A stretch of 64,000 nt of DNA from an uncultured Brachyspira sp. (GCF_944393015.1 NZ_CALXYQ010000010.1:1-64000); one strand, 5' to 3'; shown: positions 1-64,000, counted from the first letter of the stretch. Numbers and translations are program-made. Notes: generated by a model not told the origin, from the sequence alone.

Positions 1-1
1 A

Positions 2-142
2 GCAGAGAATGTTTTTATGAATGACAATGCTATAGTACCGATATATTTTTATTCTGAGGCACTTTTAGTATCTCCTAAATTAAAAAATGTAGAATATGAT
101 TCTCAAGGTTTATATAGATTTTTTAATGCGTATTTAGAGTAG
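2..142 (+). CDS. Oligopeptide ABC transporter substrate-binding protein, C-terminal fragment
   Basis: Only the last 46 codons are in the window; the gene begins upstream of base 1. The frame reads AENVFMNDNAIVPIYFYSEA and ends in FFNAYLE followed by TAG. The segment with MNDNAIVPIYFYS close to the C-terminus resembles the end of OppA/SBP_bac_5 periplasmic peptide-binding proteins, where a similar 'aPiiPly' stretch precedes the final helix. This is recognition of a short tail, so the family call is moderate. A modular dispersed repeat begins 18 bp after the stop codon. Confidence 0.6.
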   Translation, partial: AENVFMNDNAIVPIYFYSEALLVSPKLKNVEYDSQGLYRFFNAYLE

Positions 143-160
143 TTTTATTTATTTCCAAGA

Positions 161-356
161 CGCACGGTAAGCGAATTTTTATATATAATTAAAGTTATAT
201 TTATAATTAAATTCATATTTAAAATTCATTTTATCGTGCGTTAAATACATTTTAAATTTAATTTAAACTTGGGCGGGTGCTAAAATTTATAAATAAACTA
301 TAAAGATAATGAAAGTTAAAAATTCTAAATTAGATAAAAAGAAATAAAGGGCGGGG
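161..356 (+). repeat. Modular dispersed repeat, copy A (core plus right arm)
   Basis: The core runs from CGCACG at 161 to CGTGCG ending at 240 (80 bp). An arm follows with GGGCGGG at 271 and GGGCGGGG ending at 356. The copy lies directly downstream of the oligopeptide-binding protein gene and is inverted relative to copy B. Spacer sequence is AT-rich and not conserved. Confidence 0.85.
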
Positions 357-589
357 TTTTTAAATATAGTTCAAAAATTATATTATTTTATATCAACTTT
401 TCTCGGACTTCGTAAAAGCTGCAAAAGAACATATAGCAATGGGACTTAATTAAAAATTCTATCAGCATTAGATATGGAATTCCATCGATACGCAACATAT
501 TATTTTTACAAATTCATATTAAAACATTTATTTTATTATTAAGCTAAAAATTATAAATGAAATAAAAAATAATTTTTGAATTTTACTTA
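357..589. other. Intergenic stretch between two inverted repeats
   Basis: No open reading frame with coding character is visible here. A slightly GC-richer patch at about 385-490 (around ctcggacttcg and ccatcgatacgc) resembles the short GC-rich fragments seen elsewhere in the window and may be a remnant of an older insertion. Nothing more can be assigned. Confidence 0.4.
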
Positions 590-790
590 CACTTGCCCAC
601 CCTCTAGGCTTTTTACAATAATAAGTAATTTTTGTATTATTTTTCTTTTTTACTTTTAACTGTTATTTTAACACCCACCCTAGATGTTAATTAAATTTTT
701 TGTGCCTATTAACGCACGATTAACTTTTTTATAAATTGGGATTAATTTTATAATATAATCCTATTATGTTTATAATCTTCTCTGCGTGCG
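590..790 (-). repeat. Modular dispersed repeat, copy B (left arm plus core)
   Basis: The order is CCCACCC near 596, CCCACCC at 674-680, CGCACG at 713 and CGTGCG ending at 790. The core is 78 bp. It is the mirror image of copy A, so the two cores face outwards towards the flanking genes. The core ends 9 bp from the stop codon of the xylulokinase remnant. Confidence 0.85.
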
Positions 791-799
791 TAATATAAC

Positions 800-1338
800 C
801 TAATAAGCCATATTTTTTAATTTACTCATCAATTCAAAATTTCTTTTATAGCATTCTTTAAATACTTGATAATATTCAAAGTCAATTTTCACATTCTCAT
901 TAATTGAGTTATAGGCTTGTCATTGTAAGTTATAATATTTTTTACAGCATCTTCATAGCTTGAATACTCTTTATCAGAAACAGCCGAAGTTATAGCTGCC
1001 CCTAATGCGCCTGCTTCTTAATCTTTGAAATATAAATCTCCCTATTTAAAATATCAGTCTAAATCGAAGCCATACATCACTATAAGAACCTCCACCAGAA
1101 TCTATTAATTATTGCATTTAATATTAAAATCATCAGTCAAAATCATAAAGCAGTCTTTTAAAGAATATACAACTCTATAACAGCAATTAAAATATGATAT
1201 CTATATGATTTAAGTTAATACTAAAAACATATCAAAATCATAATCCTTTTGAGATAATACTGCCATTTCTATATTTGATGTCATTATTAAAGTTTTTACA
1301 GATGAAGTTCCTAAATCTATACCAATATAGTAATTCAT
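800..1338 (-). pseudogene. xylB: Xylulokinase (FGGY family) pseudogene
   Basis: The minus strand starts with MNYYIGIDLGTSSVKTLIM, the first ATP-binding strand of FGGY sugar kinases. After about 40 codons the frame is lost. Further on, other frames give SGGGSYSDVW and then EAGALGAAITSAVS, the conserved C-terminal FGGY elements, followed by a tail to a TAG at 800. Only about 180 codons' worth of DNA remains where the family has about 500, so most of the central region is deleted, and there are several stops and frameshifts. The intact enzyme phosphorylates D-xylulose. This copy cannot make it. Confidence 0.85.
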
Positions 1339-1368
1339 AATTAGTTTATTAAAAGCAGTATTTTTTAA

Positions 1369-1396
1369 TTGATTTTTTTCATAAAAGTATTATAAT
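1369..1396 (+). promoter_or_regulatory. Predicted sigma70-type promoter for apt
   Basis: TTGATT at 1369-1374 and TATAAT at 1391-1396 are separated by 16 bp. They lie about 55 bp upstream of the apt start codon and just beyond the 5' end of the oppositely oriented xylulokinase remnant. Confidence 0.55.
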
Positions 1397-1449
1397 AAAA
1401 AGCTGTGTAATTGTTTACATAATTATTTTTAAATAAAACGAGGTGTTAT

Positions 1450-1962
1450 ATGGAGTTAAAAGACTATATAAGAAATATTCAAGATTATCCTAAACAAGGC
1501 ATACTTTTTAGAGATATCACTACATTACTTCAAAATAAAGATGCTTTCAAATATGCAATAGATAAAATGGCTGAGCAAATAAGCAGCGAAAAAATAGATT
1601 ATATAGTTGGAGCAGAAAGCAGAGGTTTTTTAGTAGGTTCAGCATTAGCTTATAAACTAAACTGCGGATTTATTCCTGTAAGAAAAAAAGGAAAACTTCC
1701 TTACAAGACTATTTCAGAAGAATATGCTCTAGAATACGGCACAGATACTTTATATATGCATGAAGATGCACTTAAAAAAGGCGATAGAGTTTTGATAGTA
1801 GATGACCTAATTGCTACAGGCGGAACTGCACTTGCTATGATCAAAATGGTTGAAAAATTAGAGGGTATAGTTGTAGGCTCTTCTTTCTTAATAGAATTAA
1901 AAGAATTAAACGGAAGAAAAGAAATAGAGAAATATCCGGTTCATGTTCTCATAGAATATTAA
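1450..1962 (+). CDS. apt: Adenine phosphoribosyltransferase
   Basis: This cytoplasmic purine-salvage enzyme joins adenine to PRPP to give AMP and pyrophosphate. The 170-residue length is normal for Apt. Visible family features are YPKQGILFRDITTLL near the N-terminus, VGAESRGFLVGSALA (residues 54-68), the KKGKLPYKT loop and the PRPP-binding loop VLIVDDLIATGGTA (residues 113-126). The start ATG follows GAGGTG at a good distance. It is the first gene after the repeat-rich left end; groES follows 112 bp downstream with its own predicted promoter, so the two are probably transcribed separately. Confidence 0.96.
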   Translation: MELKDYIRNIQDYPKQGILFRDITTLLQNKDAFKYAIDKMAEQISSEKIDYIVGAESRGFLVGSALAYKLNCGFIPVRKKGKLPYKTISEEYALEYGTDTLYMHEDALKKGDRVLIVDDLIATGGTALAMIKMVEKLEGIVVGSSFLIELKELNGRKEIEKYPVHVLIEY

Positions 1963-1986
1963 GGAATATTACTATTTAATCAGTTA

Positions 1987-2015
1987 TTGACTTTTAACAT
2001 TTTTTATTATAGAAT
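1987..2015 (+). promoter_or_regulatory. Predicted promoter for groES
   Basis: TTGACT at 1987-1992 and TAGAAT at 2010-2015 are separated by 17 bp, with a strong AAGGAGA ribosome site just before the ATG at 2075. No CIRCE inverted repeat (TTAGCACTC-N9-GAGTGCTAA) is visible between promoter and gene, so HrcA control is not evident. Confidence 0.5.
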
Positions 2016-2074
2016 ATAGCAAAAATTATTAAAAAAAATTATCGAAATAAATACATTTTAAGGAGATATAAAAT

Positions 2075-2341
2075 ATGTCATCTATTAAACCATTAGCAGA
2101 TAGAGTTCTTTTAAAAGTATTAGAACAAGAAGAAAAAACTTCAAGCGGAATACTTCTCCCAGATACAGCTAAAGAAAAAACTCAGAAAGCAGAAGTTATA
2201 GAAGTAGGAGACAGCGAAGATATAAAAGTAAAAAAAGGCGATATAGTTATATATGATAAATATGCTGGTATTCAAATAAAAGAAGGCGATACTGAATATT
2301 TAATAGTAAAAAATGAAGAGATAGTTGCTCTTATAAAATAA
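2075..2341 (+). CDS. groES: Co-chaperonin GroES
   Basis: GroES is the heptameric lid of the GroEL folding chamber in the cytoplasm. The 88-residue protein opens with IKPLADRVLLKVLEQEEKT and contains the mobile-loop segment (SSGILLPDTAKEKTQ, residues 23-37) and the core strand GDIVIYDKYAG. Length is close to the usual 90-97 residues. No groEL follows: a terminator lies immediately downstream, so the chaperonin partner must be encoded elsewhere. Confidence 0.96.
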   Translation: MSSIKPLADRVLLKVLEQEEKTSSGILLPDTAKEKTQKAEVIEVGDSEDIKVKKGDIVIYDKYAGIQIKEGDTEYLIVKNEEIVALIK

Positions 2342-2368
2342 TTAATAGCTATACAAATAAAAAATAAA

Positions 2369-2411
2369 AAGAACACTAATCTTTAAAAAAAAAGATGGTG
2401 TTCTTTTTTAC
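2369..2411 (+). terminator. Rho-independent terminator after groES
   Basis: The arms AGAACACTAATCTTT and AAAGATGGTGTTCT pair around an A-rich loop, followed by a run of T. It lies about 30 bp after the groES stop. Confidence 0.85.
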
Positions 2412-2574
2412 TAATTAGGGTTTTTGGCAGTTTATATTATTGTTAATAAAACTTTTTCGTATCATAAAGAATTAATAAGGTTAAATAATATAACAAATTA
2501 TATTATTTAATTTTATTAATTTATTCGATAATTAAATCATTAATTTCATTTCTTTAATCAGGAGATTTTTATAA

Positions 2575-3804
2575 ATGCTAAAATATTTCATAATATTTCT
2601 TGCAATATTAAATATAGTGTATGCTCAAGATAATACCACTAACAAAGATCCTGAATATAAATTCACTTACGAAAAAGAAAATAATTTTACTATATATAAA
2701 GAAACAGATGAAACTAATGAATCAGATACTACAAATACTCAAAATGAAATATCTATAATGCTTGAAAGAAGAGGCTTTCCTCTTGTTAATAGATTGGTAA
2801 GATTCACATCATTACATCCTGATATGTTTGATTTTGAAATAGATGAAAATCAAAAAGAAGAAATACTTTTAAAAGAAATTGATGAAAATGAAGAAGCTGC
2901 AGTAAATACTAATGAATCAACTAATATGTATACCAATATATACGTAGTTCCTACAGATGAAAACGGAATAGCAAAGGCTAAATTAAATTTAAAAAATCCT
3001 GGAAACGGCGTTGTGCTTATGCATATACTTTATGTTGGGTCTACCGGAAATACAAATATATCTTATGAAGAATATGCCTATGTAAATATAGAAGAAAAAA
3101 AAGAAAATCGAATATCTTCAAAACTATTAATTGGAGATAGCGATGATGTAAATATTAAAAGCTCTGTATTAATAACATCAACTTTATTTCCGTCTTTATT
3201 TTTAGTATCTATAGCATTAATATTTATAAGCTACTTTAAACATATATATGAAGAATATAGAAATAGTAAATCTAAAATCATCATATATACTTTCTTTGGA
3301 TTTGCATCTATAAAAAAGAATTTTGCTCTTATGATATTCATAATATTGACAGAGCTATTAATAGTAGCTTGTTTTCTGCTTTTAGATAGTTATATATTCT
3401 CTGTTATACTTATAGCATTCTTTATAGCCGGCTTCTTAATGAAAAGAGAAAAAATATATGCTATAGCCTTTTTTATACTAGCTTGTATTTCTACAATATA
3501 CCTTTATCTTGAAACATTTTCCACTCATATTGCTACAGAATATATAGTCAATAATGCTGTTATGGGAAATCCTGTATTTGTGTTCTTTTTCTTTTTAATA
3601 TTCACTGCATTAGCAGGAGGAATATATATACCTATATGTGTATTAATATTATATCAAACTGTATTTGTTATGAGTGATACATCTTTAATAACAGCTTTAA
3701 TTGGAATATTTGTATCTTCTATATTCTATATCGTAAAAGTAAAAAAAAATATTCCTTTCCTATACAGACTTAATTTATTGAAAATAAAAGATAATAATAG
3801 GTAA
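2575..3804 (+). CDS. Hypothetical exported protein with Ig-like N-terminal region and membrane C-terminus
   Basis: I do not recognise a named family. The 409-residue protein starts with a signal peptide (MLKYFIIFLAILNIVYAQD, cleavage probably after AQ). Residues 20-200 are hydrophilic and extracytoplasmic. The segment with GFPLVNRLVRFTS and then VPTDENGIAKAKLNLKNPG resembles the 'vtDenGxAxa.l' strand pattern of Big_1/invasin-type Ig folds. About six hydrophobic helices follow from roughly residue 197 to 395, and the protein ends in a basic tail. A strong AGGAGA site precedes the ATG. The next gene starts 3 bp after its stop, so the two form an operon. A sensory or envelope role is conceivable but unsupported. 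Confidence 0.75.
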   Translation: MLKYFIIFLAILNIVYAQDNTTNKDPEYKFTYEKENNFTIYKETDETNESDTTNTQNEISIMLERRGFPLVNRLVRFTSLHPDMFDFEIDENQKEEILLKEIDENEEAAVNTNESTNMYTNIYVVPTDENGIAKAKLNLKNPGNGVVLMHILYVGSTGNTNISYEEYAYVNIEEKKENRISSKLLIGDSDDVNIKSSVLITSTLFPSLFLVSIALIFISYFKHIYEEYRNSKSKIIIYTFFGFASIKKNFALMIFIILTELLIVACFLLLDSYIFSVILIAFFIAGFLMKREKIYAIAFFILACISTIYLYLETFSTHIATEYIVNNAVMGNPVFVFFFFLIFTALAGGIYIPICVLILYQTVFVMSDTSLITALIGIFVSSIFYIVKVKKNIPFLYRLNLLKIKDNNR

Positions 3805-3807
3805 TAT

Positions 3808-4086
3808 ATGGTTTTTAATTTATTAAGAGACTTAGAACTGCTTTTATCCGATATAGTTTTTAGCGGCGTAAACAATATAGATTACAGCACTATAGACAAA
3901 ATAGAAGTTTTAGCAAAAAGGTTTGAAAAAATGTCTATGGAAAATATAAAAAATTTATTAATGGAATTTATAGATTCATTAAAAAAATATAAAACAGATG
4001 AAGATAAAAAAACAAATATAAAAGAAGTATCAGACAATATTGCTAAAATAGAATTTTATATAAGAAACGCTTTATCTTATGAATAA
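3808..4086 (+). CDS. Hypothetical small helical protein
   Basis: This 92-residue soluble protein has no signal peptide or membrane segment and is rich in Lys, Glu, Asp and Ile with an amphipathic, all-helical look. Its ATG lies 3 bp after the stop of the membrane protein gene, so it is probably translationally coupled to it and may work with it. It converges on smpB with only 7 bp between stop codons and no obvious terminator. No family is recognised. Confidence 0.7.
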   Translation: MVFNLLRDLELLLSDIVFSGVNNIDYSTIDKIEVLAKRFEKMSMENIKNLLMEFIDSLKKYKTDEDKKTNIKEVSDNIAKIEFYIRNALSYE

Positions 4087-4093
4087 AATTACT

Positions 4094-4579
4094 TTATCTT
4101 TTTATATATCTTTCCATTTCTCTATCTAAAGTCTTTCTTTTTAGAGTTTCTCTTTTATCATGAAGCTTCTTACCTTTTGCCAAAGCTAATTCTACTTTAA
4201 CTTTTCCTCTAGAAAAATATAATTTAACAGGGATTAAAGTAAGACCTTGTTCTTTAATTTTTCCGTATAATCTTCTTAATTCCCTTTTCTTCATTAAAAG
4301 TTTTCTTTCTCTTAAAGGTTCATGATTATTTCTGTTTCCGAAATGATAAGGAGATATATGCATATTAACTATAAAAAGCTCACCCTTTTTGAAAGAGGCA
4401 TAACTATCAGACATATTAACACTTCTCTCTCTAAGAGATTTTACTTCTGTACCAAGCAAAACGATACCTGCCTCAAATTTCTCTACAAGCTCATAATTAA
4501 AGAGAGCCTTTTTATTTTTTACTATTTCACCAGAAGAAATAGTATTGCTGCCTGATTTTTTATCCTTTTTACTAGCCAT
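4094..4579 (-). CDS. smpB: SsrA-binding protein SmpB
   Basis: SmpB binds tmRNA and delivers it to stalled ribosomes for trans-translation. The 161-residue length is typical. Family signatures are NKKALFNYELVEKFEAGIVL, GTEVKSLRERSVNMSDSYA and LFIVNMHISPYHFGNRNNHEP, then the basic region KLYFSRGKVKVELALAKGKK and the Lys/Arg-rich tail (KRETLKRKTLDREMERYIKR) that enters the ribosomal A site. The first 15 residues are a Lys/Ser-rich extension common in SmpB. A strong promoter lies just upstream. Confidence 0.97.
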   Translation of the reverse strand: MASKKDKKSGSNTISSGEIVKNKKALFNYELVEKFEAGIVLLGTEVKSLRERSVNMSDSYASFKKGELFIVNMHISPYHFGNRNNHEPLRERKLLMKKRELRRLYGKIKEQGLTLIPVKLYFSRGKVKVELALAKGKKLHDKRETLKRKTLDREMERYIKR

Positions 4580-4609
4580 AATACATTACCATAATATTTA
4601 AGTATATAG

Positions 4610-4637
4610 ATTATACTAAAATAAATAAATTTGTCAA
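4610..4637 (-). promoter_or_regulatory. Predicted sigma70-type promoter for smpB
   Basis: On the minus strand TTGACA (4637-4632) and TATAAT (4615-4610) are both perfect consensus hexamers with 16 bp spacing. The promoter lies 30-60 bp upstream of the smpB ATG and immediately beside the terminator of the upstream DUF305 gene. Confidence 0.75.
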
Positions 4638-4651
4638 TTATTCAATATATA

Positions 4652-4687
4652 CAAAAAGAGCCGGAATTTTTAATTCCAGCTCTTTTA
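4652..4687 (-). terminator. Rho-independent terminator after the DUF305 lipoprotein gene
   Basis: Read on the minus strand, AAAGAGCTGGAATT pairs with AATTCCGGCTCTTT around a short A loop, followed by a T-rich tract. Confidence 0.8.
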
Positions 4688-4703
4688 TCAAATTTTATAA
4701 ATT

Positions 4704-5369
4704 TTAACTCATAGAATTAATCATATTATTCATATCTTCTATTTCTTTTTCCTGTGCTTTTATTATTCTGTTTGCTATCTCTTTTATTTTATCATCTTTA
4801 GTATATTCTAATATCTTTTTAGAAACATCAATAGCTGCCTGATGATGAGGTATCATGCCTTTAAGAAAATCTATATCATTATTTCCTGTCATTTCAATAG
4901 CAGACATATCAGACATCATATTGTCCATAATGATCTGCATTTCATTTCCTATAGCTTCAGTATCTATACCGCTGTAATCTGTATTTTTAGCATTTAATTC
5001 TTTAATCAATGCATCAAATTCTGTAACTTCTTTATTCTGTTCTGTTATTATATTATTAGCTAACTCTATTAACTTTTCATTTTTAGTAGTTTCTAATAAT
5101 TTTTGAGAAGAAAGAATAGCACCTTTATGATGAGGAATCATATTAAATAAAAAATCAGCATCTATATTAGCAGTTTTTTGAAAATCCTGCTCCATCATAG
5201 GCTGATGCATTAAATCTATAATCTCAGAACCTCCTCCTTGATGCATAGAATGAGCTGAATGATCCATACTGTTTGTATCTGCTGCTGCATTGGAATTATT
5301 TTTTCCTGAGCATGATATAAATAATAAAGCAGCTAAAGAAATAATAAATGTTGTTATAATTTTTTTCAT
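4704..5369 (-). CDS. DUF305 (ferritin-like) lipoprotein, two domains
   Basis: The 221-residue protein begins with MKKIITTFIISLAALLFISC, a signal peptide ending in a lipobox-like FISC, so it is probably a lipoprotein. A Met/His-rich stretch (MDHSAHSMHQGG) follows. Two related DUF305 units carry FLFNMIPHHKGAILSSQKLL (residues 74-93) and DFLKGMIPHHQAAIDVSKKI (residues 168-187). The MIPHH motif is the hallmark of DUF305, a ferritin-like four-helix family often found with copper and other metal resistance genes. Function is not proven; metal binding through His and Met is an inference. It is a single gene with its own terminator. Confidence 0.85.
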   Translation of the reverse strand: MKKIITTFIISLAALLFISCSGKNNSNAAADTNSMDHSAHSMHQGGGSEIIDLMHQPMMEQDFQKTANIDADFLFNMIPHHKGAILSSQKLLETTKNEKLIELANNIITEQNKEVTEFDALIKELNAKNTDYSGIDTEAIGNEMQIIMDNMMSDMSAIEMTGNNDIDFLKGMIPHHQAAIDVSKKILEYTKDDKIKEIANRIIKAQEKEIEDMNNMINSMS

Positions 5370-5485
5370 TTTCCATCCTTTTATTTATTTTTTATCATTG
5401 ATTTTTATTCAATCTAATAACTTTTATAATATGAAAAAAGTAAAAAATTATAATGATATTAAAAACTATATCTAATTAAACAATA

Positions 5486-5995
5486 TTAATCATCATCAAA
5501 TATAGGTTTCTGTATTATGCATATAGTTTTATTGATTTTATCAGAATCTCCGAAATATGCTTTAACGAAAGGTATTGAAACTATATTATTATTTTCTTTT
5601 AATTTAATTTCAAATACATAATTAGAAGGAAGGCTGTATACATCAATTATCTCACCATAAATATTATTATCAGTATCTATGATTTTGTAGCCTATTAATT
5701 CGGCCTCATAGAAAGTATCATCATCTAATTGAGGCAAATATGAAGAATCTATAAATATGTCAAGCCCTATTAACTTTTGAGCAAGTTCTATAGTATTTAT
5801 ATCTTTTAATTGGAACACAAAAGATTTGTTCTTCTTTTTGACATTTAATAGAGTAAATGTTTGATTGTTGATGATAACAGGCGTATTGTTAGTTAAAACA
5901 GGAAGAGAGGTAAAATAACTCTTATCAGAAAAAGCAATTTCTACCTCTCCTTTTAAACCATGTAAACCTGTGATTTTGCTGTAAAAAAAAATCAA
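5486..5995 (-). CDS. rimM: Ribosome maturation factor RimM
   Basis: RimM binds ribosomal protein S19 and helps 16S rRNA processing in the 30S head. The 169-residue protein shows the N-terminal RimM barrel start (KITGLHGLKGEVEIAF) and the PRC-barrel half (FYEAELIGYKIID, then GEIIDVYSLPSNYVFEI and VSIPFVKAYF). The start codon overlaps the stop of the KH-domain gene by 4 bp, a tight translational coupling. It is the last visible gene of the ffh-rpsP-khpA-rimM operon; the usual next genes trmD and rplS are not present here. Confidence 0.92.
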   Translation of the reverse strand: MIFFYSKITGLHGLKGEVEIAFSDKSYFTSLPVLTNNTPVIINNQTFTLLNVKKKNKSFVFQLKDINTIELAQKLIGLDIFIDSSYLPQLDDDTFYEAELIGYKIIDTDNNIYGEIIDVYSLPSNYVFEIKLKENNNIVSIPFVKAYFGDSDKINKTICIIQKPIFDDD

Positions 5996-6234
5996 TTGTC
6001 AATAATCTCAAGCATTACACGTTTACCACTTTTCATGGAAGCTGCAAAAAGAATAGTACGTAATGCATGGGCAATACGACCTCTTTTACCTATAATTTTA
6101 CCTATGTCGCTTTGGTTCACTTTCAATTCCAGAATCGTACTCTTCTCACCTTCAATAACCTTAACACTAACACCATCGGGCTCATCCACTAATTTTTTAG
6201 CCAAATACTCAATAAGCTCTTTTTCTTCCGTCAT
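5992..6234 (-). CDS. khpA: KH-domain RNA-binding protein KhpA
   Basis: This 80-residue protein is a single KH domain. The nucleic-acid-binding loop is seen as IGKIIGKRGRIAHALRTIL (GKRGR, residues 49-53). KhpA (YlqC) proteins bind RNA and in Gram-positive bacteria pair with KhpB/Jag. The gene lies between rpsP and rimM, the standard position of ylqC. AAGGAGTG precedes the ATG. Confidence 0.93.
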   Translation of the reverse strand: MTEEKELIEYLAKKLVDEPDGVSVKVIEGEKSTILELKVNQSDIGKIIGKRGRIAHALRTILFAASMKSGKRVMLEIIDN

Positions 6235-6266
6235 AGCACACTCCTTTATATATTATAAGACGTAAA

Positions 6267-6626
6267 TTAAGCTTCGCTCTTCTCCTCAGCAGATTCAGGC
6301 TTAGCTTGTTTACGATGTTTGCGCCTTTTTTCAGGATTTTTCAATGCTCTTTTTTTCTTTCTTTCAAGAGGAGCACCTTTATCTTTTTCCATTAAGCCTT
6401 CTTTTACAAGAATGCTTTTTACTACATAAGTTGGCTGTGCACCATTAGAAAGCCATTTTTTTAAGCCTTCTATGTTCAACTTATATAATACATCTTTAGC
6501 TTTAGGGTTAAACCAACCTAGCTCTTCAATAAAACGACCATCGCGTGGGAAACGAGCATCTGCAGCTACGATACGATAATGAGGCTCATGTTTGCGACCT
6601 ATACGTTTTAATCTTAATTTTACCAC
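6267..6626 (-). CDS. rpsP: 30S ribosomal protein S16
   Basis: The 119-residue protein starts [20 protein letters not shown] and continues with the S16 signatures [19 protein letters not shown] and [18 protein letters not shown] basic and then acidic C-terminal tail ([20 protein letters not shown]) extends past the roughly 80-90 residue core. It lies 22 bp after ffh and 32 bp before khpA in the same operon. Confidence 0.97.
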
Positions 6627-6648
6627 CTTTCTTTTCCTCCAAGTTTAT

Positions 6649-8004
6649 TTACATTAATTTGTTTAAATCATCTATAGACATACCCATACCCTCTAGGGAC
6701 TTTGCGAGCTTATCCATCTTTTTAGTACTGCCCATCATGTTTTTCATCATAGTAAATTGCTTTATAAGCTGATTTACATCATAAACACTTTGACCGCTTC
6801 CTTTAGATATTCTCATCTTTCTTGAATTATTCAAAGGAAATAGGGCTAATCTTTCTTTTTTAGTCATTGACTGTATAATAGCTTTATACTTTTTAAATTT
6901 CTCTTCTTCACGGATTAAAAGTTCTGTATCTACATTAGCCATACCCGGAATCATAGATGTCATTTTACTGAGTCCGCCCATTTTAGCAGTAGCTTCTATC
7001 TGCTTCAAGAAATCATTATAATCGAAATTATTCTCTATAACTTTCTGAAGCATTTCCTGAGCTTCTTTTTCACTTATAGCAGCACGGGCTTTTTCTACCA
7101 ATTTTACTATATCGCCCATACCGAGTATTTGTCCTGCTACTCTCTTAGCATCAAATACATCAATATCATCTAAATGCTCACCTACTCCGACAAACTTAAC
7201 AGATGAACCAGTGGCATATTTTAGAGATAAAGCGGCACCGCCTCTAACTCCGGAATCGAATTTTGTAAGTATAACACCATTAATTCCAATATTGTTTTGG
7301 AAACTTTTAGCAACATCATAAACACTTTGACCTGCTGTAGAATCCACAACCAATAATTTTTCTGTAACATTAGCAGAGTTTACAACACGTCTTAGTTCAA
7401 GCATCATTTCTTCATCTATCTCTAAGCGTCCTGCAGTATCCACTAATATCATATTATACTGCTCTTTTTTAGCAATTGAAAGTGCTTTTTTAAGTATTTT
7501 ATATGCTTTTTTCTCTTTAGTGTCTATATGATAAGGAACACCAACTTCTCTAGCCAAAACGGCAAGCTGTTCCATAGCGGCAGGTCTATGAACGTCAAGT
7601 CCTACAAGCATAACACGTCTTTTATCTTTATAATACTTAGCTAATTTAGCAGAAGTAGTAGTTTTACCAGAACCCTGAAGTCCGAAAAGCAAAGTTATAG
7701 TAGTTTTCTCAACAGGCTCTAATTTTAAACCGCTTTCACCCTCGCCTATCATATTAACCAAAGTATCATGAACATCGGCTACAAATTGATTAGCAGGCTC
7801 TACACCTTCTAATTTTTCTTTTCCTATAGCTCTGTTAGTAGCTTCTTCAAGAAACTTATCTGCAGCTTCTAAAGATACGTCAGCAGACAAGAGTGCTTCT
7901 TTTATAGTTAATAAACTATCTGTTATATCCTTATCTGTTAGGACTTTTTTTCCTTGTATTTTAGAGAATACATTAGATATAGATTTAGTTAAATTACCAA
8001 ACAC
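6649..8004 (-). CDS. ffh: Signal recognition particle GTPase Ffh
   Basis: Ffh binds signal sequences on ribosome-nascent chains with SRP RNA and docks them on FtsY. The 451-residue protein has the usual N domain (residues 1-95), then the G domain with G1 GLQGSGKTTT (108-117), DVHRPAA, DTAGRLEIDEEM and TKFDSG motifs, then the Met-rich M domain (about 300-451) with MTSMIPGMA, the RNA-binding SGKG-like motif seen as RISKGSGQSVYDVNQLI, and a Met-rich tail. It is the first gene of an operon with rpsP, khpA and rimM, a conserved arrangement. Confidence 0.97.
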   Translation of the reverse strand: MFGNLTKSISNVFSKIQGKKVLTDKDITDSLLTIKEALLSADVSLEAADKFLEEATNRAIGKEKLEGVEPANQFVADVHDTLVNMIGEGESGLKLEPVEKTTITLLFGLQGSGKTTTSAKLAKYYKDKRRVMLVGLDVHRPAAMEQLAVLAREVGVPYHIDTKEKKAYKILKKALSIAKKEQYNMILVDTAGRLEIDEEMMLELRRVVNSANVTEKLLVVDSTAGQSVYDVAKSFQNNIGINGVILTKFDSGVRGGAALSLKYATGSSVKFVGVGEHLDDIDVFDAKRVAGQILGMGDIVKLVEKARAAISEKEAQEMLQKVIENNFDYNDFLKQIEATAKMGGLSKMTSMIPGMANVDTELLIREEEKFKKYKAIIQSMTKKERLALFPLNNSRKMRISKGSGQSVYDVNQLIKQFTMMKNMMGSTKKMDKLAKSLEGMGMSIDDLNKLM

Positions 8005-8040
8005 TAAAAAACAACCTTATAAACATATTAATTCCTAGTA

Positions 8041-8070
8041 ATATTATACATAATATATTTTTAAAGTCAA
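8041..8070 (-). promoter_or_regulatory. Predicted promoter for the ffh operon
   Basis: On the minus strand TTGACT (8070-8065) and TAATAT (8046-8041) are separated by 18 bp, about 40 bp upstream of the ffh ATG. Confidence 0.55.
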
Positions 8071-8141
8071 TATTTAGCACAATTTTACAAAAAATTACAT
8101 ACGATAATAAAGAATATTATAATACATTTAATACATTAACA

Positions 8142-9407
8142 TCAGTTTAATTTAAGTTTACTGCTTAAAGCCTTACTTATATCTTTAGTTCCTTTTGCTC
8201 CTACAGATGTTAAAAAGAATTTTTTATTCATCAATTTTTCATCTATTACTTCATTAACTAGTTTCAAATCTATTTTATCTATTATATTATAAAGCTCTTT
8301 AAATGAAATATACTTAGATGAATACAGCTCATGTCTGGCATTTTTATTCATTATAAACTCTGCACTGAATTTACTGAAAGCCATAGAACCTTTATAACTC
8401 TCTTTTGCCTCTTCAATCTCTTCTTCTGATATCCTTTCATTAACCAATCTTTCTATTTCATAATATATGCTTTCTATAGTTTCTGCATATCTGTCCAAAC
8501 TAGTAGAACCATGTATCTCAAATGTACCGCCGTTTATAAAGCTGGAATTATAACTATATATATTATAACAAAGTCCTTTATTCTCTCTTATTGATTGAAA
8601 TAATCTTGAATAAGAACTTCCCCCGAATATATCATTAACTATATTCATAGCATATCTTTTTTTATTATCGCAGGCATTATACGAAGGTGTTACTAATGAA
8701 AAATAAACCTGATTAATTTCTTGTTTTTCTTTAGTGATGGTTTTATAATAAAAAGGAAGCTCATCATTAACCGTTCTAGTTCTTTTTTCTAATTTTATTT
8801 TTTCAAGTCTATCTACAGCATAATCAATATCAAAATTGCCGGCTATAGATATAATTAAATTATTAGAATTAAAATGCTCCTTAAAATAAGAATAAATTTT
8901 TTCTCTGCTTATCTTTTTTATATTATTAATATTTCCTCCTATAGGAAAACTCATAGAAGTACCTTTATAGGCAGCAGCAAAAAATTGATTAGCTGATATT
9001 TCTTCAGGGGTATCATTTGACATTTTAAGCTCTTCAATAATAACCTTTTTTTCTCTGTTTATATCATCTTCTCTAAATGCAGAATGAAGCATAATATTTT
9101 CTAAAGTATCAACTGCCCTATCAAAATATTTAGATATTATGTTAATATAAAATGAAGTTAAATGTCTTGAAGTAAAAGCATTAAACATGCCTCCTACACC
9201 TTCTATATTTCTAACAAGTTCTTTTGAAGTAATTTTATCAGTTCCTTTAAAAAGCATATGCTCTATGAAATGGGTATAACCATTTTCTTCTTTTTTCTCA
9301 TTGGCACTTCCTGTTAAAAATATAAAACCTATAGATACGGTATCAAGCATCTGCATTTTTTCTAAAATAACTCTTGTACCGTTTTTTAACGTTAATCTTT
9401 TTACCAT
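8142..9407 (-). CDS. M16 family zinc metallopeptidase
   Basis: The 421-residue protein has the inverted zinc motif HFIEH (H46, E49, H50) of the M16/pitrilysin family, with the distal glutamate in KKVIIEELKMSNDTPEE (about residue 126). The C-terminal half has the inactive-domain hallmark IFGGSSYSRLFQSIRENKGLCYNIYSY split around residue 265. Length matches the single-chain YmxG/PqqL-type bacterial processing peptidases. There is no signal peptide, so it is probably cytoplasmic. The substrate is unknown. It is monocistronic; a GTCGAAAATT element lies upstream. Confidence 0.92.
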   Translation of the reverse strand: MVKRLTLKNGTRVILEKMQMLDTVSIGFIFLTGSANEKKEENGYTHFIEHMLFKGTDKITSKELVRNIEGVGGMFNAFTSRHLTSFYINIISKYFDRAVDTLENIMLHSAFREDDINREKKVIIEELKMSNDTPEEISANQFFAAAYKGTSMSFPIGGNINNIKKISREKIYSYFKEHFNSNNLIISIAGNFDIDYAVDRLEKIKLEKRTRTVNDELPFYYKTITKEKQEINQVYFSLVTPSYNACDNKKRYAMNIVNDIFGGSSYSRLFQSIRENKGLCYNIYSYNSSFINGGTFEIHGSTSLDRYAETIESIYYEIERLVNERISEEEIEEAKESYKGSMAFSKFSAEFIMNKNARHELYSSKYISFKELYNIIDKIDLKLVNEVIDEKLMNKKFFLTSVGAKGTKDISKALSSKLKLN

Positions 9408-9510
9408 ATTTTTTCCATAAATATTTTTTATACTAAAATTATTATATATTAATTTTATAATTTTCGACAGTGTAATACATAAAATATAACACTAATGATT
9501 TTTATATAAA

Positions 9511-9541
9511 AAAAACCCTATTTAAATCAATAAATAGGGTT
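9511..9541 (-). terminator. Rho-independent terminator of the decarboxylase operon
   Basis: AACCCTATTTA and TAAATAGGGTT form a perfect 11-bp stem around a 6-base loop. On the minus strand it is followed by a run of eight T. It lies about 50 bp after the mmdB stop codon. Confidence 0.9.
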
Positions 9542-9592
9542 AAGCATTGTTTAATTATTAATTTATTTTTTATCTAATCGTATGATCTCTAA

Positions 9593-10720
9593 TCAATGAA
9601 AGAATGTAAGAAGTATACCCATAACAATAGCACCAGATATTATACCTGAAATATTAACTGCCATCGCATGAAGAAGAAGACAGTTAGATGAACTATTCTC
9701 CTGTCCGTAAACATGGGCACCCCAAGCAGGAATAGGAAAAGCACTTAAACCTGCAGAACCTATTATAGGATTAACTTTTCCGCCTGATAATATATTAATA
9801 ACTTTAGCAGCAATTATACCTATAGTAGTGCTTAATATCAATGACAATAAACCAAAAGCAAATATTATCACTGTATTTAATGTCATAAAATAATCAGCTG
9901 AAGCGGAAGAACCTATTGCTATACCTATAAGCATTGTAAGTATTCCTGTTAAAGATTTCTGCAAATTGATTGAGAAATTTTTTATAATATCTGATTCTCT
10001 TAAAATACTTCCGAATAAAAGAGCAGCTATAAGAGGAAATGAGTTTGCCAAAAATATTCCGCAAAGTCCCATAGCAATAACTGCAAATATGATTTTCTCT
10101 CCTCTTGAAACTTGTCTTAAATAATTCATAGGGATTTTTCTTTCTTTTGTAGTAGTTAAAACCTTTGTAAGTCCTGACTGAAGTAAAGGAAGAAGCTCCA
10201 TATAAAGATAAGCAGACATAACAATAGCAGCAAAATATTTAGGTTCTGTGATCAAAGAAGCCATATACATAGCCAAAGATCCGTCAGCAGCACCTATAAT
10301 TGCAGTAGCAGCAGATAAATCTTCTCCCAAATTCAAAGAGCTCATAATATAAAATACTACAAGTATGCCAATCTGAGAACTAGCACCTATAAAGAAATTC
10401 TTAGGATCAGCAAGCACAAGCCCTAAATCTATCATAGTACCAACTGCAAAAAATACAAGTACAGGATAAACTCCGCTGTCTGCACCGCTATGCATTAAAC
10501 CCAAAAAACCGCTTACTACATCTTCTGTCATTTTAGGAAGAGGCATATTAGCAGCAAGTATTGCAACTCCCATAGGAAGAAGAAGCAAAGGCTTTTTCTT
10601 ATAATATATAGACATATATATAAGATATGCTCCTAAAAGCATCATTATAATTTGGGCTACAGTTGGCGGATAAAAACCTGTAAGTAAATTGTTAAAATCC
10701 AAACCTAAAGCTTTATTCAT
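9593..10720 (-). CDS. mmdB: Na+-pumping methylmalonyl-CoA decarboxylase, beta subunit
   Basis: This integral membrane subunit decarboxylates carboxybiotin and couples it to Na+ export. The roughly 375-residue protein has many hydrophobic segments and the OadB/MmdB/GcdB conserved regions: LGLMHSGADSGVYPVLVFF, GAADGSLAMYMASLI (conserved Asp in the Na+ site region) and GSAGLSAFPIPAWG near the C-terminus. The ATG at 10720 is chosen over an upstream GTG because AGGGGTG sits at the right distance from it. It is the last gene of the mmdA-D-C-B operon. Which acyl-CoA is used (methylmalonyl or glutaconyl) rests on the alpha subunit. Confidence 0.93.
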   Translation of the reverse strand: MNKALGLDFNNLLTGFYPPTVAQIIMMLLGAYLIYMSIYYKKKPLLLLPMGVAILAANMPLPKMTEDVVSGFLGLMHSGADSGVYPVLVFFAVGTMIDLGLVLADPKNFFIGASSQIGILVVFYIMSSLNLGEDLSAATAIIGAADGSLAMYMASLITEPKYFAAIVMSAYLYMELLPLLQSGLTKVLTTTKERKIPMNYLRQVSRGEKIIFAVIAMGLCGIFLANSFPLIAALLFGSILRESDIIKNFSINLQKSLTGILTMLIGIAIGSSASADYFMTLNTVIIFAFGLLSLILSTTIGIIAAKVINILSGGKVNPIIGSAGLSAFPIPAWGAHVYGQENSSSNCLLLHAMAVNISGIISGAIVMGILLTFFH

Positions 10721-10735
10721 ATTCACCCCTTTATA

Positions 10736-11134
10736 TTACTTGATTTGTAATATAACCTGACCCTCTACAACTGAAGAACCTTTTTCAACATGTATAGATT
10801 TTACTTCACCTGAAGCAGGAGCTGTAATTTCATTTTCCATTTTCATAGCTTCTAATGTAGCTACAACCTGACCTTCCTGTACCTTATCTCCAACTGCAAC
10901 ACTGAATGATACTATAGTACCAGGCATAGTTGCTTTTACTGATATAGCATTCTCATCTATTGGAGCTGCCGGAGCTGCTGCAGGTTTTGGTGCTGGAGCT
11001 GCTGCAGGTTTTTGCGTATTTACTGGAGTACTAACTATAGTAGATACTGTTTTATTTGAAGCTACAGGTCTTATCTCCTCTACTGATACATCATAAGTTT
11101 TTCCATTAACTGTGATTTTATATTGCTTAGTCAT
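10736..11134 (-). CDS. mmdC: Biotin carboxyl carrier subunit of the decarboxylase
   Basis: This subunit carries the biotin that ferries CO2 from the alpha to the beta subunit. It has a short N-terminal domain, a flexible Ala/Pro linker (KPAAAPAPKPAAAPAAP) and a C-terminal biotinyl domain with EAMKMENEI, whose first Lys is the biotinylated residue (Lys98 from this start). The start is taken at the ATG at 11134, which has GGAGAAT upstream; an in-frame TTG 15 bp earlier overlaps that site and is less likely. It lies 15 bp upstream of mmdB. Confidence 0.93.
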   Translation of the reverse strand: MTKQYKITVNGKTYDVSVEEIRPVASNKTVSTIVSTPVNTQKPAAAPAPKPAAAPAAPIDENAISVKATMPGTIVSFSVAVGDKVQEGQVVATLEAMKMENEITAPASGEVKSIHVEKGSSVVEGQVILQIK

Positions 11135-11225
11135 AATATTATTCTCCAAAAAAATATTTATATATAAAAAATCTTTCTTTAAAAACTCTAATAAATAAAA
11201 TTAATAGAGTCTTATAATTTAATTA

Positions 11226-11546
11226 TTATTTTAATTTATTTACTCTGTCTACCATTCCCCATATAGGAGTTTTAGATTCTTTAATAGATGTAATAATAAA
11301 TCTATTATTAGACATACCTGTATAGGATGATATTGCAGCTGTGATCACTGCTACAAGTTCAGTATCATCTATTAAATCTTCTTCTTTAGTTTTACTTTCC
11401 TCTACTACTTTTATAATTTCTTCTTCTTTCTTTATATTTCTAGTTTTGAAAATCATTCCCAAAACTAAAGACAATATATAAAAAACTAAAGCAACTATAA
11501 AAACAGACATTATACCAAATACGGTAATAGCTGCATTATGTTCCAT
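11226..11546 (-). CDS. mmdD: Decarboxylase delta/OadG-family small membrane subunit
   Basis: The 106-residue protein has one N-terminal membrane helix (ITVFGIMSVFIVALVFYILS), a charged Lys/Glu linker and a C-terminal segment (VAVITAAISSYTGMSNNRFIITSI) typical of OadG/MmdD subunits, which assemble and stabilise the Na+ pump. The position between mmdA and the biotin carrier is the usual operon order in Veillonella-type clusters. The C-terminus is poorly conserved across the family. Confidence 0.88.
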   Translation of the reverse strand: MEHNAAITVFGIMSVFIVALVFYILSLVLGMIFKTRNIKKEEEIIKVVEESKTKEEDLIDDTELVAVITAAISSYTGMSNNRFIITSIKESKTPIWGMVDRVNKLK

Positions 11547-11576
11547 TCAATTCTCCTTTTAATTTAAAATCAAATT

Positions 11577-13121
11577 TTATAGAGGTATATTGCCATGTTT
11601 TCTAGGAAGTCTAGTTTCTCTCTTGCTTGCTAAAAGATGCAATGCATTAATCAAATAGCTTCTAGTATATTCAGGCTCTATTACATCATCTACATAACCT
11701 CTAACAGCAGCTCTGTAAGGATTAGCAAATTCTTTTTTATATTCTTCTATTTTTTCAGCTCTTACTTTTTTAGGATCCTGAGCATTATCTATATCTTTTT
11801 TGAATATGATATTAGCAGCGCCGTCCGGTCCCATAACAGCGATCTCAGCAGAAGGCCAAGCATAAACCATATCAGCACCTAAATGCTTAGAACACATAGC
11901 TATATAAGCTCCGCCGTAAGACTTTCTTATAATAAGAGTGATTTTTGGTGCAGTAGCTTCTGAATAAGCATATAAAAGTTTAGCACCATGTCTTATAACT
12001 CCATTATGCTCCTGTCCCACACCAGGTAAATATCCTGCGGTATCAACTAATGTGATCAATGGAATATTAAAGCTGTCGCAGAAGCGAATGAATCTTGCAG
12101 CCTTATCTGCAGCATTAATATCTAATACACCAGCCATTTCATTAGGCTGATTAGCTATTATACCAACTGATTTTCCGTCAAGACGGGCAAAACATATAAC
12201 TATATTTTTAGCAAATAATGGCTGAAGTTCAAAAAACTCTCCATTATCTACAACCCTTTTTATTACTTCTTTTATATCATAAGGTTTATTTGGAGCATCT
12301 GGAAGAACATTTGATAATTCTTCATCTGATCTGTTAGGATCATCATCTGTATTTTCTAAAGGCACATCTTCCAAATTATTCTGAGGTATATAAGATAATA
12401 ATTTTTTAACACCTTCTAATGTAGAAACTTCATCAGGGAACATCAAAGAAGCAACTCCTGAAGTTTTACTATGAACAAAAGCTCCTCCAAGCTCTTCAGC
12501 AGAAACCTGTTCACCTGTTACAGCTTTTACTACCTGAGGTCCTGTTATAAACATGTTTGAACTTTTATCAGTCATGAATATAAAGTCCATCAGTGCAGGA
12601 GAATAAACAGCACCTCCTGCACAAGGTCCCATTATAACACATATTTGAGGTATAACTCCTGAAGCCTGAACATTTCTATAGAATATATCACCATAACCTC
12701 TTAATGAATCAATACCTTCTTGTATTCTAGCTCCGCCTGAATCATTAATACCAATACAAGGACAGCCTAATTTTATAGCCATATCCTGTACCTTACAAAT
12801 CTTAGCAGCATGCATCTGTCCTAAAGAACCGCCTATAACAGTAAAGTCCTGAGCATATATACATACTTGTCTGCCGTTTATCTTACCGTATCCTGTAACT
12901 ACACCTTCGCCTGGAACTTTATTCTTTTCCATACCGAAATCACTGCATCTATGTTCTATAAAAGCATCAATCTCGCAGAAAGTACCTTCATCTAAAAGCT
13001 GTAATATACGTTCTCTTGCTGTTAATTTACCTTTTTTATGGCGTTCTTCGTTTTTTTCTTTACCGCCGCCTTCTTCTATCTTTTCTTTTCTTTTTCTTAA
13101 TTCATTGATTTTTTCTTGCAT
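11577..13121 (-). CDS. mmdA: Methylmalonyl-CoA decarboxylase, alpha (carboxyltransferase) subunit
   Basis: The 514-residue cytoplasmic subunit transfers the carboxyl group from methylmalonyl-CoA to biotin. It is a two-domain acyl-CoA carboxyltransferase: the N half has KLTARERILQLLDEGTFCEI and GGSLGQMHAAKICKVQDMA, then GINDSGGARIQEGIDSLRGY and IMGPCAGGAVYSPALMDF; the C half has NQPNEMAGVLDINAADKAA, VDTAGYLPGVGQEHNGVIRH and the C-terminal RKHGNIPL. These are those of PccB/MmdA proteins. With the three downstream subunits it forms a Na+ pump that links decarboxylation to membrane energy. Propionyl-CoA carboxylase beta is the main alternative, but the mmdB and mmdD partners argue for the decarboxylase. 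Confidence 0.93.
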   Translation of the reverse strand: MQEKINELRKRKEKIEEGGGKEKNEERHKKGKLTARERILQLLDEGTFCEIDAFIEHRCSDFGMEKNKVPGEGVVTGYGKINGRQVCIYAQDFTVIGGSLGQMHAAKICKVQDMAIKLGCPCIGINDSGGARIQEGIDSLRGYGDIFYRNVQASGVIPQICVIMGPCAGGAVYSPALMDFIFMTDKSSNMFITGPQVVKAVTGEQVSAEELGGAFVHSKTSGVASLMFPDEVSTLEGVKKLLSYIPQNNLEDVPLENTDDDPNRSDEELSNVLPDAPNKPYDIKEVIKRVVDNGEFFELQPLFAKNIVICFARLDGKSVGIIANQPNEMAGVLDINAADKAARFIRFCDSFNIPLITLVDTAGYLPGVGQEHNGVIRHGAKLLYAYSEATAPKITLIIRKSYGGAYIAMCSKHLGADMVYAWPSAEIAVMGPDGAANIIFKKDIDNAQDPKKVRAEKIEEYKKEFANPYRAAVRGYVDDVIEPEYTRSYLINALHLLASKRETRLPRKHGNIPL

Positions 13122-13371
13122 ATTTCTTTAAGTCCTTATTAGATTTTTTATCTAACTATTAGATTTTAAACAAAAATTTAAATGACTAGTTAAAGAAACA
13201 TATAACTATTTTTTATTTATTGCAATGGTGTTTTATAACTTTTGTATGTTTTAACAATTTAGTCGAAAGTTTAATTTTTTTATATATAAAATATATCAAA
13301 TAAAGTGATAAGATATTTTTATATACTTTAAATAATATTATATTTTATACTACAAACATATATATAAAATA
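13122..13371. other. Divergent intergenic region with a conserved upstream box
   Basis: No gene is visible. Minus-strand expression of the mmd operon and plus-strand expression of the lipoprotein gene must both start here. A block at 13236-13270 (ACTTTTGTATGTTTTAAC, then GTCGAAAGTT) is closely repeated at about 14103-14136 upstream of the first beta-barrel gene, suggesting a shared regulatory or ancestral element. Confidence 0.5.
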
Positions 13372-13399
13372 TTGACTTTAAAACATAATCTGTTAATAT
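13372..13399 (+). promoter_or_regulatory. Predicted promoter for the 13440 lipoprotein gene
   Basis: TTGACT at 13372-13377 and TAATAT at 13394-13399 are separated by 16 bp, about 40 bp upstream of the ATG. Confidence 0.5.
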
Positions 13400-13439
13400 T
13401 CTACTATATTAAAAATATGATAAAAATTAATAGGAAATT

Positions 13440-13976
13440 ATGAGTAAAAAAATTTTTTTATCTCTTTTATTTGTTTTAGCATTGGCTGTAAGCTGTAATA
13501 AAAACAACACAACATCACCAACAACAAATAAAATAACTTTTGAAGATTTAAAAAATGAAATAGCAGCATTAAATGGTCTTAACATAGCTGAAAAAGGTAC
13601 TATAACTTTAAGTGATATATCTTCTGCAACAATATCAGCAAATAATATTGATATTCAAGCAAATGGAGGCTCTGCTAAGCCAGATGATAATACAACAACA
13701 ACTGATATAGCTGAATCAAAAATACAAGAGAAATTAAAAGCTATACCAAATTCAAAAATAACTTATACTATAGGATTAGGTTCACAGCCTATCTCAGAAA
13801 CTGAATCAGATTTTTTTATTGACATAACTCCCAAAAATGGTGAATTTGATTTAGATAGCTTCAAAAAAGCAGGTTTTACAGCTACAGATAATACTACAGC
13901 TTCAAAAATATCATTTATTATCAATATGACACTTGTTAATGCTAAATGGACAGATTTTACTCCCGCTTCAAAATAA
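13440..13976 (+). CDS. Hypothetical lipoprotein
   Basis: The 178-residue protein starts MSKKIFLSLLFVLALAVSCN, a signal peptide with lipobox AVSC, so it is probably a lipid-anchored envelope protein. The mature part is Thr/Asn/Ser-rich with Thr/Asn low complexity after the cysteine and shows no recognised domain. Codons 3-5 and those after lie in A7 and T7 runs, the kind of tract that carries frameshifts in the lipoprotein genes at 28.9 and 29.7 kb; here the frame is intact. It is monocistronic, with its own terminator. Confidence 0.8.
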   Translation: MSKKIFLSLLFVLALAVSCNKNNTTSPTTNKITFEDLKNEIAALNGLNIAEKGTITLSDISSATISANNIDIQANGGSAKPDDNTTTTDIAESKIQEKLKAIPNSKITYTIGLGSQPISETESDFFIDITPKNGEFDLDSFKKAGFTATDNTTASKISFIINMTLVNAKWTDFTPASK

Positions 13977-14003
13977 TTAAATAAAAATTAATTGATAATA
14001 ATT

Positions 14004-14037
14004 AGGGCATTTTCTTTAATAGAGAATGTCCTTTTTT
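14004..14037 (+). terminator. Rho-independent terminator after the lipoprotein gene
   Basis: AGGGCATTTTCT and AGAGAATGTCCT form an imperfect stem around a short AT loop, followed by a T run. Confidence 0.8.
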
Positions 14038-14321
14038 ATTTCACTAATAATTAAAAAATTAAAGCTCTATTCTTAAAAAAGAAATATTCATTTTATATCT
14101 ACAACTTTTGTACATTTTAACCATTCGGTCGAAAATTAAAAATATACAAAAAATACTTGAAAAAAGTTAGATTATTCTTACAATTTAAATATATTAAATA
14201 ATTCAAATTATATTATAGCATATAGAATAAATGAACTAAAAACAAACTATATATAGTTTATTTTTTATGCTTATAATTTTATATATAGATAGATACATAA
14301 ATTATTTTAGGAGAAAATAAA

Positions 14322-14966
14322 ATGAAAAAATTAATTATAATAACAAGTATATTAGTAATGAGCTTAAGCAGCGGACTTATGGCAAAGACAGGATTCAGTT
14401 TAGGACTTATTATTCCGCTTGGAGCAAGTTTCAGCAGTTTCATCGGAAATGATGCTTCTATTATAAAATCTGATGCTGGTTTTGAATTTGGTATTCATGT
14501 TCAGCCTTCTTATTATTTTGGATTTGAATATTTATCATTTGGTTTAGGTTTGGACTTAGGATATAACAGAGATGTATTTGCATTCAAATCTGCAATAGAT
14601 GAAAAATCTAGAGGCGGATTAAGTTTTGACAGCTTAATGATAGGGGTACTTCCTAGAATAGATATTGCTTTTGTTTCTATAGGTGTAGGAGCCGGAGTAA
14701 AAATACCTTTGGCAGGAAGCAGCTATTTCAGAGAAAGTGATGGAGGATATACTTCTCAAGGATATGATTATAAAAAACTTAAAGATACTTTTAAAAATCC
14801 TTATATGCCTTATGTGAAAGCTGTTGTTGATTTCTTATTGCCTTATAATATAGTTTTAGGAGCTTATTTCTCCTATGATATACCTTTAGTTGAAACTAAA
14901 GACCCTACTCTTCATGTAAAATCTTCAGCTTTTGACTTAGGGGCAGAGGTTGGTTTAAGATTCTAA
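14322..14966 (+). CDS. Putative outer-membrane beta-barrel protein, paralogue 1
   Basis: The 214-residue protein has a signal peptide (MKKLIIITSILVMSLSSGLMAKT, cleavage probably after MA). The mature chain alternates short amphipathic strands rich in Gly, Phe, Tyr and Ser and ends in GAEVGLRF, a C-terminal aromatic of the kind recognised by BamA. These features suggest a small beta-barrel of the outer membrane. It is clearly homologous to the next gene. An AGGAG site precedes the ATG. The 345-bp upstream region contains the repeated GTCGAAAATT box. No named family is recognised. Confidence 0.75.
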   Translation: MKKLIIITSILVMSLSSGLMAKTGFSLGLIIPLGASFSSFIGNDASIIKSDAGFEFGIHVQPSYYFGFEYLSFGLGLDLGYNRDVFAFKSAIDEKSRGGLSFDSLMIGVLPRIDIAFVSIGVGAGVKIPLAGSSYFRESDGGYTSQGYDYKKLKDTFKNPYMPYVKAVVDFLLPYNIVLGAYFSYDIPLVETKDPTLHVKSSAFDLGAEVGLRF

Positions 14967-14986
14967 TTAATATGAAATAATCTTTT

Positions 14987-15023
14987 GGGAATGCTTATAT
15001 ATAGAAGCATTCCCATTTTTTTT
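14987..15023 (+). terminator. Rho-independent terminator between the two paralogues
   Basis: GGGAATGCTT and AAGCATTCCC form a perfect 10-bp stem around an 8-base loop, followed by A and eight T. Confidence 0.92.
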
Positions 15024-15113
15024 GATAAGTACATAAACATAGTATTTTTATTTATAAATATATTATTATCATTGTCGAATATATAAGGCAATAAAATAAA
15101 AGGACTATAAAAA

Positions 15114-15755
15114 ATGAAAAAAATAATAACAATTACATGCTTATTAATTGTTACATTAAGCGGAAGTTTGATGGCAAAAACAGGATTTGAGGTAAATGTT
15201 CTATTTCCTTTCGGAGTAAGTTTAGGAACATATACTGGAACAGATGCCGCTAAATATACTAAAGCTGATGCTGGTTTTGAATTTGGTATTCATGTTATAC
15301 CTGGATATTATTTCGGAATAAGTAATATAGCTTTAGGAATAGGTCTTGATATAGGTTATCAAAAAGATGTATTTGCTTTCGGATTAAAAGGAGAAAAAGG
15401 AAGATATGGTGCTTCTTTTGACAGTTTCAATCTTGGTTTAATGCCTAGAATAGATTTAGCTTTCATATCTATAGGTGTAGGAGGAGGATTCAAATTCCCT
15501 ATAGCAGGACTTATGTATGATAAAAGAGGAGAAAATGGAATAGCTCAAGCTAGTATGTATGATACAAAAACTATATACAGAGAATTTAATAAACCTTTTA
15601 TACCTTATGTAAAAGTTACTCTTGATTTTATTTTACCGCTTAATTTAACTGCTGGTATTTATATTTCTTACGATATACCATTTATGGAAAGTAAAACTTA
15701 TGACTTTAAATTATCAAGTGTAGATTTAGGTGCTCAGCTTGGTATAAGATTCTAA
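15114..15755 (+). CDS. Putative outer-membrane beta-barrel protein, paralogue 2
   Basis: The 213-residue protein is a tandem paralogue of the preceding gene. Both share the signal peptide pattern ending in LMAKTGF, the segment ADAGFEFGIHV, a YYFG strand, MPRID or LPRID with IGVG, and a terminal IRF or LRF. A strong terminator separates the two genes, so they are independently transcribed copies that have diverged in the loop regions (for example ESDGGYTSQGYDYKK against DKRGENGIAQASMYD). Loop divergence fits surface exposure, but this is an inference. Confidence 0.75.
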   Translation: MKKIITITCLLIVTLSGSLMAKTGFEVNVLFPFGVSLGTYTGTDAAKYTKADAGFEFGIHVIPGYYFGISNIALGIGLDIGYQKDVFAFGLKGEKGRYGASFDSFNLGLMPRIDLAFISIGVGGGFKFPIAGLMYDKRGENGIAQASMYDTKTIYREFNKPFIPYVKVTLDFILPLNLTAGIYISYDIPFMESKTYDFKLSSVDLGAQLGIRF

Positions 15756-15786
15756 TATTTTATTTATTGAATTTAGTTAGTTTATA

Positions 15787-15816
15787 GGATGCATATAAAT
15801 AATGCATCCTTTTTTA
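15787..15816 (+). terminator. Rho-independent terminator after paralogue 2
   Basis: GGATGCAT and ATGCATCC form a perfect 8-bp stem around a 7-base loop, followed by six T. Confidence 0.9.
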
Positions 15817-15852
15817 TGTATAAAATTATTATATTTTTTTATTTTAATTTCA

Positions 15853-16049
15853 CTCCCCACCCTTTAGGTTTATAGATTTAATTTTCAATTTGAATTTAAT
15901 TTTTATTCAATGCCTAATTAAAATTTTTTAGCTGCCCACCCAAGATTTTTTTAAATTTATTATTTTACTTACCGCACGAAAAACTAAATTAATAATATAG
16001 TATTATTGTAATTTAATTTTTTTATATTAGAAATTTTGTTTACCGTGCG
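15853..16049 (-). repeat. Modular dispersed repeat, copy C (left arm plus core)
   Basis: CCCACCC blocks lie at 15856 and 15935, CGCACG at 15973 and CGTGCG ends at 16049 (77-bp core). It sits between the convergent beta-barrel and RND operons, beyond the terminator of the first and before the terminator of the second. Confidence 0.85.
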
Positions 16050-16100
16050 TTAAAATATAAAAACTGTATTTTTAACAAATAAAATAAATACAAAAAATAA

Positions 16101-16128
16101 AGGACTTAAGTATTATAACTCAAGCCCT
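16101..16128 (-). terminator. Rho-independent terminator of the RND efflux operon
   Basis: On the minus strand GGGCTTGAG pairs with CTTAAGTCC around a short AT loop, followed by a T-rich stretch. It is about 27 bp after the permease stop codon. Confidence 0.8.
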
Positions 16129-16154
16129 TTTATTATTATATTTATGTTTATTTA

Positions 16155-19100
16155 TTATTTACCTGGAGTACTCAAAGCATCATCTATACTAGTTTCAACA
16201 CTAGCTATATCTTTAGCATCATAGTCTTTAAGAGGTATTCTATTTCTAATAGCCGCATAAACAGTAGGAACTATAACAAGTGTAAACATAGTAGAAACTG
16301 TCAAACCTCCAAGAAGCGCTAATGATAAAGGCTGATACATCTCATTACCTTCTCCGTTGGATAAAGCCATAGGAAGAAGTCCTAATATAGTTGTAAGAGA
16401 AGTCATCAAAACCGGTCTTAATCTTCTAGGGCCAGCAATCAAAGCTGCTTTATCTCCATTAATTTTCTTTTCATGCATAAGCTGATTCATATAGTCTATC
16501 AGTACTATACCATTATTAACTACAATACCTATAAGAACTATAACACCTATACCGCTGTATACACTTAAAGTCTGTCCTGCAATGAGAAGCAATACAAGAG
16601 AACCAGCAAATCCAAAAGGTATAGCAAGAGCAATAACGAAAGGAGCTATATAAGATTCAAACTGACTAGCCATAATAGCATAAACTAATACTAAAGCCAA
16701 GAATAAAGCCTGTAAAAGCTGTCCGAATGCTTCCTGCATGTCCTCATAATCTCCTGAATAAACTATAGTAAATCCTGAAGGTACAAAAACTTTTTGATTG
16801 ATAGTAGCCTGTACATCATTCATTATTTGGTTCATAGGTCTTCCATAACCTGAAGCAGTAATAGAAGTGATTCTGCTGTCATTTTTTCTTGTTATCTCTG
16901 TAGGAGCAAAATTTTTATCTACACTAGCAACTGCTGATATAGGAACCATACCGCTTGGAGTTGGTATAAGCATTCTCTTAACATCTTCTATATTTATTCT
17001 GTCTCTTTCATTAAGTCTTACTATAACATCAATATCAGTAACATCTGAATTATCCGGAGTCATTCTTGTAGCAGTAGTACCTCCGAAACTTGTCTTAATA
17101 GAATTAGCAACAGTATTTATATTAAGTCCCATCTTTGAAGCCAAATCTCTGTTAATTACAACATTAAGCTCAGGACTAGCATCACTTTTTTTAAGACGAA
17201 CATCTCTAAGTCCAGGAACATCTTGTAATGCTGCTATTACATTGTTTGCTAATTCTCTAGCTCTAACTAAATCTTCACCAACAATATCTATATCTATACC
17301 GCTTGAATCACTGTTTCCGCCGCCTTTCATACTAGTTACAGAGTCAACATTGATAGTAGCAGGATAGCTTGCTAATTTTTTCCTTACAAGCTCAACATAT
17401 TCTTCTGTTTCTCTAGTTCTTCCAGCTGATTTATCTATAAGTTTTGCTCTTATCTGTCCTTTATTGGCATCGGAACCGGATCTAGCTCTTGATTGTATTC
17501 TGCTTAAATCCTTTCCTATAACATCTTCTATATCTTTTCTCATTCTATCAACAAATGCCCCAGTCTGCTCTTTTCTAGTACCTACAGGCATAGTAATACT
17601 TGCCATTAACTGACCTTCATCTGATTCAGGGAATCCTTCCTTACCTATTAACATCAATCCTACTATTATAACAGCAAATACTATAGTTATAACAGGAATT
17701 AATACTCTGTTTTTATGATGAACAGAAAAAGTTAATACTTTCTCATATATATAATTAACCTTAGAGTGGAAATATTTATCAAAGAAATTTTCAAATTTAG
17801 ATAAGAATTTAGATTTCTTAGTAGTTACAAGTCTTGCCCCAAGCATAGGAACAACTGTCAAAGCAACAGCCAAAGAAGCTGTCATAGAAACAGTAACTGT
17901 AATACATAAATCTCTGAACATCTGTCCAGTTTGACCTTCAACGAAAAGGAAAGGTAAAAATACTGCTATTGTAGTAAGAGTAGAAGCAGATATAGCAAGT
18001 GCCACTGTAGAAGTACCGTCTATAGCAGATGAATATTTACCATAACCATTATTCCTATAGAAGAATATATTCTCAAGTACAACAATTGAGTTATCAACCA
18101 TCATCCCAATACCAAGTACAAGTCCTGAAAGTGATATAATATTCAAAGTAGTTCCAAAGAAGTACATCAAAGTAAATGTAACAATTATAGACATAGGAAT
18201 GGATATAGCTATTATAAGTACAGTTCTTACATTCCATAAATATATCATAAGAATAATAACAGCGAATAATCCTCCCTGCCAAGCAGTATCAAGAACCCCT
18301 TTTATAGCATTATTAACATTATCAGCACTATTGAATAATACCTCATATTTTATACCTTCAGGTAAATTAAGAGAATCTAATCTTTTCTTTATACCATCAG
18401 AAACGGCAACAGTATTTGCACCTGATTCTTTATTTATAGAAACGTTAACGGCAGGAGTACCATTTACTTTCATTACATCGCCGTCTTCATCATAACCTTC
18501 ATAAATTGTAGCTAATTCTCTAAGTCTTATAGGAGTACTATTTGTTTTTAATGCCACAACAACATTTCCTATATCATTAACAGTTTTGAACTCACCTGTA
18601 GTTCTTAAAGTATATTTATAAACTCCCTCATAAGTTTCACCGCCTGATATATTCTGATTCTCCATAGCCAATGTGCTTACTATAGAGTTAATATCAAGTC
18701 CATAAGCCTGAAGTCTGTTCATATCAACATCAACTTTAATCTGAGTTTTAAGTCCTCCTCTAATCTCAGCCATAGCAACACCGCCAACCTGTTCTATACT
18801 AGTTAATATCTGATTATCAACCAAATTATATAAAGCAGATAAGTTGTCTGTACCATAGAAAGATATTTCCATAACTGGAATATTATCAGTGGAGAATTTA
18901 TAAACGGCAGGGCTTTCAGCATCATCAGGCAAAGATTTTCTTATTCTGTCTATTGCCTCTCTGATATCGGCTGTAGCAGAAGCCAAATCACTTCCCCAGT
19001 TAAATTCTATAAAAACTCTTGATTCTTCCTCTTCTGAAGATGAACTTACTTCTTTAATATTGTTAACTGAAGAAACGGCTGATTCTATTATCCTAGAAAC

Positions 19101-19289
19101 AGATTTTTCTACCTCTTCAGGACCAGCATTATCATAAGTTGTCCTAATACTAATAAAAGGCAATTCCATGTCAGGCAAAAAGTCGACAGGAAGCCTTGAA
19201 AGACTAACAGCACCGAGTATAACAACAGCAACTATACCCATAAAAACGGCTACAGGTCTTTTTACTATTAATTCAATAAAACTTCTCAT
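16155..19289 (-). CDS. RND efflux permease (AcrB/MdtF-like, HAE1 type)
   Basis: The 1044-residue inner-membrane pump exports drugs or other hydrophobic compounds using the proton gradient. It has the RND layout: N-terminal helix (RPVAVFMGIVAVVILG), first porter loop, a helix bundle with GLVLGIGMMVDNSIVVLENI (TM4, conserved Asp), a second loop after about residue 550, and C-terminal helices with GIVVNNGIVLIDYMNQL and RRLRPVLMTSLTTILGLLPM. Length is normal. It ends the operon tolC-like, MFP, permease. The substrate cannot be read from sequence. Confidence 0.95.
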   Translation of the reverse strand: MRSFIELIVKRPVAVFMGIVAVVILGAVSLSRLPVDFLPDMELPFISIRTTYDNAGPEEVEKSVSRIIESAVSSVNNIKEVSSSSEEEESRVFIEFNWGSDLASATADIREAIDRIRKSLPDDAESPAVYKFSTDNIPVMEISFYGTDNLSALYNLVDNQILTSIEQVGGVAMAEIRGGLKTQIKVDVDMNRLQAYGLDINSIVSTLAMENQNISGGETYEGVYKYTLRTTGEFKTVNDIGNVVVALKTNSTPIRLRELATIYEGYDEDGDVMKVNGTPAVNVSINKESGANTVAVSDGIKKRLDSLNLPEGIKYEVLFNSADNVNNAIKGVLDTAWQGGLFAVIILMIYLWNVRTVLIIAISIPMSIIVTFTLMYFFGTTLNIISLSGLVLGIGMMVDNSIVVLENIFFYRNNGYGKYSSAIDGTSTVALAISASTLTTIAVFLPFLFVEGQTGQMFRDLCITVTVSMTASLAVALTVVPMLGARLVTTKKSKFLSKFENFFDKYFHSKVNYIYEKVLTFSVHHKNRVLIPVITIVFAVIIVGLMLIGKEGFPESDEGQLMASITMPVGTRKEQTGAFVDRMRKDIEDVIGKDLSRIQSRARSGSDANKGQIRAKLIDKSAGRTRETEEYVELVRKKLASYPATINVDSVTSMKGGGNSDSSGIDIDIVGEDLVRARELANNVIAALQDVPGLRDVRLKKSDASPELNVVINRDLASKMGLNINTVANSIKTSFGGTTATRMTPDNSDVTDIDVIVRLNERDRINIEDVKRMLIPTPSGMVPISAVASVDKNFAPTEITRKNDSRITSITASGYGRPMNQIMNDVQATINQKVFVPSGFTIVYSGDYEDMQEAFGQLLQALFLALVLVYAIMASQFESYIAPFVIALAIPFGFAGSLVLLLIAGQTLSVYSGIGVIVLIGIVVNNGIVLIDYMNQLMHEKKINGDKAALIAGPRRLRPVLMTSLTTILGLLPMALSNGEGNEMYQPLSLALLGGLTVSTMFTLVIVPTVYAAIRNRIPLKDYDAKDIASVETSIDDALSTPGK

Positions 19290-19334
19290 AATCGCTCCTT
19301 ATTTAATTTTAGCTATAATCATAATAAGAAAAAA

Positions 19335-20588
19335 TCAACCTCCAATTGAATATATAGCATCATCATCATTAGAAGTATTTGTTTCAGTTTGTTTTGGTTT
19401 TTCTACTGTAGTTGCTGTATTAGGCTTTGCAGCAGCAGGAGTATTGTTTCTTACAGTAGCAGCAGGTTTTGTAGCTGCTGGTTTTGTAGTTGTTGTATTA
19501 TTTTTTACAGTAGTATTTGTATTTGCTGCTGGTTTTGCTGCAGACTGCTGTGTTTTTTGTGTATTATTATTGTTATTTATTATATTTGTATCAGCTGAAG
19601 CAACTGCAGTAGGAGGAGTGATATATTCTAAAATAGTAGGGTCATTTTCTATTCTATTAACTAATGATCCGTTTTTCAAGAATTCACGTCCGAACATTAC
19701 AACTTCTTCTCCCTCTTCAAGTCCTCCGCTTAAAGCTACTTTATCTTTAGAAGTGAATAATACATTAACTTCTCTTGTATATGCTCTGTATTTAACATTA
19801 GTTGAATTTCCTGACTTAACCTCTGATGGAGGGTTATTTGAATTATCTTCTTTAACAACATATATATAATTCTTACCTAAATCATCACTGAACATAGCAC
19901 TGTTTGGTATAACAAATACATTATCAGCAGAATTCAAAAGTATTGATACATCGGAAAACATTCCAGGTAATAAAAGTCTTTCTTTATTATCTATTAAAGC
20001 TTTTACCATCAAAGTACGTGTTGAAGGATTAACAGCATAATCTCTTTTAGTAATAGTAGCTTCTATTTCTTTATTAGGAGCTGAAGGAACTCTTATAATT
20101 ACTTTTTGTCCCAATTCTATTCCTGTAATGGAACGTTCAGGAACTTGTATTTCTACTTCTAATTGGCTAATATCAGCAACATTTGCTATGGGAGTAGAAG
20201 CAGCTATTGAGGCACCTACTGCCATATATGTAGTTGTAACATAACCAGAAATAGGAGTTCTTGCCGGAGCATAGGCATAATTTGCTCCTATTACAAATCT
20301 GTCTATCAATGCTATTGTATCACCTTTATTAACAAAACTTCCTTCATATTTTAATATATTAGCGATTTTTCCAGGAACATCGGATGATATTTCTACCTCT
20401 TTAATAGCTTTAATCTCAGCTGATAAATCAAGATATTCCTCTAAAGGCTGTTTTATAGGTGCAGCCACTAATACACTTATAGGATTTTCTTTTTTCTTTA
20501 AATCTACTGCTGATTTCTTACAAGAAACAGATAAAATAGATAGAATTAAAATAATTGATAATATTATAATACTTATTCTTCTCATCAT
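19335..20588 (-). CDS. RND efflux membrane-fusion (adaptor) lipoprotein
   Basis: The 417-residue periplasmic adaptor links permease and outer-membrane channel. It begins with a signal peptide and lipobox (LSVSC). The lipoyl and barrel-sandwich parts are seen in SSDVPGKIANILKYEGSFVNKGDTIALID and GYVTTTYMAVGASIAASTPI, then a beta-barrel segment (RVPSAPNKEIEATITKRDYA, LLPGMFSDVSI). The coiled hairpin is very short. The last 85 residues or so are an unusual Asn/Thr/Ala/Lys/Pro low-complexity tail not needed by the family. It starts 7 bp after the channel gene and lies 45 bp before the permease. Confidence 0.92.
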   Translation of the reverse strand: MMRRISIIILSIILILSILSVSCKKSAVDLKKKENPISVLVAAPIKQPLEEYLDLSAEIKAIKEVEISSDVPGKIANILKYEGSFVNKGDTIALIDRFVIGANYAYAPARTPISGYVTTTYMAVGASIAASTPIANVADISQLEVEIQVPERSITGIELGQKVIIRVPSAPNKEIEATITKRDYAVNPSTRTLMVKALIDNKERLLLPGMFSDVSILLNSADNVFVIPNSAMFSDDLGKNYIYVVKEDNSNNPPSEVKSGNSTNVKYRAYTREVNVLFTSKDKVALSGGLEEGEEVVMFGREFLKNGSLVNRIENDPTILEYITPPTAVASADTNIINNNNNTQKTQQSAAKPAANTNTTVKNNTTTTKPAATKPAATVRNNTPAAAKPNTATTVEKPKQTETNTSNDDDAIYSIGG

Positions 20589-20595
20589 AATCTCC

Positions 20596-21978
20596 TTAAG
20601 CTCCCAAAAGTTTTAGTATTTGTAAAGTGCTTGAAAAATAATCATATATAGCCTGTAAATATGCAAGCTGTGCATTCAAATATGTTATTTCGGCATCATT
20701 AAGTTCAAGTGTGGATATTGTACCGCCTCTATATTGTCTTTGAGCCATTTGTAAAGCATAAGCTGCTGTTCTAGCATTTTCTGCCTGCGACTGTAAATTC
20801 ACCGCCTGAGATCTTGCGGTAGAAATCAAATCTCGGCTGTTTATCTCTATAGTATCTCTTAACTCATCATAGCTTACTTCCATTTGCTTTATGCTAAGTT
20901 CAATTTCTTCGGCATTTTTTGCTGTAGAAGAAAATGGTAAAAGAGAGTCAAGACTATAATTAAGAGAAAAACCTACTCCCCAATTAAATTCACCTTGCCT
21001 ATTTTTCTTAAATGTACCATTCTCCATTTTTATTTTATCTACTGTACTAATACCAACATTAGCATTTGCTGATAGAGTAGGCCATAAATAACTTCTTGCT
21101 ACCTTTCTATTATACTCTAACATCTCTAAATTACTAGCAATATTTTTTAATTCTATATTATTATTCATTATCACAGTAAGCAAATCATCATAAGCCATAT
21201 CCGGCAATGCTATATTAGTAGCATCTAATATATTTCCTACTAAATCTACTTCATCGGCAATATTAGTTAATCCTATTTGTCTTATAAACGTTAATTTTAA
21301 ACTCTGATACTGATTGCTTAAAGTTATAACTTGAGGTTTTGTAGTTTCATATTGTACCTTAGCATTCAAATATTCATATTCTGAAACCTGTCCGTTTCTA
21401 TACTTTATATATGATTCTCTCATTCTATTACTATAATTCAGCTGCTGCTGTAAATATACTCTATAATTTTCCTGAGCCACAAATGTACTATAAAAATTTA
21501 ATTTTGTATTGAGATCCACATTGAGTCTTTCATCATAATATGTATCTTTTTTCATTTTCAAATTAACATCTCTTGCTCTGTCTGTGTTCCAGTTTCTAAA
21601 TCCTGTAAATAATGTTTTGGATAAAGTAGCAGAAGCTGACCAAGTATCAGGACTTGTATAAACACCTGTAGAAACATTATTAATTTCATATTCTTTAGAT
21701 TGAGCTAAATTCAATCCTCCGCTTATACTCAAAGAAGGCATAAATAAATCAGAAAAAGAAGCATCTTTTTGAACCTGTGCTATTCTTACATCATATTCTG
21801 CCTTTTTTAATGTTTTACTAGTATCAAAAGCCATCATCAAAGCATCTTCTAAAGATATAGAGATTTTTTTTACCTCTGGGGCTTCATTAGATGCTATATC
21901 ATCAGTTAAATTTGTATCTTGTGAATATAAAGAGATACTTAATATTAAAATCAAAACCAGAGTAACATAAAATTTCAC
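20596..21978 (-). CDS. TolC-family outer-membrane efflux channel
   Basis: The 460-residue protein has a signal peptide (MKFYVTLVLILILSISLYSQ) and two OEP repeats, each with long helices and short strands (ISLEDALMMAFDTSKTLKKA at the start of the first; LNYSLDSLLPFSS, and QMAQRQYRGGTISTLELNDA near the end of the second). This is the layout of TolC/OprM channels. The start is a GTG with AGGAG upstream, the only codon placed suitably. It is the first gene of the efflux operon. Confidence 0.93.
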   Translation of the reverse strand: MKFYVTLVLILILSISLYSQDTNLTDDIASNEAPEVKKISISLEDALMMAFDTSKTLKKAEYDVRIAQVQKDASFSDLFMPSLSISGGLNLAQSKEYEINNVSTGVYTSPDTWSASATLSKTLFTGFRNWNTDRARDVNLKMKKDTYYDERLNVDLNTKLNFYSTFVAQENYRVYLQQQLNYSNRMRESYIKYRNGQVSEYEYLNAKVQYETTKPQVITLSNQYQSLKLTFIRQIGLTNIADEVDLVGNILDATNIALPDMAYDDLLTVIMNNNIELKNIASNLEMLEYNRKVARSYLWPTLSANANVGISTVDKIKMENGTFKKNRQGEFNWGVGFSLNYSLDSLLPFSSTAKNAEEIELSIKQMEVSYDELRDTIEINSRDLISTARSQAVNLQSQAENARTAAYALQMAQRQYRGGTISTLELNDAEITYLNAQLAYLQAIYDYFSSTLQILKLLGA

Positions 21979-22310
21979 CGCTATCTCCTAATATCAATTT
22001 ATCATATTATGAAGTTTAATAATAATTATAAATTTTTATATTATAAACTTAGAATAGAAAATATCAAGTTACTATATAGCATATTATATAAACTTTGTAT
22101 TATTAGACGAATAAATTCAAAAATAGTTCCCCTGATATCTTTATAAATTTATAATAAATAAATTATAAATATCGTAAACTATATTTACAATGCTTTTATT
22201 TATATTTTTTATCAATAAATAAGAAATATGAATAAATAATAATAAAACAACAAATCATTTTATACATATAATACAAATTTGATATTAATATGTTCATTTT
22301 TATGATTTTT
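21979..22310. other. Intergenic region without visible gene
   Basis: This 332-bp AT-rich stretch lies between the DUF5682 gene stop and the efflux operon start. It should carry the efflux operon promoter, but no hexamer pair is convincing. No repeat-family member is found here. Confidence 0.4.
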
Positions 22311-24845
22311 TCATAAAGCTTTACTAATTAAATCAAAAACTTCATTATCTATTTTGGAAGCTAATTGAATTTCTTCTATGGATAAATTAACATCAATCAA
22401 TATTTTGTTTTTACTAATATTATATTTGTCTGCTATAATACCTGAAAAACGTTCTATTTCTACAGGACTTAAATTTGAAAAAGCATATCTAAAATTAGGA
22501 AGCACCTCTAAAAATTTATCTTCATCTAAATTTTTTATTGCATAGTCTATACTCTCTATAATATTTTCATTAATAAATAAAATATCCCTTGCCGCTAAAA
22601 GTATACCATTCAAAAAATATGAAGCGGCTTCTATATCTGAAGACTCCATAAAAGATGATACTATATTAGAAAATTCATCTGCCATCAATCTTCCGGATTT
22701 GTATTTTAAAGCCAAGCAAACTGCATATATATGAGAACTTCCGAATGTATTATCAAGCATTAAATCTATCTTATCATTAAAAATATCCATATCGCAATAA
22801 TTAGGATTTTCTAATGTAAATGAATACAGGTCTTTTATATAATGAGAATTTTTTAATGCTTCTTCTTCATTTAAATTCTTCATAGAATCCATATTAACAA
22901 CAGCAAGTATAAATACCTGTTTAGCTAAAGATTCTATAACCGGCATTATATCATAATTATCAAATAAAGATTCTCTATCTTTTGATAAATTATTATTAAT
23001 AGCTTCCATATTAGCTAAATATGATAAATTATTAAGACAGGAGCAAAGGCTTATAAAATTATTATCGCTAAGTATAGTTTCTTCTATTTTATTGTAATTA
23101 TCAGTAAAAAAGCTATAAATACCCATAACATTAGCTTCTATTAAAAGTTTTGAAACTTCTCTGGCTTCTATGCGGTTATTAAGTCTTTCAACTATTAAAT
23201 TTGATGCTAATTCTTCTATTGTTACTCCATAAACGGATTTATCTATTAAAGCCGATTCTACAGATGTTTTGTATTCATATTTCCAAATTTCTCTAGCTAG
23301 GTTCTTATTAACTTTATTTACATAGTCAGGACCTTTTTCTAATTTACAAAAGCCTGTATCTAAAAATCTCATCTTATGAAAAAATTTGCTCTTTTCAAAA
23401 TGACTCTCATTTTTTACTATATCTAATATAGATTCTTTTTCTTCTGTTTTATCAGTTTTTATTTTATATTCTTTGCATTTATTTCTAAAATCTATCACAA
23501 CAGGAGGAACTATACTCTTTGATGATACCTGACCATTTGACATACCTGAAAGAAGCTTCATCATCAAATCAAGATTGCTTGTATTCTCCAAAGATATATC
23601 GCCTTTGACAAATGCACTTTTAGCAGCGTCTATAAGTTCATAAACTCCTGCAGAATGCTTGCCCCTTAATTTTGCAAGATTAACCGCCATATAATAAGCA
23701 TTAATACAATCAGGTATGCTTACATTATGATTATTCCTATCTATATTTGAAGCCTTTATTATAAATGACATCACAACATTTAAATACATATTGCCAATAT
23801 TATTAGTATCATTTTTACTGCTGTAATTTTCAAGCTCTTTATAAACTAGATTATAAAATGCCGGAAACTCTATTCCTGCTCTGTATCCTTTTCTAGCATC
23901 AGCATCTTCAAATGAATATGGTATTAAATAGTTGGCTGTATTTGAAATTATATATTTTTTTAAATTTTTATATTCTTTATTTAATTTTTTATTATCTTTT
24001 TCATCTTCTTTTAATTTATCTATTATGCCTTTAGTGTGAAAACTTCCTGTAACTACCAAAACTCTATTATATTTTTCTAATGCCTCTTTAACATTTAAAG
24101 CCATTACATATTCTCTGTTTCTAGTTTCAAAATCTTCATCTTCTATCAAACGCATATAATAGCCCAAAGCATAAACGCTTTTTATAAAATCTTTGCTTTC
24201 TTTAAGTATTCCATTTATCTCGAAATCTCTCTCCCAAAGTTCGGCAAAAGTTCTAAGTCCTGCTTTTTTTGTAAGCTCTACAGTATAAGCATTAACATTG
24301 AATTTATTATCATCATTATCATAAATTGATATTAATTTCTTTTTTTTATCTTCATTATCATTTTCTTTATTACTATCTATATCTTCTGAATTTTCTTCAT
24401 TACTATTATTTTCTTTTTCAGACTTTGAATCATCTTTGGAATTTTCTATCATAAAAGCATAATTCATATCTATGAAACTGCAATGAATATTATTTTTTAA
24501 TGATTCTCTTATAGCAGTAAACTCCGGCGAATAATCCAAAAAAGGATAATAACATCTGTATTTTTCATTATTCCCATCAACATAGCTTGAATAGATACAA
24601 AATGGTGCTTTAGTATCTTCTTCAACCATATATTTCATCAAATCATTACAATCGCTTGGCCCTTCTATAAGAACAGCATCTGGCTTAAAACTCTCAAAAA
24701 CTTTCTTCAAATGATATGAGCATGCTGGCGAATGGTGTCTTATAGGAAAGAATATTACATTATCTTTTATGCTTTCCTTAAAACACTCATCAAAGTTGTT
24801 ATTATCTTTTATACTATTTTTATTTGTTTTATCCGTTTTTTTCAT
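22311..24845 (-). CDS. DUF5682-family protein with TraB/TIKI-like N-terminal motifs
   Basis: The 844-residue protein has no signal peptide. The N-terminal domain starts FFPIRHHSPACSYHL (H37, H38) and continues PDAVLIEGP (E61), then RNREYVMA (from R243) and VVTGSFHTKG (G267, H270). The order 'H, then E of an ELG-like strand, then RE..MA, then G.xH' is the motif order of the TraB/ChaN/EreA (TIKI-like) superfamily; placing DUF5682 there is my inference. Residues 136-185 are an Asn/Asp/Glu/Lys low-complexity insert. From about residue 340 the protein is all-helical to the end. Relatives often sit beside MoxR ATPase and VWA genes; no such partners are adjacent here. Its role is unknown. Confidence 0.75.
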   Translation of the reverse strand: MKKTDKTNKNSIKDNNNFDECFKESIKDNVIFFPIRHHSPACSYHLKKVFESFKPDAVLIEGPSDCNDLMKYMVEEDTKAPFCIYSSYVDGNNEKYRCYYPFLDYSPEFTAIRESLKNNIHCSFIDMNYAFMIENSKDDSKSEKENNSNEENSEDIDSNKENDNEDKKKKLISIYDNDDNKFNVNAYTVELTKKAGLRTFAELWERDFEINGILKESKDFIKSVYALGYYMRLIEDEDFETRNREYVMALNVKEALEKYNRVLVVTGSFHTKGIIDKLKEDEKDNKKLNKEYKNLKKYIISNTANYLIPYSFEDADARKGYRAGIEFPAFYNLVYKELENYSSKNDTNNIGNMYLNVVMSFIIKASNIDRNNHNVSIPDCINAYYMAVNLAKLRGKHSAGVYELIDAAKSAFVKGDISLENTSNLDLMMKLLSGMSNGQVSSKSIVPPVVIDFRNKCKEYKIKTDKTEEKESILDIVKNESHFEKSKFFHKMRFLDTGFCKLEKGPDYVNKVNKNLAREIWKYEYKTSVESALIDKSVYGVTIEELASNLIVERLNNRIEAREVSKLLIEANVMGIYSFFTDNYNKIEETILSDNNFISLCSCLNNLSYLANMEAINNNLSKDRESLFDNYDIMPVIESLAKQVFILAVVNMDSMKNLNEEEALKNSHYIKDLYSFTLENPNYCDMDIFNDKIDLMLDNTFGSSHIYAVCLALKYKSGRLMADEFSNIVSSFMESSDIEAASYFLNGILLAARDILFINENIIESIDYAIKNLDEDKFLEVLPNFRYAFSNLSPVEIERFSGIIADKYNISKNKILIDVNLSIEEIQLASKIDNEVFDLISKAL

Positions 24846-24903
24846 TATTAAAAATCCTTAACAATGAAAAGTATTTTACTATAAAAACAGCATAATGCAA
24901 TAA

Positions 24904-25285
24904 TTAGAAACTAGCCACACCAAATAATAACCCAAACAAATATATTGGTCCAAAAAGCATAACAAAAATAGCAATAACAAATAATACAATTTTCATTATT
25001 CCTATTATTGGATCACCAATAATAAAATCAAAAATTGAAAGAAAATTATTTTCAATACATTTTTGTCTAAAATACATTAGTGAAGTAACAGATATAGGCA
25101 AAGCACACAAAATCCATAATATATATCTTAAAGTTAAATTGTATACTTTTATATTTGTATTTAAATATGATACTGCTTCTTCTCCTGTTTTTAAATTTGA
25201 TTTAATTTTTAATTTTAAATTAATTTTTTTTAAATCTTTATCATTTATTTTTTTTTAGACCATCATTATTTATTGTTACTGACAT
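24904..25285 (-). pseudogene. Frameshifted small membrane protein gene
   Basis: A natural start ATG at 25285 with GGAG upstream reads MSVTINNDGLKK and then hits a TGA because of an A9 run (25256-25248). With one A fewer the frame continues INDKDLKKINLKLKIKSNLK, through GEEAVSYLNTN, and into a membrane protein with two hydrophobic segments (LRYILWILCALPISVTSLM and IMKIVLFVIAIFVMLFGPI) ending at 24904. The intact product would be about 127 residues. The visible 68-residue frame from a TTG at 25110 is probably only its C-terminal part. It may be a slipped-strand ON/OFF site, a true mutation, or a sequencing error. Confidence 0.65.
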
Positions 25286-25305
25286 AATTGCTTCTTCTCC
25301 TATTT

Positions 25306-25623
25306 TTAATTCGATGTAAAATTTGATGTAATAGATTCATCACTATTCATTTTTATTGTCATATTGGAGTTAGATTCAATTATGACAAAGTCTGAAGGAA
25401 GTAAACTTATATCCTTATCGGTTTCTACGGACTCTATAATAGGAATTCCTACAGGCTTAATTTTATATCTTAAAGAAGGAGATGATTTATATATAATCAT
25501 TTCATCATAACTAGTAATTATTTCATTATTTTCTTTACCGTCTACATAAGTTTCTATTTTATTTTCTTTACTGCATCCGATAATCAAAAATAAACTTAAA
25601 AAAATTATTATGAGTTTTTTCAT
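25306..25623 (-). CDS. Hypothetical small lipoprotein
   Basis: The 105-residue protein starts MKKLIIIFLSLFLIIGCSKE with a clear lipobox (LIIGC), so it is a predicted lipoprotein. The mature part is charged and beta-rich (for example YKIKPVGIPIIESVETDKD) with no recognised domain. The frameshifted membrane protein gene starts about 20 bp downstream of its stop, so they are likely co-transcribed. It follows the broken ankyrin gene by 43 bp. Confidence 0.75.
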   Translation of the reverse strand: MKKLIIIFLSLFLIIGCSKENKIETYVDGKENNEIITSYDEMIIYKSSPSLRYKIKPVGIPIIESVETDKDISLLPSDFVIIESNSNMTIKMNSDESITSNFTSN

Positions 25624-25666
25624 AATTTATCCTTAAAAATAAAATCATTTATCACTTATATAACAA

Positions 25667-26767
25667 TTAAGCTCCGTATTTTTCTAACACTTCAATAATA
25701 TCCTCTCTGCCTTCGGAGGCTGCAACCATTAAAGCATTTTTACCATCGGAATTTTCTGCATTATAATCAGCACCTGCCTCTAAAAGAGCATCAATAACTT
25801 TTACATCTACACTATAATTATAATCATAACGAAAACCTCTATTATTCTTTATAGCCCAAGTTAACAATGTCTCATCTTCAATTTCTTCCTCTAATAAACT
25901 TTTATCCTTCTTCAATATCTCTCTTACTATATCAGCATTATTAGTTATTATTGCTGCCATTATAACTGTTTGCTCATTAGAGTTAGTACCTTCAAGTTTT
26001 ACACCTTTATCTAAAAAAGCCTTAACTATATTATAATTTTTTGTTTGCATAGCATAAAAGAATATTGGTACTTGAATATAATATGAATAGTTGTCTGTTT
26101 CTGATACATCTATGCTTAATGTCATATTAATATCAGCACCGCTTTTTATTAATTCAATTATAGCTTCACTATTATCAATTTCCTGATAAATATATTCAAA
26201 TATAGCTCTTCTCAATGAATTATTAAAATCTTTTGCTCCTGATCTTATAAGCTCCTGCATTATAGCAACATTACCTCTTTCAGATGCATAAGGAAGATAA
26301 TAATTAGCATCAGCTCCTTTTTTTATAAATTCTTTCACTCCATTGATATCATTTTTATATATGGCAAAAAATAAAAAATCATTAGGATTAGCTCCCTTGC
26401 TTAATAAATATTCAATAATATCTTTATTACCGCTTTCAAGAGCAAAGAAGGCAATATCAATATTTACGCTTTTACCTCTATCATCAGAAGAACCATAATA
26501 ATATCCTATATCTGCCCCAAATCTTACTAATTCTTTTATTAAATCTAAGTTACCGCTTTTAATAGCATACATCAAAGCACTAACTCTTTCATCATCTTTT
26601 GTATTAACATCAGTGCCTGTTCTTATTAGTTTTTTAGCTGTTTCTAAATCGCCTTTCTTACAAGCCTATATTAACGCTTTTTCATCATTATTATATTGAG
26701 TGAATGCTAATGAATTAAATAATGTTAATGAAAAAATAATTACAATAAATATTTTAAAAATCTTCAT
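25667..26767 (-). pseudogene. Exported ankyrin-repeat protein gene with an in-frame stop
   Basis: The full reading frame begins at an ATG at 26767 with a signal peptide (MKIFKIFIVIIFSLTLFNSL) and would run to 25667, about 366 codons. Codon 34 is TAG (26668-26666): the frame reads NDEKALI, stop, ACKKGDLETAKKLIRTGTDV, exactly where the first ankyrin repeat begins. The rest of the frame is open and contains about eight ankyrin repeats (units such as GNLDLIKELVRFGADIGYY and GREDIIEVLEKYGA). A 302-codon frame could restart at 26575 but would lack the signal peptide. It is a nonsense pseudogene unless the stop is read through or is an error. Confidence 0.8.
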
Positions 26768-26884
26768 AAAATAACCTCTTTGTAGTATAAAATACAGCTT
26801 ATTATATAAATATATACATAAAAAGTCAACTAATATAACTATTTAAACCATATAAATCTGTTTGTTATAAAATTTAATTCTAAA

Positions 26885-27197
26885 TGCCCACCCTCTATCC
26901 TTTTTATATTTTCTGGCATTTACATATTATTTTCTTTAAAAGTTTTAACAGTTATTTTAGCTGCCCACCCAAAGTGTTATTTAAACTTATAGCACCATAA
27001 CCGCACGCAGAATGAGTCTAAAAATATAGATTTGTTTTAAATTAAAATTACACAATATTATAGAACGTATTAACCGTGCGTTAAAGAGATTCTAAATTTA
27101 ATAATCACTTGGGCGGGGGGCTCTAATTTCTGATTTAAACTAAAAAACAAATAAAGTTTAATATTCAAGTATAAAACAATAAAGATAAAGGGAGGGG
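26885..27197. repeat. Modular dispersed repeat, copy D (symmetrical, both arms)
   Basis: It has all blocks in dyad symmetry: CCCACCC near 26887 and 26964, CGCACG at 27002, CGTGCG ending 27080, GGGCGGG at 27112 and GGGAGGGG ending 27197. The core is 79 bp. It lies between two divergent ankyrin genes, the only copy placed between gene starts. Confidence 0.88.
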
Positions 27198-27266
27198 TTT
27201 TATTAAAATAAATTTTTAAGATTGAATTTTAATAAAAATATACCCATAGGGCTTTAATATAAAAAC

Positions 27267-27294
27267 TTGAAAAAATACATTTTTGTAATATACT
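27267..27294 (+). promoter_or_regulatory. Predicted promoter for the ankyrin lipoprotein gene
   Basis: TTGAAA at 27267-27272 and TATACT at 27289-27294 are separated by 16 bp, about 33 bp upstream of the start codon. Confidence 0.5.
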
Positions 27295-27326
27295 AATAAA
27301 AAACTTGACTATAGGATATATTGTTT

Positions 27327-28250
27327 ATGAAATATTTATTAATTTTTTTACTTTCTATAATTATATTTTCTTGTAATACCAAAGAATCAAACAATAATAA
27401 TACAGATAAAGTAACTATAAATTTAGATGACAATACAGATAATAATATAAATAAAACAGAACAATCAAATACAGATGATAAAGATAATAAATCAAATAAT
27501 TCATCAATAAATACAAATCAAACAAAAGAAACAACATATTATTCATACACAGATAAAGAAATTATATCTTTTATAGAATCAGGAGATTTGGAAACAATCA
27601 AAAAATTAATTGAATCAAAAAGTTTAGATGTTAATTATAATTTAGATATAGATGAATATTCTAAGTCAACACCTTTAATACAAGCTATAAAATATAAGCA
27701 AACTGATATCATAAATTATTTATTAGAAAATAATGCGGATATTAATTTAAAAGAAGAACTTACAGGCTTTACTCCTCTTATGGCAAGCTTCCATGATATT
27801 ACTATAACAGAGCTTTTAATTGAAAAAGGTGCTGACATTGAAGCAAGGAATGTTGACGGAATTAATGCTTTAGTTTATGCGGTTTCTTTAAATGATGAAG
27901 AGATGGTAAAATTTTTACTTGAAAAGGGAGCTGACGCCAATACAGTATGCGAAATAAAAAATGAACATACTGATATATCGCCTACTCCATTAATGAATGC
28001 TGCTTATAAAGGAAACACTAATATAATAAACATGTTATTAGAAAATGGTGCTGATATTAATTATACCACTGATTATGGAATGACTGCTTTAATGTATGCA
28101 GCAAGTTTTAATCAATTTGAAGCTGCAAAAGTACTTTTAGAAAATAATGCTGATACTTCTATAACTGATGAAGATGGTTATACCGCTCTTGATTTAGCAA
28201 AATCAGAAGATTATAAGGATATAGTTGAGCTTCTTAAAAAATATAATTAA
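27327..28250 (+). CDS. Ankyrin-repeat lipoprotein
   Basis: From the ATG at 27327 the protein is 307 residues; a TTG two codons earlier is less likely because AGGATAT is spaced for the ATG. The signal peptide MKYLLIFLLSIIIFSC ends in a lipobox. An Asn/Asp/Thr/Ser-rich linker (to about residue 75) is followed by about six ankyrin repeats (TPLIQAIKYKQTDIINYLLE, GINALVYAVSLNDEEMVKFL, GMTALMYAASFNQFEAAKVL, and a last GYTALDLAKSEDYKDIVELL). Ankyrin repeats bind proteins; the lipid anchor puts it in the envelope. It is a relative of the broken ankyrin gene on the other side of repeat copy D. Confidence 0.85.
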   Translation: MKYLLIFLLSIIIFSCNTKESNNNNTDKVTINLDDNTDNNINKTEQSNTDDKDNKSNNSSINTNQTKETTYYSYTDKEIISFIESGDLETIKKLIESKSLDVNYNLDIDEYSKSTPLIQAIKYKQTDIINYLLENNADINLKEELTGFTPLMASFHDITITELLIEKGADIEARNVDGINALVYAVSLNDEEMVKFLLEKGADANTVCEIKNEHTDISPTPLMNAAYKGNTNIINMLLENGADINYTTDYGMTALMYAASFNQFEAAKVLLENNADTSITDEDGYTALDLAKSEDYKDIVELLKKYN

Positions 28251-28260
28251 TACTTTTTAA

Positions 28261-28390
28261 TTATATATACTAAAAATTTTGAAGTTTGTCAATTTTATTG
28301 TTGTTCTTTTTCCCACCGCAAGCCTACCTAAAGGTAATCTCTTCAGTCGCAGGCGGAAACCTTATATACTCGATAAACTTATATACACTT
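28261..28390 (+). repeat. Partial copy of the terminal-inverted-repeat element
   Basis: Bases 28261-28320 match the reverse complement of about 32222-32283 closely: TATATACTAAAAATTTT, AAGTTTGTC, then TTGTTGTTCTTTTTCCC and CCGCA. A GC-richer stretch follows (AGCCTACCTAAAGGTAATC, CAGGCGGAAACC). It directly follows the ankyrin lipoprotein gene. Confidence 0.7.
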
Positions 28391-28440
28391 ATAGTGTATA
28401 TAAATAAAAAATTGTTAAATATATTTTTATTATATTAAAA

Positions 28441-28478
28441 AAGAGATACTTTATAAAAAATATAAAATACCTCTTTAT
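28441..28478. terminator. Possible bidirectional terminator hairpin
   Basis: AAAGAGATACTTTATA and TATAAAATACCTCTTT can pair around a short A loop with A- and T-rich flanks. It separates the plus-strand ankyrin gene from the minus-strand lipoprotein gene. Confidence 0.4.
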
Positions 28479-28495
28479 AAATTATATTTTAAATA

Positions 28496-28901
28496 TTATT
28501 TTATTTTTACTAATTTAAAAGCAGGAGGCTGAGATGCACCAGGAAGAGATATTAATAATTGTCCTCCTGTAGCTTCTGTTTCGCTTTCAAATTGTATAAT
28601 ATAAGTATATTTTTCTAACTGAAAAGCAATAATTGTTTGTGTGCTGCTTGGATCTTGTACTATATTAACTTTTCCTCCTTCATAGATAATAGTTAATGTT
28701 CCTCTAAGAAAATAAGTAAGATTGCCCTCATTATCAAGTGTAAAAGCAACTTTTGATGTTCCATAAGTAGCTTCATAACTTCCAGCTCTCTCAGCAATTG
28801 TTATTTTTTTAATTTCTGTGTTAGGATTTGTAACATTATCCTTACAGCTTATGATAGCAGCAAATACTAAAGTTACTAAAAATATTATTTTTTTTATTCA
28901 T
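28496..28901 (-). pseudogene. Lipoprotein gene out of frame at a poly-A tract
   Basis: An ATG at 28901 with AAGGAGA upstream reads M-N-K-K and then shifts out of frame in an A8 run (28895-28888), reaching a TAA after about 19 codons. With A7 the frame would read MNKKIIFLVTLVFAAIISC, a clean lipoprotein signal peptide, and stay open for about 134 codons to the TAA at 28496. The body (for example AERAGSYEATYGTSKVAFTL and PGASQPPAFKLVKIK) is intact, with no other lesion. A single intact-but-for-one-base gene with the change in a homopolymer beside the start suggests slipped-strand switching; a sequencing error is the alternative. Confidence 0.7.
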
Positions 28902-28983
28902 TTTAAATTTTCTCCTTTTAAATTTTCTCCTTAAAATTTATTTTATTGTATATATTACTGTGCTGGTTGTTGAGTCTTACTAT

Positions 28984-29748
28984 TTAAACTACATATGGTA
29001 TAGGAGTACCAAAGGCATTATTTTGTAATAAAGCATCATAAGATATAAGATTAGCTGCGTTATCTCTATAAGAATATTTATCAAAAGTTATATAGGAGTT
29101 AGGATCAATAAAATTCATATATCTTAAACCTTGTTCATATTCTACTTTTACAATAAATCCTGGATTTATTGTTGTTTGAGAAGCATCCGATGAATCTTTA
29201 ATAATTATAGCACCTTGAGCGTCAATCTCATAAGTAACTGTCAAAGGCTTACTGCTAGCATCATCAAATTTAGTATATACTATACCTTTATAATCTGATA
29301 TTCCGCTATTTACATTATAAAATTCTTCTTTACATAAAGTAACTCTGCCTAATGAGGTAAGCTGACCATTAACAGAGTTCCATAAATCTATTTCTACAAA
29401 ACGTCCTTCCCAAAGTATTTTGATTAATATTATACCTTCTTCATTGTTTTCTTTTTCATAAATGGTATAAATATTTTCAGAATTTTCCTGTATAATATAA
29501 GGATCCACATGCATACTTTCATTGTTGGCAACAATATCTAATGAATTATTATCATTTATGTTTAACGTCATAAGAATGTTGCCTTGTTCATCGCTGATAC
29601 TCTTATATGTACCTTTCCATTGATTTAAGTCTGAGTTTGAAGGTGAATTCGGATTTGTGGCAGAATTATTATTTTTGCTGCAGCTTATAGATAATACTAT
29701 AATAAAAATAAGTAGTATTTTTTTATCATTTTTAATTATATCTCCCAA
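28984..29748 (-). CDS. Hypothetical lipoprotein with a poly-A tract at the start
   Basis: The open frame of 254 residues begins at a TTG at 29748 and contains KILLIFIIVLSISC (lipobox SISC) and then an Asn/Ser-rich linker. The body is beta-rich with no recognised family. The best initiation signals belong to another frame: GGGAGA (29746-29741) precedes an ATG at 29729 that reads MIKK and then leaves the lipoprotein frame in an A7 run (29724-29718), stopping after 10 codons. With A8 that ATG would give MIKKILLIFIIVLSISC. So the gene may be switched off in this sequence, or start weakly at the TTG. The layout repeats that of the neighbouring gene at 28901. Confidence 0.65.
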   Translation of the reverse strand: MGDIIKNDKKILLIFIIVLSISCSKNNNSATNPNSPSNSDLNQWKGTYKSISDEQGNILMTLNINDNNSLDIVANNESMHVDPYIIQENSENIYTIYEKENNEEGIILIKILWEGRFVEIDLWNSVNGQLTSLGRVTLCKEEFYNVNSGISDYKGIVYTKFDDASSKPLTVTYEIDAQGAIIIKDSSDASQTTINPGFIVKVEYEQGLRYMNFIDPNSYITFDKYSYRDNAANLISYDALLQNNAFGTPIPYVV

Positions 29749-29931
29749 TTAAATTTTTCTTATATTATATTATATATAATATTTAATCATATTAATATAT
29801 GAAAGTTTATTCTTTTTTATATTATGTAAAGAATATATTGTTATATTCGATTTTAACTGTAATTAAAAAAGTTAATAAAATATTTTATTTGCTGAAAAAT
29901 AAATGTTTCAGTTTATCAATTTATTTTCATC

Positions 29932-30128
29932 TGCCCGCCCTATTGCCTTATTATTTTAATTTTATATTTCTATTTAAATTTTCCTTAATATTAAAACAGG
30001 AATTACAGCACCCACCCTAAATGTTATTTGAATTTATAGCTTTTATACCGCACGCTAAACAAAATTATAAATACAGAATAATTATAAATTAAAATTTAAA
30101 TTATAAATAAGATTCCGCTCACCGTGCG
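29932..30128 (-). repeat. Modular dispersed repeat, copy E (left arm plus core)
   Basis: CCCGCCC lies at 29934, CCCACCC at 30010, CGCACG at 30049 and CGTGCG ends at 30128 (80-bp core). It lies between the lipoprotein gene start and the phoH 3' end. Confidence 0.85.
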
Positions 30129-30204
30129 TTAAATAAACTCTAAACTTTATAAAATATAATTTTTGAGTTATTATAAATAAATTTGTAATATGTTTTTTAA
30201 TTTT

Positions 30205-30262
30205 TATCAACTTTCCCGTGGCAAAAGTTGCTACCGCAGGTACGCAAAGCGAAAGCACTAAT
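30205..30262. repeat. GC-rich repeat fragment
   Basis: A short GC-rich patch (CAACTTTCCCGTGGCAAAAG, TTGCTACCGCAGGTACGC) stands out from its AT-rich surroundings. It resembles the patch at about 385-430 and the GC-rich inner parts of the element at 31909-32283. It has no coding capacity. Confidence 0.45.
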
Positions 30263-30321
30263 TTATATTTTTAGCATTAAATTAAAAAATATATAGGATT
30301 ACAGTAAAAAGTAAATAAAAA

Positions 30322-30351
30322 GCATAAAGCGAAGAATCCATCACTTTATGC
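30322..30351 (-). terminator. Rho-independent terminator after phoH
   Basis: On the minus strand GCATAAAG pairs with CTTTATGC around a 14-base loop, followed by a T-rich run. It is about 25 bp after the phoH stop. Confidence 0.75.
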
Positions 30352-30376
30352 CTTATTGTTTTAAATAATTAAAAAA

Positions 30377-31732
30377 TCATAATACATTGGCAGCAAGTTC
30401 TGCAAGCTGTGAACGCTCACCTTTTTCAAGTGTTACAGTACCGCTTAAAACTTCTCCTTTTGTGCGGTCTATCAAATAAGTAAGACCATTATTTCTTTCA
30501 TCCAAATAAGGAGTATCTATCTGATGAATATCTCCAGTGAAAACTATTTTTGTTCCTTCACCTGCCCTTGTTATAATAGTTTTTATTTCATGAGGAGTAA
30601 GGTTCTGTGCTTCGTCTACTATAAAATAAATCTTGTTCAAACTTCTTCCTCTAATGTATGCAAGAGGTGAAATTACTATTTTTTCATTTTCAAGCATTTT
30701 TTTTATATTCTTACTTTCATCGCTGTCATCAGAATGTATATGCTGTATTACTGAAAGGTTATCAAATAAAGGCTGCATATAAGGATCTAATTTGCTATTA
30801 ACATCGCCTGGTAAGAAACCTAAATCTTTATTAGAAAGTGCTACTACTGGACGGGCTAAAAGTATTTGTCTGTACTCTCTTCTTTTTGCTAAAGCAGCAG
30901 CTAATGCTAAAAGAGTTTTACCAGTTCCAGCTTTACCCATTATAGTAACTAAAGGTATATTATTATCTAGTAAAACATCTAAAGCCATAGCCTGTTCTTC
31001 ATTTCTTGGCTTTATACCATAAGCATTTATATCAGTATCAACATGAACTATTGTTTTTGTGTCATCTTTATATTTTCCTATCACTGCCTCATCATCTTCT
31101 TTTACTCTGTAGCAGAAATATGTATTAGGATAAATAGAATGCTCGCCTTTAACTTCTATTTCTTTATTTTCGCTAAGCTCTTTTATATAAATGCGTGCAT
31201 TATCTCCTGAAATACTTTCTATACCTGTAAACAATGAAGATAATTTTTCTATCTTGTCTGTATTATAGTCCTGAGTGTCTATTCCTAAACTTCTAGCCTT
31301 CATTCTCATATTAATATCTTTAGTTATAAGAATGACTCTGTGATTTTCACATTTTATATTATAGGCACAAGACAATATTTTATGATCTGGTATGTTTCCA
31401 GCAAATATTTTTTTGAATTCTTCTCTCTCTTCATTATTAACATCTATAAATACTTTACTTTTATTATCAAGCAAAGCACCTTTTTTAAATATATCCTTTA
31501 CCCCTTGAAGTTCCTCATTTTTTTCTACAATGACATCAAGTTCTCGTATAAACTCTCTGGCATTGAAATTGATTGTATCGCTTCCTTTTTTAAACTTATC
31601 AACTTCCTCCAAAACTGTAATAGGTATAACTATATTAGTTTCTTCAAAAGAAAATATTGACTTAAAATCATGAAGTATAACATTTGTATCAAATACGAAC
31701 ACTTTCTTATTAGGTATAAAATTCTCTGTCAT
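30377..31732 (-). CDS. PhoH-family ATPase with N-terminal PIN domain
   Basis: The 451-residue cytoplasmic protein joins a PIN nuclease domain (KVFVFDTNVILHD at residues 9-21, with conserved acidic residues further on, such as LITKDINMRMKA) to a C-terminal PhoH helicase-like ATPase (EEQAMALDVLLDN, Walker A MGKAGTGKTLLALAAA, RPVVALSNKDLGFLPGD, Walker B FIVDEAQNLTPHEIKTIITR, and the late FTGDIHQIDTP). This is the PhoH2-type or YlaK architecture, with RNase and RNA-helicase activity reported for some members. AAGGAT precedes the ATG. It is monocistronic. Confidence 0.93.
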   Translation of the reverse strand: MTENFIPNKKVFVFDTNVILHDFKSIFSFEETNIVIPITVLEEVDKFKKGSDTINFNAREFIRELDVIVEKNEELQGVKDIFKKGALLDNKSKVFIDVNNEEREEFKKIFAGNIPDHKILSCAYNIKCENHRVILITKDINMRMKARSLGIDTQDYNTDKIEKLSSLFTGIESISGDNARIYIKELSENKEIEVKGEHSIYPNTYFCYRVKEDDEAVIGKYKDDTKTIVHVDTDINAYGIKPRNEEQAMALDVLLDNNIPLVTIMGKAGTGKTLLALAAALAKRREYRQILLARPVVALSNKDLGFLPGDVNSKLDPYMQPLFDNLSVIQHIHSDDSDESKNIKKMLENEKIVISPLAYIRGRSLNKIYFIVDEAQNLTPHEIKTIITRAGEGTKIVFTGDIHQIDTPYLDERNNGLTYLIDRTKGEVLSGTVTLEKGERSQLAELAANVL

Positions 31733-31908
31733 CGCAAATCCTTAAAATGATTTTTAGCATAAAATAAATGCTATATAATAAGTATTGTACAAAAGAAAGA
31801 AAAAATCAAATTCATTAAACTCGTTTAATATTATAAATATATAATTTTGTTATTTTTACGAATAATAGTGTTACTTTTAATAACATAATAAAATGATACA
31901 AATATGAT
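31733..31908. other. Intergenic region upstream of phoH
   Basis: AT-rich region, which should contain the phoH promoter on the minus strand; no hexamer pair is convincing and no gene is seen. Confidence 0.35.
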
Positions 31909-32283
31909 TATATACTAAAATTTTTTAAGTTTGTCAAAATTAGTTTTTATATTGTTATTATTTTCGGGGACTAGTCCACGAACCCCTAATTCTTTTGCCG
32001 ACGCTCTGCGTGCTGTAGGCAAGGCACCTACTTGGTGGTGCCCCAAAGAAGCAGATACAGCCCGCCTTCGGCGAAGGGCTATATTGTAGCTTAAATTAAT
32101 AATCTATCTTAAATGTAAAACAATTTTAGTATGATTTAGTGCTAATTTTTACACTTGCACTTTCGCGAAACGTATCCGAGCCTGTCGAGGATATAAGGTT
32201 CTTGACGAAGTCTGCCTGTGGCGTGCGGCGGGAAAAAGAACAACAAAAAAATAGACAAACTTAAAAATTTTTAGTATATATAA
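31909..32283. mobile_element. MITE-like element with terminal inverted repeats
   Basis: The ends are near-perfect inverted repeats of about 27 bp: the left end reads TATACTAAAATTTTTTAAG then TTTGTC (from 31911), and the right end reads GACAAACTTAAAAATTTTTA then GTATATA (to 32280). The roughly 375-bp interior is much richer in G and C than the genome (CGGGGACTAGTCCACGAACC, GCCCGCCTTCGGCGAAGGGC) and has internal hairpins but no open reading frame. Small size, inverted ends and lack of coding suggest a non-autonomous element. Related ends occur at 28261 and 37701. Confidence 0.6.
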
Positions 32284-32463
32284 ATACCAATAAAAAATTA
32301 TAAATACTGATTGAATAATATCATAAAAATATAAAAACTAATTATAAAACACATTCTAACACAACTATACTTCTTAGGCATAAAACTATATAACACATAA
32401 ATATTTGATATAATTTATTTTTTCTGTAAAATACAAATAAATTAAAACAAAGGAATAAATCAA
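32284..32463. other. Intergenic region upstream of the acetyltransferase gene
   Basis: AT-rich leader region without a gene. It presumably holds the promoter; no consensus pair is strong. Confidence 0.35.
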
Positions 32464-33030
32464 ATGAATATAGAAGAGTTTATAAAACACTGTAAAGAAG
32501 GCAATCCTATATCAAGTGAAGATAAAGAACTTGCCCCGCTTTTATATGAATGCTCACAAAATGCCATAAAAATAACAATGCAAATCAATAACAGCTATCA
32601 TACTACAGATGAGGTGAGAAAATTATTTGAACAATTAACAGGTGAAAAAATAGATGAAAGTTTCACATGCTTTCCTCCATTTTATACAGACTTTGGAAGA
32701 AATATAAAAATAGGGAAGAATGTATTTTTTAACACAGGCTGTTCATTTCAGGACAGAGGCGGAATCACTATAGGGGATAATGTATTTATTGGTATGAATG
32801 TAATTATTTCGACACTTAATCATGGAATAGAGATACAAAACAGAAGTACAACATATCCTTCAAAAGTAACAATAGGCAATAATGTTTGGATAGGTTCAGG
32901 AGCTAATATACTACCCGGTGTAAGTATAGGAGATAACTCAATAATAGCTGCCGGTACTTTGGTAAATAAAGATGTTCCTTCTAATGTGATAGTCGGCGGA
33001 GTACCTGCTAAAATAATAAGAAATTTATAA
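32464..33030 (+). CDS. Maltose/galactoside O-acetyltransferase-like protein (left-handed beta-helix)
   Basis: The 188-residue enzyme is expected to move an acetyl group from acetyl-CoA to a sugar or similar acceptor. It has the N-terminal Mac-type helical region (about 1-60) and hexapeptide repeats ([74 protein letters not shown]). NHGIEIQNR contains the catalytic His of the LacA/Maa group. It ends in [12 protein letters not shown], typical of the family. AAAGGAAT precedes the ATG. It lies 43 bp before the hydrolase gene. Confidence 0.9.
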
Positions 33031-33073
33031 TAAAAATTTAACTACAAATAAAATTAATTATAAGGAGATTTCT

Positions 33074-34156
33074 ATGAAAAAAATAATATTATCAGCAACT
33101 TTAATACTAACTTTTTTAATATCTTGTAACAATAACCAATCACAAAATAAAGGAGGAGATAATATGGATACAAGAGTTTTCAAAATTTACACAAATATAG
33201 AAATGAAAAAAGTAAGATTTAAAAACCGTTACGGCATAGAAATAGCAGGAGATTTATATTTACCAGAAAATTACACTAATCAAAAAAATCCTGCAATAGT
33301 TGTATCCGGCCCATTCGGAGCAGTTAAAGAACAAGCTTCAGGATTATATGCACAGGAGATGGCTACTTATGGTTTTGTTGCTTTAGCATTCGATCCTTCT
33401 TTTACTGGTGAAAGCGGCGGAGATGTAAGAAACACTTCTTCACCTGATATATTTACTGAAGATTACAGTGCCGCTGTAGATTATTTAGGTTTGCTTGATT
33501 ATGTAGACAGAAACCGCATCGGTGCAATAGGTATTTGCGGACTTTCTGGAATGGCTATCACTGCAGCTGGAACTGATACTAGAATAAAAGCCGTTGCTAC
33601 TCTTTCAATGTATGATATGTCAAGAGATATGAGTAAAGGTCATCAAGACTATTATACTCCTGAGCAAAGAAGAAAAATAAGAGAATATTTAAGCGAGCAG
33701 CGTTGGAAAGATGCTGAAAGCAAAACTTATGCTTTAGGTAATCATGAACCTTATTTTGATGAGAACAATAATTTAATGGCTTCTGCAATGGTTGTACCGG
33801 AAGAACTTCCAGAAAATGCTGATCCTGTATTTGCTGCTTTCTACAACTATTATGCTAAAAGAGCTTATCATCCTAGAGCTATAAACTTTGTTACTTCTTG
33901 GACTGCTACAATGCCTGTATCATTCTGGAATTTCCCTTTAATGGCTAATATTAAAGATGTTTCTCCTACTCCTATACTTTTAGTAGCAGGCGACAGAGCA
34001 CATTCAAGATACTATTCTGAAGATGTTTATAAAGAAGCATTAGAACCAAAAGAACTTTTAATAATAGAAGATGCTGACCATGTTGATTTATACGATAATA
34101 TGGAGAAAATTCCTTTTGATAAATTATCTCAGTTCTTCAAAGATAATTTGAAATAA
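33074..34156 (+). CDS. Alpha/beta-hydrolase lipoprotein
   Basis: The 360-residue protein starts with a signal peptide and lipobox (LTFLISCN), so it is probably lipid-anchored. The alpha/beta-hydrolase core begins at about residue 45 (RFKNRYGIEIAGDLYLPENY), with IVVSGPFGAVKEQ (oxyanion region), the nucleophile elbow RIGAIGICGLSGMAITAAG, the acid strand PILLVAGDRAHSRYY and the His in IIEDADHVDLYD. The elbow reads G-I-C-G-L-S-G, so the nucleophile would be Cys in the dienelactone-hydrolase style; Ser two positions later is off the usual place. The substrate is unknown. AAGGAGA precedes the ATG. Confidence 0.87.
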   Translation: MKKIILSATLILTFLISCNNNQSQNKGGDNMDTRVFKIYTNIEMKKVRFKNRYGIEIAGDLYLPENYTNQKNPAIVVSGPFGAVKEQASGLYAQEMATYGFVALAFDPSFTGESGGDVRNTSSPDIFTEDYSAAVDYLGLLDYVDRNRIGAIGICGLSGMAITAAGTDTRIKAVATLSMYDMSRDMSKGHQDYYTPEQRRKIREYLSEQRWKDAESKTYALGNHEPYFDENNNLMASAMVVPEELPENADPVFAAFYNYYAKRAYHPRAINFVTSWTATMPVSFWNFPLMANIKDVSPTPILLVAGDRAHSRYYSEDVYKEALEPKELLIIEDADHVDLYDNMEKIPFDKLSQFFKDNLK

Positions 34157-34188
34157 TCTATTATATTTTTTTATTAATGTTTTCTTTA

Positions 34189-34225
34189 ATCCAAGTGTTA
34201 TTTTTATAATGCTTGGATTTTTTAT
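34189..34225 (+). terminator. Rho-independent terminator after the hydrolase gene
   Basis: AATCCAAG and CTTGGATT form an 8-bp stem around a 14-base AT loop, followed by a T run. Confidence 0.75.
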
Positions 34226-34257
34226 TGGATTTTTTATTTATAATTATCATCAAACAA

Positions 34258-34450
34258 CGCACGGTAAGCAAATCCTTAATTATTATGTAAATTACAATTA
34301 TTAATTAATCTATTCTTATAATTTTACTCATCGTGCGGTATGTTAATAATAAATTTAAATAATGCTTGGGCGGGCTTTATATTTGCAGTATAAACTATAA
34401 AGAAACAAAGATAAAAATAACTAATAAAATTAAAAAGTATAAAGGGCGGG
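34258..34450 (+). repeat. Modular dispersed repeat, copy F1 (core plus right arm)
   Basis: CGCACG lies at 34258, CGTGCG ends at 34337 (80-bp core), GGGCGGG follows at about 34369 and again ending at 34450. It forms an inverted pair with F2, arms facing each other, between two convergent genes. Confidence 0.87.
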
Positions 34451-34482
34451 CAGATGTAATTAAATTTTAAAACTTATTTTCA

Positions 34483-34682
34483 CTCCCCACCCTCAAGATT
34501 TTATAATTTTATTTTGCATTAAAACTTATTTTATATTTTTTATTCTAATTAGAATTTATTAGTACCCACCCAAGTGTTTTTTAAATTTGTTATGCACTTA
34601 CCGCACGATTAAATATTTTTTAATTTATAGCAGTATTATAAAAAGAAAATATATTTATATTTTATGATTTGTTTACCGTGCG
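34483..34682 (-). repeat. Modular dispersed repeat, copy F2 (left arm plus core)
   Basis: CCCACCC lies at about 34486 and 34565, CGCACG at 34602 and CGTGCG ends at 34682 (81-bp core). The core ends 7 bp from the LysR-gene stop codon. It is the mirror partner of F1. Confidence 0.87.
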
Positions 34683-34689
34683 TTATGAA

Positions 34690-35589
34690 TCAAATTTTAT
34701 TATTAAATTCATTAGTAATCCTATCTAAAAATATTTTGGAAGCCCTTGAAAATTCCTGATTCTTCTTCCAAACTATATTAAGCCCAGATTCTAATTTGGG
34801 CTTTAAAGGTATAAAACAAATATTTTCATTATGCATATTGTCAATTAATTTATCTAAACATAAAGCATAACCCATACCTTCCCTAACCATAATTAATGCA
34901 TTGTAAATCAAATTATAAGTGGCAACTATATTTAGCTTATCAAAAGTATCAGAAAACCACCTTGAAAAATCATTGTCCTGCATTTCAGTTTCCATTACCT
35001 GCCTTGATATGATTAATGGTATATTCAATAAATCAGTTTTTATTATACTTTTCTTTTTCGCAAGCTCAGAATCTTTTTTCATGATTAGCCCCCAAGTATC
35101 TTTAGCAGGCACTTTTAAATAATCATACTTTGATAAATCTGCAGGATCTATCAATAAACCAAAATCTAATAAACCTTTATCAAGTTTTTCTGTTATATCC
35201 TGAAAATTTCCGCTGTAAATATTATATTTTATATGCGGATAAGTTTCTTGAATATCTTTCATAACAGAAGCAATTAAACTCATAGCCCAAGTCTCACCTG
35301 CCCCAATAAATATATCACCTGCTATTAACTCATCAGTAAAATTGAATTCCGCTCTGGTTTTATCTATCATATCTATTATTTCTTCGGCTCTTTTTTTTAA
35401 TAGAATGCCTTCAGGAGTGAGAACTATATTATTATGCTTTCTTTCAAATAGTTTATGTCCTATATCCCTTTCAAGTATATTTATCTGTCTGGATAAATTG
35501 GGCTGAGTGAGATTAAGATATTTTGCCGCCTTTGTAATATTGCCTTCTCTTACAGTTGTTAAAAAATATTTTAAAGCCCTAATTTCCAT
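34690..35589 (-). CDS. LysR-family transcriptional regulator
   Basis: From the ATG at 35589 the protein is 299 residues, the usual LTTR length. That start gives the standard opening MEIRALKYFLTTVREGNITK and has GGAGAGTAT just before it; an upstream frame extension of 19 residues is not credible. The helix-turn-helix is AAKYLNLTQPNLSRQINILE, followed by GHKLFERKHNNIVLTPEG. The rest is a substrate-binding-like effector domain. LysR regulators often control a divergently transcribed gene; here that is the phosphatase gene at 35766. The gene converges on the hydrolase gene with repeats F1 and F2 between. Confidence 0.93.
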   Translation of the reverse strand: MEIRALKYFLTTVREGNITKAAKYLNLTQPNLSRQINILERDIGHKLFERKHNNIVLTPEGILLKKRAEEIIDMIDKTRAEFNFTDELIAGDIFIGAGETWAMSLIASVMKDIQETYPHIKYNIYSGNFQDITEKLDKGLLDFGLLIDPADLSKYDYLKVPAKDTWGLIMKKDSELAKKKSIIKTDLLNIPLIISRQVMETEMQDNDFSRWFSDTFDKLNIVATYNLIYNALIMVREGMGYALCLDKLIDNMHNENICFIPLKPKLESGLNIVWKKNQEFSRASKIFLDRITNEFNNKI

Positions 35590-35712
35590 ATACTCTCCGA
35601 AATACATAAACTTTTTATATTCTATAATAATGCAATAATAATGCAAATCATTATTTAATGAATATTAATTTGATTATTATTTGTTATATTTAATTTATAT
35701 ATAAAACTAAAA

Positions 35713-35740
35713 TTGACAATTTCAATTATTTAATTATAAT
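35713..35740 (+). promoter_or_regulatory. Predicted sigma70-type promoter for the phosphatase gene
   Basis: TTGACA at 35713-35718 and TATAAT at 35735-35740 are perfect consensus hexamers separated by 16 bp, 26 bp upstream of the start codon, in the divergent region shared with the LysR gene. Confidence 0.7.
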
Positions 35741-35765
35741 GTAAAACTTACTGGAGTTTTTTACT

Positions 35766-36218
35766 ATGAAAAAATTATATAAAAATCTATATGTAGGTAA
35801 TGACAGAGATTGTGCCGAATTTAAAGGGGCTATAGTTCATGCCTGCCAAAGCTGTTTTGTTAGAGGCGTAAGAGGAAATATAGGCGATAAAAAAGTGTAT
35901 CAAAATAATAATGATTTATATTTGAATTTACTTGATATAAGCAGCTTATCTTTTGAATATGCTTTTCCTATGATAAAGAGAGCTATGGAGTTTATAGATG
36001 AACATATAAATGATATGGAGGTATTGGTTCATTGTAATTTTGGAATGTCAAGATCTCCATCTATAGCACTTCTTTATATGGCAAGAAAAGGCTATATAAG
36101 TAATACTTCATTCAAAGATGCTTTAAGAGATTTTCATGAAATATACACTTACTATTCGCCTGGAATGGGAATGTATAGATACTTCGATAATTATTGGTAC
36201 GAAATAATGAGTTTTTAG
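35766..36218 (+). CDS. Dual-specificity (DSP/PTP-superfamily) phosphatase
   Basis: The 150-residue protein carries the Cys-phosphatase loop HCNFGMSRSPS, with nucleophile C90 and R96, and a plausible general acid D57 in LYLNLLDISS. Its order and size match compact dual-specificity phosphatases (DSPc). The loop is intact, so it may dephosphorylate protein or another phosphoester, but the substrate is unknown. The N-terminal NLYVGNDRDCAEFKG matches the typical DSP 'lylGs...a' opening. It is read divergently from the LysR regulator. Confidence 0.88.
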   Translation: MKKLYKNLYVGNDRDCAEFKGAIVHACQSCFVRGVRGNIGDKKVYQNNNDLYLNLLDISSLSFEYAFPMIKRAMEFIDEHINDMEVLVHCNFGMSRSPSIALLYMARKGYISNTSFKDALRDFHEIYTYYSPGMGMYRYFDNYWYEIMSF

Positions 36219-36234
36219 CATTATAGCGAAATAC

Positions 36235-36263
36235 TTGACAATATAAAATATTTGTATTATACT
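36235..36263 (+). promoter_or_regulatory. Promoter of the riboflavin genes
   Basis: TTGACA at 36235-36240 and TATACT at 36258-36263 have 17-bp spacing, and the predicted start falls just before the FMN riboswitch at 36276. Confidence 0.75.
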
Positions 36264-36275
36264 ATTACATATAAA

Positions 36276-36404
36276 TCTTCGGGGCTAGGTGAAATTCCAT
36301 ACCGGCGGTAAAGTCCGCGAGCCTTTTTGATGTTCCTTATTCAAAAACGGCAGATTTGGTGCAATTCCAAAACCGACAGTTAAAGTCTGGATGGTAGAAG
36401 ATAA
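36276..36404 (+). ncRNA. FMN riboswitch (RFN element)
   Basis: The conserved RFN blocks are visible in order: CTTCGGGGCTAGGTGAAATT, CCATACCGGCGGTAAAGTCC, GCGAGCC, then GCAGATTTGGTGCAATTCC, AAACCGACAGTTAAAGTC and TGGATGGTAGAAGA. These match the FMN aptamer consensus (gGGgcaGGGTGaAATTCCc, GCGGTAAaGTCC, GGatgaAAgAag). The variable hairpin is TTTTTGATGTTCCTTATTCA. It is followed by a terminator hairpin, so FMN binding should stop transcription into ribD. Confidence 0.95.
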
Positions 36405-36435
36405 AATTAATGTAAACTACTACATAAAATAATGG

Positions 36436-36471
36436 CTCTAATTGTTATTTTTTAACATTTAGAGTTTTTTT
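36436..36471 (+). terminator. Riboswitch-associated terminator
   Basis: CTCTAATTGTTA and TAACATTTAGAG pair around a T-rich loop, followed by seven T. It lies between the FMN aptamer and ribD, the usual expression platform. Confidence 0.85.
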
Positions 36472-36548
36472 GTTTACAAGTCAAAAAATCCGCCAATTAA
36501 AAACCTCAAAGATTAATAAAAAATATTTTTTTTAAGAGTATTAGCATT

Positions 36549-37658
36549 ATGCAGAACAATATGCATGAAAAGTACATGAAAATGGCTATAGAGGAAGCTA
36601 AAAAAGGAGAAGGTTTTACAAGTCCTAATCCTTTGGTTGGTGCTGTTATAGTGAAAGATGGAAAAGTTATAGGCATTGGATACCATAAAAAATGTGGTGA
36701 AAATCATGCTGAAATCAATGCTTTCTTAGATGCCAAAGAAAAAGGCGAAAATGTTGAAGATGCTGATATATATGTAACTTTAGAGCCTTGTTCTCATTAT
36801 GGAAAAACTCCTCCTTGTGCTGATGCTATTATAAAAAATAAATTAAAAAGAGTGATTATAGGATGTGTTGATTCTAATCCCAAAGTAGCAGGAAATGGTA
36901 TAAAAAAATTACAAGATGCTGGTATTGAAGTTATAGTAAATGTGCTTGAAGAAGAATGCAGAAAATTAAATGAGGTTTTCTTCTATTATATAGCTAATAA
37001 AAGACCATTCATTGTTATGAAATATGCTATGACTATGGACGGAAAAATAGCTACTGTAAGCGGAAAATCAAAATGGATAACTTCAGAAAAAACTAGAGAG
37101 CATTCTCATAGATTTAGAAATAAATACTCTGCTATAATGGTTGGAATAAATACTGTAATAGAAGATAATCCTACACTTAATTGCAGACTTCCAAATACTA
37201 GAAATCCTATAAGAATAATTTTGGATAGTTCATTAAAAATAGATTTGGATTCTAATATTTGTAAAACTGCAAAAGAAATAAAAACTTTTATAGCTACTAT
37301 TAGTGATGATAATAAAAAAATAAAAGAACTTGAAAGTGTAGGTATAGAGATAATAAAAACAGAAAATGATAATGGCAAAGTAAGTTTAAAAGATTTGATG
37401 AGAATACTTGGAGAAGAAAAAGATATTGACAGTGTGTATGTTGAAGGCGGTGCTGCTTTACATGCGAGTTTATTGAAAGAAAAGCTAGTAAATAAGGCTT
37501 TGATTTATATAGCACCAAAAATATTCGGAGGTATTGAAGCAAAAAGCCCTATAGGAGGCGAAGGGATAGATGATCCTAATGATGCTGTTAAACTTACTGA
37601 AGGCAGCATAACAAAAATAGAAGATGATTTGTTTTTGGAGTATTACTTAAAATATTAA
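36549..37658 (+). CDS. ribD: Bifunctional diaminohydroxyphosphoribosylaminopyrimidine deaminase / reductase
   Basis: RibD carries out the second and third steps of the pyrimidine branch of riboflavin synthesis. The 369-residue protein has the N-terminal zinc deaminase (SPNPLVGAVIVKDGKVIGIG, HAEINAF with the zinc His and catalytic Glu, PCSHYGKTPPCADAI with the zinc cysteines) and the C-terminal reductase from about residue 146 (RPFIVMKYAMTMDGKIAT, GINTVIEDNPTLNCR, VEGGAALHASLL). Start codon choice is weak: no good ribosome site is visible before 36549 or 36561. It lies about 75 bp after the riboswitch terminator. Confidence 0.95.
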   Translation: MQNNMHEKYMKMAIEEAKKGEGFTSPNPLVGAVIVKDGKVIGIGYHKKCGENHAEINAFLDAKEKGENVEDADIYVTLEPCSHYGKTPPCADAIIKNKLKRVIIGCVDSNPKVAGNGIKKLQDAGIEVIVNVLEEECRKLNEVFFYYIANKRPFIVMKYAMTMDGKIATVSGKSKWITSEKTREHSHRFRNKYSAIMVGINTVIEDNPTLNCRLPNTRNPIRIILDSSLKIDLDSNICKTAKEIKTFIATISDDNKKIKELESVGIEIIKTENDNGKVSLKDLMRILGEEKDIDSVYVEGGAALHASLLKEKLVNKALIYIAPKIFGGIEAKSPIGGEGIDDPNDAVKLTEGSITKIEDDLFLEYYLKY

Positions 37659-37700
37659 TTTATAAATGAAATATATTAGCTTTATATATAATTAATTTTA

Positions 37701-37744
37701 TACTTGCACTTTTTGGTACTTTTTGCGGCGGGAAAAAGTACAGA
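37701..37744. repeat. Short GC-rich hairpin, relative of the inverted-repeat element
   Basis: ACTTGCACTTTTTGG and then GTACTTTTTGCGGCGGGAAA, AAAGTAC form a hairpin in the ribD-ribE gap. The same end sequences, CTTGCACTTT and GCGGCGGGAAAAAG, occur inside the right half of the element at 31909-32283, so this looks like an internally deleted copy. Confidence 0.55.
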
Positions 37745-37771
37745 AATTATTTAAGAGAGAAAATATTAATA

Positions 37772-38413
37772 ATGTTTACTGGTATAGTTGAAGAAATAGG
37801 AACTGTTAAATCTGTACAAAGCAAAGTTATAACAATAGAAGCTAGCAAAATATTCGATGATTTGCATTTGGGTGATAGCGTTGCTGTTAATGGTACTTGT
37901 TTAACTGTATCTAGCTTTGATAATAAAATATTTAATGCAGATGTTACTCAAGAAACTTTAAACCGTACTAATTTAGGAAGTTTAAAAAATGGAAGTAAAG
38001 TTAATCTTGAGCGTGCTATGACTTTAAGCGGAAGATTCGGCGGTCATATAGTAAGCGGACATATTGACGGAGTGGGAAGCATTAAGTCTATGAAAAAAGA
38101 TGACAATGCTATAATACTCACTATTGAAGTGCCTAAACACTTAATGAAATATATAGTAGAAAAAGGTTCTGTTGCTGTTGACGGCATAAGTTTGACAGTG
38201 GCAAGTTTAACTGATAATACTTTTTCTATAGCAGTTATTCCTCATACATTGAAGGAAACTGTACTTTATTATAAAAAAGAAGGTGATAAGGTTAATATTG
38301 AAAATGATGTTATAGGCAAATATGTTGAAAGGCTTTTAACATTTAAAGAAGATAATGATGATAGTAAAAAATCCAATATAACAATGGACTTTTTACTTAA
38401 AAATGGTTTTTAA
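37772..38413 (+). CDS. ribE: Riboflavin synthase, alpha subunit
   Basis: The enzyme disproportionates two molecules of 6,7-dimethyl-8-ribityllumazine to riboflavin. The 213-residue protein has two lumazine-binding repeats, starting MFTGIVEEIGTVKSV and, in the second half, HIVSGHIDGVGSIKSM. Also seen are SVAVNGTCLTVSSF and VAVDGISLTVASL, one per repeat, and the segment NLERAMTLSGRFGGH between them. It is the second gene of the rib operon. Confidence 0.95.
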   Translation: MFTGIVEEIGTVKSVQSKVITIEASKIFDDLHLGDSVAVNGTCLTVSSFDNKIFNADVTQETLNRTNLGSLKNGSKVNLERAMTLSGRFGGHIVSGHIDGVGSIKSMKKDDNAIILTIEVPKHLMKYIVEKGSVAVDGISLTVASLTDNTFSIAVIPHTLKETVLYYKKEGDKVNIENDVIGKYVERLLTFKEDNDDSKKSNITMDFLLKNGF

Positions 38414-38495
38414 TAATTATGCACTTTTTACAGCTTTTTACAGCTAATAAATATTAGGAAAAAGTTGAATAAAAAATAAAAATGGAGCATTAAAA

Positions 38496-39695
38496 ATGGA
38501 AAATGTTTACAGCACTATTGATGAAGCTTTAGAGGATTTAAGAAACGGAAAAATTATAGTTGTTTCTGATGATGAAGATAGAGAAAATGAAGGCGATTTA
38601 ATCTGTGCGGCAGAATTTGCTACTACAGAAAATATCAACTTTATGGCTACTTATGCTAAGGGTTTGATATGTATGCCTATGAGTAAAGAGATAACAAATA
38701 AATTAAATTTAAATCAAATGGTTACAAAAAATACTGATAATCATGAAACAGCTTTTACAGTATCTATTGACCATGTTGAAACTACAACAGGAATATCTGC
38801 AGTTGAAAGATCTATAACAGCTTTAAAAGTTATTGATGAGAATGCTAAACCAGAAGATTTCAGACGTCCTGGTCATATGTTCCCATTACTTGCAAAAGAA
38901 GGCGGTGTATTGGTTAGAATGGGACATACTGAAGCTACTGTTGATTTGATGAGATTAGCAGGTTTAAAAGAATGCGGTTTATGCTGTGAGATTATGAGAG
39001 ATGACGGCGATATGATGAGAAGAGATGATTTGATTGATTTCGCTAAAAAACATAATCTTAAAATGATAACTGTTTCTGATTTGATTGATTATAGAAAAAA
39101 GAATGAAGATTTAATGGAGCTTTATGCTAAGGCTAAAATGCCTACTAAATACGGAGAGTTTGAAATACTTACTTTCGTAAATAAAATCACAAAAGAACAT
39201 CATGTAGTTTTAACTATGGGAGATATTTCAAGCGGAGAAGATGTACTTTGCAGAGTTCATTCTGAATGTTTGACAGGCGATGCATTAGGCTCTAAAAGAT
39301 GCGATTGCGGAGAGCAGTATGATTATGCTATGAGAAAAATTGCTTCTGAAGGCAGGGGCATAATGGTATATATGCGTCAGGAAGGCAGAGGAATAGGACT
39401 TGTTAATAAATTAAGAGCTTATGAGCTTCAAGACAGCGGACTTGATACAGTGGATGCTAATATAGCTTTGGGTTTTAGAGATGATATGCGTGAATATTAT
39501 GAGGCTTATCAAATGCTTAAAAATTTGGGAATTAAGAGCATAAAAATAATGACTAATAACCCAGATAAAATAAAGTATTTGAATAATTACGGACTTGAAA
39601 TAAAAGACAGAGTGCCTATACAAATAGAGGCTTCAGAGTATGATGCATTTTATCTAAAGACTAAAAAAGAGCGTATGGGACACATACTAGATTAA
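38496..39695 (+). CDS. ribBA: Bifunctional 3,4-dihydroxy-2-butanone-4-phosphate synthase / GTP cyclohydrolase II
   Basis: The 399-residue protein supplies both precursors of lumazine. The N-terminal RibB domain (1-200) has [20 protein letters not shown] and [20 protein letters not shown]. The C-terminal RibA domain (205-399) has the zinc cysteines in [20 protein letters not shown], then [20 protein letters not shown] and [15 protein letters not shown]. Both active sites appear complete. It is the third gene of the rib set; the next 250 bp contains hairpin repeats. Confidence 0.96.
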
Positions 39696-39711
39696 GAATT
39701 TAAAATAAAAA

Positions 39712-39945
39712 ACTTGTGAGTGTATTAACGAGCAAATTTTTTATATAATGAAAAAGTGAGCCGAAGCCAGCCCCACAGGGCACAGACGTGTGAGTGAGTA
39801 AACTCACTAGCTTATTTAAGGCAGTACCTTGCTTCGCAATGCGGACTTCGTCGCGAGCATAGCAACAGAATAAAAAATTACGAGCCTCTAGCAACTGACA
39901 AAGGAAGTTGCTAGAGCTTATTGGCGAGTAATTTTTTATATATAT
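39712..39945. repeat. GAGCC hairpin repeats after ribBA
   Basis: Two palindromic units lie here. The second is clear: AAAAAATTACGAGCCTCTAG, CAACT, spacer, AGTTGCTAGAGC, then GCGAGTAATTTTTT. The first (about 39712-39860) has CTTGTGAGTG, GAGCCGAAGCCAGCC and TCGCGAGCATAGC. They belong to the family at 40870, 41872 and 56590. The last unit ends just before the ribosome site of the next gene. Confidence 0.7.
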
Positions 39946-39962
39946 TAACAGGAGTTATTACA

Positions 39963-40832
39963 ATGAAAAAAATTATTTTATTTCTTTTAAGCATTAATTT
40001 ATTATGGGCATTTCCACCTGATGCAGCGTACTTCAATGAACTTTTAAGTGATAATGGTAAAATGACAAAAAATACAATGCAAGCTTATGATGTAAACGAT
40101 TATGGTATGGTTTATTTTGATGGAGAGATTACATTAACAGGAGTTCTTGAAAGATCTGATAATGATGATATGGGAGATAATTATACTGCTTTGAGATTTT
40201 ATCCTGATAATAATGTAGATCTTCCTTTTTTATATGCTTCATTTGAAATGGGTTTGAAAAATCAAGTTGCTTCTAAACATGGTGATTCTTGGGATTTTAG
40301 CGGCGTTGAATTTGACAGATTGGATTTCGGTGTTTTATTAAAAAATATTGAAGTAAAATTACCAGAACCTTTGAATAAAAGATTTTTAGGCGTTGCTGCT
40401 GTAAGAGCTGAAGTTACAATTAAAAATTATCGTTTTTATGAAGAAGGTGATGCAGGAAGAGAGGCTTACGGTGATATTGTAGGTTTTAAGGCTTTAGGTG
40501 ATGTAGAAACAAAGTATTTTAGTAAAAATAATTATAATTCAGGAAATGTTTCTTACAACGAACTTCAATATAATTCTAAAGATGATTATGTGAATATAAG
40601 AGATAAAGCAAATGGAAAAATAATAGGAAAGATTTTGAAAAGAGATATGATTTATAATGGGGGAGTTTTATTATCTATCAATGGAGCAGGTATTGATTAT
40701 GAGAATTATAGAGATATCGAAACAAAGTGGCTTGAAGTATTTTATCTTCCTCCAGAGGCTAAAGACGGAAAAGATGCAATTCATGGCTTTGTGCATGGTT
40801 CACAGATAAAACTTGAAAACGGAGGCTATTAA
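39963..40832 (+). CDS. Hypothetical exported protein with an SH3-like segment
   Basis: From the ATG at 39963 (GGAG at a good distance; a 14-codon upstream extension has none) the protein is 289 residues with a signal peptide MKKIILFLLSINLLWAFPPD. It contains a C-terminal segment, DDYVNIRDKANGKIIGKI followed by a W-rich strand (ETKWLEVFYLPPE), that resembles a bacterial SH3 (SH3b) domain. The middle part is beta-rich and unassigned. It lies between ribBA and an Rpn nuclease gene and has no evident link to riboflavin synthesis. Confidence 0.7.
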   Translation: MKKIILFLLSINLLWAFPPDAAYFNELLSDNGKMTKNTMQAYDVNDYGMVYFDGEITLTGVLERSDNDDMGDNYTALRFYPDNNVDLPFLYASFEMGLKNQVASKHGDSWDFSGVEFDRLDFGVLLKNIEVKLPEPLNKRFLGVAAVRAEVTIKNYRFYEEGDAGREAYGDIVGFKALGDVETKYFSKNNYNSGNVSYNELQYNSKDDYVNIRDKANGKIIGKILKRDMIYNGGVLLSINGAGIDYENYRDIETKWLEVFYLPPEAKDGKDAIHGFVHGSQIKLENGGY

Positions 40833-40869
40833 AATAGCATAGCAATAATAAAAAATTATAAGCTTTTGA

Positions 40870-40950
40870 AGACTATATAAAAAAGCGAGCCGAAGCAGCC
40901 AGTAACTTTAGTTGCTGGCTTATATTAGCGTAGGCGAGCATAACAATAAT
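40870..40950. repeat. GAGCC hairpin repeat
   Basis: AGCGAGCCGAAGCAGCCAG, TAACTTTAGTTGCTGGCTTA and GCGTAGGCGAGCATAAC form a hairpin with flanks like the family members at 39712-39945. It fills most of the gap before the Rpn-like gene. Confidence 0.6.
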
Positions 40951-40994
40951 AATAATTTTGACATTTATATTAATTTTATTATAATGTTTGTATT

Positions 40995-41843
40995 ATGGAT
41001 AATGTAAAATATTTTAATACATTGAATGATTATTTTGTAAGATATCTTTTATCTGATATAGGAAGTGAAGCAATATTGTTGGATTTTATTAATTCAATAA
41101 TGCTTGACTCCAATATGAAGACATTTAGAAGTGTTGAAATACTAACTCCATTTAATTATAAAGAAAATTATGAAGATAAAGAAACAATTACAGATGTAAA
41201 ATGTATAACTCAAAATGGTTCAGTTGTTATAATAGAGATTCAGCTTCAAGGAAATTCAAGGTTTCCAGAGAGAATACTTTATTATTGGGCTTCTAATTAC
41301 AGCAAGCTTTTAAAGCAGGGTGAAAAATACGATGCACTAACTCCTGTAATTAGTATTAATCTTCTTAATTTTAATTTAGATGATTCAGAAAATATTCATT
41401 CCTGCTATATGATTTATGATACAGGTAATCAAAGATTATTAACAGACCATTTACAAATACACATAATTGAAGTAAAAAAATTTAAATACAATTTATTAAA
41501 ACCTGATTTAAATTGCTGGCTTAAATTTTTTACTATAAAGGAAGGTGATAATAAGGAGGTTATAATGTCAGAATTAGTAAAAGAAAAGCCTATAATGGAA
41601 GAAGTACAAAGAAGATATAATAACTTCATTAAAGATAGATTGATGATGAATGAATATGATAAAAGACAAGCATATTTATATGGTAATCAAATAATGCTTG
41701 AAGAAGAGCGAAGACTAGGAATTGAAGAAGGTAAGAAAGAACAGCAAATATCTATAGCTAGAAACTTTAAAAAAGCTGGCATAGATATAAAAATAATTAG
41801 TGAAAATACAGGTTTGAGTATAGAAGAAATAGAAAACTTGTGA
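40995..41843 (+). CDS. Rpn-family recombination-promoting nuclease / putative transposase (PD-(D/E)XK)
   Basis: The 282-residue protein opens with DYFVRYLLSDIGSEAILLDF, the usual Rpn/PDDEXK_2 beginning. Catalytic residues fit the family: D67 in ETITDVKC and E81-I-Q83 in SVVIIEIQLQGNSRFPER. A C-terminal charged helical region (KEEQ..ISIARNFKKAGIDIK, with ISENTGLSIEEIENL) is typical too. Rpn proteins cut DNA and promote recombination and occur in many copies in some genomes. There is no clear ribosome site before the ATG. The gene sits between hairpin repeats, separating ribH from the other rib genes. Confidence 0.85.
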   Translation: MDNVKYFNTLNDYFVRYLLSDIGSEAILLDFINSIMLDSNMKTFRSVEILTPFNYKENYEDKETITDVKCITQNGSVVIIEIQLQGNSRFPERILYYWASNYSKLLKQGEKYDALTPVISINLLNFNLDDSENIHSCYMIYDTGNQRLLTDHLQIHIIEVKKFKYNLLKPDLNCWLKFFTIKEGDNKEVIMSELVKEKPIMEEVQRRYNNFIKDRLMMNEYDKRQAYLYGNQIMLEEERRLGIEEGKKEQQISIARNFKKAGIDIKIISENTGLSIEEIENL

Positions 41844-41871
41844 GTGTATGACATTTACAAAATGTCAGGGT

Positions 41872-42070
41872 TCTAGCAAATTTAAAATATATAAAGCTAG
41901 ATAAATTGTGAGCCTCTGGTAACTGACGAAGGAAGTTGCCAGAGCCTAGATAGCGAGCAATTTTCTAGCAAATTTAAAATATATAAAGCTAGATAAATTG
42001 CGAGCCTCTGGTAACTGACGAAGGAAGTTGCCAGAGCCTAGATAGCGAGCAATTTTCTAGCAAATTTAAA
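41872..42070. repeat. Tandem 92-bp repeat of the GAGCC hairpin family
   Basis: A 92-bp unit beginning TCTAGCAAATTTAAAATATA occurs at 41872-41963 and 41964-42055, and a third partial unit begins at 42056. The full units differ at one base (TG or CG before AGCCTCTGG). Inside each, GAGCCTCTGGTAACT pairs with AGTTGCCAGAGCC, and the unit ends GCGAGCAATTTT. It ends just before the ribH ribosome site. It is too short and regular in a single palindrome to be a CRISPR array. Confidence 0.9.
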
Positions 42071-42084
42071 AAAGGATAGTTAAT

Positions 42085-42555
42085 ATGAAAACTTTTGAAG
42101 GAAAACTCGTTAGTGAAAAACCAATTAAAATCGGTATAGTGTGTGCTAGATTCAATGAATTCATTGTTTCTAAACTTTTGGGCGGTGCTTTAGATGCTTT
42201 ATCTCGTCATAACATAAAAGACGATGATATTACTGTAGCTTGGGTACCTGGTGCTTTTGAGATACCTCTAATCGCTTCTAAAATGGCTAAATCTAAAAAG
42301 TATGATGCTGTTGTTTGTTTGGGTGCTGTTATAAGAGGTTCTACTACTCATTATGATTATGTTTGTGCTGAAGTATCAAAAGGTATTGCCAATGTTTCTC
42401 TTAATTCTGATATACCTGTAATGTTCGGCGTACTTACTACTGAAAACATTGAACAGGCTATTGAAAGAGCAGGAACTAAAGCTGGAAACAAGGGATTTGA
42501 TTCTGCTATGGCTGCTATTGAAATGGTTAATTTAATCAGAGAGATAGAAAAGTAA
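42085..42555 (+). CDS. ribH: 6,7-dimethyl-8-ribityllumazine synthase
   Basis: RibH condenses the pyrimidine with dihydroxybutanone phosphate to lumazine, the substrate of RibE. The 156-residue protein has the usual N-terminal strand ([20 protein letters not shown]), [38 protein letters not shown] (with the phosphate-binding loop) and [27 protein letters not shown] precedes the ATG. Although it is a rib gene, it is separated from ribBA by about 2.4 kb with two unrelated genes and three hairpin-repeat loci. Confidence 0.96.
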
Positions 42556-42591
42556 ATATCTAATAAATTTATATTATTTTCATTTTATTAA

Positions 42592-42634
42592 AAAACAAGG
42601 GCTTAAATTATTTTTTAAGTTCCTTGTTTTTTTA
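42592..42634 (+). terminator. Rho-independent terminator after ribH
   Basis: AAACAAGGGCTTAAAT and TTTTTAAGTTCCTTGTTT form a hairpin, followed by a T run. Confidence 0.8.
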
Positions 42635-42757
42635 TTTTCCTTATTTGTATTATTTGTTATATTTATAATAATAAAATTGTCATTTAATAACTATTTATTT
42701 TTTTATAAATTTAGTATATTATTTATTAGAATTTTTTACTAATAAGGAGCTTATCTT

Positions 42758-43246
42758 ATGAATTTAAAAGGATCTAAAACCGAGGTTAATTTGAGAAATG
42801 CTTTTATAGGTGAGGCTATGGCTAGATGCAGATACATGTATTATGCTGAAAAGGCCCGTGAGGAAGGTAAAGAAGATGTTGCTGCTGCTTATGAAAGATT
42901 TGCTAGAAATGAACAGGAGCATGCTAAAATATGGTTTGAAAGTTTTCATGGCATACCTACTACAGAAGAAAATTTAAAAGAGTCTATAATAAATGAAAAT
43001 TATGAATCTATAGACATGTATCTATCTTATGCTAAAACTGCACAGGAAGAAGGCTTTGATGAATTGGCTATGGCTTTTATGAATGTTGCAAGGATTGAAG
43101 ATGGGCATAAAAAACAATTCCAAAGTTTACTTAGAGCTAGTAAAGTAGATATACCAAGCTGGCAATGTGATATATGCGGATATATAGATTCTGAAAATAA
43201 AAATCCTACTATGTGTCCTGTATGTAAGCATAAAATAAAAAAATAA
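42758..43246 (+). CDS. rbr: Rubrerythrin
   Basis: Rubrerythrin reduces hydrogen peroxide in anaerobes using electrons from rubredoxin or a flavoprotein. The 162-residue protein has a four-helix diiron domain (E19; E52 and H55 in NEQEH; E98; E114 and H117 in IEDGH) and a C-terminal rubredoxin-like FeS4 domain with C137-x2-C140 and C153-x2-C156. The complete set of ligands suggests an active enzyme. AAGGAG precedes the ATG. It is monocistronic, upstream of a modular repeat and convergent with a disulfide reductase gene. Confidence 0.94.
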   Translation: MNLKGSKTEVNLRNAFIGEAMARCRYMYYAEKAREEGKEDVAAAYERFARNEQEHAKIWFESFHGIPTTEENLKESIINENYESIDMYLSYAKTAQEEGFDELAMAFMNVARIEDGHKKQFQSLLRASKVDIPSWQCDICGYIDSENKNPTMCPVCKHKIKK

Positions 43247-43337
43247 TAATAAATATAGTATTAATATCCTATTTTAAGTTTTACTATTATATAATAGAGT
43301 TACTTGCAATAGGATATTAAAAAATTTTATTTACATA

Positions 43338-43649
43338 CCCCGCCCTTTTTGTTTCAATGTTTTCATCAAAATTTTTATTTTATATATATTTATTGCCTAC
43401 AAAGAAAAAGCATACCCGCCCAAGTGTTATTTAAATTTTAAATAACCTCACAACGCACGGTGAACGAAATTTTTTTTATATAATTAACATATCATTATAA
43501 ATCAGTTCATACTTATAGCTTTACTCTGCGTGCGGTTAATGGCATCATAATCGCATAAAAAAATTGGGTGGGAAGCAAAAATGTCAGTTTAAGTTTATAA
43601 AAAAATGACACTATAATACCAGAAAAAATAAAAAGCCTAGAGGGTGGGA
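43338..43649. repeat. Modular dispersed repeat, copy G (symmetrical, both arms)
   Basis: CCCGCCC lies at 43339, CCCGCCC at about 43414, CGCACG at 43454, CGTGCG ends at 43534 (81-bp core), GGGTGGG follows at about 43565 and again ending at 43649. It fills the space between the convergent rubrerythrin and disulfide reductase genes. Confidence 0.88.
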
Positions 43650-43668
43650 TAGTAGAATAAAATAAAAA

Positions 43669-43695
43669 ACCATGCTGTATTAATAACAGCATGGT
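43669..43695 (-). terminator. Rho-independent terminator after the disulfide reductase gene
   Basis: ACCATGCTGT and ACAGCATGGT form a perfect 10-bp stem around a 7-base loop; on the minus strand a T-rich run follows. Confidence 0.88.
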
Positions 43696-43711
43696 TGAAA
43701 ATTAATATTGT

Positions 43712-45052
43712 TTATTTAGCCGCATTTCCTGCCACATTCAAAGAATCCCAAGTTCTTGCGAAAGGAGGAGCATAACATAAATCTAACATTCCTAATTCAT
43801 CTACAGTAAGACCAGCATGTATACAAGCAGCTATAACATCAGCCCTTAATACAGCACCTCTTTTTCCTAATATCTGACCGCCTATTATCTTTCTGCTATC
43901 AGCTAAATATATAAGTTTTATATGTAAGTCCTGATAACCAGGATAATAATGTGTATGATCTAAATCTTTTATAGTAACAGTCTTATAATTGATATTTCTT
44001 TTTTTAGCCTCTTCCTCTGTGATACCTGTTCTTGCAGCTTCAAGCTCAAAAGCAAGTATACATGCACTAGTCAAACTGCCTATAAACTTTTCATGCCCTC
44101 CTACCAAATTACTTGCCACCATTCTTCCTAATTTGTTAGCCCCTGTAGCAAGAGCAGCATAAGTCTGATCATCTAATACTTTATCATATATGCTCGCACA
44201 ATCTCCGGCGGCATATATAGAATCAATGCTTGTTTTTCCTTCCCTATCAACTAATATAGCACCATTATCCATTAATTTAATGCCAGCTTCTTTAGCTAAA
44301 TCATTATTAGGTGTAACTCCTATAGCAACAACAACATAATCAGCATCGTATTTTCCTTTGTCTGTAATAACTGCTTTTACATTATTGTTATTATCAGCTT
44401 CTAATGACTGAACTTTTTCATTGAGATGTAAGTCAACATTTTCTTTTATATGCTCTATCACCATATCAGAAAATTCTTTATCGAATTTATTTCCAAATAC
44501 TCTGTCTGAACGCTGTATAATGGTAACATTCTTTCCTATATGCTTCAAAGCATGAGCAGCCTCTATAGCTATAAATCCAGCACCTAATATTACAACATTT
44601 TTAATATTAGAGTCTTTCATTTTCTCTCTCATATTAATAGAGTCGCTGAAATCTTTTAAAGTTGATACATTTCCTATATTAATATTTGGTATATTAGGTA
44701 TTATTGATTTTGCTCCAGTAGCTATAAGAAGTGAATCATAATTATCTTCAAATTCTTTATTGTTTATTATATCTTTTACTAATACCTTTTTATTTTTAGC
44801 ATCTATTTTTAAAACTTCATGCTTCACTTTCAAATCTATTCCGGATTTTATAGTTGCTTCAGCAGTTCTTGCTATCATAGTATTAGGGCTTTCATAAAAA
44901 CCGCCTACATAATAAGGCATACCGCAAGCCCCCCAAGATACAACATCTGTCTTTTCATAAACTGTAATTACAGCTTCTTTATCTACTCTTCTAGCTTTAG
45001 CAGCTGCACTCATTCCAGCAGCAACGCCTCCTATTATTATAACTTTTTTCAT
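43712..45052 (-). CDS. FAD/NAD(P)-dependent CoA-disulfide reductase / NADH oxidase family protein
   Basis: The 446-residue flavoprotein has the FAD-binding start VIIGGVAAGMSAAAKARR, a single redox cysteine C43 in WGACGMPYY, an NAD-binding fold at VVILGAGFIAIEAAHALK, the FAD motif IYAAGDCAS, and a C-terminal dimer domain. The single-Cys active site places it with CoA-disulfide reductases and NADH oxidases; sequence alone does not separate them. With rubrerythrin next door it fits a role in oxygen or peroxide defence. AAAAGGAG precedes the ATG. Confidence 0.9.
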   Translation of the reverse strand: MKKVIIIGGVAAGMSAAAKARRVDKEAVITVYEKTDVVSWGACGMPYYVGGFYESPNTMIARTAEATIKSGIDLKVKHEVLKIDAKNKKVLVKDIINNKEFEDNYDSLLIATGAKSIIPNIPNINIGNVSTLKDFSDSINMREKMKDSNIKNVVILGAGFIAIEAAHALKHIGKNVTIIQRSDRVFGNKFDKEFSDMVIEHIKENVDLHLNEKVQSLEADNNNNVKAVITDKGKYDADYVVVAIGVTPNNDLAKEAGIKLMDNGAILVDREGKTSIDSIYAAGDCASIYDKVLDDQTYAALATGANKLGRMVASNLVGGHEKFIGSLTSACILAFELEAARTGITEEEAKKRNINYKTVTIKDLDHTHYYPGYQDLHIKLIYLADSRKIIGGQILGKRGAVLRADVIAACIHAGLTVDELGMLDLCYAPPFARTWDSLNVAGNAAK

Positions 45053-45164
45053 TTTATACTCCTTTTTATATACCTATATGTAGTATATTAAAAAATAATA
45101 GGTTTGTCAATTCTTATTGTTTATTTAAGAATATAATAAAAATTGAAAAAATTACAATGATATT

Positions 45165-48014
45165 TTATTTTTGTAAAGTATTTAATTTCCAATTATTTTT
45201 ATCAAATATATTTCCCTTAACAGTATAATATTTAGTAAAATTAAATCTATTTTCTAATTGTCTATTAGGCTGCCATTCATTTAATATTATGAGTTTTAAT
45301 TCTCCATTCTTATAATTATTTGTAATTATACTTTGTGTAAACGGATTTATCTGCTTAGTGAGATGTTTTGTAGATAAATAAGGAAGATCTGCAACAGTCA
45401 TAAAATTAGATGAAATAGTAAAATCATTTGTAGAGTAAAAATCTTTGACCATTAATAATGCATTATATATAGCCATAAATTCTATACCATTATTTTTATA
45501 AAAATCTGTTTCAATATTTAGGGCATGATCTGAAATTATAATAATTTTTGTATTATCATAAACATTATTATATTTTAAAAAATATATTAATTCAGCAATA
45601 TTTTTCATTGATGCTGCATTAGCATAATAGCTTCTTGTTAAAAATTCGTTTTTAAATTTCTTTATATCTATATTTGGTATTTGATATTTCCATATAGAAG
45701 GAAGTAAATTAGTATTAATATAATCAGGTTCATGAGTTATATTATTATGAATAAAATTAAAATAATTACCATTTTCAGATATTGATGTTATATGTCTTAA
45801 CGAATTTAAAATACTAAATTCTTTTAAAGAATTATTGATAGTTACTGCATTCTCACTTCCATATATATACCAATCTGCACCATTATAAAGAGTTTTTCTT
45901 AGGAAACTTGGAATAATTCTAAAAATTGAAAATCTAAAAGATCTTTGAATATTTAAATCATCAATACCTGAATCTTCATTATATAATTTTTTATCAAGTA
46001 TATTCTTTATCTCTTCTGTTTCATTAGCATAATCATTAAATAAATTACTAATTGCGAATTTAATAAAATTATCATTCTCAGCATAAGCATTCATATTAGA
46101 ATACTTTGAAAATATAGAAGTATCATAACTAAAATTTAAATTTGCAAATGTAGCATTAAAAATATTTGCTTTATAACCATTATCAGTAAATATTTTAGGC
46201 ATTACCAATAAAGATTCATTGTATTTATCTTTTAAATTATATTTTCCTTCTGTTGTAATCTCATAAGGTAAATATTCATATCCTCCCATTAGGCTAGGAA
46301 TAGAACCTACAGTATTTTTTGAATATGAAAGCACATTAGTATATAATATAAATCCGTTAAAATCATTTTTCAATTTATTATTATCATTAAAATATTCTAA
46401 AACATAATGTGATGAGGCTCTATCTAATAATATTATAAATACATTAGTACCTGTTTTAGACAAGTTAAAAATATTACTGTAATTATCTTCTGATAAGTAT
46501 CTTTCTGAATCATTTTGTATATTTGATAATATTTTTTGATCCTTATTAATCTTTACTATATCGTAAACAGATATGGTAAATAATACTAATGATATTATCA
46601 TATATATATTAATAATAATATTTGATTTTTCTTTCTTTAATAAAATGTAAATAATTCCTATAAATATAGATACGAATAAAATATTTAATAATATTTGCAC
46701 AATGCTTGAATTTAAAAGTTCTGAATTTTCAAATATAAAATTACTAGATATATTTCCATAATTTCCAACTATTATAAATGTATCAACAAAAAATATTACA
46801 GATATATATACTATAAACAATGATAAAGTATTTTTTACCTTATCAGAAAATAAAATATAAATAAATAAAGCATAAACAAAGAATGCCCCTATATATTTAG
46901 AAATATTATTTAATATTAATGTAAATGGAGCATTAAATTCCTGACCTGAAGAAGCTATTAATGTGGAAGGAATAAAAAGTCCGGCAAGCAATGTTATGGA
47001 AATAGAAGCTGATATTAATAGATGAAAATTATTGTTTAATTTTATATTAAATAATTTATATAAATATTTTTTGTAAATTATAATTGCAAATAATATAAAC
47101 CATATACTAAAAACATCTTTATATGTTTTTACATCTATTCTAAATATTCTTAAATATTGTTTTTCTATAGAAATTGATAATACAGTTTCCCTTAAAAAAT
47201 AAAGAACTGTATATACAAACATAAAAACTGTAAAAATACTAAATATTATAAATACAATTCTTTTTATTAATACCATAATACTTTTATTTTCTATAAAACT
47301 ATTCCATTTATTTTTTAAAAAACTGTAATTTTCCAAAACTATATTTTTGACTAATGAAAAAGTACAATTTACTGTCCAATAAAATAAAAGTCCTGCAGGA
47401 GAGTTATATAAAAGCACCAAAAAAATTAAATTTGTAACGTATAAGGGAAGCTGCTCTTTTAAAGTGAGTTTTTTTGAATATACTAAAGAAGCCAAAAAAC
47501 TTACTGCTGTCATAATAAAAGGAAGTACATTAATGCTTATATTTCCTATTTTTAACATCGCATCAGGTTTGGCCAAATTGGTTATATATCCAAATTGGGC
47601 AAATTCTAAGCCATCAAGATTATTCATAAAATGATAAGCAGCTATAAAAAATGGTATCTGTATAAGAAGCCCTAGAGTTCCTCTAAAAGCATAAATAGTT
47701 TTGTATCTATTTATCCTTTGACAAGTCCTTATAAGTAAATACCTTTGATCACCTTTAAATACTGCTTTTATATTATCAATCATAGGTTTCATTTTATTTT
47801 GTATATCTCTTTCTTTTTGCTGCCATCTCTCTGCTATATTGTATAATGGTAAAGAAATAAAATTTACAACCAAGCTTATAAAAAATATGCTTACTATATA
47901 AGAACTTTTTGTATATACTTTGAAAAAATAAAAAGATGTTTCTAAAATAAATTCTATTGGATATATAAATATATTATATAAAAATGATGATAGTCCCATA
48001 AAAGTAAAATCCAT
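45165..48014 (-). CDS. YidC/Oxa1-like membrane insertase domain fused to a sulfatase-like (LTA-synthase-type) domain
   Basis: This 949-residue membrane protein has two recognisable parts. Residues 1-245 look like the YidC/Oxa1 core: a first helix ending IYPIEFILE, a core helix FISLVVNFISLPLYNI, a charged hairpin (QQKERDIQNKMKPMIDNIKA), then LLIQIPFFIAAYHFM and LLYNSPAGLLFYWTVNCTFS. The groove arginine of YidC appears to be Asn51. Residues 250-490 form about seven more helices. Residues 522 to about 860 are a sulfatase or phosphoethanolamine-transferase-like domain: NVFIILLDRASSH (metal Asp531), NTVGSIPSLMGG (likely nucleophile Thr568) and KIIIISDHALNIE. The ATG lacks a strong ribosome site. 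The combination could anchor and modify a surface glycan or lipid, but that is inference. Confidence 0.8.
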   Translation of the reverse strand: MDFTFMGLSSFLYNIFIYPIEFILETSFYFFKVYTKSSYIVSIFFISLVVNFISLPLYNIAERWQQKERDIQNKMKPMIDNIKAVFKGDQRYLLIRTCQRINRYKTIYAFRGTLGLLIQIPFFIAAYHFMNNLDGLEFAQFGYITNLAKPDAMLKIGNISINVLPFIMTAVSFLASLVYSKKLTLKEQLPLYVTNLIFLVLLYNSPAGLLFYWTVNCTFSLVKNIVLENYSFLKNKWNSFIENKSIMVLIKRIVFIIFSIFTVFMFVYTVLYFLRETVLSISIEKQYLRIFRIDVKTYKDVFSIWFILFAIIIYKKYLYKLFNIKLNNNFHLLISASISITLLAGLFIPSTLIASSGQEFNAPFTLILNNISKYIGAFFVYALFIYILFSDKVKNTLSLFIVYISVIFFVDTFIIVGNYGNISSNFIFENSELLNSSIVQILLNILFVSIFIGIIYILLKKEKSNIIINIYMIISLVLFTISVYDIVKINKDQKILSNIQNDSERYLSEDNYSNIFNLSKTGTNVFIILLDRASSHYVLEYFNDNNKLKNDFNGFILYTNVLSYSKNTVGSIPSLMGGYEYLPYEITTEGKYNLKDKYNESLLVMPKIFTDNGYKANIFNATFANLNFSYDTSIFSKYSNMNAYAENDNFIKFAISNLFNDYANETEEIKNILDKKLYNEDSGIDDLNIQRSFRFSIFRIIPSFLRKTLYNGADWYIYGSENAVTINNSLKEFSILNSLRHITSISENGNYFNFIHNNITHEPDYINTNLLPSIWKYQIPNIDIKKFKNEFLTRSYYANAASMKNIAELIYFLKYNNVYDNTKIIIISDHALNIETDFYKNNGIEFMAIYNALLMVKDFYSTNDFTISSNFMTVADLPYLSTKHLTKQINPFTQSIITNNYKNGELKLIILNEWQPNRQLENRFNFTKYYTVKGNIFDKNNWKLNTLQK

Positions 48015-48103
48015 ATTAATTAGTAATAATTATTATAATTTTTATATTATACCATATTATATTAATTAATTCAAATATCAAAAAATCATAGTAAAATTAA
48101 AAG

Positions 48104-48131
48104 TTGAAAAAAATTAACTTAAAGATATACT
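48104..48131 (+). promoter_or_regulatory. Predicted promoter for the TPR protein gene
   Basis: TTGAAA at 48104-48109 and TATACT at 48126-48131 are separated by 16 bp, about 40 bp upstream of the ATG. Confidence 0.5.
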
Positions 48132-48171
48132 ATTATATAAGTAATTATTTTTTAGGGAAAGTAAATTAATT

Positions 48172-49176
48172 ATGGACAATTCATCTGATTATAGTCTTCA
48201 AAATAAAATAGCTAATATGATATCTCATTATAAAGATATATGCGATAGAGAACCAAGTAATCATAAAGCCAGAGTAGATTTTGGAGTGTTCTATACTCAA
48301 TTAGGGGATCACAAAGAAGCTATAGAACTTTTCAAAGAGGCTTTACTCATAAACAATAATGATTATTCTATACATAGACTTTTAGGAATATCATATACAA
48401 AGATAAATAATTACTATAATGCTATTATATATCTTGAAAAAGCTTGTGGATTAGAAAACAATGATTATATAAGTCTTAATTGGCTTGGCAAATGCTATGT
48501 AGAAGTTGGACGTTATGAAGATGCTGTAAATGTATTGAATAAATCTTTTATGCTGGCACCTAAAGAATATCTTAATTGGCGTACTTTGGGAATAGCTTTA
48601 TATAATCTAAAAAGAACAGATGAAGCTATAGAATCTTTTGAAAGGGCTATGGAGCTTAATAAATACGATTATACAAGTCTTTATATGCTTGCTATTGCCT
48701 ATAAAGATAAATATGAATATAAAAAAGCTATAGATATATTAAAAAAAGTAACAGAAATAGAAAAAGATAATTATTCAGCATATTTCAATATGGGACTATG
48801 TTTCTTTATGATTGATGACTTTGATAATGCTGTATCTTCTTTTAATAATGCTTTAAATATAGATGATAAAGATTATTTACTATACTATTATCTTGGAATT
48901 TCTCTATATGAAACAAAAGATTATATAAATGCCATATCATATTTAAATAAATCTATAGAAATAAATAATACCCATTCATCTTCCTATTATTATTTAGGAC
49001 TTTCATACTACTCAGCAGGACTTTATGATAATGCAGGAAATATACTAGAAGAATGTGTTAAATTGGATAGTAATAATAAGGAAGTTTATATATTGCTTGC
49101 TAACACCTATAACGCTATGGGGGACAGAGAAAAATCTATAATAGCATTCAATAAATCTAAAGAAATAACATCCTAA
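48172..49176 (+). CDS. Tetratricopeptide-repeat protein
   Basis: The 334-residue soluble protein consists almost wholly of about nine tandem TPR units of 34 residues, for example GDHKEAIELFKEALLINNND, GRYEDAVNVLNKSFMLAPKE, KRTDEAIESFERAMELNKYD and GLYDNAGNILEECVKLDSNN. TPRs form a protein-binding superhelix. There is no signal peptide, so it is probably cytoplasmic. Brachyspira-like genomes carry many TPR genes, so context gives little. Its stop codon abuts, without a gap, the stop codon of the convergent PepSY-like gene. Confidence 0.9.
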   Translation: MDNSSDYSLQNKIANMISHYKDICDREPSNHKARVDFGVFYTQLGDHKEAIELFKEALLINNNDYSIHRLLGISYTKINNYYNAIIYLEKACGLENNDYISLNWLGKCYVEVGRYEDAVNVLNKSFMLAPKEYLNWRTLGIALYNLKRTDEAIESFERAMELNKYDYTSLYMLAIAYKDKYEYKKAIDILKKVTEIEKDNYSAYFNMGLCFFMIDDFDNAVSSFNNALNIDDKDYLLYYYLGISLYETKDYINAISYLNKSIEINNTHSSSYYYLGLSYYSAGLYDNAGNILEECVKLDSNNKEVYILLANTYNAMGDREKSIIAFNKSKEITS

Positions 49177-49644
49177 TTAGTTATTAGTTGAAGCAGATTG
49201 AACATTATCCAAATTTTCCTGACTAATGATAATGCCGTATCCTGTAATTTCTATTAAATATTTATCATCTAATTTTATGATAAAATTCTTATCTCTTCTC
49301 TCTATATCGGTGATTTTAGAATGCGGATACTCATTATCTATAACATTAACCATAGACTTATGTATGCAGCTTCTAGGTATTTCAATATTTTTTGTCTCAT
49401 CATTGATGATAGATATTTTTTTCCAAAGACCTGTATTATAAAAAATAAATTTATAACCAAAATCTATATCAACTTCATATCCGCCGCCATTTTGATATAA
49501 TGAAACTGATTCTATATTATTGCCTGGAAAATTAATATTTAAAAAATTTTTCGCTCTCAAAGGCAGAGAATTTTCTGTCATGGTTTGAGAATATATATTT
49601 ACATTCAATATCAATATAAGCAAAATCAATTTTAAATATTTCAT
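49177..49644 (-). CDS. PepSY-like exported protein (DUF2874-type)
   Basis: The 155-residue protein begins with a signal peptide (MKYLKLILLILILNVNIYSQ). Two similar halves follow: LPLRAKNFLNINFPGNNIES with the strands VSLYQNGGGYEVDIDFGYKF, and VNVIDNEYPHSKITDIERRD with NFIIKLDDKYLIEITGYG. This pattern of helix plus three strands, repeated, matches the PepSY-like family, whose members are periplasmic and mostly uncharacterised. It is convergent with the TPR gene with zero spacing. Family assignment is by pattern and moderate. Confidence 0.7.
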   Translation of the reverse strand: MKYLKLILLILILNVNIYSQTMTENSLPLRAKNFLNINFPGNNIESVSLYQNGGGYEVDIDFGYKFIFYNTGLWKKISIINDETKNIEIPRSCIHKSMVNVIDNEYPHSKITDIERRDKNFIIKLDDKYLIEITGYGIIISQENLDNVQSASTNN

Positions 49645-49715
49645 AATGTTTATTTTCGTATTTTATCATTATAATGTTAGAATTTTTTGTACCGCAAATT
49701 ATTTTAGCAGGTAAG

Positions 49716-49746
49716 ATACCGGCTATATAATAATTATAACCGGTAT
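49716..49746. terminator. Possible hairpin between the PepSY-like gene and a small ORF
   Basis: ATACCGG and CCGGTAT pair around an AT-rich loop. There is no strong T run on either strand, so it may be a terminator of the small gene or another structure. Confidence 0.35.
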
Positions 49747-49759
49747 TCCCATAATATCA

Positions 49760-49894
49760 TTAAAGGCTTTCATTTTCTTTATCAGATGTATTATCTTTAA
49801 TAATATCATTGTACTCTTCAATTAAAGAATTATAATCATCATCATTAAATATAACAGAATCATTATAATTATTATTTTTGAATTTCTTAATCAT
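49760..49894 (-). CDS. Small acidic protein, 44 residues
   Basis: A short frame on the minus strand starts at an ATG with GGGGAGGAT at ideal spacing, reads MIKKFKNNNYNDSVIFNDDD and continues to TAA at 49760. It is Asn-, Asp- and Ile-rich with no hydrophobic segment. The strong ribosome site is the main argument that it is real. It is not similar to anything I recognise. Confidence 0.5.
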   Translation of the reverse strand: MIKKFKNNNYNDSVIFNDDDYNSLIEEYNDIIKDNTSDKENESL

Positions 49895-50150
49895 AATCAA
49901 TCCTCCCCATTATTATATTTTTTGTGATAATATTATCAAAACAACACAGAATAATTTACCTTTATATACCATCAAAGCTCATAAACTTAATAATAAAATC
50001 TGTATATATTCATTTAATAAACTCAAACTGTATATTAATAACAAAAATTTTCTATTAGGAAATAAAAAAATATATATTTTTTTTACAAAAAGGTAATTTT
50101 TTTTTATTTTTATTAAAATAAATTGACATTTAGGATTAAAAAACATAAAA
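49895..50150. other. AT-rich intergenic region
   Basis: This stretch lies between the small ORF and the rpsT terminator. Long A and T runs are present and no convincing gene is seen on either strand. Confidence 0.4.
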
Positions 50151-50153
50151 AAA

Positions 50154-50177
50154 GACCTATACATTGCTGTATAGGCC
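50154..50177 (-). terminator. Rho-independent terminator after rpsT
   Basis: On the minus strand GGCCTATACA pairs with TGTATAGGTC around a short loop, followed by seven T. It is about 27 bp after the rpsT stop. Confidence 0.88.
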
Positions 50178-50203
50178 TCATTATTTTTTAATAATAATCA
50201 AAA

Positions 50204-50467
50204 TTAATTCATAGCATTAATTTTTTTCATCATATCAGATTTTTTAGCAGCTGCTCTGTTAGCATGAATAACTGATTTTCTAGCAGCTTTATCTAAAGCA
50301 CTTGCATATTTTTTAAATTCTTCTGAAGCAAGATTTTTATCATTGCTTTCTACTGCTTTAATTACTTTCTTTTTTTGAGTATTTAAAAAGCTTTTAATTT
50401 TTCTATTGTAAAGATTTCTAACTTCATTTTGTCTTAATCTTTTAGATGCTGAAGCTATATTAGGCAT
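50204..50467 (-). CDS. rpsT: 30S ribosomal protein S20
   Basis: The 87-residue basic protein starts MPNIASASKRLRQNEVRNLY, and shows the S20 elements KVIKAVESNDKNLASEEFKK, YASALDKAARKSVIHANRAA and KKSDMMKKI. S20 binds 16S rRNA at the body of the 30S subunit. GGAGAG precedes the ATG. It is read in the same direction as the tRNA-Asp gene 27 bp upstream, so the two are probably in one transcript. Confidence 0.96.
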   Translation of the reverse strand: MPNIASASKRLRQNEVRNLYNRKIKSFLNTQKKKVIKAVESNDKNLASEEFKKYASALDKAARKSVIHANRAAAKKSDMMKKINAMN

Positions 50468-50494
50468 TATCGCTCTCCATGTTAAAATAAAAAG

Positions 50495-50569
50495 CGGAGT
50501 TGACGGGGCTCGAACCCGCGGCCTCCTGCGTGACAGGCAGGCGCTCTAACCAAACTGAGCTACAACTCC
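50495..50569 (-). tRNA. tRNA-Asp (anticodon GTC)
   Basis: The minus strand reads GGAGTTGTAGCTCAGTTTGG, with acceptor stem GGAGTTG/CAACTCC, D-loop GTTTGGTTAGA, anticodon stem-loop CCTGC-CTGTCAC-GCAGG (anticodon GTC) and T-arm GCGGGTTCGAGCCCCGT. Discriminator base is G, as in bacterial tRNA-Asp. CCA is not encoded. The gene is directly upstream of rpsT. Confidence 0.97.
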
Positions 50570-50677
50570 AAATTAGTTAAGTAATGCTTTGTATTATATA
50601 CTAATTCTGTTTTTTGTCAACTACTAAATTTAAAAATTTTTAAAAAAATTATAAATTTGATATCATTATTTATTAAA

Positions 50678-50871
50678 CGCACGCTGAAAATCGCATAAAA
50701 CATAAACAAATTAACAATTATAGCATAATAATATATGAAAATAGACTTTACGTGCGGTAAATTCAATTTTAAATTTAAAAAAGCTTGGGTGGGAAGCTAA
50801 AAATTCTTATTAGACTGTTAAGAATATAAAGGTTTATAATTCAAAATATATCAAGAAGTATAAAGGGCGGG
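50678..50871 (+). repeat. Modular dispersed repeat, copy H (core plus right arm)
   Basis: CGCACG lies at 50678, CGTGCG ends at 50756 (79-bp core), GGGTGGG follows at about 50787 and GGGCGGG ends at 50871. It lies between the tRNA-rpsT transcript and the fabV 3' end. Confidence 0.87.
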
Positions 50872-50894
50872 ATTTAAAATAATACAAAAAAGAA

Positions 50895-50923
50895 AAGCGA
50901 AGGAAATATTAACTCCTTCGCTT
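50895..50923 (-). terminator. Rho-independent terminator after fabV
   Basis: AAGCGAAGGA and TCCTTCGCTT form a perfect stem around a short AT loop; on the minus strand TTTTCTTTTTT follows. Confidence 0.88.
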
Positions 50924-50948
50924 AATTCTCATATTTAATAATTAATTA

Positions 50949-52127
50949 TCATATCTGAACATCTTGGCTATAATCAATACCTTCCTCATCAAAGCCATGC
51001 ATATTCATATAATCTTTTCTGAATAATGCCAAATCAGCTATTTCTTTTAGATTATCTTTTGTTAATTTATTCCAAGAGTCCAAAACCTCTTTTTGAACAT
51101 CTTCTCTCAATTCCCAATCGTCTAATCTTATTCTGTTTTCACTATCAACTGGTATTTCTCCGCCATTATAGAGTTTTTCGTTTAAAAGTCTATACATTTG
51201 CTCTATACAGCCCTCATGAATGCCTTTATTTTTCATTACCTTAAACAATATGCCTATATAAAGAGGAACTGTAGGGATAACTGCTGAAGATCTAGTTACT
51301 ACTGCCTTGTTTACTGACACATAAGCATGTCCTTTGATTTTCTCCTGCATTTCTTTATCCAATTCATGAGCTATTGCCTCTAAATGATCCTTAGCTTTTC
51401 CTATAGTACCTTCTCTATATACAGCTTTTGTCATTTCAGGTCCTATATAAGAATAAGCTACATTAATAGCATTTTCAGCTAATAAATCAGCATTAAGTAA
51501 GGCATCTGTCCATAATTTCCAATCTTCTCCGCCCATAACTTTTACAGTAGATTTTATATCATCTTCATTAGCGGGGTCAATAGATACCTCTAATAACTCC
51601 TCTGTAAGAAAATCTACACCTATACCATTATATTTTTTTCCTATAGGTTTTAAAGATGAACGGTAAAGTGTTCCTGTTGATTCGTCCATTCTTACTGGAG
51701 CTGCCAAACTATATATAAGCAAATCTATTTTTTCACCGTTAAAGAATGTTTTAGCTTCTTTAATAACTTCTTCTTTTGAAGCGTTTAAAAAAGCATCTAA
51801 TATTAAATTTTTATCCTCTATTCCATCTTTTTTAGCAAAAGCAGAAAAAGCCTCGTTATTATACCAACCAGGTGTAGCTGTTCTTCTTGCTGTAGCTTCT
51901 TTTTCGAATGACACACTCATAGTTTTAGCACCAAGTCCATAAGCTATGGCTATTCTGCTTGCAAGTCCGTATCCGCCTGAAGCTCCTAATATAAGAGCAT
52001 TTTTTACATTAGATTTTACTTTCGGCTGTGATTTCACATAATTAATTTGATTTTCTACTTCTTTAGCACAGCCTAATGGATGAGCTGTTATACATATATT
52101 ATTTAATATTTTTGGCTCTACTACCAT
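50949..52127 (-). CDS. fabV: Trans-2-enoyl-CoA/ACP reductase FabV
   Basis: FabV reduces the 2-enoyl thioester with NADH in fatty-acid synthesis. From the ATG at 52127 (GGAGAATAAAAGAT upstream) it opens MVVEPKILNNICITAHPLGC, like known FabV. An upstream start at 52160 would add 11 residues that the family lacks. Also seen are the nucleotide-binding LILGASGGYGLASRIAIAYG and the catalytic Y-x8-K in VYREGTIGKAK, preceded by AYSYIGPEMT. Length is about 392 residues. It is the only enoyl reductase in the window. Confidence 0.95.
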   Translation of the reverse strand: MVVEPKILNNICITAHPLGCAKEVENQINYVKSQPKVKSNVKNALILGASGGYGLASRIAIAYGLGAKTMSVSFEKEATARRTATPGWYNNEAFSAFAKKDGIEDKNLILDAFLNASKEEVIKEAKTFFNGEKIDLLIYSLAAPVRMDESTGTLYRSSLKPIGKKYNGIGVDFLTEELLEVSIDPANEDDIKSTVKVMGGEDWKLWTDALLNADLLAENAINVAYSYIGPEMTKAVYREGTIGKAKDHLEAIAHELDKEMQEKIKGHAYVSVNKAVVTRSSAVIPTVPLYIGILFKVMKNKGIHEGCIEQMYRLLNEKLYNGGEIPVDSENRIRLDDWELREDVQKEVLDSWNKLTKDNLKEIADLALFRKDYMNMHGFDEEGIDYSQDVQI

Positions 52128-52287
52128 ATCTTTTATTCTCCTATCGTTTTTTATTTTCAAAATATATTACAAACTAATTTTATAATACTTTATAATAAAA
52201 TTGCTTTTTTTTCAATGAAAATAAAATGAAAATGAAATCAAAATGATTATTAATTTATGAAATATACAAATGATATATTCATCTAAA

Positions 52288-52478
52288 CGTATGGTAAATA
52301 AATAATAAATATAATACAAATAACATTAATAGTAACTCTATAAATATACAAAAAATAACACATACGGTGTATAGATTCTAAATTCTAATCACATTAGGGT
52401 GGGTATGCTTTTTATAAGTTCTCAATAGAAAAATTTAAGTCGTAATTTTTAATTAGACATAAAATATAAAAGGGCGGG
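52288..52478 (+). repeat. Modular dispersed repeat, copy I1 (core plus right arm, degenerate)
   Basis: The core ends are mutated but paired: CGTATGG at 52288 and CATACG ending 52366 (79 bp), with compensating changes that keep the dyad. GGGTGGG follows at about 52396 and GGGCGGG ends at 52478. It forms an inverted pair with I2. Confidence 0.78.
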
Positions 52479-52511
52479 CATTTAAATTAATACAAAAAAT
52501 CAAATTACACT

Positions 52512-52711
52512 TGCCCCACCCTCTAGCCTTTCAGCATAATATGCAATTTTTATACTATCTTTCTTTTTTGTTTCAAACAGTTATTTTAGCTGCCCACCCA
52601 GAATTTTTTTTAAAATTTATAGTCTATACACCGCACGTTAAACGAAATTAAAAATATTGATTTAATTGTAATTCTAATTTTCATTAATTTGAAAATTTCA
52701 TTAACCGTGCG
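52512..52711 (-). repeat. Modular dispersed repeat, copy I2 (left arm plus core)
   Basis: CCCCACCC lies at 52514, CCCACCC at about 52594, CGCACG at 52632 and CGTGCG ends at 52711 (80-bp core). The core ends 18 bp from the mcrC stop codon. Confidence 0.87.
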
Positions 52712-52729
52712 TTAAATTAAGTTAAAAAA

Positions 52730-54064
52730 TTAAAATTTATTTAAATCTTTTATTAATTCTTCTTCAATACCTTTCATAACTTCAGCAAACTTTTTTATGT
52801 TGCTGAAATTTTGATTAGGAATTTTCAAAGCATATTTATGTATCTCGCAATTTGCATTATTATATTTACTATTTAGATTTCCTATATGAGTATTTTTATA
52901 ATTATCAATTTCTATTGGATAAATGAAACCTGCCTTTTTAGCATTAAGCGTATAAGCATAAGAAACTATTTGATGTTTATCGTTTCTGTCTATACTTTCA
53001 TTATTATCATAGTTTAATTTTTTATATTTGGCATCAAGAACTATATTATTTTTATCTGATAATTTATAGAAGTCTGGATAAACTTTCCAAGCATTATTAA
53101 GAAGATTTATACCTTTACTGGAATTTCTATTTTCAGCATGAATAAAATTTTCTTTAGCTAAGAAAGTATTTAAATATTCTTCAAAAAGCCAAGCTCCGTC
53201 AAATAATAAACCATATACAGTATTATCATTGCTGCCGTATTTTAATTTTTCATGCCTTAATATTTGAATGCATATTTTTCTTAAAGGCTCATATTCATAA
53301 TAGTATGGGTGTGATAATTTTTTTAAGTTTTTATTTATAATGCTTTCTCTTTTATTTCTCTCATAACTAGGAGTGGAATAAAATATTTGCTGAACATAAT
53401 TTTTTATTTCGCTGTCATAACTTAAAAGATATTTGTTTTTTGTGTTTATATATTCTATAGTGTGCCTTATTAACTGAGTGATATTATTGTCATAGCTGTA
53501 TTCTCTAGTATTGTACGAAATTTTACCATTGAAAGGAATATTGTTTTTGATGTATCTATTAATATCAATAGTGCCTTTAACATTAGAATCATTATGCTTT
53601 ATTAATTTGTATTGCTTAAAAAGCCCCTGCCTCAATGCTCTCTTAAAAAAACTAATAAACATATAAATTAAAAAATCAAACGAATCATCATAATCCTTAC
53701 TATGCTCTAAATTAACAACATTAAGAGAAAGCACTTTCATAAGCATATAATGCAAAAAATAATCTTCATTATCATTTACAGCGAACCTTGAAGAGATTTT
53801 TATTTGCGTATTATTGTAGCTTATAAATCCCATTATATTGTTAGTACGTATTTTATCATCAAGTAAATTGAATATTGTACTTTTTTTATTTATATCTTTA
53901 GTCTCATCAAAACTATTTGGAAATATTAAAATATTATCTGAAATATTTTCAATAGAATGGCTAGCTATATATTGAATATTGCTTTTATCTATATCGTTTG
54001 ATAATTGTGATATATCATAATCATTATTATCTTTTAATTTAATAATTTTATTGTTTGTATTCAT
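52730..54064 (-). CDS. mcrC: McrC-family component of a type IV (McrBC-like) restriction system
   Basis: The 444-residue protein is the expected nuclease partner of the AAA+ protein encoded just upstream. The N-terminal half is the McrC beta-rich, helical region (SSRFAVNDNEDYFLHYMLMK, then FISFFKRALRQGLFKQYKLI and NVKGTIDINRYIKNNIPFNG). The C-terminal PD-(D/E)XK domain has VYPDFYKL (D331), IVLDAKYK (D344, K346) and HQIVSYAYTLNAKKAGFIYP (Q365). No clear ribosome site precedes the ATG. It is separated from the ATPase gene by a short GC-rich repeat. Confidence 0.87.
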   Translation of the reverse strand: MNTNNKIIKLKDNNDYDISQLSNDIDKSNIQYIASHSIENISDNILIFPNSFDETKDINKKSTIFNLLDDKIRTNNIMGFISYNNTQIKISSRFAVNDNEDYFLHYMLMKVLSLNVVNLEHSKDYDDSFDFLIYMFISFFKRALRQGLFKQYKLIKHNDSNVKGTIDINRYIKNNIPFNGKISYNTREYSYDNNITQLIRHTIEYINTKNKYLLSYDSEIKNYVQQIFYSTPSYERNKRESIINKNLKKLSHPYYYEYEPLRKICIQILRHEKLKYGSNDNTVYGLLFDGAWLFEEYLNTFLAKENFIHAENRNSSKGINLLNNAWKVYPDFYKLSDKNNIVLDAKYKKLNYDNNESIDRNDKHQIVSYAYTLNAKKAGFIYPIEIDNYKNTHIGNLNSKYNNANCEIHKYALKIPNQNFSNIKKFAEVMKGIEEELIKDLNKF

Positions 54065-54067
54065 TTA

Positions 54068-54140
54068 TTATTGCAGGGCTTTGCCCCGCACCCCAGTTCT
54101 TTTATTGGTATAAAAGAACCAAAAAAACTGCATTTTTGGC
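54068..54140. repeat. GC-rich dispersed fragment between mcrB and mcrC
   Basis: TTGCAGGGCTTTGCCCCGCA, CCCCAGTTCTTTTATTGG and TATAAAAGAACCAAAAAAAC form two hairpins. Similar text (GAACCCCTAATTCTTTTGCC) occurs inside the element at 31909-32283, so this is probably a fragment of that family placed inside the restriction operon. Confidence 0.55.
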
Positions 54141-54161
54141 TCTTACTTATTTTAAAATTTA

Positions 54162-56426
54162 TCAATTATCTATATTATTATCATCTATATTAGTAGTATC
54201 TTGTTCTATACAATAAGCATTTTCTAACTTTTTAAGTTTATCATTTATATCAGGCATACCTCTCAAGTACTCAAACAAAAGCCCTTTCAAATGATTCTCC
54301 CATAGGCTTTTAAATGCTGTTTTTTTATTATCACTTGAACTCTTATAATAATTTTTTAACTTCAAGAAATAAGAAGCCCCTATATGATACGATGAATTAA
54401 AGCCTTCTATTTCACTAATTGCCTTATTTAAATTATCCATTCTTTCTTTAGCTTCATCTATAAATGATTGTTTATCTTTTTCTGTAATTTCTTTATTATC
54501 ATCAAACATACTATCAAGCATATCTTGCGTATCTTCCGCTTTAATCTCTTTCCAAGCGAATCTCCTACGCATAGCAAAGTCCATACTTTCAACGCTTCTA
54601 TCAATATCATTCATTGTTCCTATTATATAAAGATTCTCTGGTATATAAAAATATTTTTCTGATTCCTCATCTATCAAATTAGAGTATTGAGTAAGCACTT
54701 TTCCTTTAATGCCTCTATATCCAGGGTCTATAGCAAAGAATAACTCACCGAAAATTTTTGAAACCTCTCCCCTATTAATCTCATCTATAATAAATACGCA
54801 ATTTTTCTTTTTAGTATTTACTTCTTTTTTTATTTGAGAATTATATTTTTCATAGAATGCTTTTAAAAAACCATATTTATATGTATGTAAACTATCAAAA
54901 TGTTTTAATTTTTTTACATCATTATAATCCAAGCTGTATATATCTTTAGAAGTTAAATCTCTATACATCTCCACACAAGTATCTATTGGTATAGATACTT
55001 CATGTTTACCTGTATCTGTATTTAATTTATAATGTATTGAATTATCACTGTTTATTTCTATAAATTTTATTGAAGCTGCTTTTCTGCTAATACCATCAAT
55101 TTCAAATTTTTCTTCATTAGCTATTATATTAGAAACATCATCTTTAAATTTTATTAAATATTCTTTTATTATTATTGACTCAATCTCAATTAAATTCTTA
55201 AGTGCTTTTTTACAAAACTCTTTAAAAACCCCATCCTTTCTTTCAAATCCAATATTTCCATTACCATCTTTAATAGGTCTTAATCCCTCAACAAAATCTG
55301 TATAATCATAAGATGGATGAAACTGCACAAACTGGCATTGATTTTTGAAATCCTCATTTTCTTCCAAATCTTCTGTATACTCTTTATTATCATCATTAAA
55401 AATAATTTTTGCTGCAATCTGTTTAGCTAAATAGGTTTTTCCTGTTCCAGGTGCCCCAGTTAGTATAAGATTATAATTTTCTTTTAAAAGGTTAATATAT
55501 TTTTCCATAGCGTTATCCATTTTAATATTTAAAATATTCAAAAATTCTTTCATAATTTTATTATCATATTCATTGTTTTCATTTAATTCATATATTGCCG
55601 GCGGTGATTGAATACTTTCATTTGTACAATTTTCATTCCAAGATATTTTTTCTTTTATATGAGTAAAATATTTTAATTTTCTTGCCTGTATATAACGGTC
55701 TCTATAATCATAATGATAAGAATCAGAATCAACAATACCAACAAAATAATCTTTCCTTTCCCAATTAACCCTTAAACTTATTATTATAATATCGCCTAAT
55801 TTTACATCATTTTCAAATTTCTTTCCTAATGGCTTATCCTCTTTCCAACCCATTAAAGCAACTTTATCTTTTTCCATCATATCAATAAAATTTTGAATGG
55901 GATGCTCTTTTTTATCAGTTAAAACATTAGGACTTATTACCCAATATTTCATTGTATAATTACTAAAATTAAAATTATCATCTTTTGTAATAGCTCTAGC
56001 AATATTCAAAGCTTCATTTTCTGATATTTCAAAAACTCTTCCTTCTTCCTCTTTATCTCTTATTCCTTCGAAATTAGTTATAATATTTGAAATATTTATT
56101 AATTGAAAGTTTTCTTTTTTGTGCTGTATGTAATTATTAAATGATTCATGACTATTTATATTTTCTAAATTTATAAATTTACCAAAAGAATAATATCTAT
56201 AAATATAAATTCCACCAATATCCAATTTCACTCTTAAAAATACTATATCGTCTTTTTGTATAGAGTTTAAATTTTCAATATCTCTTTCATAACGAGAATA
56301 ATTTTCTTTTGTTTTTCTATTTCTAAAAAATATGTATTTTTTTTCTTCTGTACAAGTTTTAACAAAATTTTTAATATTATGTTCTTGATCTTTCCAAAGT
56401 AATATGCTTATAACAAAAAATTTCAT
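54162..56426 (-). CDS. mcrB: McrB-like AAA+ GTPase/ATPase with two N-terminal PUA/EVE-like domains
   Basis: The 754-residue protein is the motor of an McrBC-type system that cuts modified foreign DNA. The AAA+ domain has Walker A GAPGTGKT (324-331), FHPSYDYTDFVEGLRP (369-384), Walker B FIIDEINRGEVSKIFGEL (545-562), the McrB signature TMNDIDRSVE (604-613) and FAMRRRF (617-623). Two related N-terminal units begin MKFFVISILLWKDQEHNIKN (1) and MKYWVISPNVLTDKKEHPIQ (159), each followed by strands such as GDIIIISLRV. They look like tandem PUA/EVE-type domains, a fold that reads modified bases. This replaces the usual McrB DNA-binding domain. No strong ribosome site precedes the ATG. Confidence 0.86.
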   Translation of the reverse strand: MKFFVISILLWKDQEHNIKNFVKTCTEEKKYIFFRNRKTKENYSRYERDIENLNSIQKDDIVFLRVKLDIGGIYIYRYYSFGKFINLENINSHESFNNYIQHKKENFQLINISNIITNFEGIRDKEEEGRVFEISENEALNIARAITKDDNFNFSNYTMKYWVISPNVLTDKKEHPIQNFIDMMEKDKVALMGWKEDKPLGKKFENDVKLGDIIIISLRVNWERKDYFVGIVDSDSYHYDYRDRYIQARKLKYFTHIKEKISWNENCTNESIQSPPAIYELNENNEYDNKIMKEFLNILNIKMDNAMEKYINLLKENYNLILTGAPGTGKTYLAKQIAAKIIFNDDNKEYTEDLEENEDFKNQCQFVQFHPSYDYTDFVEGLRPIKDGNGNIGFERKDGVFKEFCKKALKNLIEIESIIIKEYLIKFKDDVSNIIANEEKFEIDGISRKAASIKFIEINSDNSIHYKLNTDTGKHEVSIPIDTCVEMYRDLTSKDIYSLDYNDVKKLKHFDSLHTYKYGFLKAFYEKYNSQIKKEVNTKKKNCVFIIDEINRGEVSKIFGELFFAIDPGYRGIKGKVLTQYSNLIDEESEKYFYIPENLYIIGTMNDIDRSVESMDFAMRRRFAWKEIKAEDTQDMLDSMFDDNKEITEKDKQSFIDEAKERMDNLNKAISEIEGFNSSYHIGASYFLKLKNYYKSSSDNKKTAFKSLWENHLKGLLFEYLRGMPDINDKLKKLENAYCIEQDTTNIDDNNIDN

Positions 56427-56480
56427 ACTAATATTATATTAAAAATTATTAATAAATTCAATGTACTATATAATACTATT

Positions 56481-56724
56481 TGTGCGAATTATATTTTAAG
56501 ACTTTAAATTAAAAAAAATCTTGTGTGGGCAGCTAAAATAATAGTTGATATCTTTTAAGATTTAAATATTGTAAAGCTAATTATAAAAATTGTGAGCCTC
56601 TGGTAAGTTTCTTTACATAGCCTTTGCCGTAGGCACGCATAACAAGAGCGAACAATTTTTATTAGCAATAATAAAAAATAATAATTCAAAAATATCAGAA
56701 TTAACTAAAAGCCTAAAGGGCGGG
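56481..56724 (+). repeat. Modular dispersed repeat, copy J (half core, interrupted arm)
   Basis: Only the right core end survives (TGTGCG at 56481). GTGTGGGC follows at 56523 and GGGCGGG ends at 56724. The arm is longer than usual because a GAGCC hairpin repeat lies inside it at about 56590-56665. Confidence 0.75.
56590..56665. repeat. GAGCC hairpin repeat nested in modular repeat J
   Basis: AAAATTGTGAGCCTCTGGTA, GTTTCTTTACATAGCC, GCCGTAGGCACGC and GAGCGAACAATTTTT form the hairpin seen at 39712, 40870 and 41872. Its ends form an inverted AAAATTGT/ACAATTTT pair. Confidence 0.7.
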
Positions 56725-56748
56725 TAAGTGTAATTAAATTGCTAAATA

Positions 56749-57504
56749 TTATAAATACTTATCTACTAATTTTTGATAAGTACCATTAGCCATTATTTCT
56801 TTAAGTCCGCTGTTAATTTTATTAAGTAAAATAGTATCCTCTTTTCTTACAGCTATACCATATCCCATTTTTGGGAATTCTATAGTTTCAACTATTTCTA
56901 AATCTTTATCATATTGAAGATAGTTAATACAAGTAAGTTTATCAACTACCATAGCATCTATTTTACCCGTTTTCAAAGACAGAAAAGCACTGCCGGCAAT
57001 ATCAAATTTTATTACTTGACGAACACCTTCTATTTTGGATGCTGTAATATCAGAAACAGTATTTTTTATAGCTCCTATAGTTTTTCCTATCAAATCATTA
57101 GTTGTTATTATATTAGTATTTCCTTTATTTATTACAATGCTTTGACCAGCTGTTAGATATCTGTCAGAAAAATTCACAAGTTTTTCTCTATCTTCTGTTA
57201 TGGTCATAGCAGCTATAATAATATCTATACGTTTTTTATTAAGTGCTGAAATAAGATCATCAAACTGCATTGTAACAAATTGAATTTTTAAATCTGATAC
57301 TTTAGCTATCTCTTTCATTAAATCATAATCAAAACCGCCTATATCATCAGTATCTGAATGCGGCATAGGATAATCATAAATATATATACCTACTTTTAAT
57401 GCTTCATTAGCTGCAATATTTTCTGAGTTATTTGTATTAGAATTATTACTACAGGCAGTAAAAATTATTAAAGTAAATAATGTAAAAACAATAATTTTTC
57501 TCAT
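56749..57504 (-). CDS. Amino-acid ABC transporter substrate-binding lipoprotein
   Basis: The 251-residue protein starts MRKIIVFTLFTLIIFTACSN, a lipoprotein signal peptide (IFTAC). The solute-binding family-3 pattern is clear: LKVGIYIYDYPMPHSD, GFDYDLMKEIAKVSDLKIQF, DDLISALNKKRIDIIIAAMT, DREKLVNFSDRYL, and the late MGYGIAVRKEDTILLNKINS. It is expected to bind a polar amino acid. No permease or ATPase genes are adjacent, so it is an orphan binding protein in this window. It sits between repeats J and K. Confidence 0.9.
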   Translation of the reverse strand: MRKIIVFTLFTLIIFTACSNNSNTNNSENIAANEALKVGIYIYDYPMPHSDTDDIGGFDYDLMKEIAKVSDLKIQFVTMQFDDLISALNKKRIDIIIAAMTITEDREKLVNFSDRYLTAGQSIVINKGNTNIITTNDLIGKTIGAIKNTVSDITASKIEGVRQVIKFDIAGSAFLSLKTGKIDAMVVDKLTCINYLQYDKDLEIVETIEFPKMGYGIAVRKEDTILLNKINSGLKEIMANGTYQKLVDKYL

Positions 57505-57707
57505 TTTAATAAAAATGTTTCTTAAATAATATATTTAAAAATTAATATATATCTTATAAAAGTCAAGCAATTATTTAAAAAAAATATTTAGTTACAGTAT
57601 AAAATAAATATCAATTACATTATTTTTAGATTAGATTTAAAGGAGGTAAATATATAAAAACTAGATGGCATGTAATAACAATTAAATTTTAAAAACTTAT
57701 TCTCATT
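57505..57707. other. Intergenic region upstream of the binding-protein gene
   Basis: AT-rich leader, expected to hold the promoter of the binding-protein gene; no strong pair is visible. No gene is seen. Confidence 0.35.
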
Positions 57708-57905
57708 CCCCGCCCTTTAAATTTACAGCTATATTTTTAATTATAATATTGATTATATTTAAAATTTTAATTAGAAATTATGACACCCGCCCAAGTGTTT
57801 TATAATTTTTTTGATTATATTAACGCACGATTAGATTATTATGGTATAGAATTTAAATTGAATTACTAATATATAAATTATATTCAAAGTATTATTTACC
57901 GTACG
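57708..57905 (-). repeat. Modular dispersed repeat, copy K (left arm plus core)
   Basis: CCCGCCC lies at 57709, CCCGCCC at about 57786, CGCACG at 57824 and CGTACG ends at 57905 (82-bp core). The core ends 4 bp from the kdsD stop codon. Confidence 0.85.
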
Positions 57906-57909
57906 TTTT

Positions 57910-58872
57910 TTAAAAAGCCTTTATCTTTAAAATATCATGTATATGCACTATACCAATAGGATTATTATTATTATTTACAACTACTAAATTAGTGATCTTT
58001 CCTTCCATAATATGCAAAGCCTCTCCAATAAGCGTATCTTCATAAATGACTTTAGGAGAAGTGTTCATAATATATTTAACTTCTTTAGAAAGTATATTTT
58101 TTATATCATCATCTTTTACAAGAAGCCTTTTTAAATCTCCATCAACTATTATTCCTTTTAAAATGTTCTTATCATCAGCAACAATAGCTATTCCAAGTTT
58201 GCATTCTATGATTTTAAATAAAGCCTCATGCAATGAAGTATCCGGAAAAATAATAGGCAAATTTTCAGTATGCATAATAGATTTCACTTTTGCAAGCTGT
58301 CTTCCCAAACTTCCTCCCGGATGGAACACTGCAAAATCTTCTGCTCTGAATCCTCTCAATTCCATCAATGCAGTAGCCAAAGCATCAGATAAAGCTAAAG
58401 ACGCTGTAGTGCTTACAGTAGGAGCCAATTTTAAAGGACAAGCCTCTTCTTTAACATAAGTAAGCAATGTAATTTTAGCATTCTTAGAAAGTGTAGAATT
58501 AATATCATTTGTAATTGCAATGTACGGTATATTTTGCCTGCATAACCAATTTACAAGCTCTATAATCTCACGTGATTCACCTCCTTTAGAATATAGCAGA
58601 CAATAATCATCTTTTGTAATCATACCGAAATCGCCATGCATACATTCATTAGGATCAACAAAAAAACTTGGAGTACCAGTGGATGCAAAAGTGGCCGCTG
58701 CCTTTCTTGCTACATGTCCGCTCTTTCCCACTCCTGAAGTTATAACTCTGCCTCTAATATTAAATAACTCTTTTACAGCATTTTCGAAATTGCTATCTAA
58801 TTTATCTGATAACATTTTAAGATTTTCACTCTCAAGTAAAAGAGTAGTTTTTCCTCGTTCAATTATATTCAT
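57910..58872 (-). CDS. kdsD: Arabinose-5-phosphate isomerase (KdsD/KpsF family)
   Basis: The enzyme interconverts ribulose-5-phosphate and arabinose-5-phosphate for Kdo-type sugars. The 320-residue protein has an N-terminal SIS domain (RGRVITSGVGKSGHVARKAA, ASTGTPSFFVDPNECMHGDF, LLYSKGGESREIIELVNWL, LTYVKEEACPLKLAPTVSTT) and two C-terminal CBS domains (MHTENLPIIFPDTSLHEALF and YIMNTSPKVIYEDTLIGEAL). The order SIS-CBS-CBS and the length match KdsD/KpsF. A small ORF lies directly upstream, in an operon with yraN and flagellar-related genes. Confidence 0.94.
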   Translation of the reverse strand: MNIIERGKTTLLLESENLKMLSDKLDSNFENAVKELFNIRGRVITSGVGKSGHVARKAAATFASTGTPSFFVDPNECMHGDFGMITKDDYCLLYSKGGESREIIELVNWLCRQNIPYIAITNDINSTLSKNAKITLLTYVKEEACPLKLAPTVSTTASLALSDALATALMELRGFRAEDFAVFHPGGSLGRQLAKVKSIMHTENLPIIFPDTSLHEALFKIIECKLGIAIVADDKNILKGIIVDGDLKRLLVKDDDIKNILSKEVKYIMNTSPKVIYEDTLIGEALHIMEGKITNLVVVNNNNNPIGIVHIHDILKIKAF

Positions 58873-58892
58873 ACAAATACACCAAAATCCGC

Positions 58893-59021
58893 TTAATCTA
58901 TTACTGCACTTATTAAGTGTCCAGCCAATCTCTCTATAGCTTTATCTATATACTTCTCATCTTTTAATTTCTTCTTATAAAGATCTATTTTTTCAGGGTT
59001 AATTTTTACTGCTGTTTTCAT
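58893..59021 (-). CDS. Small conserved-looking helical protein, 42 residues
   Basis: This short frame fills the gap between yraN and kdsD. An ATG at 59021, 10 bp after the yraN stop and preceded by AGGGG, reads MKTAVKINPEKIDLYKKKLK and ends GHLISAVID before TAA at 58893. It is Lys-rich and looks all-helical. Tight spacing, the ribosome site and the codon pattern support a real gene. I recognise no family; its operon companions are flagellar or housekeeping genes. Confidence 0.6.
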   Translation of the reverse strand: MKTAVKINPEKIDLYKKKLKDEKYIDKAIERLAGHLISAVID

Positions 59022-59031
59022 GTCGATACCC

Positions 59032-59397
59032 CTAAATAAATATATCTTCGATGAATGATATTTCACGATTATAATGGGTATCGTCTATTAGAACTGCCCC
59101 AAAGGAACATTTTTGATTAAAACTTAATCCTTTCTCAATTAAGTATTCTTCAGCTGTCTCATATAGCTTCTTCTTTTTACGATCTGATATTGAGCAAGCT
59201 GCATATCCAAAACTTCCCTGTCTTCGATATTTAACTTCTATAAACACAATAACAACTCCTTTTGTCATTACTAAATCTATCTCGCCTCTTGTTTTTTTAC
59301 CTTTAAAATTCCTTTCTAGCAAGGTATATCCAAGTCCTTCGAGATATTTTAAGGCAATATCCTCTCCTAGATTGCCTATGATTTTTTTGTTAGCCAT
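59032..59397 (-). CDS. yraN: YraN/UPF0102-family protein
   Basis: The 121-residue protein has the YraN pattern: NLGEDIALKYLEGLGYTLLE, then TRGEIDLVMTKGVVIVFIEV and KYRRQGSFGYAACSISDRKK. The D and E-V-K residues form a PD-(D/E)XK-like site (IDLV..FIEVKYR). The role is unproven; a nuclease or Holliday-junction function is proposed for relatives. It lies 8 bp after the HD-GYP gene and 10 bp before the small ORF. Confidence 0.93.
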   Translation of the reverse strand: MANKKIIGNLGEDIALKYLEGLGYTLLERNFKGKKTRGEIDLVMTKGVVIVFIEVKYRRQGSFGYAACSISDRKKKKLYETAEEYLIEKGLSFNQKCSFGAVLIDDTHYNREISFIEDIFI

Positions 59398-59405
59398 TTT
59401 TAATA

Positions 59406-60635
59406 TTACTTTTCTTCAACATCTAATATTTTAGTTTTTACCTCCTTCAAGAAATTATTATCTTTATCAACACCCGCTATAAACAGCTGATTAGTTTCTA
59501 ATAAATTAATAGTTTCTCCATCATCAATAAATTCTCCATTCTCATTTGAAACTATCTTTATTATAGGTCTGATAGGGAAATTAGGATTAGTAGCAAAAAC
59601 AAATCCTTTTCTCTTATCATTTAAAATAACTATAGAACCTATAGGATATACAGTGAATATACTCACAAAAGTTTTTGATATATTAGGATCATACTTAGTA
59701 TTTGCCCCATGTATAATCTCTTTAACTGCATAATATAATGATATATCTTTCTTTTTATTTTCACTGCTTTTTTCAAGCATTAAACTGAATGTAGATTTAT
59801 TATCTTTTATTTTAGAATTAGAAGATGCTATTCTTATAGGCTTCATCATCTTTTCAACGGCATGAGATATTGCAATTATTTTTGAATATAAATTTATCTG
59901 ATTGCCTGCAAGTCCTCTAGGATATCCTTTGCCGTTATAATACTCATGATGCATAAGTGATATCATAGCTAAATCTTCTTCAAATCTGAAACTAGTTTTA
60001 AGAATTTTATATCCATAAACAGTATGCTTTTTTATTTCGGCATATTCTTCAGGAGTAAATTTTCCTATTTTCTCCAATATCTTATCAGGAACTTTTACAA
60101 GCCCTATATCATAAAGTATAGCACCTAATCCTAATTTTTTTACTCTATTTTCTGAAAATTTCATGGCACGTCCGATAATCATAGATATTAAAGAAACATT
60201 TAAAGATCTTACATAATATTCATCAGACTTAGGCAAATTAGTTAAATTAAGAAGCTGAAGCACACTGCTTAAATTCCTATTAACTATATCCAATACTTCG
60301 TCCAAAATTTCATTTAGTTCATTCATATTAACTAAATTATTATTTTTATATCCGCCTAAATTATTTCTAACTTTTTTAATTACATTTAAATATATTTTTT
60401 TAAATACTTTATATTCCCTCAAAAATTTATCAAAGTCAGCAGATACTTCCATATCTAAAGAAGTATTATCCTCCATAAATACTTCATTGATATCCCATTT
60501 CTGAAACCTTTGCATATCATCTTCTTTGAGGTCTATATATCCTGTAGATGCAAGAAAATCATTATACAAGTATATATCTTTCTTTTCAGCTTTTGTTTTG
60601 ATATCTTGGATATTTATTTTTATTAATTTTGCCAT
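59406..60635 (-). CDS. HD-GYP-domain protein with degenerate metal ligands
   Basis: The 409-residue protein has a 140-residue N-terminal region and an HD-GYP domain (about 140-270) with HHEYYNGKGYPRG (229-241, GYP at 237-239). HD-GYP proteins normally hydrolyse cyclic-di-GMP. Here key ligands look changed: the HD motif is Y175-D176 (LYDIGLVKVP) and not H-D, the first His of the 'HSxRV' helix is R143 (VRSLNVS), and the late Asp is H258 (IAISHAVEK). H204, H229 and H230 remain. The C-terminal region (300-409) ends in a PilZ-like or beta-rich segment. It is likely a c-di-GMP sensor or scaffold, not an active phosphodiesterase (inference). Confidence 0.8.
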   Translation of the reverse strand: MAKLIKINIQDIKTKAEKKDIYLYNDFLASTGYIDLKEDDMQRFQKWDINEVFMEDNTSLDMEVSADFDKFLREYKVFKKIYLNVIKKVRNNLGGYKNNNLVNMNELNEILDEVLDIVNRNLSSVLQLLNLTNLPKSDEYYVRSLNVSLISMIIGRAMKFSENRVKKLGLGAILYDIGLVKVPDKILEKIGKFTPEEYAEIKKHTVYGYKILKTSFRFEEDLAMISLMHHEYYNGKGYPRGLAGNQINLYSKIIAISHAVEKMMKPIRIASSNSKIKDNKSTFSLMLEKSSENKKKDISLYYAVKEIIHGANTKYDPNISKTFVSIFTVYPIGSIVILNDKRKGFVFATNPNFPIRPIIKIVSNENGEFIDDGETINLLETNQLFIAGVDKDNNFLKEVKTKILDVEEK

Positions 60636-60638
60636 TAT

Positions 60639-60908
60639 TTATTCTGCCTTTAATTTATATATATATTTTAATATTATACTCACAGCTTCATAAAGTGAAT
60701 AAGGTATCTCCTCCCCTATTTCCAACTGCATCAAATGCTTAGCCGTATTCTTATCAGAAATAACAGGCACTTTATGCTTTCTTGCAATATCAACCATTCT
60801 TTTAGCTAAATAATTATTCCCTTTGGATATAACTATAGGGGCATTATGCACTTCTCTATTATATAATAAAGCAGCAGCATTTTTTATATCCTTATCGTCT
60901 TTGCTCAT
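60639..60908 (-). CDS. FlhB C-terminal-domain homologue (FlhB2/YlqH type)
   Basis: The 89-residue protein resembles the cytoplasmic domain of the flagellar export switch FlhB: AAALLYNREVHNAPIVISKG, then AKRMVDIARKHKVPVISDK and IGEEIPYSLYEAVSIILKY. FlhB's autocleavage motif NPTH is absent. Small proteins of this kind (YlqH in Bacillus) may partly substitute for FlhB's domain. It follows the YlqG-like gene with about 4 bp between, and precedes the HD-GYP gene by 3 bp. Confidence 0.87.
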   Translation of the reverse strand: MSKDDKDIKNAAALLYNREVHNAPIVISKGNNYLAKRMVDIARKHKVPVISDKNTAKHLMQLEIGEEIPYSLYEAVSIILKYIYKLKAE

Positions 60909-60912
60909 TTAC

Positions 60913-62004
60913 TTAGCCTTCATAATTCATTTTTATATTCTCAAAAATACTTAATTCTTTTTCCATATCATCTTTTATACGGTTTAATTTATTATACAAC
61001 TTTTTATCAAAAAATTTAACTGTAATCAAATATTTATTATATTCATCTTTAGTAATATCTATTTTACATAGTTCTTTATCATCATCATAAACTATAAATG
61101 TTAATTTGTTTTTATTGTTTTCATCTTTACTAATATATAATAATACATCTTTAATTTCACCGTCTATAACAAATGGTATAGGAATCATAAATGCAGTTTC
61201 ATTAAAATTTCTGTTTTTCCTATTTGCAGATAGAATTTTCAGCATAAGCATCATCATATTAGAATTATCAGAAGATAACTCACCATGAAGCATATCAAAG
61301 AGCATAAACCATATATTAAAACTAGCATTTGTATTTATATAGTTATTCAAATTTTCTGCAATGGTATTATTGGAGTTATTATCATCTCCCTGAATAACAC
61401 TATTAGCAAGCATTACTAATATTTCGGTTATTTCAGTATTTTTGTTAGAGTTTTTTATATGTCTGATTATGTCATTAAATTGTTTAAAAATATTTCCTAA
61501 AGAGTTTATTTCTTCTACCGTTAAATATACACCGTTAGACATTGCATTTAGTATGAACTTTTTTTTATTGCTGTCCAAATCCGGAAGATATTTCAGTATA
61601 GTTTCAAAATATCTTATATTTTCATGACTTGGCTTTATACCTTTCTGAGACAGCATAGTTGAAACTTCTGAATTATTCTCAGTTATGTTAAGTAAAACAT
61701 TCGCATTATTCTTATTTTGTATGCCTTCTCTTGCTTCTTTCAAACTTTCTGCATTTTTTAGTATAGTTAAAGTTACTTCTCCGTTTTTTTTACTAACTAA
61801 AGCAAAGCCTTTATCTGTCATGCCGTTTTTAAATAATGCTATTAATTTATTGCCCATAACATTTATTAATGCTTTATCATTATCCAGTTTCCTCATTATA
61901 GAATATCTTACCACATCGCCATCTTTGATTTGGGAATTGTTTTTATTGGTTATGAGATTAAAATATTTACTATTTATATTAAGCATATTATCATTATAAA
62001 ACAT
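60913..62004 (-). CDS. YlqG-like hypothetical protein linked to flagellar export
   Basis: The 363-residue protein is Asn- and Lys-rich and mostly hydrophilic, with no signal peptide or membrane helix. Its N-terminal part (GDVVRYSIMRKLDNDKALIN, VMGNKLIALFKNGM) resembles the beta-rich segment of FliK/YlqG-type proteins, and its C-terminal part has repeated strands. The order of this gene followed by the FlhB C-terminal homologue matches ylqG-ylqH in Bacillus, which is the main support. It is transcribed divergently from the fliK-like gene. Function is unproven. Confidence 0.6.
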   Translation of the reverse strand: MFYNDNMLNINSKYFNLITNKNNSQIKDGDVVRYSIMRKLDNDKALINVMGNKLIALFKNGMTDKGFALVSKKNGEVTLTILKNAESLKEAREGIQNKNNANVLLNITENNSEVSTMLSQKGIKPSHENIRYFETILKYLPDLDSNKKKFILNAMSNGVYLTVEEINSLGNIFKQFNDIIRHIKNSNKNTEITEILVMLANSVIQGDDNNSNNTIAENLNNYINTNASFNIWFMLFDMLHGELSSDNSNMMMLMLKILSANRKNRNFNETAFMIPIPFVIDGEIKDVLLYISKDENNKNKLTFIVYDDDKELCKIDITKDEYNKYLITVKFFDKKLYNKLNRIKDDMEKELSIFENIKMNYEG

Positions 62005-62103
62005 AAAAATAATTTTTCAAATATTATGTTATTTTTTATAAAGGAAATTTATATACTTCCGAATATTAATATAGTAATAAAACTAATAATTAGGAAGTAA
62101 ATT

Positions 62104-63684
62104 ATGGTAAATGGATTAGGCAACTTATTATCTTTTGTTGATACTAATGTTTCATCTAATAATAGCCCTTATAATTTGAATAATTACAGCTATGATGATT
62201 CTTTTGCTAATATGCTAAATAAAACTCAAACAGATTATTCTGCTCCTTCAAGTGTTTCTAATAAAATAGAAAGACATTTGAATACTGAAGAAAATCAAAC
62301 AGAAAATAATTATAATAGTTATGATGATTACTATAACGATTATAATCAATATGATGCTGAAGAAAATACTATAGAAGAAAAGGTTTCTTCATCTAGCGAA
62401 AATGCTGCTAAAAAAACAGATGGAACTTCAGACAATGCTGAAGAAGCAAAATCTGTTAATAATGCTGAAGAACAGGCAGAAAATAAATCAGAAGAATTAA
62501 ATGCTTCATCTAATAAAGATAATATAGAAGAAAAAGCAGAAAAATTAGCTTCAGGCAATAAAGAAGAAAATGTATCAGCTAAAGAAAAATTGGCTCTAAC
62601 AAAAGAAAAAGCAAAACTCCTTTTACAAAATACTTCTAATGATAAAAAAGCTGATGCAAAAGAAGTTAATACATCTGATAATAAAGAAAATATTCTAGCT
62701 AAAGCTGATAAAAAAGAAAATACAAAAAATACTGAAGAAATAGAAAAAATTAAAAAACAAATAGAATCTTTGAATGCTGAAGAATTAAGCGAAGAAGATA
62801 AGAAAGAATTAGAAGATTTAATTGAATCTTTAGAAGCTTTAAAAGCAATGATAGAAAATGACGGCAGCGAAGATAAAAAAGAAGTTTTAGCTGAAAATAC
62901 TGAAGAAAATATAGAAGTAAAAGATATTGATAATTCAGAAGCTAAAGAAATAAAAGTTGCTTCCAATAAAGATAATGACAAAAATATAGAAACAAAAGAT
63001 ATTAATAATATCAGTATAGAAGATAATGCTATGGCAGACGCTAATATTGATATGAATATAGAAAATAAATATGCAGATAAAAAAGATGCTGCTGAAATGA
63101 AAAATAATAACAGCACTGTAAATAATACTATTTCAGATGATAAAGGTGCAGAACTTACTATAATAAATATGAAAGATTCTGCTGAGGGTGCTAATTTGAA
63201 AGGATATAATCATTATAACAATAATGTATCCAAAACTCATAACAGCACAAATCTTACTGATAATATGATAAAATTCCAAGACTTAATGGGTAAATTGGTA
63301 GAGAAAGCTCAAGTTGCTGTTAATAATGGAAAAAGCGAAGTATTAATGAGTCTTAATCCTGAATATCTTGGTAAAGTAAGATTAAAAATCAGCATGGACG
63401 GAGACAATTTAATAGGTAAAATATTTGTAGATAATGCAGATGTTAAAGATATTTTCACTAAGAATTTAGATACTGTTATAACTTCATTAAGCGAGATAGG
63501 CATTAATATAGAAGGTTTCGATGTAATGCTTAGACAGGATATGCCTAATGATGGAGGCTTCGGCGAGGAATTAGAAGCTATAGGAAACAGATTCGCTTCT
63601 GAAAATAGTAATAATGTAGAAGAAGTAAAAGCCGATATAAAAGCATATATAGTACCTGAAAGAAAATTGAATTTACTTATTTGA
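62104..63684 (+). CDS. fliK: Flagellar hook-length control protein FliK-like
   Basis: The 526-residue protein ends in the conserved FliK C-terminal domain (residues 425-510), with VLMSLNPEYLGKVRLKISMD (residues 411-430 region), DNLIGKIFVDNADVKDIF, and LSEIGINIEGFDVML. The long N-terminal 370 residues are a low-complexity Asn/Asp/Glu/Lys/Ala stretch without globular domains, typical of the ruler region that sets hook length. AGGAAG precedes the ATG. It is followed by flgD 84 bp downstream, the usual flagellar order. Confidence 0.88.
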   Translation: MVNGLGNLLSFVDTNVSSNNSPYNLNNYSYDDSFANMLNKTQTDYSAPSSVSNKIERHLNTEENQTENNYNSYDDYYNDYNQYDAEENTIEEKVSSSSENAAKKTDGTSDNAEEAKSVNNAEEQAENKSEELNASSNKDNIEEKAEKLASGNKEENVSAKEKLALTKEKAKLLLQNTSNDKKADAKEVNTSDNKENILAKADKKENTKNTEEIEKIKKQIESLNAEELSEEDKKELEDLIESLEALKAMIENDGSEDKKEVLAENTEENIEVKDIDNSEAKEIKVASNKDNDKNIETKDINNISIEDNAMADANIDMNIENKYADKKDAAEMKNNNSTVNNTISDDKGAELTIINMKDSAEGANLKGYNHYNNNVSKTHNSTNLTDNMIKFQDLMGKLVEKAQVAVNNGKSEVLMSLNPEYLGKVRLKISMDGDNLIGKIFVDNADVKDIFTKNLDTVITSLSEIGINIEGFDVMLRQDMPNDGGFGEELEAIGNRFASENSNNVEEVKADIKAYIVPERKLNLLI

Positions 63685-63768
63685 TAGGTTTATTAGGCTT
63701 ATTGGAATAATTGTTTTTATAAAGATAAAAAATAAATTATGAAGAAATAACTTTGAAGGAGTGTATAA

Positions 63769-64000
63769 ATGATATCAGCAGATGCTTTAAGAATGTCAGA
63801 TAAAGAGATAAAAATATTAAAACAGGAAGTAGGTGCTTTCAACTTGCAGCATAATTTTCAGAGAGACCCTACACAAAATTCTTTGGGTAAAGATGCTTTC
63901 TTGAAACTCCTTACAGTACAAATGAGCCATCAGGATCCTCTTGCTCCAATGGACAACAGAGATATGATTGCACAATTAGCACAATTCTCATCTGTTGAAC
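63769..64000 (+). CDS. flgD: Flagellar hook-capping protein FlgD, N-terminal part
   Basis: The gene runs off the right edge; 77 codons are seen. FlgD caps the growing hook and is needed for its assembly. The segment [20 protein letters not shown] and [15 protein letters not shown] is the conserved FlgD N-terminal motif. AAGGAGTG precedes the ATG. The fliK-flgD order is common in flagellar operons. Confidence 0.93.

Follow-up and report, generated by a model that had tools for sequence, protein, structure and literature searches.

The closest described systems are the insertases of the YidC/Oxa1/Alb3 family, the alkaline-phosphatase (AP) superfamily enzymes LtaS/LtaP and EptA/MCR-1, the TagB/TagF enzymes (PF04464), the Lic and Pnt pathways, and the MBOAT-SGNH systems. 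Not every YidC requires the cation of its groove, and coat proteins of the inovirus coat protein B kind are YidC clients. PF04464 enzymes extend poly(glycerophosphate) chains; LicD is the usual last enzyme of Lic-type pathways; and 2-aminoethylphosphonate (AEP) is the phosphonate analogue of phosphoethanolamine. In general, domains found fused in one organism but encoded separately in another are usually functional collaborators. Purified E. coli YidC scrambles lipids (PMC10491306), MCR-1 binds PE and uses it as donor (PMC12658134), and D-Ala rides on a Tyr of DltX as acetyl does on a Tyr of PatA (PMC12148441). PEP mutase, phosphonopyruvate decarboxylase (Ppd), AEP transaminase and PntC together constitute the CMP-AEP pathway, the steps past CMP-AEP having been called unknown (PMC6697681).

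Here, we analyse a gene of an uncultured Brachyspira sp. that joins a YidC-like domain to an AP domain and lies in a stretch of 64,000 nucleotides (NZ_CALXYQ010000010.1:1-64000), hereafter the window. An earlier reading of this DNA (the original prediction) had claimed a single 949-codon frame, without stating its strand. The frame exists, on the minus strand, where it runs from ATG to stop with no internal stop codon; the plus strand across the same positions holds many stop codons. Measured against a 74%-identical relative (L016), dN/dS over the whole gene is 0.275, and the fusion gene is therefore under purifying selection. Promoter-like sites of the type found upstream of the gene (Table 1) are not clearly more frequent than expected by chance in the surrounding AT-rich region.

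Table 1. Features of the fusion gene and its upstream region, in positions of the window
Feature	Position	Strand	Basis or remark
Whole fusion gene (type I: YidC-AP)	45165..48014	minus	949 aa; coordinates include the stop codon
Promoter-like site, extended -10, upstream of the fusion gene	48046..48074	minus	not clearly above chance in this AT-rich region
YidC/Oxa1-like membrane domain, aa 8-242	47289..47993	minus	PF02096, TIGR03592, model helices, Foldseek to 3wo6 and 6al2
Asn51, YidC groove-cation position	47862..47864	minus	N/S/T/Q/F in all 30 aligned fusions
Seven further TM helices, aa 243-506	46497..47288	minus	model helices and hydropathy peaks
AP-superfamily (LtaS/EptA/MCR-like) catalytic domain, aa 509-949	45168..46490	minus	PF00884, Foldseek
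Asp531, predicted metal ligand (IILLD), invariant	46422..46424	minus	alignment
Thr568, predicted nucleophile, invariant	46311..46313	minus	alignment
His761, predicted active-site His (THEPD), invariant	45732..45734	minus	alignment
Asp829-His830, predicted metal ligands (SDH), invariant	45525..45530	minus	alignment

The N-terminal part has the YidC-type core that had been claimed for it. In the window copy, PF02096 (60KD_IMP) matches aa 39-228 with an E value of 4.6e-21, far over the Pfam cut-off, and TIGR03592 (yidC_oxa1_cterm) matches aa 38-227 with an E value of 4.8e-23 and 82.2 bits, slightly under its own cut-off of 84.3. An AlphaFold2 model of the protein, built on 30 aligned homologues (mean pLDDT 86.5, pTM 0.80), matches YidC structures in its N-terminal part (Foldseek; 3wo6, target TM 0.75, rmsd 3.5 Å), and a profile search of PDB sequences agrees with Foldseek on both halves. 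Derivation of the N-terminus from another membrane family, which the original prediction had named as one finding that would count against it, was ruled out, as YidC models alone match and YidC is best by both profile and fold.

Asn51 had been proposed to replace the groove arginine of YidC, and it does align with the groove cation, which is Lys in the canonical YidC of the same genome; across the 30 aligned fusions the position is N in 21, S in four, T in two, Q in two and F in one, and R or K in none. Since the cation is lost in all 30 and some YidCs do without it, an insertase function becomes less likely, if still conceivable. Also missing is the basic cytosolic C-terminal tail, which in the canonical copy ends KKKKRKKR; the fusion continues instead into further TM helices, about seven as foreseen and seven by model helices and hydropathy peaks, which would put the catalytic domain outside.

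That domain had been described as LTA-synthase- or sulfatase-like, a description that holds. The C-terminal part of the model matches MCR-1 (9nww, the top match), LtaP (4uop), LtaS (4uor), a further LtaS/LtaP entry (2w5r) and EptA, as well as sulfatases (Foldseek). PF00884 (Sulfatase) covers aa 524-836 with an E value of 0.0017, under the cut-off in the window copy, and is over the cut-off in homologous fusions (E 1.2e-8 and 2.8e-8). The five predicted catalytic residues (D531, T568, H761, D829 and H830) show no variation in the 30 fusions and are kept in the AP domains of the reshuffled forms described below.

Six full-length fusions, one C-terminal fragment and one canonical YidC are encoded in this genome. 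The original prediction had suggested a search for the same fusion in other Brachyspira and gut bacteria. Beyond the other Brachyspira, full-length homologues, frequently in tandem copies and about 30% identical outside that genus, were found in Treponema, Breznakiella, Lachnospiraceae, Ruminococcaceae and one Fusobacterium MAG. Across 296 Spirochaetota genomes, most matches are to canonical YidC only (E about 1e-20 to 1e-39, over the first ~230 positions), and true fusions are patchy, occurring in 15 of 26 Brachyspira genomes as read from the match table; of 60 Lachnospiraceae genomes drawn evenly, six have the fusion. The 181-aa fragment in this genome (L044; G000:C35, 3795-4340) belongs to a further fusion and has LicC-kinase and EutH genes as neighbours; L027 and L067 carry an intact fusion at the syntenic site. 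Frames resembling a Microviridae-type prophage were noticed by eye on one spirochaete contig (L061, 3503-7905).

Conservation is unevenly spread over the protein. Pairwise identity averages 47.7% over the YidC part, 23.6% over the middle helices and 35.2% over the AP part; the corresponding dN/dS values, taken against the nearest relative, are 0.144, 0.306 and 0.318. Conservation is thus highest in the YidC part, despite its lost groove cation. Between tandem copies (L024, L035), the YidC parts are 71-79% identical, the AP parts 41-58% and the middle helices about 31%. The YidC part being well kept and the AP part diverged among paralogues, the former appears, from these comparisons, to meet something common to all paralogues and the latter something variable.

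A second protein, of 400-440 aa, recurrently adjoins the fusions. It consists of a short tail or signal-like segment, the sequence YIDPGTG, one TM helix, basic residues and then a PF04464 domain (CDP-glycerol-type phosphotransferase), which gave four matches over the cut-off (E 7e-8, 2e-11, 3.5e-11 and 5.9e-9) and has the family motifs RPHPQ and SDFSG. This partner co-occurs with the fusion near-obligately. It is present in 13 of 15 fusion-positive Brachyspira genomes (the two misses being 85-86% complete) vs none of 11 fusion-negative ones; in other Spirochaetota, in genomes chosen for contrast, the counts are 38 of 38 and 0 of 22. Among the genomes of the homologue loci, a set that partly overlaps the Brachyspira genomes, 17 of 18 have it, and in the evenly drawn Lachnospiraceae (n = 60) it is found in exactly the six genomes having the fusion (Fisher p 2e-8). 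All these counts are uncorrected for kinship between genomes. The Y(I/L)DP motif sits at the predicted outer end of the TM helix; the segment forms a short, N-out helix that carries an acidic tail and, on its cytosolic flank, is rich in K/R. Its Y, D and P are invariant across aligned type I partners and small YIDP proteins, the 34 listed YIDP proteins having been selected by the Y(I/L)DP motif itself. In one locus (L082, 6535-8700), the partner carries an extra C-terminal ~300 aa that include a further TM helix, and in two others (L022, 8681-9995; L023, 4603 onward), its gene is in two frames, as from a frameshift or draft-assembly error.

This genome encodes two partners (G000:C17, 155-1441, minus; G000:C28, 25938-27218, plus), one of which has just one gene between it and a fusion paralogue, within a cluster of sugar genes. 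The copy in the window is an orphan, with no partner or donor gene near it in the 64 kb, and would have to draw on a partner encoded elsewhere in the genome. Other genes of the window include a McrBC-type restriction pair (52730-56426, minus), made up of a McrC-like protein (PF10117, E 3.9e-54) and a 754-aa AAA protein resembling McrB. By eye, we also noted riboflavin synthesis genes (37772-42555, plus; synthase alpha, RibBA-like and lumazine synthase) with two unrelated frames in between, and a 282-aa protein that looks like PD-(D/E)XK nuclease family transposases (40995-41843, plus).

The same modules are reshuffled in some Lachnospiraceae. Four loci (L076, L078, L079 and L080) encode a fusion of YidC to PF04464, here called type II, with domains assigned from Pfam (60KD_IMP, E 4e-28 to 1e-31; PF04464, E 9.5e-9 to 7e-12). 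In the first three, a small separate YIDP protein adjoins this fusion; in the region next to it in L080, no clear YIDP frame was resolved. AP-domain proteins without YidC are found in L076 and on the L079/L087 contig, and L086 encodes a YIDP helix joined to an AP protein, directly adjoining a YidC-PF04464 fusion. Type II is rare, class-wide sampling having yielded one further genome among 148. Fusion swaps thus link all four modules (YidC, AP, YIDP and PF04464), which therefore probably form one machine. A tree of the YidC domains sets type I apart from canonical YidC (support 100) and places type II with clostridial canonical YidC rather than with type I (support 99); from this placement, the YidC fold seems to have been recruited twice, independently, a tentative reading given the long branches.

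Many of the loci also contain genes for activated head groups. At least one is present in 20 of 45 loci, vs none in the window's 56 ORFs (a single, weak control), and 25 of the 45 have no donor gene nearby. The genes concerned are those for PEP mutase, Ppd, AEP transaminase and a PntC/LicC-like cytidylyltransferase, or LicC-choline/ethanolamine kinase cassettes with EutH or EamA, so that the neighbours make CDP-choline/ethanolamine or CMP-aminoethylphosphonate. At one syntenic Brachyspira site, where L044 and L067 agree at 375 of the 383 residues of a flanking gene, the cassette differs from genome to genome: LicC-kinase with an EamA transporter in L027, phosphonate genes in L067, both kinds in L068, and, in this genome (L044), LicC-kinase with EutH next to the fusion fragment. 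LicD was found in none of 26 Brachyspira genomes, in searches whose controls were positive. A query for PEP mutase from another Brachyspira, run without a positive control, had no match in this genome, and AEP as a universal donor is, for this genome, unsupported; with no detectable PEP mutase, its own donor is more likely to be CDP-ethanolamine or CDP-choline.

Our preferred reading, to which we assign a probability of roughly 0.55, is of a two-protein machine by which phospho- or phosphono-alcohol groups are attached to surface glycans or lipids, with the fusion as its extracytoplasmic half, the candidate groups being, by organism, phosphoethanolamine, phosphocholine, 2-aminoethylphosphonate and phosphoglycerol. 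The positive-inside rule and the helix count would place PF04464 in the cytosol and both the YIDP motif and the AP domain outside. The cytosolic PF04464 enzyme would draw a head group from a CDP or CMP donor; the group would cross the membrane inside an assembly of the YidC-like domain and the YIDP helix; and Thr568 of the AP domain would form a phospho-Thr intermediate and donate the group to an acceptor outside the cytoplasm. The role of the YidC part would be that of a scaffold or passage rather than of a general insertase, and one partner would serve several fusions, whose diversifying AP halves probably suit different acceptors. Crossing might proceed by scrambling of a lipid-linked head group through the hydrophilic groove or by covalent hand-over, with the group carried on the YIDP Tyr. 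The former is nearer to known chemistry, and the latter would account for the invariant Tyr and for the alternation between microprotein and fused forms.

The invariant catalytic set, the fold relatives, the co-occurrence of the partner, the reshuffling, the donor linkage, the lack of LicD in Brachyspira, the uneven divergence of tandem copies and the lipid scrambling by purified YidC all point towards such a relay. Counting against it are the variation of the donor by locus, the 25 loci with no donor gene nearby, the orphan state of the window copy and the sub-cut-off Pfam score of its AP domain; the lost type I groove cation is by itself no argument for passage of anionic head groups. The guess in the original prediction that the protein modifies surface glycans or lipids has gained strength from the donor-synthesis genes nearby and from the conserved partner, a CDP-alcohol phosphotransferase by its domain, its activity being a predicted one. 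A bolder form of the proposal, which by analogy we entertain as speculative and rather unlikely, is that an Oxa1-superfamily inserter has been turned into a membrane passage, in which a group loaded by the cytosolic CDP/CMP-dependent transferase onto the Y(I/L)DP Tyr, or onto a lipid, in the YidC-like groove would swing or scramble to the outer face, reach Thr568 and pass thence to glycans, YidC having been recruited at least twice. On that view, the system would be a phosphoform version of the acyl shuttle DltB/DltX/DltD.

The donor could also be an ordinary phospholipid (PE or PG), as in EptA/LtaS, with the partner acting in a parallel step. The strongest rival builds on this: the fusion would be an LtaS/EptA-type enzyme with a phospholipid donor, its YidC part an anchor and a platform for lipid or acceptor, and the PF04464 partner would build a cytosolic teichoic-acid-like acceptor polymer. 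The closest fold relatives, MCR-1 and LtaS, do use PE or PG, chain extension is what PF04464 enzymes perform, and glycosyltransferases are common at the loci. This rival, however, leaves unexplained why YidC and YIDP are swapped between AP and PF04464 proteins, why a second YidC lineage was apparently recruited, and why lic/pnt donor cassettes occur without LicD in Brachyspira, and we consider it unlikely but worth keeping in view.

We think it improbable that the YidC part is a dedicated insertase or chaperone for the partner's N-out YIDP helix (or for glycan enzymes), with the AP domain merely tethered for co-assembly. The YIDP segment does have the classic shape of a YidC client, constraint on the protein is strongest in its YidC domain, and one small YIDP protein (L076, 7696-7962) weakly resembles inovirus coat protein B (E 0.0025, under the cut-off). 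The groove cation is nevertheless missing, the basic tail has been replaced by seven TM helices, a separate canonical YidC is kept in the genome, and a one-time inserter would need no fusion to each of six enzyme paralogues.

The PF00884 family name and the sulfatases among the profile and fold matches would suit a surface sulfatase or phosphodiesterase that strips groups from host or self glycans and has its membrane anchor incidentally, but the partner and donor genes are biosynthetic, and in all 30 aligned fusions the formylglycine motif C/S-x-P-x-R is missing, the site reading NTVGSIPSL with an invariant Thr as predicted nucleophile; a classical sulfatase is thus ruled out, and the wider idea is highly improbable. 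A chimeric misassembly or chance read-through, for which the unusual architecture is the sole point in favour, has a negligible probability and is ruled out by many independent full-length homologues, the order being the same and the length similar, within one reading frame, across 30 aligned copies drawn from about 20 genomes, with more found by profile and a syntenic, 74%-identical copy in L016. Where the original prediction had allowed that separate halves might have been misassembled into one frame, dozens of unrelated genomes encode the fusion at full length.

In the open-licence literature, we found no published description of a YidC-sulfatase or YidC-glycerophosphotransferase fusion, in agreement with the original prediction, which knew of no established family with this architecture, and nothing relevant on a Treponema LTA-like glycolipid. 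What is new is the assembly; all domains except the YIDP helix belong to known superfamilies. The fusion and its partner are a concrete candidate for the steps after CMP-AEP in surface phosphonate decoration and, in Brachyspira, a candidate route by which cytosolic CDP-activated head groups might reach surface acceptors without LicD. If the relay is real, the Oxa1/YidC fold would be used beyond protein insertion, in line with lipid-scrambling insertases (PMC10491306).

Set against known systems, the fusion has the five-TM core fold and motifs of YidC/Oxa1/Alb3 proteins (PF02096, TIGR03592; B. halodurans YidC, 3wo6) but lacks their groove cation and basic tail, is joined to seven TM helices and a catalytic domain, and is multicopy beside a canonical YidC. 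With LtaS/LtaP, it has in common an AP-superfamily domain with a Thr nucleophile, outside the membrane as predicted for the fusion; LtaS, however, has a 5-TM membrane part where the fusion has YidC plus seven TM helices, and Glu as metal ligand where the fusion has Asp531; the fusion also has its near-obligate PF04464 partner. The AP catalytic domain is likewise common to the phosphoethanolamine transferases EptA/MCR-1, which makes a pEtN-like group plausible for the fusion, but MCR-1 takes its group from PE (PMC12658134), whereas the fusion is associated with CDP/CMP donor cassettes and a cytosolic partner. TagB/TagF, which are CDP-glycerol:polyglycerophosphate transferases, have the same PF04464 catalytic domain as the partner, to which the latter adds an N-terminal YIDPGTG TM anchor or, in type II, a YidC domain. 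The MBOAT-SGNH systems (DltB/DltD/DltX, PatA/PatB; PMC12148441) for acyl transfer follow the logic proposed here, of activated cytosolic donor, membrane passage and extracytoplasmic transferase, and they too include an invariant Tyr on a TM microprotein, which in other loci is fused to a larger subunit; no folds are common to the two (YidC, PF04464 and AP here), the group here would be a phosphoform rather than an acyl, and the Tyr shuttle is hypothetical here. Finally, the cytidylyltransferases, kinase, EamA, PEP mutase, Ppd and AEP transaminase of the Lic (LicA/B/C/D) and Pnt pathways (PMC6697681) adjoin the fusion and its partner, and in Brachyspira, where LicD is missing, the fusion and partner stand in its place.
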